From Candidatus Omnitrophota bacterium (GTDB taxonomy: Bacteria > Hinthialibacterota > Hinthialibacteria > Hinthialibacterales > JAKPRU01), in NCBI GenBank assembly GCA_029570205.1, contig JAKQSI010000063.1, positions 1-39,608 on the forward strand: a stretch of 39,608 nt of DNA. The letters run 5' to 3'. Numbering within the stretch: position 1 is the stretch's first letter; every line of letters starts with the position of its first letter. The notes beneath the pieces are model-generated. The model was not told the origin of the DNA. It was given only the letters and a program-made list of their open reading frames with translations, and made no database searches. A program made the translations under genes and the position numbers. This document shows positions 1 to 39,608 of the stretch, in pieces.

Positions 1-80
1 AGAACAAACTCAACCGAGATATCCTTCGTCATTCGAAGGTCGATAAAGTGATATTCCCGAAACCGCCCATTATTCAGTAA
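1..80 (+). CDS. C-terminal fragment of an unidentified protein
   Basis: An open frame enters from the left edge and stops with TAA at 78-80, giving the last 25 residues of a protein (ending DKVIFPKPPIIQ). The basic-hydrophobic ending, with a Lys-Val-Ile-Phe strand just before the terminus, faintly recalls the C-terminal end of leucyl-tRNA synthetases. Twenty-five residues are too few for an assignment. It runs in the same direction as the next gene. Confidence 0.45.
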   Translation, partial: NKLNRDILRHSKVDKVIFPKPPIIQ

Positions 81-310
81 ACCCGGGCGGTCTTTGCAGC
101 CTTCCTCCGGCGGGGCCGGTAATCGGGTAAAGAAGGCGTCATCGGACACACCGCAGACGAAGGCGTGAAGATACGCACAACCCCCTCTCTGTCCCCCCGA
201 ACTTTGGGGAAGAGGGTTCCTCCCCCGAAGATCGCGGGAGGCCAGGTGGGGGTTGACCGTATAGCGCAAAACTCCTCGGCGTGATGGTTGCGACCGAGCT
301 TTCTTAAAAG
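81..310. other. Intergenic region with a palindromic repeat copy
   Basis: This 230-bp non-coding gap separates the fragment at the window edge from the GT9 gene. It contains a degenerate copy of a dispersed hairpin repeat at 179-218, preceded by a small hairpin (GCGT/ACGC around 145-158). I found no convincing promoter. A TTGACC at 253-258 has no matching -10. The overlapping minus-strand frame here is low-complexity and unlike a protein. Confidence 0.5.
179..218. repeat. Dispersed hairpin repeat, copy 1 (degenerate)
   Basis: The outer arms AACCC (179-183) and GGGTT (214-218) enclose a C-rich arm and a G-rich arm (TTTGGGGAAGAG). The order of blocks (AACCCCCTCT, TGT, CCCCCC, then TTGGGG and AGAGGGT) matches copy 3 at 28587-28625. 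The stem is less perfect here. It is taken as the weakest of three family members in the window. Confidence 0.5.
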
Positions 311-1231
311 ATGGCACACGATCGAATCATTGTCGTTCGGAGCGGCGCAATCGGAGACACGATTCTTCTTGCGCCGGTGGTTCACGGTCTTCGACGGGCA
401 TATCCGAGCGCCGAGATTTTTGTCGTCGGGCATTTTGACCGAGTCTCATTGCTGGTGGGGCCATCCTTCGCAACCCAGGCTCTGAGTCTCGACCAGCCCG
501 GGATCCCCAGCCTTTATTCCGAAACTCCTGATTTACCTTCGGCTACCCGCGATATTTTCCAAAGCGCCCTGTGGGTGTTGTGGTTTGGGGAGGACCTGGA
601 TGGGAACCTGCGGCGTAATATGGAAGAACTTTGTCCCGGACGGTTTCTGCTCCATTCGCCAAATCCCAAGCCACGCAGGCATATTTCTGACCACCTGATG
701 GATGCTCTCGACCGGATCTCCGTGCCGAGGCCGGAGTTTGTTCCGCCGCTCGAAGTTTCCGGAGATTTGCCGCCGGACCTGACAGATATCTTGTCGGGCC
801 GCGAAGGAGCAGGCGACCGGGTGGTTGTCCATCCCGGAGCGGGCAATTCGGAGAAGCGGCTTTCTCCCGGCATTTGGGCTGGTGTGTTGCTCTCTCTTTC
901 CCACAAGAAAGCAATCCGCCCGATCATCGTCACAGGGCCGAAGGAACATGATCTTGGGATGGATCTGGCGGAAGAGATCCATGAACTCAATCCAGTGTGG
1001 ATTCACGACCATCCTTTGCGGGAGGTTGCGGCATTGTTGGCTAATGTGGATTTGTATCTGGGACATGACAGCGGAATCACGCACCTGGCTGCCGCAATCG
1101 GCTGTCGGACCGTAGCGGTGTTTCGTTCGACCGATCCTGCCGTGTGGTCGCCGTGCGGTCCGCATGTTCATATTGCGTTTATACGCAATGAAAATGATGC
1201 CGTTCGACTCATTCAATCCATGTCAATATGA
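311..1231 (+). CDS. GT9-family (ADP-heptose:LPS heptosyltransferase-like) glycosyltransferase
   Basis: This 306-residue protein has the GT9 layout. An N-terminal nucleotide-sugar-fold start (RSGAIGDTILLAPVVHGLR) is followed by a second domain with a donor-site block (VVHPGAGNSEKR) and the family signature LGHDSGITHLAAAIG with a downstream FRSTDP segment. Family members transfer heptose or similar sugars to lipid A core or other envelope glycans on the cytoplasmic face of the inner membrane. Donor and acceptor cannot be read from sequence. The start at 311 has only a weak purine-rich ribosome site (AAAAG) but matches the family N-terminus. The gene ends 89 bp before the sugar kinase start. It is the main hint in the window of an LPS-type outer membrane. 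Confidence 0.85.
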   Translation: MAHDRIIVVRSGAIGDTILLAPVVHGLRRAYPSAEIFVVGHFDRVSLLVGPSFATQALSLDQPGIPSLYSETPDLPSATRDIFQSALWVLWFGEDLDGNLRRNMEELCPGRFLLHSPNPKPRRHISDHLMDALDRISVPRPEFVPPLEVSGDLPPDLTDILSGREGAGDRVVVHPGAGNSEKRLSPGIWAGVLLSLSHKKAIRPIIVTGPKEHDLGMDLAEEIHELNPVWIHDHPLREVAALLANVDLYLGHDSGITHLAAAIGCRTVAVFRSTDPAVWSPCGPHVHIAFIRNENDAVRLIQSMSI

Positions 1232-1277
1232 TCGCCGCTGCCGTGCGTGCCTGTGCTTCTCTTAATGCAAGGCTGTC

Positions 1278-1286
1278 TGCTAGAAT
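1278..1286 (+). promoter_or_regulatory. Extended -10 promoter for the sugar kinase gene
   Basis: TGCTAGAAT is a TGn-extended -10 with five of six matches to TATAAT. It lies 34 bp before the GTG start of the FGGY kinase. No good -35 is visible, which is tolerated by extended -10 promoters. Confidence 0.4.
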
Positions 1287-1320
1287 CGGAGAAACATGTC
1301 GCAACAGGGAGGTATTCACC

Positions 1321-2826
1321 GTGAGCTTGCTTGGACTCGATGTTGGAACAACCGGATGCAAGGCAACAGCGTTCAATGTGGATGGGGCAGTGTTGGCCTC
1401 GGCCTACCGGGAATATCCGTTGCTCTCGCCGCAGCCTGGCTGGGCGGAACTCGACAGCGCGCGGGTGTGGCACGATGTAAAAGACTGCCTGGCGCAAGTC
1501 GCGCAGGCAACAAAGAACGATCCGATCAGCGCGCTCGCGGTCTCCTGCCAGGGCGAGGCCACCACGCCGCTGGATGAACACGGGAATATTCTCGACACGA
1601 CAGCCGTCTCGTTCGACACGCGAACGGCGGGACTCGTTTCCTGGTGGGAGGAGCATGTCGGTCGGGAGCGGATTTTTGAAATCACAGGTCAACCGCTTGC
1701 TTCCCCGTTCACCGCGCTCAAACTTCAGTGGATGCGACAGAACAAACCGGAGGTTTTTGCGAAAGTCCGCAAGTTTCTGTTCTATGAGGATTTCATTTAT
1801 CATCAATTGGGGCTGGAGCCATATACCGACTACACGGTGGCCGGCCGGTCGATGTTTTTCGATGTGCGGGCGGAAAACTGGTCCGAGGAACTTTTGCGAC
1901 ATGTGGGTATTTCGACGGATCGTCTGGCGAAACCGGTTCCTTCCGGGACAGTGATCGGGACCATTCCGGATAAGAAAGCGGATGAGCTCGGGCTTCCGCA
2001 CGGGATACAGGTGGCGACGGGTGGGCACGACCAGCCTACTCAAACGCTTGGCGCAGGGGTGATCGACCCGAACGTGGCCTCCTACGGTATCGGGACGGTT
2101 GAGTGCATCGTTCCGGTGTTCCAGGAACCTGTACTGAACAAGACCATGCTGGACAACAACATCTGCTGTTATCACCACACATACAGCGGGATGTACATTG
2201 CGCTTGTCTACAATTTTACCGGCGGTCAGTTGTTCCGCTGGTATCGGGACACATTCGGCGATGTAGAGAAAATGGAGGCGGAGCGGACCGGCAAAGATGT
2301 CTACGATATCCTGACAGGGAAGGCGGCCGATCAACCGACGAATCTCCTGGTATTGCCGCATTTCACGACGACGGGTGTGCCGCATTTCGACAACAATTCT
2401 CGTGGAGCGATTCTGGGGATGACATTGGGGACAACGAAGGGCGAGGTGATTCGCGGGATTCTGGAGGGGATCACAATGGAGCTGCGTCTCTGTGTGGATA
2501 TTCTGGACAAGGCCGGTGTGCCGATTGAGGAGCTTCGGGCGACAGGCGGCGGATCGAAATCCGATTACTGGATGCAAATCAAAGCGGACATTATGGGGCG
2601 ACCGGTGCGTCTGCCGAAAGTCTCGGAGTCCGGCAATCTGGGTTGTGCCATGCTGGCGGGAACGGCTACCGGAGTTTACCGTTCGCTTTCCGAGGCGGCG
2701 GAGCAGTTGATTACTATCGGCAAGTCATTTGAACCGAACGAAAAGAACGTGCGCTATTACCAGGATCGTCTGGGGCTGTATGCGGAGATTTATCCTCGGT
2801 TGCGGGATTTGTTTCACCGGATGTAG
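1321..2826 (+). CDS. FGGY-family carbohydrate kinase (xylulokinase-like)
   Basis: A 501-residue sugar kinase of the FGGY family, close to the usual family length. The N-terminal ATPase motif GLDVGTTGCKATAFN opens the protein. The central segment has a GGHDQPTQTLGAG motif, and the C-terminal nucleotide-binding block is ATGGGSKSDYWMQIKADI. Such enzymes phosphorylate pentuloses or related polyols with ATP in the cytoplasm. The overall pattern is nearest to xylulokinase, but the substrate is unproven. I chose GTG at 1321 because AGGGAGGT (1306-1313) sits at ideal spacing and the family motif starts four residues later. The frame is open to 1228, but that extension has no ribosome site. It converges on the polyphosphate enzyme with only 16 bp between stops. 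Confidence 0.85.
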   Translation: MSLLGLDVGTTGCKATAFNVDGAVLASAYREYPLLSPQPGWAELDSARVWHDVKDCLAQVAQATKNDPISALAVSCQGEATTPLDEHGNILDTTAVSFDTRTAGLVSWWEEHVGRERIFEITGQPLASPFTALKLQWMRQNKPEVFAKVRKFLFYEDFIYHQLGLEPYTDYTVAGRSMFFDVRAENWSEELLRHVGISTDRLAKPVPSGTVIGTIPDKKADELGLPHGIQVATGGHDQPTQTLGAGVIDPNVASYGIGTVECIVPVFQEPVLNKTMLDNNICCYHHTYSGMYIALVYNFTGGQLFRWYRDTFGDVEKMEAERTGKDVYDILTGKAADQPTNLLVLPHFTTTGVPHFDNNSRGAILGMTLGTTKGEVIRGILEGITMELRLCVDILDKAGVPIEELRATGGGSKSDYWMQIKADIMGRPVRLPKVSESGNLGCAMLAGTATGVYRSLSEAAEQLITIGKSFEPNEKNVRYYQDRLGLYAEIYPRLRDLFHRM

Positions 2827-2842
2827 TTGTCGTGAACAAGGC

Positions 2843-4360
2843 TCACTCGGTCAATTCCGGGCGGTCTTCGCGCTGGAGGCCTTTTTCGATGGCGTCGATG
2901 ATAGTCTCGACGGCCTTAATCCGCGCCCAGAGTTTGCAGTTGCCTTCCACAACGGTCCACGGTGCGTACGTAGTACTGGTTCGCTGCAGCATGTCGACAA
3001 CGGCCTCCCGGTAAGCGTCCCATTTCTCCCGGTTTCGCCAGTCTTCATCGGTCAGTTTGTACGACTTGTACTCGATCGTTTTTCGTTCCTCGAACCGCGC
3101 CAGCTGCTCCTCCTTGGAGATGTGCAGCCAGAATTTGACGATGACCGTTCCGAAATGGTACAGATGTCGCTCGAATTCGTTAATCTCCTGGAACGCGCGT
3201 CGCCATTCGGCCTCGGTACAGAATCCCTCGATGCGCTCCACCATGACTCGTCCATACCAGGATCGGTCGAAGATCGCAATATGTCCCGCCTTCGGGAGTT
3301 GTTTCCAGAATCGCCAGAGATAGTGGTGCGTTTTTTCATCGCCGGTTGGAGCGGCAATGGGAGTGACCGAATACCCGCGCGGGTCGAGGTTCTGGGTTAC
3401 CCGTTTGATATTGCCCCCTTTGCCGGCGGCATCCCAGCCTTCATAAACAATCACAACAGGCATTCGGCGCCTGAAGCATTCGTATTCCAGTTCGCGCAGA
3501 CGCACCTGACCCTTCATCAGCCGTTTGCGGTATTCGGCCGGTTCGAGAGACAGAGAGAGGTCCACTCGGTCCAGGACGCTGGGCATATCTTTCAGGGCGG
3601 TCACCTCGATCTGTTCGTGAATGTCTTCGTGAGTTGCGGCTCGGGTGCGGTTTTTGTTCAGACCGGTCTGGATGGCCTCACAGATGGTTTTGAAGATTTT
3701 CACGCGGCGGAAGCGCCGGTCGGTGGCTTCGATGATGGTCCAGGGCGCATAGTGTGTACTGGTGCGCTCAAGCATTTCCTCGGTTACCCGGAGATAGGTG
3801 TCGTACTGTTTGTGGTGTTTCCAGTCCTCCTTGGTGACTTTCCATTTCATGAATCGGTCTTTTTCGCACTGGCGGAACCGGCGTTTCTGCTCTTTCTGGC
3901 TGATATGCAGCCAGAACTTGACGATCACGGTTCCATCATCCACCAGCTGGCGTTCAAACTCGTTGATCTCCTGGTATGCCTGGTGCCATTGTTCGGGAGT
4001 GCAGAGTTTATCGACCCGCTCGACAAGGACTCGTCCGTACCAGGACCGGTCGAAAATGGCGATTTGCCCCCGTCCGGGAACCTTGGTCCAGAACCGCCAG
4101 AGAAATGGGCGATACAGTTCCTCCTGGATGGGCGCCGAGATGGGGTGGACTCGGAATCCGCGCGGGTCCAACCGGTCGAGCAGCTGGCTGATTGAGTCGC
4201 CTTTACCGGAGGCATCCCAGCCCTCAAAGAGAATAATCACCGGCAGCCCGGCCTCGCGCGCCTGTTGCTGCAGGATGCGCAGATCCTCTTTCAGACGGGG
4301 CAGCCATTGTTTGTAATCTTCCTTGGACAGTTTGAGCGAGAGATCGACGGTTTCGAGCAT
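2843..4360 (-). CDS. pap: Polyphosphate:AMP phosphotransferase, two PPK2 domains
   Basis: This 505-residue protein consists of two tandem PPK2 domains. Domain 1 has Walker A GWDASGKGD (residues 47-55) and Walker B-like FDRSWYGR (103-110). Domain 2 repeats these as GWDAAGKGG (308-316) and FDRSWYGR (364-371). Both also carry the DPRGF/DPRGY and FWLHIS blocks. Two-domain PPK2 proteins characteristically phosphorylate AMP to ADP with polyphosphate as donor, in the cytoplasm. Both catalytic signatures are intact in both halves, which is unusual if only one half is active as reported for characterised members. A GGAGAAA ribosome site precedes the ATG. The gene is monocistronic and convergent with the kinase gene. 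Confidence 0.93.
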   Translation of the reverse strand: MLETVDLSLKLSKEDYKQWLPRLKEDLRILQQQAREAGLPVIILFEGWDASGKGDSISQLLDRLDPRGFRVHPISAPIQEELYRPFLWRFWTKVPGRGQIAIFDRSWYGRVLVERVDKLCTPEQWHQAYQEINEFERQLVDDGTVIVKFWLHISQKEQKRRFRQCEKDRFMKWKVTKEDWKHHKQYDTYLRVTEEMLERTSTHYAPWTIIEATDRRFRRVKIFKTICEAIQTGLNKNRTRAATHEDIHEQIEVTALKDMPSVLDRVDLSLSLEPAEYRKRLMKGQVRLRELEYECFRRRMPVVIVYEGWDAAGKGGNIKRVTQNLDPRGYSVTPIAAPTGDEKTHHYLWRFWKQLPKAGHIAIFDRSWYGRVMVERIEGFCTEAEWRRAFQEINEFERHLYHFGTVIVKFWLHISKEEQLARFEERKTIEYKSYKLTDEDWRNREKWDAYREAVVDMLQRTSTTYAPWTVVEGNCKLWARIKAVETIIDAIEKGLQREDRPELTE

Positions 4361-4678
4361 GGGTTTCTCCGCGCGTCATGGCAAATCGGCACTGTCTTTC
4401 GCCACAGGTTTTGGTTATTGTCGCCGAGGAAGGGCAGGGTTGTCCAGGTGGTTCTGGTGAAGAATTAAGAATTGAGGAGTTAAAGGAAGACATAGGCGAA
4501 GTGGGCCGGGAAAGAGGTTGAAGCTTACCCTGCAACTCACCCGGAGGCAAAAAAGGAACCTTTATTTGTAAACATACGAAAGGCCGGCTTTTCGGGAAGG
4601 TCCGGAACCGGCTTTTCTTTCATTTTCATCCAGCAGGCATAATAAAAAGGCAGCCCTCCCAACCGCGAAAGACCGAGA
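4361..4678. other. Intergenic region between pap and atpC
   Basis: About 320 bp without a convincing gene. The minus-strand frame across 4224-4550 mostly overlaps pap and reads like a shadow. The region should hold the pap promoter and the end of the atp operon. The only clear structure is the inverted repeat at 4579-4616. Confidence 0.5.
4579..4616. terminator. Hairpin downstream of the atp operon
   Basis: AAAGGCCGG (4579-4587) pairs with CCGGCTTTT (4608-4616) through one G-T wobble around a 20-nt loop. On the plus strand it is followed by a T-rich run. On the minus strand, the direction of atpC, it is weaker, with one mismatch. The decamer CCGGCTTTTC also occurs twice here as a direct repeat. 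It is the best available candidate for ending the atp transcript. Confidence 0.35.
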
Positions 4679-4939
4679 TTATTCCACCACCTCATCCGCA
4701 AGAATGACCGCCTGATTCTTGCTCACTTCCAGGAATCCGCCGGTGATTTTTTTATCGCTGGATTTGCCGTCGGGGGTTCGGAAAGTTACTTTGCCCGGGA
4801 GCAGGCCGGTAAGCAGCGGGGCATGGTGCGCCAATACACCCAAATAGCCCTCCGTGCCGGGGGCCACCATGGACTCAATGTCGCCCTCATAGACCACACC
4901 GGTCTGGCTGATCATCCGCAACTTGTAAGTTTCCGCCAT
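4679..4939 (-). CDS. atpC: ATP synthase F1 epsilon subunit, short form
   Basis: An 86-residue epsilon subunit with the N-terminal beta-sandwich only (SQTGVVYEGDIESMVAPGTEG, then LGVLAHHAPLLTGLLPG). Typical subunits have about 130-140 residues, with a C-terminal two-helix hairpin that couples to gamma and can inhibit ATP hydrolysis. That hairpin is absent. The sequence after the stop does not resume a helical epsilon tail in the same frame, so truncation looks genuine. It is the last gene of the operon, 34 bp after atpD. Inference: autoinhibition by epsilon is lost and hydrolysis must be restrained some other way. Confidence 0.92.
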   Translation of the reverse strand: MAETYKLRMISQTGVVYEGDIESMVAPGTEGYLGVLAHHAPLLTGLLPGKVTFRTPDGKSSDKKITGGFLEVSKNQAVILADEVVE

Positions 4940-4973
4940 TTTTCACACTCGATATCGCACAGTTCGGGGCCGT

Positions 4974-7281
<2,308 letters not shown>

Positions 7282-7305
7282 ATCCGTTCCTTTGGCCGGT
7301 TCCTG

Positions 7306-8826
7306 TCAGGATTTCTTTGACGCAAGAAACTGACGTTTGTACTCATCCAGGGCTTTGCTCAGTTGTGCCCGGGTTTCATCCGAGAGAACTTTATCTTCCT
7401 GAATTCGATGGCCGACTTCGGGATATTTTTCATCGAGGAACGGATAGAGTTTTTCCTCGAATGCCGGAATGTCTCCCACGGGAAGATCGTCCAGCAATCC
7501 TTTGCCAGCGGCGAAAATAATGACCACTTGTTTCCACAGAGGCATCGGTTGATATTGGCCCTGTTTGAGGATTTCGACGTTTCGCTGGCCGCGGGTCAGC
7601 TGGGCCTGGGTGGTCTTATCCAAGTCGGAGCCGAACTGGGCGAAGGCGGCCAGTTCACGATATTGGGCGAGGTCCAGCCGAAGGCGGCCGCCGACGGATT
7701 TCATGGCCTGGGTTTGCGCATGACCGCCCACACGAGACACAGAGATACCCACGTTGATGGCAGGGCGTACACCGGCATAGAACAGATCCGGTTCCAGGTA
7801 AATCTGGCCGTCGGTAATGGAGATGACGTTTGTCGGGATATAGCCGGAGACATCGCCGGCCTGTGTTTCGATTACGGGCAACGCGGTGAGCGACCCGCCG
7901 CCGAGATCGTCGCGGAGTTTTGCGGCGCGTTCGAGCAAGCGGCTGTGCAGGTAGAAGACATCGCCCGGAAAAGCCTCTCGTCCGGGAGGTCGCCGCAGGA
8001 GAAGAGAGAGCTGCCGATACGCGACAGCGTGTTTGCTCAAGTCATCGTAAATGCAGAGCGCGTGGCGACCGTTATACAGGTCATGTTCGCCGATAGCACA
8101 CCCGGCGTAAGGCGCAATATACAGGAGAGAGGCCGGTTGTTCCGCTGTGGCAGAAACCACGGTCGTGTATTCCATGGCTTCGTATTTTTCGAGGATGTCA
8201 ACAACGGCGGCCACACTGGAGGCTTTCTGTCCGATAGCCACGTAAATGCAATGCACATCGCCGCCTTTCTGGTTGATGATCGCATCTATGCCGATGGCGG
8301 TTTTGCCGGTTCCGCGGTCCCCGATAATCAGCTCACGCTGGCCGCGACCGATGGGGATCATGGAGTCGATGGCTTTCAAACCGGTCATCAGCGGCTCTTT
8401 GACCGGCTGACGTTCGACAACATTGGGAGCGCGGCTTTCGATGTTTCGGCGATGTGTTGTGACGATTGGCCCCTTGCCGTCCAGCGGCTCGCCCAGAGGA
8501 TTTACAACCCGTCCGATCAACGCCTCCCCGACCGGAACGGACGCGATCAGGCCGGTTCGTTTGACGATATCGCCCTCTTTGATGCCGCGATCAGGCCCGA
8601 ACAGCGCTACGCCGACACAGCTCTCTTCCAGGTTCAGCACCATTCCTTTCAGTCCGCCGGGAAACTCGAGCAGTTCCCCGGCCATTGCCTCTTCCAGGCC
8701 GTAGATCGTCGCGATACTGTCGCCGATTTTCAGGACGGTTCCGACCTTATCCATGTGGAGGCCGGTTTCATACTGCGTGATCTCCTGTTCCAGGAGTGAA
8801 GTGATTTCCTCTGGTCGTAATGGCAT
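7306..8826 (-). CDS. atpA: ATP synthase F1 alpha subunit
   Basis: A 506-residue alpha subunit with the non-catalytic nucleotide site GDRGTGKT, the family signature segment [14 protein letters not shown] with the arginine that reaches the catalytic site, and a normal C-terminal helical domain. It alternates with beta in the F1 hexamer. The start at 8826 is favoured over an in-frame start 21 bp upstream because GGAGG sits seven bases before it. It follows atpH by 26 bp. Confidence 0.97.
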
Positions 8827-8852
8827 GGTCTTTCCTCCGTCCGGCACATGGC

Positions 8853-9404
8853 CTAGACGATTTTTCGCTCCATCAGGCGCTCACGCAATTCGATGAGACG
8901 CGAACGCACGGTCGTATCCATCAAGACATCCCCGTAGGTCACTCGAACCCCACCGATCAAATCCGGATCGACCCAAAAGCTCAAACGAAAATTCAACCCA
9001 CTGAACGCTTCCAGGTGTTCTTGCAGATACCGGCATCCATCTTCGCTGAGCGAGACGGCGGTAAACACTTTTCCACGGACAAAGCCCAATTCCTCATCCA
9101 CCCGCTCAAAGAGACGCTCGACGATGAACGGCAAGTGATTGATTCGATCTTTATCCACCAGGAGATGCAGTGCGGAAAGGAGAAGGGGATGCAATCTCCC
9201 CCGGAAGATTCGAGTCAAAAAAGTGTGTTTGTCCTGTCTGCGAAACTGGGGACCTTCCAGGAAGACGGCCGCTTTCCCTCGGCGCTGGTATAGTTGACGG
9301 AGGGTTTTGGCATCCGCCAGAACGGCATCCAGTTGGTCGGCTTTCTTGGCCGCCCTGTGGATGGCTTCCGCCCAGTTTTCAACGGCGACAGGTTCAATGC
9401 GCAT
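8853..9404 (-). CDS. atpH: ATP synthase F1 delta subunit
   Basis: A 183-residue delta subunit, part of the peripheral stalk joining F1 to the b subunits. An all-helical N-terminal half is followed by the conserved C-terminal strand and helix [23 protein letters not shown] then RLIELRERL, split here only for description. Its ATG overlaps the atpF stop (TGATG), which indicates translational coupling. Sequence conservation is lower than in the catalytic subunits, as usual for delta. Confidence 0.93.
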
Positions 9405-9949
9405 CAGTTTTTCAGATGATCAACAAATTCGGTGATCAGGCGACGGTGTTTGTCATCGTCGAGATTTTCGCGAATGATCTTCTCCGTGGCCATAAGGGTC
9501 AGTTCGACCACTTCGGTGCGGAGTTCTTCGCGGGCCTTGGCGACCTCAATTTCGATGGTAGCCTTGGCCTTTTCGCGGATGATCTCAGCCTCTTTTCGAG
9601 CGTTTGCCTGAATCTCTGCGGCAATTTTTCGGCCCTCATAGACCGCAGCATTAATCCGTTCGCGAGACAGGTTCTCGATTTCCTGGAGTTTCTTTTCGTA
9701 TTCCTCTTGGCGTTCCTGGACTTGCCGGTTCAATTCCTCGATCCGATGCAACTCGGAGGCAATCTTGTTCCGGCGTTCATCCATGATATGGAGTAGCGGT
9801 CGCCAGGCGAATTTCTTGAGAATCCAGAGGACGATCAGAAAGCCGATGATGTTGGTGATGATTTCACCGACGATTCGACCTACCCCGGAGCCCTCGCTTT
9901 CTGCGGCGATCACGGCCATTGAGAGTAAATCAGGCAGTTGGTAGAACAC
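9404..9949 (-). CDS. atpF: ATP synthase F0 b subunit
   Basis: A 181-residue b subunit. One membrane segment (about residues 26-45, ending IVLWILKKFAWRPLL) is followed by a long charged amphipathic helix of roughly 120 residues rich in Glu, Lys, Arg and Ala, the classic b-type stator coiled coil. The frame begins at GTG 9949 with GGGAGA nearby. ATG 9919 is an alternative that removes ten residues. It is separated from atpE by an 87-bp gap containing a strong hairpin and overlaps atpH by one base. Confidence 0.94.
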   Translation of the reverse strand: MFYQLPDLLSMAVIAAESEGSGVGRIVGEIITNIIGFLIVLWILKKFAWRPLLHIMDERRNKIASELHRIEELNRQVQERQEEYEKKLQEIENLSRERINAAVYEGRKIAAEIQANARKEAEIIREKAKATIEIEVAKAREELRTEVVELTLMATEKIIRENLDDDKHRRLITEFVDHLKN

Positions 9950-9972
9950 CGTCCCGTTCTCCCTTCTTTTAA

Positions 9973-10014
9973 CAGGGCGCCTTCAGGCACGCCACCACGG
10001 CACACGGCGCCCTG
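9973..10014 (-). promoter_or_regulatory. Intercistronic hairpin between atpE and atpF
   Basis: CAGGGCGCC (9973-9981) and GGCGCCCTG (10006-10014) form a perfect 9-bp GC-rich stem with a 24-nt loop in the atpE-atpF gap. On the mRNA strand it is followed by TTAAAAG, not a proper U-tract. It may act as a partial terminator or 3' stabiliser raising c-subunit output over downstream subunits. Confidence 0.55.
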
Positions 10015-10046
10015 ATCGGCTACCCGGTCTGCGTGGTCCGATAGAA

Positions 10047-11133
<1,087 letters not shown>

Positions 11134-11134
<1 letters not shown>

Positions 11135-11631
11135 CAGATGCGTTCCTCACTTCCAGGCATCGCGCCATCCTTTTCCGGCGAGGCTGAAGGCGGATGCGAA
11201 ATCTCCAAAACACGATGTGACAAAGCTTTTAATATAAGCACAACAAAAATGATATGGAAGCCTGCTAAAATGGAGCCGATCGGGATCGTCCGGCTTTGAA
11301 GCCCCCACATTCCCAGTCCATACAGCAATGGAAACTTGATCGCAAACAATGGAATCAGGATTCTCCAGCGGCGAGGTCCCAGGAACTCTCGGACTACAAA
11401 CGAAATCATTCCCACATTAACGATGTTCCACAGGGAGGCCAGTGCAAAACCGAGCGCCCACCGGCTGCCGAGATGGACAAGGAGGAATGGACAAAGGATA
11501 GCGGTAACCACCAGGGACGACCGGATCGTACGACCCACCAGGGTTTCTACTCCATCCTGTTTGCGGCAGGGTAAAGGGGGGGTATCGACAAGATTTGGCT
11601 CGGACACGGCATGTTCCCCGATGATTGTCAC
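11134..11631 (-). CDS. atpI: ATP synthase I-type membrane protein
   Basis: A 165-residue protein with about four hydrophobic segments after a polar N-terminus of some 35 residues. Its place directly before atpB, size and topology fit the poorly conserved AtpI group, which helps assemble the c-ring or load magnesium. The assignment rests on position and topology more than on motifs. The GTG at 11631 lacks a ribosome site. A GTG eight codons inside has GGGGA upstream and may be the true start. Confidence 0.75.
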
Positions 11632-11641
11632 CCGGAATGTT

Positions 11642-11878
11642 CTAAGATAAATCGGACATGATTCGTTTGATGAGCTTGACTACTTGCCGAGCTCCTGAAA
11701 ACAGGCCCAGGAGCAGAAAAATCTTCGCCAGCCAGGTTCCCGTCCCCCACCACAGGTCCAGCTGCTTGCCGATCCAGTAAAATGCCAGCGGATACAGAGC
11801 AAGAAAAATGGGAATAAACATCGCCTGACCGGCCAGCCGGGCCAGACGAGCCAGTTCGTTGTCCTTTCCTTCAGGCAC
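11642..11878 (-). CDS. atpZ: AtpZ-like membrane protein, first gene of the atp operon
   Basis: A small protein (78 residues from GTG 11878) with two hydrophobic helices and a short polar link (IGKQLDLWWGTGTW), ending in a basic amphipathic helix. This is the pattern of the AtpZ/ATPase gene 1 family found ahead of atpI in many bacteria and implicated in ion uptake or assembly. I chose GTG 11878 because GAGGG lies just upstream. The frame extends to a TTG at 11896 with no ribosome site. Confidence 0.75.
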   Translation of the reverse strand: MPEGKDNELARLARLAGQAMFIPIFLALYPLAFYWIGKQLDLWWGTGTWLAKIFLLLGLFSGARQVVKLIKRIMSDLS

Positions 11879-11922
11879 AATGCCCTCGTTTGACAAGGAA
11901 GAAAACCACGAGTCAACGGAAG

Positions 11923-11949
11923 ATTATCAGCGACATTTTTGCATGTCAA
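11923..11949 (-). promoter_or_regulatory. Promoter for the ATP synthase operon
   Basis: On the minus strand a consensus TTGACA (11949-11944) is followed after 15 bases by GATAAT (11928-11923), or after 17 by TAATCT. Either places transcription start about 15-40 bp before atpZ. It is back to back with the plus-strand promoter of the reductase gene. Confidence 0.5.
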
Positions 11950-11972
11950 TGTCCCGAATCAGCCGGTTTTTG

Positions 11973-11978
11973 TATAAT
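11973..11978 (+). promoter_or_regulatory. -10 element for the flavodoxin-like reductase gene
   Basis: A perfect TATAAT lies 59 bp before the ATG at 12038 and is preceded by TG directly. No recognisable -35 occurs at normal spacing. Only about 25 bp separate it from the opposing atp promoter. Confidence 0.45.
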
Positions 11979-12037
11979 ACCCCGATGAGTGAGGATGGAT
12001 TATTTATACCATTACAGCAACGAGGAAAGGGACTCCC

Positions 12038-12610
12038 ATGAAGGTGATCGCATTCAACGGCAGCAGCCGAAAAGACGGAAACACGGCCATTCTGATTCGG
12101 GAAGTATTTAAGGAACTGGAGACAAAGGGGATCGAAACCGAGCTGGTGCAACTTGCCGGAAAGAAGATTCGAGGCTGCATGGCCTGCTACAGATGCTTTT
12201 CCCGAAAAGATGGTCGATGTGCCGTAAAGGGGGATATTGTCAACGAGTGCATTGAGAAGATGGTTGAGGCAGACGGGATCATCCTCGGCTCGCCGACTTA
12301 TTTTTCCGACGTAAGCGCGGAAATGAAAGCCCTGATTGACCGCGCGGGTTTCGTTTCCAAGGCAAACGGCGACCTCTTCAGGCGGAAAGTGGGGGCGGCG
12401 GTTGTGGCGGTTCGTCGGGCAGGTTCGGTTCACGCTTTCGATACAGTCAACCATTTCTTTCTGATCGCACAAATGATCGTCCCCGGTTCGATTTATTGGA
12501 ATATGGGGATCGGGCGCGAAAAGGGTGAGGTAAAAGAGGATGAAGAGGGACTCCGAACCATGAAGGTTCTGGGTGAGAATATGGCTTGGCTGCTGAAGAA
12601 GATCAGGTAG
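12038..12610 (+). CDS. Flavodoxin-family NAD(P)H-dependent FMN reductase / iron-sulfur flavoprotein-like
   Basis: A 190-residue flavodoxin-fold protein. The FMN phosphate loop is [13 protein letters not shown] near the N-terminus, and [19 protein letters not shown] forms the flavin-binding second loop. It has three cysteines in GCMACYRC plus another in RC downstream, the arrangement seen in iron-sulfur flavoproteins and related multimeric NADPH:FMN reductases. Whether it binds a cluster cannot be decided. A redox role in the cytoplasm is expected; the substrate is unknown. GAGGAAAGG precedes the ATG. The gene stands alone, divergent from the ATP synthase operon. Confidence 0.85.
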
Positions 12611-12732
12611 GATTTGAGGTCGCGAAGTCAGTACCACGGAACCGTTTCCGCCAGTATGTTTTCCTCGGCGGGTTCAAGAGCCGGCCACTTCATTGAAAAC
12701 ATCGAAAAAAGCCGTCGCCTTTGAGCCGGTTC

Positions 12733-12755
12733 TTTCCCGAATTGTAATCGGGAAA
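12733..12755. terminator. Hairpin between convergent genes
   Basis: TTTCCCGA and TCGGGAAA form a perfect 8-bp stem around a 7-nt loop, in the 176-bp gap where the reductase gene and the DUF1015 gene converge. Neither side has a strong T-run, so it is only a candidate bidirectional terminator. Confidence 0.4.
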
Positions 12756-12786
12756 CAGATATCACTCTGAAAACTGCGTTCGCGGT

Positions 12787-14088
12787 TCAGGCGCCGGGCG
12801 GTTCCCGCAACAAACGGATCACAAGGCCGGTTGGGATTTTGGGATAGAAATCGGTGGATTTCTGCGGCATTCGTTCCCTGGATTCGGAGACTTTCATGAT
12901 GGTTTGCGGATCAGGCGCACGGAGAAAAAAGGCGCCGGATCCGGGAGTCTCCCCGGCGGCCGCTGCCTCCCGGGGGTCTCGGAAATAGGAGATCGCACCG
13001 GCCCGGCTTTCATCGATCCTGAAAACATTGTGAAGAACCACGGAATGCAGGAAGGTGACATCCAGGTCCCGCAATGCCGGATGAACATCGCGATACATCT
13101 CCGCATCCGGTTCTCCCTGGCGGATAACGAGATAAAAGCGTTTCCTGTCGGTCGCTCCAAAGACAACCGTTGTCGTCGGCATTTTTTCCAGTTCGTGCAG
13201 CAATTCGTTTACGCCGCCGTGAATTTCCCGCAATTGGATGCCTTTGATTTTGTTCAGGGTATCGGGCCAGTTTTCGCCCAGATTGCGCACAAGACGATGG
13301 GTTGGGAGAACGATCATCCCTTCCTGGTCCACGGGCGAGACATAGGCCATGACATAATTTGCAAAAGACAGGCAGTTTTTCTCGCAGTTTTCCGCTGCCC
13401 ACGCGCGATAATTAAGAGCCGTTTCGAAGCGATGATGTCCATCGGCAATCATCATTGTTGAATTTGCCAGGGCGCTGCGGGTTTGTTTGATTAGGTCGAT
13501 GTCACTCACCACATAGAGTTTGTGTCGGACTCCATCGGGGGTAAAGCAATCGAGTTGGGGATGGTCCAGGCTGGAGGCGATGCCCAATAATGCCTTGTCG
13601 GGGTCTGTCGCAATCAGGAAAATCGAACACAAATTGGCCTGTGTTTCTCTGATCAGCCGGAAACGGTCCGCCTTTGGACCTTCAAAAGTTCTTTCGTGCA
13701 GAAGAGTTTTTTTGTTGTTCTCCAGAGACAAGGCTCCCAATACGCCCCATCTTTTGAGGGATTTGCCGTCAAGCAAAAACTCTTGACAATAAAAATAGAA
13801 CGAAAGAGGGTCTTGAATCAGATACCCTTGTTGAATCCAGTTGTCCAGGAAGCGGCGTGCTCCGGCGTACCATCCGGATTCCTTTGCGGCAGACTCCGTG
13901 GCAAAATCGCCTTCGGCAACATCCGGGGGCGGCAGGATCAGTCTCGCACAGTTGAGGGGATCCGCTTCCCAAAAGGAAGGAAGGTCTTTCCGAGAAATCT
14001 TGTCGTAGGGTGGGCAAAGAATGCGGGATATCCGCGTACCGAGCGCAGACGAAAAACGATACCCGCAGAACGGGGAAAAATCCGGCAT
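12787..14088 (-). CDS. DUF1015 family protein
   Basis: A 433-residue cytoplasmic protein of the DUF1015 family, near the usual family length. Recognisable blocks are CPPYDKISRKD at the N-terminus, a central IADGHHRFETALNYR motif with two adjacent histidines, and LPTHRLVRNL further on. The family function is not established. It is sometimes placed near amino-acid metabolism genes but no such neighbours occur here. It is divergent from the ylxM-ffh operon across a 243-bp region and convergent with the reductase gene. Confidence 0.85.
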   Translation of the reverse strand: MPDFSPFCGYRFSSALGTRISRILCPPYDKISRKDLPSFWEADPLNCARLILPPPDVAEGDFATESAAKESGWYAGARRFLDNWIQQGYLIQDPLSFYFYCQEFLLDGKSLKRWGVLGALSLENNKKTLLHERTFEGPKADRFRLIRETQANLCSIFLIATDPDKALLGIASSLDHPQLDCFTPDGVRHKLYVVSDIDLIKQTRSALANSTMMIADGHHRFETALNYRAWAAENCEKNCLSFANYVMAYVSPVDQEGMIVLPTHRLVRNLGENWPDTLNKIKGIQLREIHGGVNELLHELEKMPTTTVVFGATDRKRFYLVIRQGEPDAEMYRDVHPALRDLDVTFLHSVVLHNVFRIDESRAGAISYFRDPREAAAAGETPGSGAFFLRAPDPQTIMKVSESRERMPQKSTDFYPKIPTGLVIRLLREPPGA

Positions 14089-14254
14089 GTTGATTTCTCG
14101 TGACTCGTGTAGTGAAAGCAGTTCTTTCCGAAGTTGGAGAATACAAGAAAGTCCCGCCGGCGAAAAGTGTGGAGCGACAGAAAGAGTGAAGCAACTGGGC
14201 CGACGAAATGCCGGAGAATAATTGGAACATCTTATGTAGATTGCCCCCTCCGGA

Positions 14255-14284
14255 CTTGACCAAGGCGCGTACTTGGCCTAAATT
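14255..14284 (+). promoter_or_regulatory. Promoter for the ylxM-ffh-rpsP operon
   Basis: TTGACC (14256-14261), 17 bp, then TAAATT (14279-14284) lies about 48 bp before the ylxM start. The -35 is embedded in the palindromic decamer CTTGACCAAG (14255-14264), which recurs at the glmU promoter. The spacer also contains CCAAG/CTTGG arms. Confidence 0.5.
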
Positions 14285-14331
14285 GTGCGTGTAAAGTTTA
14301 ATTCCTTTACGCAAGTGTGGATTTGGAGCGC

Positions 14332-14715
14332 ATGGATTCGGTTGATGAGCATGTTCGTTTTGCGGAGTTGCTGGATATTTACGGCAACTTACTGAGTGAT
14401 CGGCAGCGGGAGTACATGCGTCTCCACTACGCGGAAGACCTGTCCTACGGCGAGATCGCGGAGCAGTCGAACATCTCCCGTCAGGCGGTTCATGATGCGA
14501 TTGTACATGGCCGGGAATCGTTGTGTCGGTTCGAGCGGGAGTTATCCCTCTTGTCGGAGCCGAAATCCGAGGGACTGAATGTGGAAAGGATTGCGGAGAT
14601 TATCCGACGTCTTGAGCGAATAGCCTCGGAGGATATTCTGTACGACACACGGCGGTTGAAGGAAGCGATTCGAGACCTGAAACGATTGGTTCTTTCGGAG
14701 CAGACGGATGTTTGA
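14332..14715 (+). CDS. ylxM: YlxM-type helix-turn-helix protein (SRP-associated)
   Basis: A 127-residue protein resembling the UPF0122/YlxM family, whose members sit before ffh and are associated with signal-recognition-particle function. The sigma-70 region 4-like helix-turn-helix is plain: LSDRQREYMRLHYAEDLSYG, then EIAEQSNISRQAVHDAI. The C-terminal half is charged and helical. ATG 14332 has GGAG close upstream. A GTG at 14317 would add five residues. The end overlaps ffh by 8 bp, which implies coupled translation. Confidence 0.85.
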   Translation: MDSVDEHVRFAELLDIYGNLLSDRQREYMRLHYAEDLSYGEIAEQSNISRQAVHDAIVHGRESLCRFERELSLLSEPKSEGLNVERIAEIIRRLERIASEDILYDTRRLKEAIRDLKRLVLSEQTDV

Positions 14716-16102
14716 AAATCTTCAGAGTCGGTTTGCGGCCATATTCGGCAAGTTGCGCTCTGGGAAACGGGTGGATGAACGGGCGGTCAAAGAAGCCGTG
14801 CGGGAGGTCCGTCTGGCGTTCCTGGAAGCGGATGTGAATTATCAGGCTACGCGGGAGTTCTGCCGCCAGATTGAAGAAAAGGCGCTGGGTGTGCAGGTTC
14901 TTGCGGGTCTCAACCCGGCCCAGCAGGTCATCAAGATCGTTTATGACACAATGGTGGAAATGCTGGGCGGTGAGAAGCAGAATCTCACGCTCATGCCGGG
15001 GCAGCAGGAACGGATTATGCTGGTGGGTCTCCAAGGGTCCGGTAAAACCACCACGGCGGCCAAACTGGCGGCACGGCTTCGTCAGGATGGACGCAAACCG
15101 ATATTGATCGCGGGGGATATTCACCGGCCCGCTGCAATCAAACAGTTGGAAGTGGTGGGGAAGCAGGTTGGTGTCCCCGTGTTTTCCATGGGAACCGATG
15201 TGGACCCGGCAACGATTGCGAAAGAGGGAACGAAGAAAGCAAAGGCGGATGATCTAGATACGATTATCCTTGATACTGCCGGTCGGTTGCACATTGATGA
15301 GCAGATGATGGCGGAGGTCAAACGGGTGCGGGAGAGCTGGCATCCCACGTTGACGCTTCTGGTTGTGGATGCCATGGTGGGCCAGGATGCGGTGAATCAG
15401 GCCCGTCATTTCCATGAAAACCTGGATCTGGATGGAACAATCCTGACAAAGCTGGACGGGGATACCCGTGGCGGCGCGGCAATTTCCGTTCGATATGTGA
15501 CCGGCAAGCCGATCTACTTTGCAGGAACCGGCGAAAAACTGAGCGATTTTGAGTTCTTCCATCCGGATCGGATGGCCTCTCGTATTCTCGGGATGGGCGA
15601 TGTATTGACCCTGATCGAGAAGGCTCAGCAGGCAGTGGATCAGGACGAGGCGCTCGCTCTGCAAAAAAAGATACTGGAGAATACTTTCACACTGGATGAT
15701 TTCCTGAGTCAGATTCGCAATGTGCGAAAGATGGGAGGATTGGGCAGCCTGATGTCGCTGCTTCCGGGCATGGGCAGCAGCAACATGATGGAAGAACTGG
15801 ATATGGAAGAGGAAGATATGAAGCATGTCGAGGCGATTGTCCTCTCCATGACCCCCAGTGAGCGGAGCGATCATCGGCTGATAAACGGCAGTCGGAAACG
15901 TCGGATTGCGCGAGGCAGCGGGACAAGTATGCAGGATGTCAATCGTCTGTTGAAACAATTTGTTCAGATGCAGCAGATGATGCGTGCCGTGGCATCGCAA
16001 GGTATGGCTGCCGGTGCGAAGGGAGCGAAAAAGAAACTGAAGATGTCAAAGAAAATCATGAAAAAAATGCAGGGAATGCGTGGGATGTTTCCCGGATTTT
16101 AG
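14708..16102 (+). CDS. ffh: Signal recognition particle GTPase
   Basis: A 464-residue SRP54-type protein that targets nascent membrane and secreted proteins to the Sec translocon. An N-terminal helical bundle is followed by the G domain with GLQGSGKT (residues 108-115), DTAGRLHID and TKLDGDTRGGAA. The Met-rich M domain (about 300-464) starts near LPGMGSSNMMEELDM and ends in a Lys/Met-rich tail. Length and motifs are normal. I did not recognise the 4.5S RNA gene in this window. Confidence 0.97.
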   Translation: MFENLQSRFAAIFGKLRSGKRVDERAVKEAVREVRLAFLEADVNYQATREFCRQIEEKALGVQVLAGLNPAQQVIKIVYDTMVEMLGGEKQNLTLMPGQQERIMLVGLQGSGKTTTAAKLAARLRQDGRKPILIAGDIHRPAAIKQLEVVGKQVGVPVFSMGTDVDPATIAKEGTKKAKADDLDTIILDTAGRLHIDEQMMAEVKRVRESWHPTLTLLVVDAMVGQDAVNQARHFHENLDLDGTILTKLDGDTRGGAAISVRYVTGKPIYFAGTGEKLSDFEFFHPDRMASRILGMGDVLTLIEKAQQAVDQDEALALQKKILENTFTLDDFLSQIRNVRKMGGLGSLMSLLPGMGSSNMMEELDMEEEDMKHVEAIVLSMTPSERSDHRLINGSRKRRIARGSGTSMQDVNRLLKQFVQMQQMMRAVASQGMAAGAKGAKKKLKMSKKIMKKMQGMRGMFPGF

Positions 16103-16171
16103 TCCGATTCTGTCCAAAGCGACGGATCGGGAAAAAGAACGCAAGAACCTGACAGAAAGACGGAGGATTGA

Positions 16172-16486
16172 ATGGCTGTCAAAATACGACTAAGACGCAT
16201 GGGAAACCGGAATCGACCGTTTTATCGACTGGTGGTTTCGGATTCCCGAAACCGTCGGGATGGGGCCGCTCTGGAAGACTTGGGCTGGTATGACCCGTTG
16301 AAAAATCCGGCTCAGTCCTCACTGAACGAGGAGTCTATCTTGAAGTGGCTGGAACGGGGGGCACAAGTCTCCGACACCGCCCGATCTCTGATCAAGCGGG
16401 CCGGAATTCTGACGAAGTTCCAGGAGCAGCGAAAGGGCACGGGAGACCGGAATCTTTCGCCGGAATTGCCCCCTGTAGAATCGTAA
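16172..16486 (+). CDS. rpsP: 30S ribosomal protein S16
   Basis: A 104-residue S16 with the characteristic start MAVKIRLRRMGNRNRPFYRL and the DLGWYDP block. The C-terminal tail is slightly extended and polar. GGAGG lies five bases before the ATG. It follows ffh by 69 bp and precedes khpA by 97 bp in the conserved operon order. Confidence 0.97.
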   Translation: MAVKIRLRRMGNRNRPFYRLVVSDSRNRRDGAALEDLGWYDPLKNPAQSSLNEESILKWLERGAQVSDTARSLIKRAGILTKFQEQRKGTGDRNLSPELPPVES

Positions 16487-16583
16487 ACCTTTCCATTCGG
16501 AGGGGATGTGTTACGCCATCGGTTGACTGCCCGTTCGGGCGGGCGGTTGCCCGGATTTTCGTGGGTAGGAAAGAACGCAGATA

Positions 16584-16817
16584 ATGAAGGATATGGTTCG
16601 ATATTTAACCGAGCAGTTGGTTACCAAATTGGATGAGGTCGAGATTACCGAGACGCGTGATGAGCAAGGTTGTCTGGTGATCCGTATCAAAGTCGCCCAG
16701 GAGGATATGGGCCGGATCATCGGCAAGAACGGGAAGACAGCCAAAGCGATCCGACAGCTGGTAGCCGCCAAGGCCTCACAGGAGAACATCCGCGCCACGG
16801 TCGAGATTCTGGAGTAG
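16584..16817 (+). CDS. khpA: KH-domain RNA-binding protein KhpA
   Basis: A 77-residue single type II KH domain protein. The GxxG RNA-contact loop is in RIIGKNGKTAKAIRQLV. KhpA proteins bind small and messenger RNAs, often as a heterodimer with KhpB, and are usually encoded between rpsP and rimM as here. No khpB is in the window. AGGAAAG precedes the ATG at slightly long spacing. The 97-bp gap upstream contains a small GCCCG/CGGGC hairpin. Confidence 0.92.
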   Translation: MKDMVRYLTEQLVTKLDEVEITETRDEQGCLVIRIKVAQEDMGRIIGKNGKTAKAIRQLVAAKASQENIRATVEILE

Positions 16818-16822
16818 GCCCG

Positions 16823-17356
16823 GTGAACCTTAAAACTGCCCCCAATCGGATTCCCGATGACGCGGTCGCGTTGGGGAAACTGGGAAGAGCGCACGGTCTG
16901 AACGGCGAAATTCGATTCTTCCCATACGATTGCGAAGCGGATTTTTTGCTGGAGATTGGAACGGTGCTGGTGGGTCCCGAGGGGCAGGAAATGCAGGTCA
17001 AAGGGCTTCGCGGCGGCGGAAAGTTCCGGATTATTTTGCTGGAGGGGGTGGAAAGTCGTACAGATGCGGAACAACTTCAGGGAAGTATTCTCTGGATCCC
17101 AGAGGATCGGTTGCCGCCGTTGCCGCCCACGGAGATGTATGTTGCCTCGGTGATCGGCGCGGAAGTTCGCGATGAACAAGGCATTCGGGTGGGTGTCGTT
17201 GTGGATGTCATGGAGACCTCGGAGAGCGATGTGCTGGTCATTCAGGGCGAGAACGGCTCGGAGGAGATGATTCCGGCGTTGCGGTCGGCCCTGACCGGTT
17301 GGGATGCCGAAACCCGTGTTCTGACCGTTCGATGGCCGATGGATGGACAGGAATGA
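16823..17356 (+). CDS. rimM: 16S rRNA processing protein RimM
   Basis: A 177-residue RimM, a 30S assembly factor. The N-terminal barrel begins VALGKLGRAHGLNGEIR, and the C-terminal PRC-barrel-like part contains VASVIGAEVRDEQGIRVGVV and ends with TVRWPMDGQE. The GTG start at 16823 has GGAG at good spacing inside the end of khpA and lies 5 bp after its stop. The frame is open further upstream but only as a shadow of khpA. It overlaps trmD by four bases (ATGA). Confidence 0.93.
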   Translation: MNLKTAPNRIPDDAVALGKLGRAHGLNGEIRFFPYDCEADFLLEIGTVLVGPEGQEMQVKGLRGGGKFRIILLEGVESRTDAEQLQGSILWIPEDRLPPLPPTEMYVASVIGAEVRDEQGIRVGVVVDVMETSESDVLVIQGENGSEEMIPALRSALTGWDAETRVLTVRWPMDGQE

Positions 17357-18072
17357 GAATCGATGTGCTGACAACATTTCCGGAGATGTTTGTCGGACCG
17401 CTGGACAGCAGCATTGCGGCGCGGGCGCGTTCATCGGGCGCCGTGGAGCTGTGCATCCACAATCTGCGCGATTGGTCGGATGATCCGCACCGCAAAACCG
17501 ATGACGAGCAATACGGGGGCGGAGACGGCATGGTAATGAAAGCGCCCCCGATTCTGAGCGCGGCGAGAGAGATTGCGGGCCGGACAGAGCAGGAAACCCG
17601 GTATGTTGTGTTGAGTCCGCAGGGGCGTTTGTTCAGTCAGGAGACTGCGGAGGAATTGGCCGCCTGCGAGCATCTTGTGCTGATTTGCGGTCATTACAAG
17701 GGAATCGACGAACGAGTGGTGGAGATTCTCCAGGCAGATGAGATTTCCATTGGAGATTATGTCCTCTCCGGTGGAGAGATACCGGCGATGGTGGTGATTG
17801 ACGCGGTTATCCGCCTGATACCGGGGGTTGTCGGATCGATGGATTCGGTCCTGGAGGACTCATTCACATCCGGGCTGCTGGACAGTCCGCGCTATACGCG
17901 GCCCCAAGTTGTGGAGGATCGGTCTGTGCCGCAGGTTCTGTTGAACGGGAATCACCGGGAGATCCGGGCGTGGCGGCTGGAGCAGGCAAAACGTCGGACC
18001 GCCGAACGACGACCGGATCTTTACCGGCGGTATTGTGAACGAGAAGAACAACGCAAGAGAAAGACCGGATAA
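17353..18072 (+). CDS. trmD: tRNA (guanine-37-N1)-methyltransferase
   Basis: A 239-residue SPOUT-class enzyme that methylates G37 of tRNAs with S-adenosylmethionine and prevents +1 frameshifting. The start MRIDVLTTFPEMF is family-typical. The trefoil-knot cofactor loop is LSGGEIPAMVVIDAVIRLIP, and substrate residues lie in LDSPRYTRPQVVED. The ATG overlaps the rimM stop. An upstream in-frame start inside rimM is not needed. Its 3' end overlaps the next gene by 38 bp. Confidence 0.96.
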   Translation: MRIDVLTTFPEMFVGPLDSSIAARARSSGAVELCIHNLRDWSDDPHRKTDDEQYGGGDGMVMKAPPILSAAREIAGRTEQETRYVVLSPQGRLFSQETAEELAACEHLVLICGHYKGIDERVVEILQADEISIGDYVLSGGEIPAMVVIDAVIRLIPGVVGSMDSVLEDSFTSGLLDSPRYTRPQVVEDRSVPQVLLNGNHREIRAWRLEQAKRRTAERRPDLYRRYCEREEQRKRKTG

Positions 18073-18655
18073 CGAGGTGGGCGATCGACGTGCGCTGTAT
18101 GTCGCTTTACTCCATCATCCGGTACTCAAAAAAGACCGGGAGGTTATTACCACATCGCTGACGCCGATTGATCTGCACGACATATCCCGAACCTGTTTGA
18201 CTTATGGGGTGAAGGAATACGGAGTGATCAATCCCCTGCCGACGATGCAATACCTGGCCAGGCGGGTGACCGAGTTCTGGCATGCGGGATTCGGCAAAGA
18301 GTACAACCCGACCCGCTGGGATGCGTTTCGGATTGTCGGGGTCTATGGGATATTGGACGAATTTCGGGAGAAGATCGAGAAGGAGAACGGTCAGCCGCCG
18401 GTTCTGGTGGCGACAACGGCACGGAAGTGGGAGAAGACAATCGGGTTTGGGGAGTTGCGTCAATGGCTGACGCAGCCCGGCCCGCCGATTCTCCTGCTGT
18501 TTGGGACCGGTTGGGGATTCACGGAGGAGTTTTTACGATCCTGCGATTGGGTGTTACCGCCGATTACAGGAACGGGTGAATACAATCATCTTTCGGTTCG
18601 CGCTGCGGTAGCAATTATTCTGGACCGCCTCGTCGGGAATCGAAACGAAACGTAA
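18035..18655 (+). CDS. PF09936-type SAM-dependent RNA methyltransferase
   Basis: A 206-residue protein of the SPOUT-like family commonly found between trmD and rplS. Visible blocks are [14 protein letters not shown] near the start, [20 protein letters not shown], and a glycine-rich [14 protein letters not shown] in the C-terminal half followed by [14 protein letters not shown], as in knotted methyltransferases. The target RNA is not known. The GTG at 18035 lies inside the end of trmD. The first 15 residues are polar, and a slightly later start is possible. Confidence 0.82.
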
Positions 18656-18701
18656 ACCACTACATCGCCGCCTATCCGATGACGGCGAAATGGAGGATAT
18701 C

Positions 18702-19127
18702 ATGGACCATCCCGCGCTTCGGGAATTTGAGAAGAATCAGCTTCGGAAGGATGTCCCGCCGTTCAGTCCGGGAGATACCGTCCGAGTCGGTGTACGTGTT
18801 CAGGAAGGTGTCACCAAAGAGGGAAAAGAACGATACCGAACCCAGGCGTTTGAAGGAATTGTGATTCGTCGGTCCGGAGGCGGACTGGGCGAGACATTCA
18901 CGGTGCGCAAGATCTCGTATGGCGTTGGGGTCGAGCGGACGTTTCCGTTGCACTCGCCGCAGATTGCCTCCCTTGAGGTCCTCCGGCTCGGGCATGTGCG
19001 ACGAGCCAAGTTGTACTATCTCCGGGATCGCAAGGGGAAGGCGGCAAGGGTCCGCGAAAGACGTCGAACAGTCAAGACTTCCAAAGCCGCGCCGAAAAGC
19101 GCACCGGAAACCTCTCCGGATTCCTGA
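18702..19127 (+). CDS. rplS: 50S ribosomal protein L19
   Basis: A 141-residue L19 located at the 30S-50S interface. The core is typical: [47 protein letters not shown], and the basic C-terminal [20 protein letters not shown] polar tail of about 25 residues extends beyond the usual end. The start at 18702 has GGAGG (18692-18696) five bases upstream. An in-frame ATG at 18690 lies before that site and is rejected. It is the last gene of the operon. Confidence 0.96.
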
Positions 19128-19286
19128 TCGGTGTCGGCGGCGTAACCGGTCCGGAAGTGTGCCGATTGCTTCGGAGATCTATTGTCGAAATGGGGGAGTC
19201 TGCTGGTCAGAGATGCAATTGTAAGATATGGTAGGTTGGTAAGACGGTTGCCGTCGGAATTCAGCACACTCTTCGGAGGAAAATGA

Positions 19287-19631
19287 ATGGTTCTTTCCCT
19301 GGAAGATTTCGTCCCCGAATTGATTGGAGATATCAGCGGCACGCTGATTACAATTCGGGATTACGCAGAACCGAAGGCGGTGCGGATTATCGCTCCGTGC
19401 ATTTCCAGTCTGGAAGACAACATGAAGCGGTTGGAGCAGCTGGACAGCCGTCTCGCATCCATCACCGAAACGCAACTTCGCGCCGAGCTGGTCACGATCG
19501 TTCGTAATTTGGTTCGGACATTCGACGAAATGAAACGGAGCCGACAGGTCAACACGGCATGGTATGAAGGGGAGCCGGGAACCGGGCTTCCACCGGCGGT
19601 AATCAAGGCGAAGGAGTTCCTTGGTCTTTGA
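19287..19631 (+). CDS. Uncharacterised small helical protein
   Basis: A 114-residue protein that I do not recognise. The start has an excellent GGAGGAAA site, and codon usage resembles its neighbours. The sequence is mostly helical and acidic-amphipathic (SLEDNMKRLEQLDSRLASIT and VRNLVRTFDEMKRSRQVN) with no membrane segment or cysteine pair. The C-terminus is GLPPAVIKAKEFLGL. It sits 159 bp after rplS and about 200 bp before glmU, apparently as a single-gene unit. A regulatory or structural role is possible but nothing in the sequence indicates one. Confidence 0.7.
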   Translation: MVLSLEDFVPELIGDISGTLITIRDYAEPKAVRIIAPCISSLEDNMKRLEQLDSRLASITETQLRAELVTIVRNLVRTFDEMKRSRQVNTAWYEGEPGTGLPPAVIKAKEFLGL

Positions 19632-19744
19632 CCGGTTCATAATGGGAGAAATCCGACGGTTGAATCGGGTCTTGTCGGCCATAAATCTCCTTGACTGAAA
19701 AGGAAACGGCTGCGGGGCCGTATGCGTCAACAGAAGCGGTTTGG

Positions 19745-19774
19745 CTTGACCAAGCCGGTTCAATTCTCTACAGT
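19745..19774 (+). promoter_or_regulatory. Promoter for the glmU-rplY-pth group
   Basis: TTGACC (19746-19751), 17 bp, then TACAGT (19769-19774), about 63 bp before glmU. The -35 lies inside the decamer CTTGACCAAG (19745-19754), identical to the one at the ylxM promoter, and inside a GGCTT/AAGCC inverted repeat. Confidence 0.5.
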
Positions 19775-19837
19775 TTGAGGTTTCCATATTTCCTGGTATC
19801 ACGGATGTGTCAAGGATAGAAACCGGACAGCCCCCCG

Positions 19838-20992
19838 ATGCGTGTGAAGAAGAAATTATCGGCGATTATTCTGGCCGCGGGGGCCGGTACGCGCCTTCGT
19901 TCCGAGATTCCGAAAGCGTTGCATGAAATCTGCGGGGAGCCGATCCTCGTTCATTTGCTTCGAACAATAAAGGGATTGGTGGACGGGAAAACGGTTGTGG
20001 TGGTGGGATTTGCCCACGAAAAGGTGGAACAGGCGCTTAAGGAGAGGGGATTTCGGAAGATTCATTATGCCCTGCAGGCGAAGCAGTTGGGGACGGGACA
20101 TGCCGTTCTTTGCGCCGCCGACCACTTTGACCGATACACGGGAGATATACTTGTTTTGGTGGGCGATGCGCCTCTGCTGACCCGAAAGACTTTGGAGATG
20201 CTCATCCAGCGGCATCGACACCAGGACGCGGCGGCGACCGTGCTGACCACGAAGATGCGTCGTCCGAAAGGATACGGTCGAGTTCTCCGCCACCAGGACG
20301 GAACGGTTCTGCGGATTGTGGAGGACAAGGACGCTAATATCTATGAGCAGAAGGTGGATGAGGTCAATACCGGTATGTATGTTTTTGACGGTCGCGAGCT
20401 GTTCTCGGCTCTGCAGGGCATCCGGCCGGACAATGAACAGGGCGAGTATTATTTGCCGGATGTGATTCAGATCATGGTGAGCCAGAAAAAAAGGGTGGAA
20501 GCGGTGAAGATTCCGGATTACCGGGAAACCATGGGAATCAACAATCGGGTGGAGTTCGCGCGGGCAGAGCGGATCATGCGAGACCGCATTCTGGAGCGAC
20601 TGATGCTCTCCGGCGTGACGATTATCGATCCACCCAGTACGATGATCGACGATGGTGTTTGTATTGGGATCGACAGCATTATTCAGCCCAATACGATCAT
20701 CCGTGGACATACATCGATCGGAAAGGGATGCGTTATCGGTCCCCTGACCCAGATCGACGATTCGAGTATCGAGGATGGGTGTCGGATTAACAGTTCGTTT
20801 ATCAGCCAATGTGTCGTTCCGGCAGGCGAACGGATCGGCCCATTTGCCAATTTTCAGGGTGGAAAACTAATCCAGGCCGATGAGGATGCCACCCGGAACA
20901 CCGCAATCAGAGCGATTCAGATGAAAGCGGGAACAGGAGTGACTCATGCAGCGCGCAGAACTTCACGTCGCAATCAGGAAAAAAACCGGTAA
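19838..20992 (+). CDS. glmU: GlmU-type UDP-N-acetylglucosamine pyrophosphorylase lacking most of the acetyltransferase domain
   Basis: A 384-residue protein matching the N-terminal uridylyltransferase half of GlmU: LAAGAGTRLRSEIPKALHE (about residues 12-30), QLGTGHAV, GDAPLL and VNTGMYVFDGREL. The left-handed beta-helix then begins (LSGVTIIDPPSTMIDDG, IGPLTQIDD) but stops soon after IGPFANFQGG. Full bifunctional GlmU has about 450 residues, and the missing part carries the acetyltransferase active-site His, Tyr, Asn and Lys residues. The first half should make UDP-GlcNAc (or another UDP-sugar) from the sugar 1-phosphate. Acetylation of glucosamine 1-phosphate needs another protein. The last 47 bp overlap rplY in another frame. 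No clear ribosome site precedes the ATG. Confidence 0.85.
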   Translation: MRVKKKLSAIILAAGAGTRLRSEIPKALHEICGEPILVHLLRTIKGLVDGKTVVVVGFAHEKVEQALKERGFRKIHYALQAKQLGTGHAVLCAADHFDRYTGDILVLVGDAPLLTRKTLEMLIQRHRHQDAAATVLTTKMRRPKGYGRVLRHQDGTVLRIVEDKDANIYEQKVDEVNTGMYVFDGRELFSALQGIRPDNEQGEYYLPDVIQIMVSQKKRVEAVKIPDYRETMGINNRVEFARAERIMRDRILERLMLSGVTIIDPPSTMIDDGVCIGIDSIIQPNTIIRGHTSIGKGCVIGPLTQIDDSSIEDGCRINSSFISQCVVPAGERIGPFANFQGGKLIQADEDATRNTAIRAIQMKAGTGVTHAARRTSRRNQEKNR

Positions 20993-21596
20993 GGGAGTTG
21001 CACGCTCCCTTCGTCACGAAGGACGAATTCCGGGGGTTGTCTACGGGGGCCAGGATCCGCCCCAGCCGATCGACATGGATGGCCGGGAATTGTGGCAGAT
21101 GTTACATGCCGGCGGGGGCGAGCATTTATTGGTGAACCTCCATTTCGGGGTCGAGAAGGACCAGGGCACGTTGACGCTGCTGAAAGATCTGCAACACAAT
21201 CCACTTCATGGTAAGGTGGAGCATGTGGATTTTCAGCGGATTTCTGTGGACCGACCGATTCTCACGACGGTTTCGATCCGTATCACGGGAACCAGCGCCG
21301 GGGAGAGAGAAGGGGGTGTGCTGGAACATGTATTGCGGGAGCTGAATATCGAATGTCTGCCTCTCGAGATTCCAGATGCGATTGAAGTGGATATTTCGCC
21401 GCTGGGAATCGGACAGAGCATCCATGTGCGCGATATCGCAGTTCCGGAACGGGTGCGCGTTTTGTCCAATCCGGAGGCGGTGGTGGTATTGATTGTATCT
21501 CCGACTCGGGTTACCGCGGCGGAGGTGACAAAGGAGGTCGTAGAAGGAGAAGGGGCCGAGGCTCCCGCTGAATCCGCAGAACAACCGTCCGAGTAA
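20946..21596 (+). CDS. rplY: 50S ribosomal protein L25/general stress protein Ctc
   Basis: A 216-residue two-domain L25 (Ctc type). The N-terminal 5S rRNA-binding domain has KKTGKGVARSLRHEGRIPGVVYG and LKDLQHNPLHGKVEHVDFQRI. The C-terminal TL5-like domain spans about residues 95-190, and the acidic Glu/Ala tail is usual. AGGAG lies 6 bp before the ATG. The start is 47 bp inside glmU, a long overlap. It is followed by pth, its common partner in many genomes. Confidence 0.93.
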   Translation: MQRAELHVAIRKKTGKGVARSLRHEGRIPGVVYGGQDPPQPIDMDGRELWQMLHAGGGEHLLVNLHFGVEKDQGTLTLLKDLQHNPLHGKVEHVDFQRISVDRPILTTVSIRITGTSAGEREGGVLEHVLRELNIECLPLEIPDAIEVDISPLGIGQSIHVRDIAVPERVRVLSNPEAVVVLIVSPTRVTAAEVTKEVVEGEGAEAPAESAEQPSE

Positions 21597-21612
21597 TCCG
21601 ACGGACACGGGT

Positions 21613-22188
21613 ATGATTCGAGCCATTATCGGTCTGGGCAATCCCGGAAAGGAATATGAAGAGACCCGGCACAACATCGGGTTCCGGGTCGCGGACGAAT
21701 TGGCGTACCGTCGGGGAGTCCGAAAATATGAGCAGGGCCGTCATTGCCTGTTCGCCCGGTTTAACCTGGATGGGTTCGACGTAGTGACGGCTCGCCCGAT
21801 TACGTATATGAATCGTTCGGGGCTGGCTTGGCAGGAAATGTCCGAACGCTTTGACATTGCGGCGGAACGCACGCTGGTGGTCTGTGACGATCTGCACCTT
21901 CCCTTGGGAAGGATTCGAATCCGAAGCAGGGGAAGCGATGGGGGACATAACGGATTGGCGTCCATTCTGCGAGCGGCGGGCACGTTGGAGGTTCCCCGGA
22001 TGCGTTTAGGTATCGGGGCATCCGTCGAGAACTGGGTCGATTATGTTCTGTCTCCGTTCGAAAGGGAGGAAATTGCCCTGGTTGAACGGGTGGTCCCCAT
22101 TGCCGCCGATGCTGTGGAGACCTTCATTCGGGAGGGCATTGTCGCCGCAATGGATCAGTATAACCGGGTGGTTGTCACGCTGGAGTAG
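21613..22188 (+). CDS. pth: Peptidyl-tRNA hydrolase
   Basis: A 191-residue Pth that recycles peptidyl-tRNAs dropped from ribosomes. The start GLGNPGKEYEETRHNIGF holds Asn10 and the catalytic His20. VVCDDLHLPLGRIRIR with the catalytic-site Asp and SDGGHNGLASI with the substrate Asn are intact. Length is standard. It lies 16 bp after rplY. Confidence 0.96.
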   Translation: MIRAIIGLGNPGKEYEETRHNIGFRVADELAYRRGVRKYEQGRHCLFARFNLDGFDVVTARPITYMNRSGLAWQEMSERFDIAAERTLVVCDDLHLPLGRIRIRSRGSDGGHNGLASILRAAGTLEVPRMRLGIGASVENWVDYVLSPFEREEIALVERVVPIAADAVETFIREGIVAAMDQYNRVVVTLE

Positions 22189-22330
22189 GCATTACGGACC
22201 TGTTTGTTGATCGATGTGTCGTGATGGTCGCTTCGGTTACCGGCATAGGAAGTACCGGCGAAAGACCCGGAAACGTCGCGGATGCGGGATATCTTTCATC
22301 CCAGCGACCGATCCCCCGGTGGATCGCCTT

Positions 22331-22357
22331 GCTTCTCCGCTGAAAACGGCGGAAAGC
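22331..22357 (+). promoter_or_regulatory. Leader hairpin upstream of rpsF (possible S6:S18 autoregulatory site)
   Basis: In the 224-bp gap before rpsF, GCTT and TCCGC (22331-22340, one C bulge between) pair with GCGGA and AAGC (22349-22357) around an 8-nt loop, giving nine pairs. rpsF leaders in many bacteria bind the S6:S18 complex through a hairpin with an exposed CCG. Here a CCG lies in the stem next to the loop, so the match is suggestive only. Confidence 0.3.
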
Positions 22358-22412
22358 CATACACCCCTGCTCGTCCTTGGTTGTTCGAGCATAACCCGAA
22401 GGGAGAAGCCTT

Positions 22413-23060
22413 ATGGCAAGGAAAAAGGAAGAGAAACCGATTCTGTATGAGATGATGTATATCCTCGACCCGGAGTTGGGTGAGGATGGAATTGCCCGTA
22501 TGAATGAGGCGCTTCGTGATCGAATCACAGGCGCCGGGGGGGGTATCGAGAAGGAGACACCGTGGGGTATCCGACGCTTGGCCTACGAGGTGAAGAAGCG
22601 CCAGGAAGGGTATTACAATGTGATCGAGTTCCGCGCGTCCTCCAATTTGCCCGGCGTGATCGAAAGTTTTATTCGCACCCAGATCGGCATCCTGAGGTAT
22701 TTGATTATCCGCGTTCCGAAAGCCAGGTTATTGCAGGAAGAGCGGGATGCAGCTCAACGAAAGGCCGCCGCCGAAAAAGCGGCTGCCGGACAGACACCCC
22801 CCCTGGAATCCGCTGAGACCTCGGATCGCGAGATTTTCCCCAGACACCGGCCGGTTGACGAATCCTTTGCGGAAGAGGACAATCGACCCGACGATTCGGA
22901 GTCTATTGAACCAGGACCGGGGGATATCGACGATACCGGGAGTGTGGGGGCTGAATCCTCCGTAGAGGGTTTCGATTCGACCCCGGCGGAGCCTGTGGAG
23001 GAATCGGCTCCGGACCCGGACGAAAGCGAATCGGTCGAGCCGAAATCATCGGACGACTGA
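22413..23060 (+). CDS. rpsF: 30S ribosomal protein S6 with a long acidic tail
   Basis: A 215-residue S6. The folded domain covers about the first 105 residues (YEMMYILDPELGED, TPWGIRRLAYEVKKRQEGYY and RTQIGILRYLIIRVPKAR). Usual S6 proteins have about 95-135 residues. Here roughly 110 extra residues follow: a short Lys/Ala helix, then a Glu/Asp/Pro/Ser-rich disordered stretch ending EPKSSDD. The frame is clean up to ssb, so the tail seems real. It lies in the common cluster rpsF-ssb-rpsR. GAAGGGAGAAGCC precedes the ATG. Confidence 0.94.
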   Translation: MARKKEEKPILYEMMYILDPELGEDGIARMNEALRDRITGAGGGIEKETPWGIRRLAYEVKKRQEGYYNVIEFRASSNLPGVIESFIRTQIGILRYLIIRVPKARLLQEERDAAQRKAAAEKAAAGQTPPLESAETSDREIFPRHRPVDESFAEEDNRPDDSESIEPGPGDIDDTGSVGAESSVEGFDSTPAEPVEESAPDPDESESVEPKSSDD

Positions 23061-23089
23061 TCTCATAAACTCAGTGGGAGGAGACCATC

Positions 23090-23521
23090 ATGAACCATGT
23101 CGTTCTCATCGGTCGGTTAACGCGGGACCCGGAAATGAAGTACACCAATTCCGGTGTGGCGGTGGCCAATTTCAGTCTGGCGGTGGATCGTCGATTCAAG
23201 AACGCCCAGGGTGAACGGGAGACGGATTTCATCAACCTGGTTGCCTGGCGGAAGACTGCCGAACTGGTCGGCAAATATCTGACAAAAGGCCGACAGGTTG
23301 CTGTGCATGGCAGCCTGCAAATGCGCAAGTATCAGACACAGCAGGGCGAGAATCGGACGGTGTATGAGGTGATTGCCGAGGATGTACAGTTTCTCGATGG
23401 TCGTGGCGGTTCCTCCGCTGCACCCATGGAAACTCCCCCGCCTCCAGGGGATGATGAGGTTCCTCCGGCATTGGATTCCGGTGAACCTGAAGATGAGAAA
23501 GATGATGATCTCCCCTTCTAG
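23090..23521 (+). CDS. ssb: Single-stranded DNA-binding protein
   Basis: A 143-residue SSB. The OB-fold domain runs from MNHVVLIGRLTRDPEMKYT through VAVHGSLQMRKYQTQQG to about residue 105. A Pro/Gly/acidic linker follows, and the C-terminal tip DDDLPF recruits replication and repair partners. GGGAGGAGA precedes the ATG. Its place between rpsF and rpsR is the conserved arrangement. Confidence 0.96.
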   Translation: MNHVVLIGRLTRDPEMKYTNSGVAVANFSLAVDRRFKNAQGERETDFINLVAWRKTAELVGKYLTKGRQVAVHGSLQMRKYQTQQGENRTVYEVIAEDVQFLDGRGGSSAAPMETPPPPGDDEVPPALDSGEPEDEKDDDLPF

Positions 23522-23587
23522 GGGTGAGCAGAGCTCCCCCGGCCCTCTCTCCAGCGAAGAGAGAGAAATGTGGAAAGGATAACAAGG

Positions 23588-23851
23588 ATGACACTACATG
23601 CTAAAGCGGCAGTGCAAGCGAAAAAAAGACCCCGACGCCGATTTCGAAGGCGAAAGGTTTCCCTGTTTACGGAAGAGAAGGTCTTATATATCGATTACAA
23701 GAACTACCGGATCCTGCGTGAATTTGTGACGGAACGCGGGAAGATCATGCCTCGGCGGATCACCGGAAACAGCGCGCATCATCAGCGAATGCTCACCACG
23801 GCGATCAAACGCGCTCGTTACATGGCGCTCATGGCCTATACCCATCGCTGA
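23588..23851 (+). CDS. rpsR: 30S ribosomal protein S18
   Basis: An 87-residue S18 with basic N-terminus [12 protein letters not shown], then [19 protein letters not shown] and the signature [27 protein letters not shown]. It partners S6 in the 30S platform. The start at 23588 is used because GGAAAGGA lies seven bases before it. A GTG at 23570 would add six residues that are not family-like. A small CTCTCT/AGAGAG hairpin lies upstream at 23545-23563. Confidence 0.95.
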
Positions 23852-23884
23852 TGAGAAAGCGCAACCAATAGGAGAACACCGATT

Positions 23885-24151
23885 ATGCCCAATCACAAAC
23901 AGGCTGAGAAACGGATGAAGCAGGATAGATTCCGCCGTCTTCGGAATCGCAATGTCAAAAGTCGTATCCACACACTGACCAAGAAAGTGATGAGCGCGGA
24001 GAATCCGGAACAGACCGAGACCCTGATGCGTTCGACCTTTTCGCTGATCGACAGCGCCGCAAAACGTCATATCATTCATCGTCGGAAAGCCGCCCGAAAG
24101 AAATCCCGACTAAGCCGAGCGGTGAATCGCAAACAGGCGGCGGCTGTTTGA
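23885..24151 (+). CDS. rpsT: 30S ribosomal protein S20
   Basis: An 88-residue basic, all-helical protein with the S20 pattern: MPNHKQAEKRMKQDRFRRLR, RNVKSRIHTLTKKV, and the C-terminal KAARKKSRLSRAVNR. It binds 16S rRNA early in assembly. It lies 33 bp after rpsR, with which it may be cotranscribed; in many genomes rpsT is elsewhere. Confidence 0.93.
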   Translation: MPNHKQAEKRMKQDRFRRLRNRNVKSRIHTLTKKVMSAENPEQTETLMRSTFSLIDSAAKRHIIHRRKAARKKSRLSRAVNRKQAAAV

Positions 24152-24188
24152 AGAAGATCGTATTGTGGGGGGCGAGTTTCCGGATTTT

Positions 24189-24216
24189 GAGACGGTTCCG
24201 GGAGTCTTGCCGTCTC
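24189..24216 (+). terminator. Hairpin after rpsT
   Basis: GAGACGG (24189-24195) and CCGTCTC (24210-24216) form a perfect 7-bp stem with a 14-nt loop, 38 bp after the rpsT stop. No T-run follows, so termination is uncertain. Confidence 0.3.
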
Positions 24217-24253
24217 ACGGTTAACCCTATATCCCTTCGGGAGGTGAAGATTA

Positions 24254-24484
24254 ATGCCTCTCTTTGAGTTTACGTGCAGCCGTTGCGGCGAGCAGTTTGA
24301 AGAATTGATTCTGTCCGAGAAAGATGTGCCGGTTTGCCCATCTTGCGGAGAGACATCAGTCAACCGCGAATTGTCGGTTTTTGCGACCGGCACGGGGGCG
24401 AAAAGCCCGTGCGAGAAGGGTTCATGCAATTTTCCTGGTGGTCCCGCATCCTGTCCGGGCGGCTCTTGTCCGTTCGGCTCCTGA
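24254..24484 (+). CDS. FmdB-family zinc-ribbon protein
   Basis: A 76-residue protein beginning MPLFEFTCSRCGEQFEELI with a second pair CPSC, giving a CxxC/CxxC zinc ribbon (Cys8, 11, 28, 31) as in the FmdB/CxxC_CXXC_SSSS family. The C-terminal half is Gly/Pro-rich with four more cysteines (53, 58, 67, 72), which may form a second metal site. Family function is poorly defined; a regulatory role has been proposed. GGGAGGTGA precedes the ATG. Confidence 0.85.
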   Translation: MPLFEFTCSRCGEQFEELILSEKDVPVCPSCGETSVNRELSVFATGTGAKSPCEKGSCNFPGGPASCPGGSCPFGS

Positions 24485-24553
24485 CCGTAACGCCTTGTTG
24501 TCCCCCGCTCTTCTGATAAGATGGTCCGGTAATCTCCGATCCGGGGGTGAGAG

Positions 24554-25069
24554 ATGTTGAAGGCCATCATTGAAGTCGCCAAAGGAATGGGGCTGACATT
24601 TCAGCACCTGCTCCGCAAGCCTACCACGTTTGATTATCCCGACGAAAAGCGGCCGCAATCGCCCCGATTCCGGGGTGTGCACCGTCTACAGCGTCACCCG
24701 GACGGGCTGGAGCGTTGTGTCGGTTGTGGCCTGTGCAGCGTTGTCTGTCCGACAGGCGCGATCTACCTGGAAGCCGCCGAGAACGATCCGCAACACCCCG
24801 TCTCCCATGGCGAACGACACGCGCGACATTACCAGATCGACATGATCCGGTGCATCTTTTGTGGGTTCTGTGAGGAGGCTTGCCCGGAGGATGCGGTTAT
24901 TCTCGGCGAGGAATGGGAGATCGCCGATACGGATCGGAACGTTTTCATTTACTGTAAGGATCGCCTGCTTATTCCTATGGAGCATAAGGATTGCTTCCGC
25001 TCCGGCATGTCCTGGCCGTCCAGATCGGATCTATTCGAACAGGCGATAAAAGATTGGCATCGGGGCTGA
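24554..25069 (+). CDS. nuoI: NADH-quinone oxidoreductase subunit I (two 4Fe-4S clusters)
   Basis: A 171-residue NuoI-type ferredoxin. Two full 4Fe-4S motifs are seen: CVGCGLCSVVCP (Cys55, 58, 61, 65) and CIFCGFCEEACP (Cys100, 103, 106, 110), with the family spacing and the YQIDMIRCIF segment. The N-terminal amphipathic helix (KGMGLTFQHLLRKPTT) is that of NuoI. It carries electrons toward the N2 cluster in the peripheral arm of complex I. No other nuo gene is in the window, so complex I genes are scattered or this copy serves another oxidoreductase. Confidence 0.88.
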   Translation: MLKAIIEVAKGMGLTFQHLLRKPTTFDYPDEKRPQSPRFRGVHRLQRHPDGLERCVGCGLCSVVCPTGAIYLEAAENDPQHPVSHGERHARHYQIDMIRCIFCGFCEEACPEDAVILGEEWEIADTDRNVFIYCKDRLLIPMEHKDCFRSGMSWPSRSDLFEQAIKDWHRG

Positions 25070-25085
25070 GGGAAATTGGCGGGGA

Positions 25086-25169
25086 CTGTCTCCCCCAAGT
25101 TTGGGCGTCGTCCTGTCGAAGGGGGAGATACAGATCCGGTTGATATTACTGGAGTTATCAACCGGATCT
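25086..25169 (-). repeat. Dispersed two-hairpin repeat, copy 2
   Basis: Hairpin B has arms CTGTCTCCCCC (25086-25096) and GGGGGAGATACAG (25121-25133) with an enlarged loop. Hairpin A is a perfect 14-bp stem: AGATCCGGTTGATA (25132-25145) with TATCAACCGGATCT (25156-25169) and a 10-nt loop. Read on the minus strand, the order GGTTGATAA, TCAACC, CTGTATCTCCCCC matches copy 3 at 28565-28625 block for block. Hairpin A, 16 bp after hairpin B's first arm ends at the loop, could also help end the nuoI transcript. Confidence 0.7.
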
Positions 25170-25234
25170 CGAAGTCGCCAAGGCAGTCTTATCAGACTCG
25201 ATGCGATTTGATATGCCCTCTTCCTGAAAAAAAT

Positions 25235-25263
25235 CTGACACTTAATTCATGTTGTGATATAAT
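25235..25263 (+). promoter_or_regulatory. Strong extended -10 promoter
   Basis: CTGACA (25235-25240), exactly 17 bp, then TATAAT (25258-25263) preceded by TGA (25255-25257), i.e. a TGn-extended -10. This is the best promoter match in the window. Transcription should start near 25270. Confidence 0.7.
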
Positions 25264-25317
25264 CCTGATGTAAGGTGGCAGGGATATATCAGCCTGCTTT
25301 CCTTCGGAACGGATGTG

Positions 25318-25342
25318 CGGAATCCTTCCGTCTTTTAGGATT
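25318..25342 (+). promoter_or_regulatory. Competing leader hairpins (attenuator-like)
   Basis: CGGAA-TCC-TTCCG (25318-25330) followed directly by TCTTTT looks like a short terminator. It shares bases with an alternative stem AATCCT (25321-25326) / AGGATT (25337-25342), so both cannot form together. Just downstream is CGCTCG-TGG-CGAGCG (25355-25369). It matches no riboswitch or T-box signature that I know. Confidence 0.35.
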
Positions 25343-25676
25343 GTCTTGTCATTCCGCTCGTGGCGAGCGCACGAGAGACGAATATGTCAGGGTATGCGAT
25401 GTCTGTCATATCGGGGTTTCAGTACTGCATGGAGCAATCCCGGGAAGGGATCTTCCAGGCGAGTAGGAGATTGTCCTTCCCGATAATTGGATATCTCCCT
25501 GACCTTGGGAGTTTGCCCGATTCTTCAACACGCAGACAATCTGCACCAACGTCTGATCGGGTATGTCCATCGATTGATTTTAAGCCCCCCCCAGTGTTTG
25601 AAAAATGCGGAGATATCCGGGGACACCTGCGCCCCGGTTCTCGTATTGCATCACTGGAGGAACAGGAGGAATGAAC

Positions 25677-27197
25677 ATGTGTGCAAGCTCATGTTGGTCG
25701 GGCAGAAGGATTTCGAGGTTGGTCGGATTGCTGACCATTACCGCGTGCCTTTTTGTCTCCATGTTCGCGGGTGCAACACCGCATGGACCGGAGACAAAAT
25801 ATCACCCGTTCTCAATGAAAAAGAACGGTGATTTAAATTACAAATGGTTCCCTATCGGTTAGAGTGTCTTTGCACATGATGTGGGGGATGGAAACGATCC
25901 TTACGAGCAAGACTGGGCCAACGGAACAGTTGAGTATCTGCACTCAGAGGGGGAAATGTATTGAATTAATTGTCTTTACCTGGAGCCACTGAACAATTAT
26001 GAGGCTTGGGGGCTTCCAGTACAACGATGGAGATCCGACCAATGGACCACAACAGCCACATACGAGCGTATGCTGGACGCGCTTGAAACGAAGAGAATAC
26101 AAACCAGCGGGGAATACGATTTCAAAGCCTTGGCGGCCATCTCCACCATCGCGATACCAACTCCAACCGAATACCAAATGAACTCGCCTGGAACTTGGCG
26201 AAAATTTCCCGAGGATAACGAGGTTTCCTCGGATATCCCGGCGAGCAATCTGGAGATTTTCGAACGCAGAATCAATTACCTTGAAGACAAGCCGCAGCTG
26301 GTCGGCTGGATACTGGCCAACGAACCGTATGGCGGTAAGGGAGCAGAGGACGCCGGACGGCGTGATGCTGTCCACACAGATCTGCTTTTTCTGAGGGGCG
26401 TAATGGAGAGCGAGGACGACAACAGCGCCGATCATCCCATTCATGCGACCCTACGAAGCTATGGAAATTACTTCAATGTGGATACGAACAAGAATCCGAT
26501 TACTCCACCAAGCAGTTGGTTGGACGATCTCGATGTGGCGGATGTCGTTCATGACGATCTTTACAATGTTGACTATTTCGCGCCACATAATGTCGGCCTT
26601 ATTGAAGCGGTGCGGAGAACCCAGGCGGCCATGACCTATCTCATTGACCCGGAACCGGGTATGCTTACTTATGATGATAATATCCACGCATGGCTGCTGC
26701 ATAGCCAAGGGATGCCCCTTGACGTCCAGGGTCGAGAAGATGATTACTTGGCGGATGAAGAATTGCGTTATGTCAATTACTCTGCTTGGATTAACGGAGC
26801 GCAAAGCGCAATGTTTTGGCTTCTTTCCAAGTCTGATGAGGTTGCATTTCCACGCGCCAAGAAGATATCAAAAGAAGCGTATCTCGTTTCCAATTATTTA
26901 ATGGAGCCTGATGCCGGAATTGATGCAACTATCACAAGCACAGAGGGTGATGAGACAGCGCAATTCATTCTCCGAAGACACCCGGATTATCAGGACCAAG
27001 TGCTCATCATGATCTGCAACAATACCGACGAGGAAGCCGATATTTGGGTCTACTTCCCGCAGGATTGTGAAATCCAGCAAGTCGAACAGCTGGTCCAATC
27101 GTATCAATGGAGCTGCATTGTCTATTCGGATCGAATCAACATTGGGATGGGGCCATGGACGGCACGGGCATTCATATTGCACGTGGACGAGGATTAG
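25677..27197 (+). pseudogene. Secreted glycoside-hydrolase-like gene interrupted by TAG and TGA in one frame
   Basis: A single reading frame of 507 codons is broken only by TAG at 25860-25862 and TGA at 25962-25964. It starts at ATG 25677 with AGGAGG seven bases upstream and a signal peptide (SRLVGLLTITACLFVSMFAG). Between and after the stops the frame stays protein-like: KWFPIG, stop, SVFAHDVGDGNDPYEQDWAN, stop, then INCLYLEPLNNYEAWG. The segment GWILANEP suggests a TIM-barrel glycosidase acid/base Glu, and the C-terminus looks like a beta-sandwich. No frameshift exists. Both stops could derive from Trp codons by one G-to-A change. The intact 3' part (ATG at 26070, 375 residues) could be read only as an unsecreted fragment. 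Likely a recent pseudogene; suppression or sequence error are alternatives. The enzyme family is not identified. Confidence 0.65.
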
Positions 27198-27254
27198 GTT
27201 TGAAGGAATCGAAATCGGATGAATCAGAACACCTCACCAGAAGGGAGAAGGAAC

Positions 27255-28472
27255 ATGTCGAATCAAACAGCGAGAATCATTGTCTTCGCGATGATCTTCC
27301 TATCATCCACTGCGACGGTATCCTATGCGCAAATTGTCGACTTGGTGGATGGAAGAACGGATGTAGATCTTGTCTCTTATGTCGAGCTGGACTCCGCTTC
27401 CGGTTCTGTAAGCGCGATCCAGAAGATGGATTTAAAAGCCGTATTTTGGACTGGAGATGGGAGTAGTTCAATCAATGGAGATGGGACAGTCCTTTTCACG
27501 AATCGAAAATTGATTCGGCAGGGAGCAGATGGCCTGGAATTGATCAACGTGCCGGATGCGGATAAGAAATCCTTTTTCGGCTATCCCCGTCTTGACCGGT
27601 CCGGCGGCGTCCTTATGTACACATTGCGAGAGAGAAAGCCTGAAACGGATGAGGAACCGCAGACATTTCCGCAATGGATAAACTCCATCGTTATGTTTGA
27701 TACACTTGCTGCTGAAATCATCGGCCGTTATGCTGTCCCGGAAGATTACTTTGATGTGCTTCTGTCATTTGACATTTCCGATGGTGCGGAAACTTCCGTC
27801 TATTCCTATCTCGCACCAACAGGGGGTAAGAAGGCATTCCTTCTTGAACGGAGCAGGACCGTATTCGGGGAGCCTACCCAGGTGGGAGAAGCCGCGATGT
27901 TCGTTCTGTCTTCTTCCGGAAACCGCCTGCTTTCGCTGATGTGCGAAGGAAGGGGTGAGGAAGTAACATGGCATTTATCTATCATGAAAAAGGCCGATCT
28001 CGGCTGGAGCGAACCAACCCGTATTGAGTTGCCCGGATTGACCCCTTCCGGATTGTATGATGCCGCCAATAATGGGAAAACGCTTCTGGTCAACATCGAA
28101 GAGAGAGGGTTGGCGTTGGTACATGAAACACCCGATGGGTGGTCGGAGCCGGAATACCTGGGATACCAGCTGGACCACCATCCACTAAGCAATTATGTTC
28201 GTATTCAAATGTCAGAAGACGGATCGGTTATCGCTGTAAGTTCCGCGCGTCTTCCTGTCGTTGATCCCCGTTCACCGGCACTGGATATCTATGATCTCTA
28301 CGTGTTTCTGAGGAGAGAGCCAGGGATTTGGGAAAAGACGCAGGTCAATCCGCCGGAGTACCCGCCATTCAAGGGAGATTTCTTGCTGAGTCAGAACGGC
28401 CGGATGCTGTATTGGGTTCCGGAGACACCACGAACATCCATAACAAACCCGGACTGGACGCTGCATCGGTAG
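27255..28472 (+). CDS. Secreted beta-propeller-like protein of unknown function
   Basis: A 405-residue exported protein. A signal peptide covers about residues 1-26 (IIVFAMIFLSSTATVSYA), with a likely cut before QIVDLV. The body shows repeated strand patterns with DGSSSINGDGTVLFT, YPRLDRSGGVLMYT, LSSSGNRLLSLMCE, AANNGKTLLVNI, MSEDGSVIAVSS and LSQNGRMLYWV. These are TolB/WD40-like propeller blades of the kind that open with D/N-G-x-x-L. No catalytic motif is seen. The start at 27255 has GGGAGAAGGA immediately upstream. It follows the interrupted gene by 57 bp and was probably cotranscribed with it from the promoter at 25235. Base composition is less GC-rich than the ribosomal genes. Confidence 0.7.
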   Translation: MSNQTARIIVFAMIFLSSTATVSYAQIVDLVDGRTDVDLVSYVELDSASGSVSAIQKMDLKAVFWTGDGSSSINGDGTVLFTNRKLIRQGADGLELINVPDADKKSFFGYPRLDRSGGVLMYTLRERKPETDEEPQTFPQWINSIVMFDTLAAEIIGRYAVPEDYFDVLLSFDISDGAETSVYSYLAPTGGKKAFLLERSRTVFGEPTQVGEAAMFVLSSSGNRLLSLMCEGRGEEVTWHLSIMKKADLGWSEPTRIELPGLTPSGLYDAANNGKTLLVNIEERGLALVHETPDGWSEPEYLGYQLDHHPLSNYVRIQMSEDGSVIAVSSARLPVVDPRSPALDIYDLYVFLRREPGIWEKTQVNPPEYPPFKGDFLLSQNGRMLYWVPETPRTSITNPDWTLHR

Positions 28473-28564
28473 TTTGTTCGCCCAAGGCCATCGGACAAGG
28501 AAGCGCGAAGGTGCTGAATCTGTTCCGAGACTTGCCTTTCCCAGGAATGGGGAGATCAGGGCGA

Positions 28565-28625
28565 GGTTGATAAGTTCAATAAATTCAACCCCCTCTGTAT
28601 CTCCCCCAATCTTGGGGGAGAGGGT
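28565..28625 (+). repeat. Dispersed two-hairpin repeat, copy 3
   Basis: Hairpin A is GGTTGA (28565-28570) / TCAACC (28585-28590). Hairpin B is TCTCCCCCAA / TTGGGGGAGA (28600-28621), a perfect 10-bp stem on a 2-nt loop, flanked by ACCC and GGGT. It sits between the convergent propeller and STAS genes and may also serve as a terminator for both. The rest of the 242-bp gap (28473-28714) shows nothing else. Confidence 0.7.
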
Positions 28626-28714
28626 CTCCATGTTCAACTGCGGTTCTTGAGACATCTTCGGGAGCCGCACTCTATCGGCAATCTGCTCCTCAGGGCCTCA
28701 GATGAATGCCCCTG

Positions 28715-29116
28715 TCACCCCTCTCCGCCCGTCTCAATCTCATGCCCGGAGATTGGTTCGTAGGGAATCACCAGGTCGAATACGGCGTAGAGTTTCGCGA
28801 TTTCGAAAACATCGGCGAGTCCGCGATGGATAATGACCAGCATTCTCCTGCCGTTGGCCTCCGTGATCTGTTTGCAGCGCAGAAGGGCACCGATACCTGT
28901 GCTGTTGATGAACTCGACCCTGGTCAAATCGACCACCAGCGTTTCCTGTCCGGTTGTCTGGCCGCACTCTCCCCATGGTTTCCCGGCGATCTGACTCAGT
29001 TCATTCGCCAATGCGGTCGCGGTGGCATTATCGAAAACACCCTGGATATTGAAACGGAAACTCGGCGCGGATTCGGTTCGGAATGAGTGTGTACTGTCCA
29101 TTGATTTAATATCCAT
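28715..29116 (-). CDS. STAS-domain anti-sigma factor antagonist-like protein
   Basis: A 133-residue protein with one STAS domain. The core is LVVDLTRVEFINSTGIGALL, where Ser72-Thr73 sits at the phosphorylation position of SpoIIAA-like antagonists, followed by LVIIHRGLADVFEIAKLYAVF. Such proteins bind an anti-sigma kinase in partner-switching regulation. No kinase, phosphatase or sigma gene is nearby, so the partner is elsewhere. A loop inserted before the phosphorylation strand (WGECGQTTGQE) is longer than usual. Its start overlaps the end of the phosphoesterase gene by 11 bp, so the two are translated together. Confidence 0.85.
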   Translation of the reverse strand: MDIKSMDSTHSFRTESAPSFRFNIQGVFDNATATALANELSQIAGKPWGECGQTTGQETLVVDLTRVEFINSTGIGALLRCKQITEANGRRMLVIIHRGLADVFEIAKLYAVFDLVIPYEPISGHEIETGGEG

Positions 29117-29840
29117 ACTCCAGCCTTCTACCCAGGATTTCAGGCAGACCCGAATTGATGATTTTTGTGAGAGTCAGGTTAAAATCGTACTCGACCCGAC
29201 GGAATTGCAAAAGACGTTTATTACTGTCGTACAGGCAATAGGAGGCACGGGGATCGCCATCACGCGGCTGGCCCACACTGCCACAATTGACGATACAGCG
29301 AACTCCATCGGGGACCTGAAACTCATCTACGGTGAGGAGCCGGTCGGTTCCCTGGACAAAAACGTACGGCTGATGGGTATGCCCCACGAAGCAGATTTCC
29401 TGTTCGAAATAGTTGAATTGGGTGGAGATCCGGCTTGGTGCGTATAAATACTCCCATTCTTCCGGGGTCTCCGGTGAGGAATGGGTCAGAAAAAGGTTAT
29501 CCTCGGTCCATCTCCAAACAAATCGGGATAGCCGTCGGAAATTTGTCTGGGTGATTTGTTCACGAGTCCATTTTGCTGCAACGGCGGCTTCGGGATTAAA
29601 CCCGATAAGGATACCTGTCACCACAGCGTGGTCGTGGTTTCCCAGAATGCAGGGGACCTGACCATATTTTTCCTGCACTTCCCGGAATCGCTCGATGCAA
29701 TAGGTTGGATTGGGACCATACCCCACCAAATCTCCGCAGCATAGGAGGCGGTCGAATCCCTGGTCTCCCATGTCTGCCAGCACGGCATCGAGGGCTTCCT
29801 GGTTGCTGTGAATGTCCGATATGACCGCGTATCTGGTCAT
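29106..29840 (-). CDS. Calcineurin-like metallophosphoesterase
   Basis: A 244-residue phosphoesterase of the small YfcE/MJ0936-like group. All metal-ligand motifs are present in order: SDIHSN near the N-terminus, CGDLVGYGPNP, GNHDHA, and GHTHQP in the C-terminal third, with VNCGSVGQPRDGDP after it. It probably hydrolyses phosphodiesters or phosphomonoesters with two divalent metals in the cytoplasm; the substrate is unknown. The start at 29840 has GGAG at good spacing. The open frame upstream to 30029 is not family-like. It is upstream of and overlapping the STAS gene. Confidence 0.88.
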   Translation of the reverse strand: MTRYAVISDIHSNQEALDAVLADMGDQGFDRLLCCGDLVGYGPNPTYCIERFREVQEKYGQVPCILGNHDHAVVTGILIGFNPEAAVAAKWTREQITQTNFRRLSRFVWRWTEDNLFLTHSSPETPEEWEYLYAPSRISTQFNYFEQEICFVGHTHQPYVFVQGTDRLLTVDEFQVPDGVRCIVNCGSVGQPRDGDPRASYCLYDSNKRLLQFRRVEYDFNLTLTKIINSGLPEILGRRLEYGY

Positions 29841-30111
29841 ATTGCGCTCCAAACCCGCCGGGGGCATTCGCCCCTTGACATTGGAAAGGCTATAATCGAA
29901 AAACCTGTGGTTCTTGCGGAGGAATTTTTCCTGTTTTAGAGATCGAATACCGATTTTGTGCCTGAGTTTACACTGAATCGTGTCGGGGAATGAATGGTTC
30001 GCAGCGATTCTCGAAGGATGGTCCATCAAGATTTCCGGATCGGGCCGGCCTTTTCGTGGAAGAGTTCGCCGGAAGATGATACCGTATTCCTTCGCTCAAG
30101 AAGGTTCCATG

Positions 30112-30693
30112 ATGAACATTTGGACATTTGCAAACGGAATCACGGGCAGCCGGATTATCCTCAGCCCCGTTTTCATTGTCTGCTTCCTGTGGGGAGGGCC
30201 GGCGGGTAAAACGGCCGCATTTCTGATTGCCTGCGTGTTCGAGATCACCGACATGGTTGACGGCTATATTGCGCGAAGCCGCAAGGAGGTCTCCGATGTG
30301 GGTAAATTGCTAGACCCCTTCGCCGACAGCATCTCGCGGTTCTCGGTTTTCCTGTGTCTGCTCGCGGAGGAATATGTACCGGTCTGGATGGTGGCATTGG
30401 TGTTTTACAGGGATGCCCTTGTGTCGTATTTGCGCGTCGGCGCGGCCACGTATGCCGTAATTATGTCCGCGCGGGCATCGGGGAAAGTTAAAGCCGTGGT
30501 GCAGGGATTCGGCACCGTGATGATCACTTTCCTGATCGCGTGTCGGGAACATGGCTGGGTCAGCTGGGATATTCACCAGGTTGCCTATTGGGCGATGGCT
30601 GTGATTACTGTGATCACCCTGTGGTCGGCAGTAGATTATCTCTACGGTTTTTCCATGATTGTCAGTCAAAACGGAAAGGCATCCGATTCCTGA
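30112..30693 (+). CDS. CDP-alcohol phosphatidyltransferase (PgsA-like)
   Basis: A 193-residue membrane enzyme with the full CDP-alcohol signature D47-x2-D50-G51-x2-A54-R55-x8-G64-x3-D68-x3-D72 (DMVDGYIAR ... GKLLDPFAD). About five to six hydrophobic segments are present. It should transfer a phosphatidyl group from CDP-diacylglycerol to an alcohol at the inner membrane. Phosphatidylglycerophosphate synthase is the commonest match for this length and for the motif followed by a C-terminal helix pair. ATG 30112 (or 30109) has AAGG at fair spacing. The open frame from 29980 has a non-family, basic N-terminus. It is divergent from the phosphoesterase gene across 271 bp with no clear promoter. Confidence 0.85.
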   Translation: MNIWTFANGITGSRIILSPVFIVCFLWGGPAGKTAAFLIACVFEITDMVDGYIARSRKEVSDVGKLLDPFADSISRFSVFLCLLAEEYVPVWMVALVFYRDALVSYLRVGAATYAVIMSARASGKVKAVVQGFGTVMITFLIACREHGWVSWDIHQVAYWAMAVITVITLWSAVDYLYGFSMIVSQNGKASDS

Positions 30694-30739
30694 CACGAGC
30701 TTCATTTGTCCCGATCAGGCATTACAGTGCGAGTCCGAA

Positions 30740-33181
30740 ATGATCTCCCATTCTGTTCTAAGGAACACGGCTCACGCCTGGACACTGGCCCTGGCGCTCT
30801 TGCTTTCGCTGTTCCTCCGGGTCGCGGCTCTGGAACAGGCTCCACCGGGATTTTTTCAGGATGAAGCCGCGACGGGGTACGACGCGTTCTGTCTTGCGCA
30901 ATCCGGCCAGAATCGTCATGGTGAGTTTCTGCCGCTGTTTTTCAATTCGTTCGGCGATTACGAGGAAGGATTGCACCGGTATCTGATTGTGCCGTCCATC
31001 TGGCTGTTCGGCCTGTCGGTTTGGAGTGTGCGGGTGGTCTCTGCCGTGATGGGAACCGGTGTGGTTCTGATCGCCTATCTTTTGGCTCGCCGGTTATACG
31101 GAAAAACAGGGGCATTGGCTGCCGCGGCAGCCGCCTCGGTCACACCCTGGCAAATTCATTTATCCCGTGTCGCGGTCCGCGACATACTTCTCCCGCTGAC
31201 TTTCGGCCTGGGGACTTATCTTGTGCTTGGCGCTTTTTCCGAATCCCAGGAAGACAAAACACCCTGGAGGGGCGATATCCTGTTGATTTGCGGTTGTGTT
31301 CTCTGGGGCCTTACTTTTTATACCTGCGCTGTTGCCCGGCTGTTCGTTCCATTGATGCTGACAGGATTCGCTGTGATCCATCGCGGATCGTTGATGCAAT
31401 TCTGGCGGGAAAAACGATCTTCACTGGTGGCAGGGATTTTGATGTTTTTTTTAACGAGTCTGCCGCTGATTTTTGCGTACACCTTTCGTTATGAGAACAT
31501 GACTGCGCGGATGAACGTTGTCGCGGTTGGGGCTCAGGCGGCTTCTTTGTTCAGCCTGGCGACTTTGTCGGCGGCTGTATTGAATTACCTTCCTCATTTC
31601 TCGCCCAGGCACCTGTTTCTGGAAGGCGATCCAAATCCGTTTCTCTATATGGGGGGAGGGCTTCTGTTGCCCTCTTTCTTTCCGTTGATTCTGTTGGGAA
31701 TCTGGTCGTGCATTGTGTTCCGGTGTTCCATCGAGGCGCAGATTCTTCTTTTGTGGCTGCTGGTTTACCCTCTGCCGGATTGCCTCACAAGTGGTGGGCC
31801 ACATGCCCACCGTTGCGTTACCGCTGTCCCGGTTTATGCGCTGCTTACGGGCCTGGGATTTCTTGTCGTGAAAGGCTGGATTCAACAGAAACAGGGAATG
31901 CTTCGGGTCGCCGGTATTTCTCTTGCGATTCTTTGCGGCCTTGGCACACTTCTGTGGTTTCCAAATCAGGCCGTGGCCTACATCCGAGATATCCCCAGAG
32001 CAACTTATGGCTTCTATTACGATGGAATGGAGCAGGCCATCGGGAAGCTGCGGAAATGCGAATCTCGTCGGTCTCTGACCGTACTGACAAGAACCATCAA
32101 TCAACCGCACATTTTCTATCTCTTTTTTGGGAACTATCCCCCGAAACAGTTCTATGAAGACCGAGCAGCGCAGGGTTACAAACCGGGGGATGACTGGCTG
32201 CATGTAACCCGGTTTAACCGATTTCTTTCCCTGGACCCCGATCTGGATGCGCCCCGGGATTCCGTCGTTCTGGCATACTCAAGCGAGACGGGCCTTGTTC
32301 CGGCCATTGCTATGGTTCCCTCTCACTCCGGCAACGATTGGAAAATCGTGGATGGGGAGGACCTGATAGAAGATGCCTGGCTCGAGAGGAAGCAGAGGGT
32401 TCTGCGCATCCGAAAGGTGGAATTGAGCCGGTCGGAGGTTCTTGCCGGAGAGGCGCTGCAAATCCGGTTTATGTGGCGATGCCTGGAACCTCCCACGCGC
32501 GATGTCTCTGCTGCCCTGCGGATTGAGGGGCCAGATTTCTCCTGGCATTCGGATCACAAATGGTGGAATGGCATGTATCCGGCGAACAAACTGGAGCGCG
32601 GACGTCTTATGCCCTGGAGCCAGACAGTCACCGTTCCTGTCGATTCGCCCACGGGCCGCTATGCGGTATTAGCCGGGGTTCGAAGCGACAGTGGGGACCT
32701 GCTTCAGCGTGGCGATGGCCGTTTTTTTCAGGAAGTCGGATTCTTTGAGATCGTGTCTGACCTTCCGAAACTCGATGCGAATGTCATCGCGGGATGGATC
32801 GAACGGGGAACCGAGTGCCTGGTACTGGAACAGGTGCGGGCCTCTCGAACGACTGTGAAACCGGGCGGGAAAGTTGAACTGACTTATGATTGGAGGTGTC
32901 TGAATCCACCTGCCGACCCGCTCCAGGTCGCGGTCAACCTGGTCTGCGGGGACCGCCGCCTCCAGTTCGATCACGACCTGTTGGAGGGGAAAACGGATCT
33001 CCGCCGGTTGCCCGTCGGCGAGAAGATTGTTGAGAAGCAGACCATTATTATCCCCGAGGACGCCACACCGGGCGCATACATTCTGGAATTGGGGCTTTTG
33101 GACAATCACTGGTATTGCGATTTGCTGACAAGAGAAGGGAAATCACGCATTCCCACGATCACGCTGACCGTCTCACCATAG
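30740..33181 (+). CDS. PMT/ArnT-like membrane glycosyltransferase with two C-terminal beta-sandwich repeats
   Basis: An 813-residue polytopic protein. The N-terminal part resembles lipid-phosphate-sugar-dependent transferases. After the first membrane helix, APPGFFQDEAATGYDA carries the acidic pair expected in the first periplasmic loop. It is followed by about ten hydrophobic segments to roughly residue 440. The C-terminal 370 residues are soluble and probably outside the membrane. Within them a unit of about 120 residues occurs twice: SRSEVLAGEALQIRFMWRCL near 560 and SRTTVKPGGKVELTYDWRCL near 700, both followed by a Pro-rich turn. Role: transfer of a sugar to an envelope lipid or protein (inference). 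The stop is 11 bp from the convergent peptidase stop. Confidence 0.8.
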   Translation: MISHSVLRNTAHAWTLALALLLSLFLRVAALEQAPPGFFQDEAATGYDAFCLAQSGQNRHGEFLPLFFNSFGDYEEGLHRYLIVPSIWLFGLSVWSVRVVSAVMGTGVVLIAYLLARRLYGKTGALAAAAAASVTPWQIHLSRVAVRDILLPLTFGLGTYLVLGAFSESQEDKTPWRGDILLICGCVLWGLTFYTCAVARLFVPLMLTGFAVIHRGSLMQFWREKRSSLVAGILMFFLTSLPLIFAYTFRYENMTARMNVVAVGAQAASLFSLATLSAAVLNYLPHFSPRHLFLEGDPNPFLYMGGGLLLPSFFPLILLGIWSCIVFRCSIEAQILLLWLLVYPLPDCLTSGGPHAHRCVTAVPVYALLTGLGFLVVKGWIQQKQGMLRVAGISLAILCGLGTLLWFPNQAVAYIRDIPRATYGFYYDGMEQAIGKLRKCESRRSLTVLTRTINQPHIFYLFFGNYPPKQFYEDRAAQGYKPGDDWLHVTRFNRFLSLDPDLDAPRDSVVLAYSSETGLVPAIAMVPSHSGNDWKIVDGEDLIEDAWLERKQRVLRIRKVELSRSEVLAGEALQIRFMWRCLEPPTRDVSAALRIEGPDFSWHSDHKWWNGMYPANKLERGRLMPWSQTVTVPVDSPTGRYAVLAGVRSDSGDLLQRGDGRFFQEVGFFEIVSDLPKLDANVIAGWIERGTECLVLEQVRASRTTVKPGGKVELTYDWRCLNPPADPLQVAVNLVCGDRRLQFDHDLLEGKTDLRRLPVGEKIVEKQTIIIPEDATPGAYILELGLLDNHWYCDLLTREGKSRIPTITLTVSP

Positions 33182-33192
33182 AGGAGATAGCA

Positions 33193-34476
33193 TTACTCGG
33201 ATTGCTGATGTCGGGCCAGGGTATTCTTGCCGATCCATCGAATCGGTTTTCCCTGCTCATTGGCAAATCCACGCACATCGACATGGATATATGGCGACTG
33301 GGCCACATCGCCTCGTTCCCAGAAGTCGTGATGCGGATATACGCCGGCTCCGCCCACAAGCGGGCTGCCATCCAGGAGATACCGCTGATCCAGCTCATCC
33401 ACATACCGAAGAATGACACGCGCATCCTGGATGTCCGCTTTCCCATCCCCGTTCAAATCATCCATCACCAGGTCCCGGTTGAGATCGATCAGAATATCCG
33501 CCGCTTTCCCGTAAATGTGCAGCGAGAATGCGCTCTTGAGCGAAGTCTCGCCATCTTTCACATATTCCGACCGATTGTATCCCGGCGAACGAAAACCATA
33601 GAGAATGTCGAACTTGTCGAACGAAACCCCATTTGCGTTCATGCGCGTTTTCAGGTCGTTCAGTTTCCGCAGGATGTTCGGGTCCAGGGCGATATAGTGG
33701 GGATACGGTGAAGGTCGGTATCGCTGGTCCAGGTCGAACTCTCCGAGTCGGTAATTCCAGGCGATGACAAGATCCTTCGTGGTTTCATCCACCCTGTACC
33801 ACAATGTTGGGGGAAGATAGGTCTCCGCATGAGCGCGTATCCGTTCGCCGGAGATAGTCGTCGACCGGCTTTTATAGAGGTTCGGATATTTGCCGATGTT
33901 GAATCCGTTCACCTTGCCGTCCACGATTTCCACGACATGCAGCGGCACAAGAAAACGGATGGTTCCCTTTCCCCGGAAGAGCAGGTTCGGCAGCCGACGA
34001 TTGAGCAGGGACTCGGATTTCAGGGGTGTGTAAAGAACAGTCTGCTCAAACTCCACCGTGCACAGGCCCTCCTGATTAGGCGGTGTCCAATCGGCAGAGC
34101 GATCATTCACCTGGTCGAGTTTTCCGCTTTGTTCTTTCCAGATTCCTTTGACCGATTGGGGAGTGGGGAAGTACCCATCCGGCGCGCTTGGCAGGGCGCT
34201 ATCGATCCGGATATTCCAGGTTCGGTCCGGATCGAACACCAGGACAACATCTTCAGTCGGTAACGCATCCGGGCAGGAGAGACGGATTTCAAAGGTTCTG
34301 TGTTCGGTTTTGGATGTCGCGCTCGGAGATGACGGAGGGGCCGACTCACCTTGCGTGGTCAGTGGTGGAAGAGTCCGGCGCTGCACCCAAAGAAACATCT
34401 CCGGGAATCTCACAAACAGGTATCCCGCCACAGCCAGGAGGATCACAATCAACAACGAAACGAGAACAAGCCGCAT
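33193..34476 (-). CDS. Exported M15-type peptidase-like protein with dockerin-like calcium loops
   Basis: A 427-residue protein with one N-terminal membrane segment (about residues 3-22, VSLLIVILLAVAGYLFV) and a Pro/Ser linker, so it is anchored or exported. A unique central region precedes a C-terminal domain from about residue 265. There, SLHIYGKAADILID and the final HVDVRG supply the His/Asp/His metal-site pattern of M15-like D,D-carboxypeptidase folds. Between them lies DLNRDLVMDDLNGDGKADIQ, which reads like dockerin or EF-hand loops. It may trim peptidoglycan peptides or be a non-catalytic binder. It is transcribed alone, downstream of bshB1 on the same strand with a 141-bp gap. Confidence 0.75.
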   Translation of the reverse strand: MRLVLVSLLIVILLAVAGYLFVRFPEMFLWVQRRTLPPLTTQGESAPPSSPSATSKTEHRTFEIRLSCPDALPTEDVVLVFDPDRTWNIRIDSALPSAPDGYFPTPQSVKGIWKEQSGKLDQVNDRSADWTPPNQEGLCTVEFEQTVLYTPLKSESLLNRRLPNLLFRGKGTIRFLVPLHVVEIVDGKVNGFNIGKYPNLYKSRSTTISGERIRAHAETYLPPTLWYRVDETTKDLVIAWNYRLGEFDLDQRYRPSPYPHYIALDPNILRKLNDLKTRMNANGVSFDKFDILYGFRSPGYNRSEYVKDGETSLKSAFSLHIYGKAADILIDLNRDLVMDDLNGDGKADIQDARVILRYVDELDQRYLLDGSPLVGGAGVYPHHDFWERGDVAQSPYIHVDVRGFANEQGKPIRWIGKNTLARHQQSE

Positions 34477-34617
34477 GATTTCTCCGAAAGGATAACTCTT
34501 CCCCAGTCGCCGTCGCCTATCGGACTTTGGAGTTCAGGATTTTATTTCAATCTAACAAGATTTGGATTTCGCGCAATGTTGGGAATAGCGGAGTTTGCCG
34601 GAACCGACCGGAGGAGA

Positions 34618-35325
34618 TCACGGGATGACGTCAAGAATATTGCGGACTTTCAAAGGAGCGGGGGCATAGAAACCCTCCCCGCGTTCCACGCCGATTTTTG
34701 CTCCAAGAAACCGGCTGTAAGCCTCCAATTGCCGGAGATAATCCGATATGCCGAGGTACCGGTATCCATCGGGAACCTCGCCTTCGACGAATTGACTTCG
34801 ATACGCCTTGAGAACGTCCACCTTCTGCGGCCAGACCGGTGTGATATCCACAACAAAGCTGACCCGGTGCATATCGTGAATAAAATAGTTGTACCAGGCG
34901 TTCACAGAATGCGCGTGTTCATCACCATGGTATTTGGGCAGACGGGCAAGAAAGAAAGCGGCTTTGACCAGTTTGTTGGCGGCTTCATGGTCAGGGTGGC
35001 GGTCGAAATCGGGAGTTACAAAAACCACGCGGGGCCGATACATGCGGATCCGATTGGCGATTTTTTCCCGGCTGGATTCATCGTCGATAAGCCGTCCGTC
35101 GCCGAGATCAAGATTCTCACGCAAAACAAGCCCGAGCCGCCTGGAGGCTTCTTCCGCTTCCTGTGTCCGGCTCTCGACATCCCCTTTGGTTCCCAACTCG
35201 CCACGGGTCAAATCGACGACTCCGATTTGCGCACCTTCTTTTCGCCAAAGCAGAATGCTTCCGGCCATGCCGATTTCGGCATCGTCCGGATGGGGCGCGA
35301 AGATCAGAATATCGAGTTCGGACAT
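34618..35325 (-). CDS. bshB1: Bacillithiol biosynthesis deacetylase BshB1 (PIG-L family)
   Basis: A 235-residue zinc-dependent LmbE/PIG-L deacetylase. The metal motif APHPDDAEIGMAGS is at residues 10-23 and the third His ligand lies in DRHPDHEAANKLV. The block TRGELGTKGDVESRTQEAEE and the C-terminal GEGFYAPAPLKV are those of the BshB1 group. It removes acetate from GlcNAc-malate to give GlcN-malate, the second step of bacillithiol synthesis. It lies 31 bp after bshC in a likely two-gene operon, which supports BshB1 over other LmbE-type deacetylases. Confidence 0.9.
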   Translation of the reverse strand: MSELDILIFAPHPDDAEIGMAGSILLWRKEGAQIGVVDLTRGELGTKGDVESRTQEAEEASRRLGLVLRENLDLGDGRLIDDESSREKIANRIRMYRPRVVFVTPDFDRHPDHEAANKLVKAAFFLARLPKYHGDEHAHSVNAWYNYFIHDMHRVSFVVDITPVWPQKVDVLKAYRSQFVEGEVPDGYRYLGISDYLRQLEAYSRFLGAKIGVERGEGFYAPAPLKVRNILDVIP

Positions 35326-35356
35326 AAGGAAATTCTACCGCGAATGAGGACCTCCG

Positions 35357-37006
35357 TCACGAGACAACAAAGATTGCATGGCTTCCCGGTTGAAGCGAAT
35401 CCATGGCGTTTTGAAGGTCCTGCGCCAAATCGGGGCCATGACGGGCCAGGAATTGGAGTATGCAGAGGATGCGTTCCTGCGGCTGTCCCAAGGGGCGGAT
35501 TGCGCGGGCAACAGAGTCGATTTGACGATGAAGAATCTCCGCGCGATCCGCCTTTTTCCGGATCAGCAGGTTCTCCGTATTTTTCACCATCTGAAGAACC
35601 TGGGAGTGTTGCTTTTCTATCGCGGGGGTAATTGTCGGATCGAGTGAGTCGGCAATGTCCTTGAGATGCCGATAGGTCTTTTCGATTTCATTCCGAAGGT
35701 TCTCGCAGGATTCCCGCGAATTTTCCACACCGGCCTTCGCGATAACAGCCCGGACCAGCGATTTGGCATCCCTTTCAAAGTCCGCCGGTGACAGTCCGGT
35801 TTTTTCGAGGATTCTCGCGTCGCGCGGCTCCAGGAATGTCGCCCCGGATCTTGGAACCAGGACAGTTCTTGGGATCCTGTGTCGCGCGTAAAGTTCCCCC
35901 AGCTGAAAGTGATACAACGCTTCACTGGGACCGAGGATGGCGGCAATCGTCGGCAGGCAGGCGTCTTGGATCAGAGGCCGTAAAATTGCGCTGCCGGAGA
36001 AATCTTGGGGGTGTTCCTTGAGGTGACGGAGAAGAACTTCGGCCGTGAAGTTCTCGCGGTTGTTTATTCGAAATGCGCTTCCTTCGAGGTGAACCGTCTC
36101 GCGGCAGCCGTCTCGAACGAGGAAGAACGAAACGCGGGTTTCGGGTTTATGAATCTGTTTTGCGAGGCCCGCTTGCAGCAGGGCATCGCCTGCCCGGTTG
36201 ATCTCTCGGGCGGCCAGTGTGGGATTTTCGATTTCCCGCATTAGAATCGGCTGTGCGGCGGACCGCAGCCAGGGCCACTCTGGGCGGATCACCAGCAGGC
36301 CGGACTGCGGCAGAAGAGACCAAAGAAGGTGGTCGAACCAGTCTGCAAGCGAATCCCCGGCCTTTGCAAAAGCCTCTTCAATCCAGGAGGCCACGAAATC
36401 GTAATGCGGTTCATACCCCAGTGTCTGTTCGACCCGTCCAATCAGGCCGGGCAGGTCAACCCTCGCCTTGGGGATGGAGGAAATGCAGAGATTCTGTGGA
36501 AGATCCCCCAATTCAACCTGGAAGCGTACCGGCTGTCGGTCTCGATCCAGCCAGATGGCATGATCGATCTCGGCCCGGTCGTGATCCTCGGAGGCATTCC
36601 AGAATGCGGGCAAGACGGTCCCATAGCCCTGACGGGTCAATTCATGGGCCAGGTTGACCGCCTGGACACATTTGAACAAAGTATAGAGCGGACCTAAAAG
36701 AAGCCCCGGCTGCTGACCGGCAATGACCAGACAGGTATCAGGCTCGGCGAGCCTCTGGGCCGATCGAACGCTTTCGGCTGGAGCGCCCCGACGCAGGTGA
36801 TCCTGCGCCAGTTCGCGGGAGAGAACATCCCGGTCGATATGGGCGGAGAAGAAATCCCTTCGGTCCTTGTACGTTTGCTCGACATCCCGGAGAATGGGAA
36901 ACCGCAAGTTCGCCGAGAGGTCCATCGTGACGGCCCGAGCCGGCGGGGAATAACTCGGATCATTCTGAATTGCAATTTTGTGGAGAGTTGCCATGGCTCC
37001 CATCAT
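35357..37006 (-). CDS. bshC: Bacillithiol synthase (cysteine-adding enzyme) BshC
   Basis: A 549-residue protein of the BshC family, which joins cysteine to GlcN-malate in the last step of bacillithiol synthesis. Recognisable blocks are VIAGQQPGLLLGPLYTLFK, LPAFWNASEDHDRAEI, SGLLVIRPEWP and the mid-C-terminal ILGPSEALYHFQLGELY, followed by a long helical segment typical of the family coiled coil. Length is normal. ATG 37006 has GAGGG seven bases upstream; 36994 is a possible shorter start. Either way the 5' end abuts or overlaps the divergent methyltransferase gene. bshA is not in this window. Confidence 0.92.
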   Translation of the reverse strand: MMGAMATLHKIAIQNDPSYSPPARAVTMDLSANLRFPILRDVEQTYKDRRDFFSAHIDRDVLSRELAQDHLRRGAPAESVRSAQRLAEPDTCLVIAGQQPGLLLGPLYTLFKCVQAVNLAHELTRQGYGTVLPAFWNASEDHDRAEIDHAIWLDRDRQPVRFQVELGDLPQNLCISSIPKARVDLPGLIGRVEQTLGYEPHYDFVASWIEEAFAKAGDSLADWFDHLLWSLLPQSGLLVIRPEWPWLRSAAQPILMREIENPTLAAREINRAGDALLQAGLAKQIHKPETRVSFFLVRDGCRETVHLEGSAFRINNRENFTAEVLLRHLKEHPQDFSGSAILRPLIQDACLPTIAAILGPSEALYHFQLGELYARHRIPRTVLVPRSGATFLEPRDARILEKTGLSPADFERDAKSLVRAVIAKAGVENSRESCENLRNEIEKTYRHLKDIADSLDPTITPAIEKQHSQVLQMVKNTENLLIRKKADRAEILHRQIDSVARAIRPLGQPQERILCILQFLARHGPDLAQDLQNAMDSLQPGSHAIFVVS

Positions 37007-38219
37007 ACGAGACCCTCTTTCTCCTGCCAATAGCCATGGCGAGGTTTTGTATCCGGAGCTTCGCGTAAGGTCGAATCAGCGTCACCGGTTTCGGAGGGGA
37101 CACCCATGGATCTACAACAATGAATTGGTAGAGCTGCCGAAAGAGCCTGAACCGGGTGGATTGGTAACCGTTCGGCAACATGACGGGGAATTTGTGGGTA
37201 TTGGGATGTACAACCGGCATAGTATCATCACGGTGCGGCTGCTGACCCGTCGGATTGAGCGAATCGACAAGTTTTTTTTCCGGCAGCGTCTCCGGCAGGC
37301 CCTCGATTTGCGTGAACAGATTTACCCCGACCGAAACGCATACAGGCTGGTCCACGCGGAGGCGGACGGATTACCCGGTCTGGTGGTGGATCGGTATGGC
37401 GAGGTGTTTGTCATTTCATCGAACACAGCCGGAATGGATTGCCTTCTGCCGGTTATTGTGGAAGCCCTGACGGAATTGTTTCCCGTGCGGGCAATCGTGC
37501 TGCGCAACGACAGCGCGGCACGCAAGATGGAGAGCCTCCCCACGCAAGTGGAAGTCGTGTGGGGGGAACTGCCGGATACGGTTATCATCGAGGAATTTGG
37601 CGCGTCATTCGAGGTGGACGTTCTGGCGGGGCAAAAAACGGGTTGGTTCTTCGACCAGTCGGAAAACCGTCGCGTGTTCACCTCCTTTGTGAAGGACCGG
37701 CAGGTGCTGGACACATTTTGCTATACGGGGGCTTGGGCGATTCACGCTGCCCGGGCAGGGGCGCGAGAGGTGATCGGGGTGGATAGTTCCCCGGAAGCGT
37801 TGAAACTTGCCGCTCGGAATGCGGAACGGAACCGGGTGTCCGGTGTTGAGTTCATCCGAGCCAGGGTGTTCGATTTTCTGAACGATTGGCGCAAGGCCAG
37901 CAAAGAAGTCGATATTATTGTTTTGGACCCCCCGGCTTTTTCGCGGGCCAGGAAAGACACGGCTGCGGCGTTCAGAGGTTATCGGGATTTGCATGAGCGT
38001 GCCTTACGACTGATACGCCCCGGCGGGATTCTGTTTACCTGCTCCTGTTCCTACTATATGGGAGAAGCGGCCCTGATCGATTCGCTGGCTCAAGGAGCCA
38101 TGGAGTCGAAGCGGACGGTTCGCCTGCTGGAGGTGCGTGGGGCAGCCCCCGACCACCCCATCCTTCCCGCCACCGCTGAAACGCGATACCTGACATGCCT
38201 GGTGGTCAGGGTGGATTGA
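36993..38219 (+). CDS. rlmI: RlmI/RlmK-type rRNA cytosine-C5 methyltransferase
   Basis: A 408-residue class I rRNA large-subunit methyltransferase. An N-terminal PUA-like part (RGHPWIYNNELVEL) is followed by ADGLPGLVVDRYG and DVLAGQKTGWFFDQSENRR. The SAM-binding motif is LDTFCYTGAWAIHAARAGA, then VIGVDSSPEAL and the DPPAFSR catalytic loop. CSCSYYM holds the catalytic Cys. It most likely makes m5C at position 1962 of 23S rRNA or a nearby site. ATG 36993 has GGAG at ideal spacing. A TTG at 36978 is rejected. Its start codon shares bases with a bshC start candidate on the other strand. Confidence 0.88.
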   Translation: MAPIIRDPLSPANSHGEVLYPELRVRSNQRHRFRRGHPWIYNNELVELPKEPEPGGLVTVRQHDGEFVGIGMYNRHSIITVRLLTRRIERIDKFFFRQRLRQALDLREQIYPDRNAYRLVHAEADGLPGLVVDRYGEVFVISSNTAGMDCLLPVIVEALTELFPVRAIVLRNDSAARKMESLPTQVEVVWGELPDTVIIEEFGASFEVDVLAGQKTGWFFDQSENRRVFTSFVKDRQVLDTFCYTGAWAIHAARAGAREVIGVDSSPEALKLAARNAERNRVSGVEFIRARVFDFLNDWRKASKEVDIIVLDPPAFSRARKDTAAAFRGYRDLHERALRLIRPGGILFTCSCSYYMGEAALIDSLAQGAMESKRTVRLLEVRGAAPDHPILPATAETRYLTCLVVRVD

Positions 38220-38301
38220 CCTCAAATTGCCGGGATTGCCATCCCCGTCGCTTCTGTTAGAATCCGTCCGGTTCCGTAGTTTGTTCCAGCGGGCTGCGAC
38301 G

Positions 38302-38628
38302 ATGAAAGACAACGAAATTCATCTTCTGATCGACATCCATCGGGAAATCCTGCGCGATCTTCGTCAGGAGGCGGATGGGGTTGTCGAGAAACTCGCGAAA
38401 CAGATCGACCGCAACTTTTCCGCAATCGAAGAATCCCTCAACGTTCTCGCGAATAAGGCAACCTTCACGAAAAAAGAGCGATCCATTTTCCATGCTCTCC
38501 GCGAGGAATTGGCCGAATTCAGCGACCAAAAGAAGTCCGGTTCACTCAAGAGACTGGAACGCATTGCGGAGTATTTCACCAATGTCCGCCGCCTTTTGAA
38601 GAAGTCGAGATCGCAAGATGGCGATTGA
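38302..38628 (+). CDS. Small charged helical protein, partner of the CHAD gene
   Basis: A 108-residue protein I do not recognise. It is almost entirely helical and charged (DIHREILRDLRQEADGVVEK, ERSIFHALREELAEF, then a basic tail RRLLKKSRSQDGD), consistent with a coiled coil. It has no membrane helix, cysteines or known motif. ATG 38302 has no strong ribosome site. The frame is open to 38227. Its last 11 bp overlap the CHAD gene, so the two are probably coupled and may act together. Confidence 0.65.
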   Translation: MKDNEIHLLIDIHREILRDLRQEADGVVEKLAKQIDRNFSAIEESLNVLANKATFTKKERSIFHALREELAEFSDQKKSGSLKRLERIAEYFTNVRRLLKKSRSQDGD

Positions 38629-39493
38629 ATCGGTTCACACGACAACGTGGGATGTGAAGTTGAATCCTTCCGGCGGAGTTGCCGAGAATGTCACGCGGAT
38701 ACTTCGCCACCAGTATGACATCCTCATTGCCCATGAATCCGGCACGCGGAGCGGCGAGGACCCCGAAGACTTGCACAAAATGCGCGTAGCCGTGCGGAAA
38801 ATGCGGACTGCGCTGGAACTGTTCGGCTCCCTGCCGGATCGCAAAGCAATGAAGCCGCTCCGTGAAGAGCTCCGTTGGCTGGGCGGATGTCTGGGGCAGG
38901 TTCGTGATCGCGATACGGCGCTTGAAACGCTGAGGACCTATTGTGACACCGCACCACCCGAAGATAGACCTGTGATCCAAGTTATTGTGGATGAAATCGA
39001 AAAACAGCGTAAGGCGCTCCGGGAAGAGCTTCTCCTGGCGCTGGATTCGGAAAGATATATTTCCTTCAAGAACACCGTCGAGCAACTTTTGGGAAACGAC
39101 TTGCCCGTCCGCTCTAATGCCCCGGCTTTTCGCGATATAGTCCCCCGGCTGATTGCGAAGTCCTGGAAACGGGTACAGAGCGTGGGACCGGATATCCCCG
39201 GCAAGGAAGACGAACGCATTCATCGTTTACGGCTGAACGGCAAACGGCTGCGGTATCTGTGCGAGTTTACCCGCCCGATTATCGGGAAACGGCTGGATTT
39301 CCTTCGCAATTCCGCCGCTCGTGTCCAGGAAACACTGGGCGTTGTTCGAGATTCCGAGAGAGACCTTCGGTTCCTGGAGAACCTGTCAGGTGGAACCGGC
39401 TCGGATGCGGTGAGACGATTGCAGACCTTTTTTGCCCATCGCACAGACACCGCGCTGTCCGAATTCACTGTTATTACTCCGAACCCTAAATAG
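38618..39493 (+). CDS. CHAD domain protein (polyphosphate-associated)
   Basis: A 291-residue protein made of one CHAD domain, an all-helical fold with conserved histidines and many surface Lys/Arg residues. The two internal half motifs are seen: DLHKMRVAVRKMRTALELF near residue 50 and RIHRLRLNGKRLRYLCEF near 205, each with the invariant His. CHAD domains bind inorganic polyphosphate and often accompany polyphosphate metabolism genes. A two-domain PPK2 enzyme lies at the other end of the window. No CYTH phosphohydrolase domain is fused. It ends with TAG 23 bp before a convergent gene tail. Confidence 0.88.
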   Translation: MAIESVHTTTWDVKLNPSGGVAENVTRILRHQYDILIAHESGTRSGEDPEDLHKMRVAVRKMRTALELFGSLPDRKAMKPLREELRWLGGCLGQVRDRDTALETLRTYCDTAPPEDRPVIQVIVDEIEKQRKALREELLLALDSERYISFKNTVEQLLGNDLPVRSNAPAFRDIVPRLIAKSWKRVQSVGPDIPGKEDERIHRLRLNGKRLRYLCEFTRPIIGKRLDFLRNSAARVQETLGVVRDSERDLRFLENLSGGTGSDAVRRLQTFFAHRTDTALSEFTVITPNPK

Positions 39494-39516
39494 TAGGCAT
39501 ACTGTAGTAATGTCGC

Positions 39517-39608
39517 TTACTCCATCGCGTAGCGAACCGAAGGTGCGTGAAAGAAATTTCGGACGACGTCGGGCCGTTTCTGTGTACTCCGGAGATAGCC
39601 GCGCACAT
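39517..39608 (-). CDS. C-terminal fragment of an unidentified minus-strand gene
   Basis: Reading leftward from the window edge, a frame gives 29 protein-like residues (RGYLRSTQKRPDVVRNFFHA then PSVRYAME) and stops at TAA 39519-39517. It is convergent with the CHAD gene and 23 bp from its stop. The gene continues beyond the window. The sequence is too short to name. Confidence 0.5.
   Translation of the reverse strand, partial: VRGYLRSTQKRPDVVRNFFHAPSVRYAME

Follow-up and report, generated by a model that had tools for sequence, protein, structure and literature searches.

The 39,608-nucleotide contig analysed here (hereafter the window), from a MAG of Candidatus Omnitrophota, carries three similar palindromic stretches outside genes, and these raise the question of whether they are copies of a mobile repeat or instances of a module that serves gene ends. 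An earlier note had described them as a two-hairpin repeat and had offered both readings. Confinement to the three copies, which the earlier note had named as refuting its reading, was not what we found, and the repeat is far commoner than chance would give: copy 3, used as a BLAST query, gave 49 matches in the host genome (G000; 4.39 Mb, 131 contigs), the core TCAACCCCCTCTGTATCTCCCCCAATCTTTGGGGGAGAGG of what we call the X unit occurs at ~45 places in that genome, and a general unit pattern, TCAACCCC-N3..16-CTCCCC-N2..12-GGGGAG, matched 35 times vs. 0 for the reversed-pattern control. For the X pattern, reversal gives no usable control, since its backward reading is similar to a variant of the family. 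Related units number about 45–170 per congener (172 unit-pattern matches in G001), are also present in other genera of the same order (>200 units in G005) and find matches in a distant genome (G031) as well; these counts, and the absences reported below, are approximate, because all genomes are fragmented MAGs and genes were called with a home-made codon model. A scan of the GTDB collection returned the exact X pattern from only two Candidatus Omnitrophota MAGs, which look like the congeners G001 and G002. Rfam gave no match above the gathering score anywhere in the window, and we found no paper in the open-access literature that links Omnitrophota to such repeats.

Each unit is a hairpin with a ~7-nt bulge and one fixed end, TCAAC. 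In a conservation profile from an alignment of 29 copies, conservation sets in sharply at TCAACC (~1.9 bits per position vs. 0.5 just upstream) and extends over a core of ~37 nt, in which TCTGTAT is largely unpaired; the conserved stretch covers TCTGTATC, mostly outside the main stem. The hairpins of the copies and of the consensus fold better than shuffled sequences (z −2.3 to −3.6), and covariation in the stem did not rise above that of shuffled partners, with few compensatory changes. The TCAAC end is common to three unit types, X (CTCTGTATCTCCCCC...), Z (CACCTGACCTCCCCCGATCTTCGGGGGAGG) and Y (ACCCTGCACCCTCCCCAATCTTGGGGAGGG), and units were found as singles, as head-to-head dimers and as tail-to-tail dimers. 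The head-to-head spacer is near-constant, at 16–18 nt, or ~30–36 nt in one genus (G004); in G005 a large part of the units stand in head-to-head dimers with 18-nt spacing (~26 of the 28 listed pairs, counted from coordinates). Imperfect palindromes of 20–50 nt in many dispersed copies, paired in opposite orientation at a conserved spacing, are what is broadly expected of REP-like elements.

This dimer organisation also changes how the two hairpins are to be read. The GGTTGA…TCAACC palindrome, taken in the earlier note for the first hairpin of a bipartite unit, is the junction of a head-to-head dimer (Y', a 16-nt spacer, X), that is, of two palindromic units, and we rejected the single two-hairpin unit on this ground. 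The junction half GGTTGATAAGT...TCAACC occurs 8 times in the host genome vs. 0 for the control, intact Y'-spacer-X dimers are present at three loci (L030, L086 and L133), and Y' remnants were detected at copy 3, L005, L016 and L030.

Within the window, copies 2 and 3 share the order that had been proposed for them: GGTTGATAA, a spacer, TCAACC, CTGTATCTCCCCC and a G-rich arm. Copy 3 consists of an X unit with its TCAAC end, short outer stem, TCTGTAT bulge and CTCCCCC/GGGGGAG hairpin (28,585–28,625, plus strand), of the head-to-head junction GGTTG-16 nt-CAACC formerly counted as a hairpin (28,565–28,590, plus strand), and of a degraded inverted Y unit (28,537–28,570, minus strand; score 30, p~0.001 vs. 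random 46-mers of its own genome). Copy 2 has an X unit whose loop carries an 18-nt insert (25,086–25,143, minus strand) and a junction CCGGTTGATA...TATCAACCGG with a 10-bp stem (25,136–25,165, minus strand); a Y remnant was not detectable there (p=0.76). These two copies do lie beside gene ends, as had been stated for all three, copy 2 at 17 bp from the 3' end of a 4Fe-4S ferredoxin-type gene (24,554–25,069, plus strand) and copy 3 between the 3' ends of a gene ending at 28,472 and a convergent STAS-domain gene (28,715–29,116, minus strand). Copy 1 does not, as it lies upstream of the gene at 311–1,231, near the contig start. It holds the second half only, as had been observed; it is, however, no shortened form of copies 2 and 3 and belongs to a different, longer composite. 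There, an X-like unit (ACAACCCCCTCTCTGTCCCCCC...; 177–218, plus strand) and a Z unit (217–256, minus strand) form a tail-to-tail X/Z' dimer inside a ~200-nt element (104–306, ends approximate, plus strand) with partly inverted-repeat arms, AAAGAAGGC...GCTTTCTTA, which we aligned from nine places in two genomes. Bases 1–305 of the window are 98% identical to bases 1–305 of another contig, C95, so that a longer repeat stands at two contig starts; the identity stops where the composite element stops.

We scored positions relative to genes in a 0.82-Mb sample of the host genome, annotated with the home-made caller and partly picked for contigs that hold copies, which should leave the orientation counts unaffected. 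In this sample 34 of 44 units are intergenic. Among the 33 intergenic units with two neighbours, 25 face the 3' end of the gene that follows (0.41 being the expected share, p=5e-5) and 12 occupy convergent gaps (p=0.003); both biases are likewise broadly REP-like.

About ten X sites lie in frame within ORFs. Their hosts, by Pfam, include MutL, HypF, a UvrD/PD-DEXK helicase-nuclease, BpsA and glycosyltransferases, with 3 of 10 unit-bearing ORFs giving no Pfam match, and by the domain coordinates the units fall outside the best domain matches, either between them or next to them. Orthologues differ in length by a multiple of three at 10 of 11 intragenic vs. 6 of 16 intergenic sites (Fisher p=0.008), and orthologous proteins from congeners align across the unit sites in one frame, some of these alignments containing one stop, internal or terminal. 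One mutL orthologue, with a length difference of −40, breaks the in-frame rule as computed; this is probably a fault of flank extraction, because the G002 protein can be aligned across the site with no stop. The in-frame copies may be mere survivors of random insertion. In the MutL linker (orthologues L004, L107 and L247), two X units lie ~92 bp apart in G000, and three units are present in G001.

Comparison among congeners indicates how the units change. A G002 orthologue was recovered for 18 copies, 16 of which are common to G000 and G002 (~95% identity in aligned stretches), and most copies comparable with G001 are also shared (~84% identity). Where copies differ, it is mostly by a local gain or loss of 33, 39 or ~101 bp. 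At the hypF and UvrD-type sites, G001 has a palindrome of another family, W (CTCACCCCAACCCTCTCCC...GGGAGAG), in place of X, and in one spacer Y stands in place of X. Identity of the intergenic core to G002 is 0.87 vs. 0.94 for its flanks, and that of coding copies 0.94 vs. 0.91; the intergenic core value for G001, 0.61, is lowered because units have been replaced. Because the G000 copies were selected for resemblance to the consensus, identity in the core should be inflated, and the low values are therefore not an effect of selection; that the core is no better conserved than the flanks speaks against a conserved role as a terminator. A clean single-unit insertion with a target-site duplication was sought among the orthologous loci, whose flanks are too diverged, and none was clear.

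The host genome encodes three Y1_Tnp genes (L061, L062 and L063), two of which are flanked by REP arrays of their own (GTAGGACAGGCCTCCGTGCCTGTC at L062; GGAGTGCGGGAGCGTCAGCTCCCGCC at L063). L062 (G000:C89:46098-46418), a RAYT-like Y1 gene inside a large GTAGGACAGGCCTCCGTGCCTGTC array in which, within 2.7 kb, 20-mers reach a count of 19, has the look of a typical GTAG REPtron and a likely counterpart in G002 (L152). L063 (G000:C48:81488-81766) lies among GCGGGAGCGTCAGCTCCCGC arrays, some with GGAG before them. The third gene, L061 (G000:C51:63620-63952), keeps company with other inverted repeats: repeated palindromes CGTCCGAAGGACGGACGACA stand upstream of it and, further upstream past a tRNA-like stretch, GGGTTGATTTCATTAGACTTA resembles the spacer of X dimers. 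The RAYT partner with matching ends that the earlier note had proposed to look for was not found; in the incomplete MAGs scanned (G000, G002, G003, G004, G005, G012 and G031), none of the Y1_Tnp loci is flanked by X, Y or Z units, and G001 gave no Y1_Tnp match.

These observations bear on three rival explanations. A functional 3'-end module, that is, a terminator or mRNA-stabilising hairpin selected at many gene ends, would fit both the bias towards gene 3' ends and convergent gaps and the folding of the hairpins. However, no intrinsic terminator, a GC-rich hairpin followed by a T-run, was called at the two copies to which this applies, 2 and 3, the intergenic core shows no sign of constraint relative to its flanks, a good number of copies sit inside ORFs, and units have been swapped between families, and we consider the shared terminator module of the earlier note unlikely. 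Similarly improbable is a MITE derived from an insertion sequence of the DDE type and bounded by terminal inverted repeats: X units are for the most part 40-nt singles or dimers whose outer ends are not constant, and no target-site duplication was seen at the diverged orthologous loci compared, although the ~200-nt element around copy 1 does have partly inverted arms and many of its G001 copies stand at contig ends.

A classical REP family mobilised by a RAYT/IS200 enzyme, its cognate transposase since lost or not assembled, is a lesser but real possibility. It shares the architecture of fixed end, bulged hairpin and dimers, RAYT-like Y1 genes do exist in the host genome, two with flanking REP arrays, and loss of REPtrons has been described (PMC3733652); yet no Y1_Tnp gene flanked by TCAAC units was found in the seven genomes scanned, G001 combines its many unit matches with no detected Y1_Tnp gene, and the GTAG end is absent. 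We favour instead the reading of the TCAAC units as an old, mostly static, REP-like non-autonomous repeat, and we hold it probable that these palindromes make up a REP-like family within one order of the Omnitrophota, dispersed as non-autonomous hairpin elements. The non-autonomous mobile repeat in REP style that had been suggested from the window is thus supported by copy number, both types of dimer, location at gene ends and intragenic copies.

Among described systems, the family works like REP/BIME elements and shares the intragenic habit of the Rickettsia palindromic element (RPE). As in GTAG REPs, BIMEs and REPINs, the units are short, often bulged palindromes with one fixed end, form both head-to-head and tail-to-tail dimers and occur genome-wide near gene 3' ends with occasional intragenic copies (PMC3733652, PMC8266576; for REPINs, PMC3116915), but they start with TCAAC rather than having GTAG or a related tetranucleotide beside the palindrome, and neither an adjacent RAYT gene nor, in these incomplete MAGs, a RAYT gene flanked by the same repeats was found. 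CGTC-tagged REPs and RPEs likewise place in-frame copies inside protein genes, here conserved ones, and CGTC repeats have been reported without associated transposase genes (PMC3733652, PMC10969869); the Omnitrophota units, however, have no CGTC end, differ in sequence and phylum, and are mostly intergenic. Because neither of the tags nor the RAYT link was found, we do not file the family with the GTAG or CGTC members. REP-like families that have no conserved terminal motif exist in other bacteria (PMC3733652), whereas here different unit types, from several genera of a single order, have the TCAAC end in common. The 2013 study of GTAG and CGTC elements (PMC3733652) reported intragenic REPs, with repair genes among the genes that hold them, and, for recB in two Xanthomonas species, REPs that differ from each other at roughly coinciding sites, so the intragenic and site-sharing habits are already known from other families.

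We reasoned that the units would have dispersed as non-autonomous single-strand hairpin elements, moved by a nuclease acting in trans, of the HUH type or other, for which no gene was found. Inheritance would now be mainly vertical, units being gained, lost or replaced locally, perhaps through slippage or recombination between hairpins, and units would persist at sites where they do no harm, such as behind gene ends or, if in frame, in linkers between domains; an RNA-hairpin effect, if any, would be secondary. A bolder version, which we put forward tentatively and regard as rather doubtful, is that TCAAC marks a third end-tagged REP-like class in Omnitrophota, spread by an enzyme other than Y1/RAYT and repeatedly adding hairpin-encoded peptides (e.g. 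SPPKIGGDTEGVE in MutL) to the linkers of repair and metabolic enzymes. In either form, the family brings a REP-like repeat with an end tag of its own to a phylum for which we found none described. It also provides three related genomes in which corresponding protein linkers, MutL's included, are seen filled by a hairpin, empty, or filled anew from a different hairpin family. With such a set one can ask how RPE-like peptides enter proteins, and by which enzyme repeats lacking a RAYT partner are moved.

Two further observations concern palindromes beyond the genus. At L072, a locus in a genome outside the genus, a similarly built unit, TCACCCCCCTTTGTATTTCCCCCCGTCAAGGGGGAAAG, suggests wider relatives; L073, unlike L072, is an unrelated-looking locus. 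The W palindrome (CTCACCCC...CTCTCCC...GGGAGAG) occurs across the class (G000, G001, G003, G007, G011, G012, G042 and others) and outside the phylum, with up to 173 matches, in G001.
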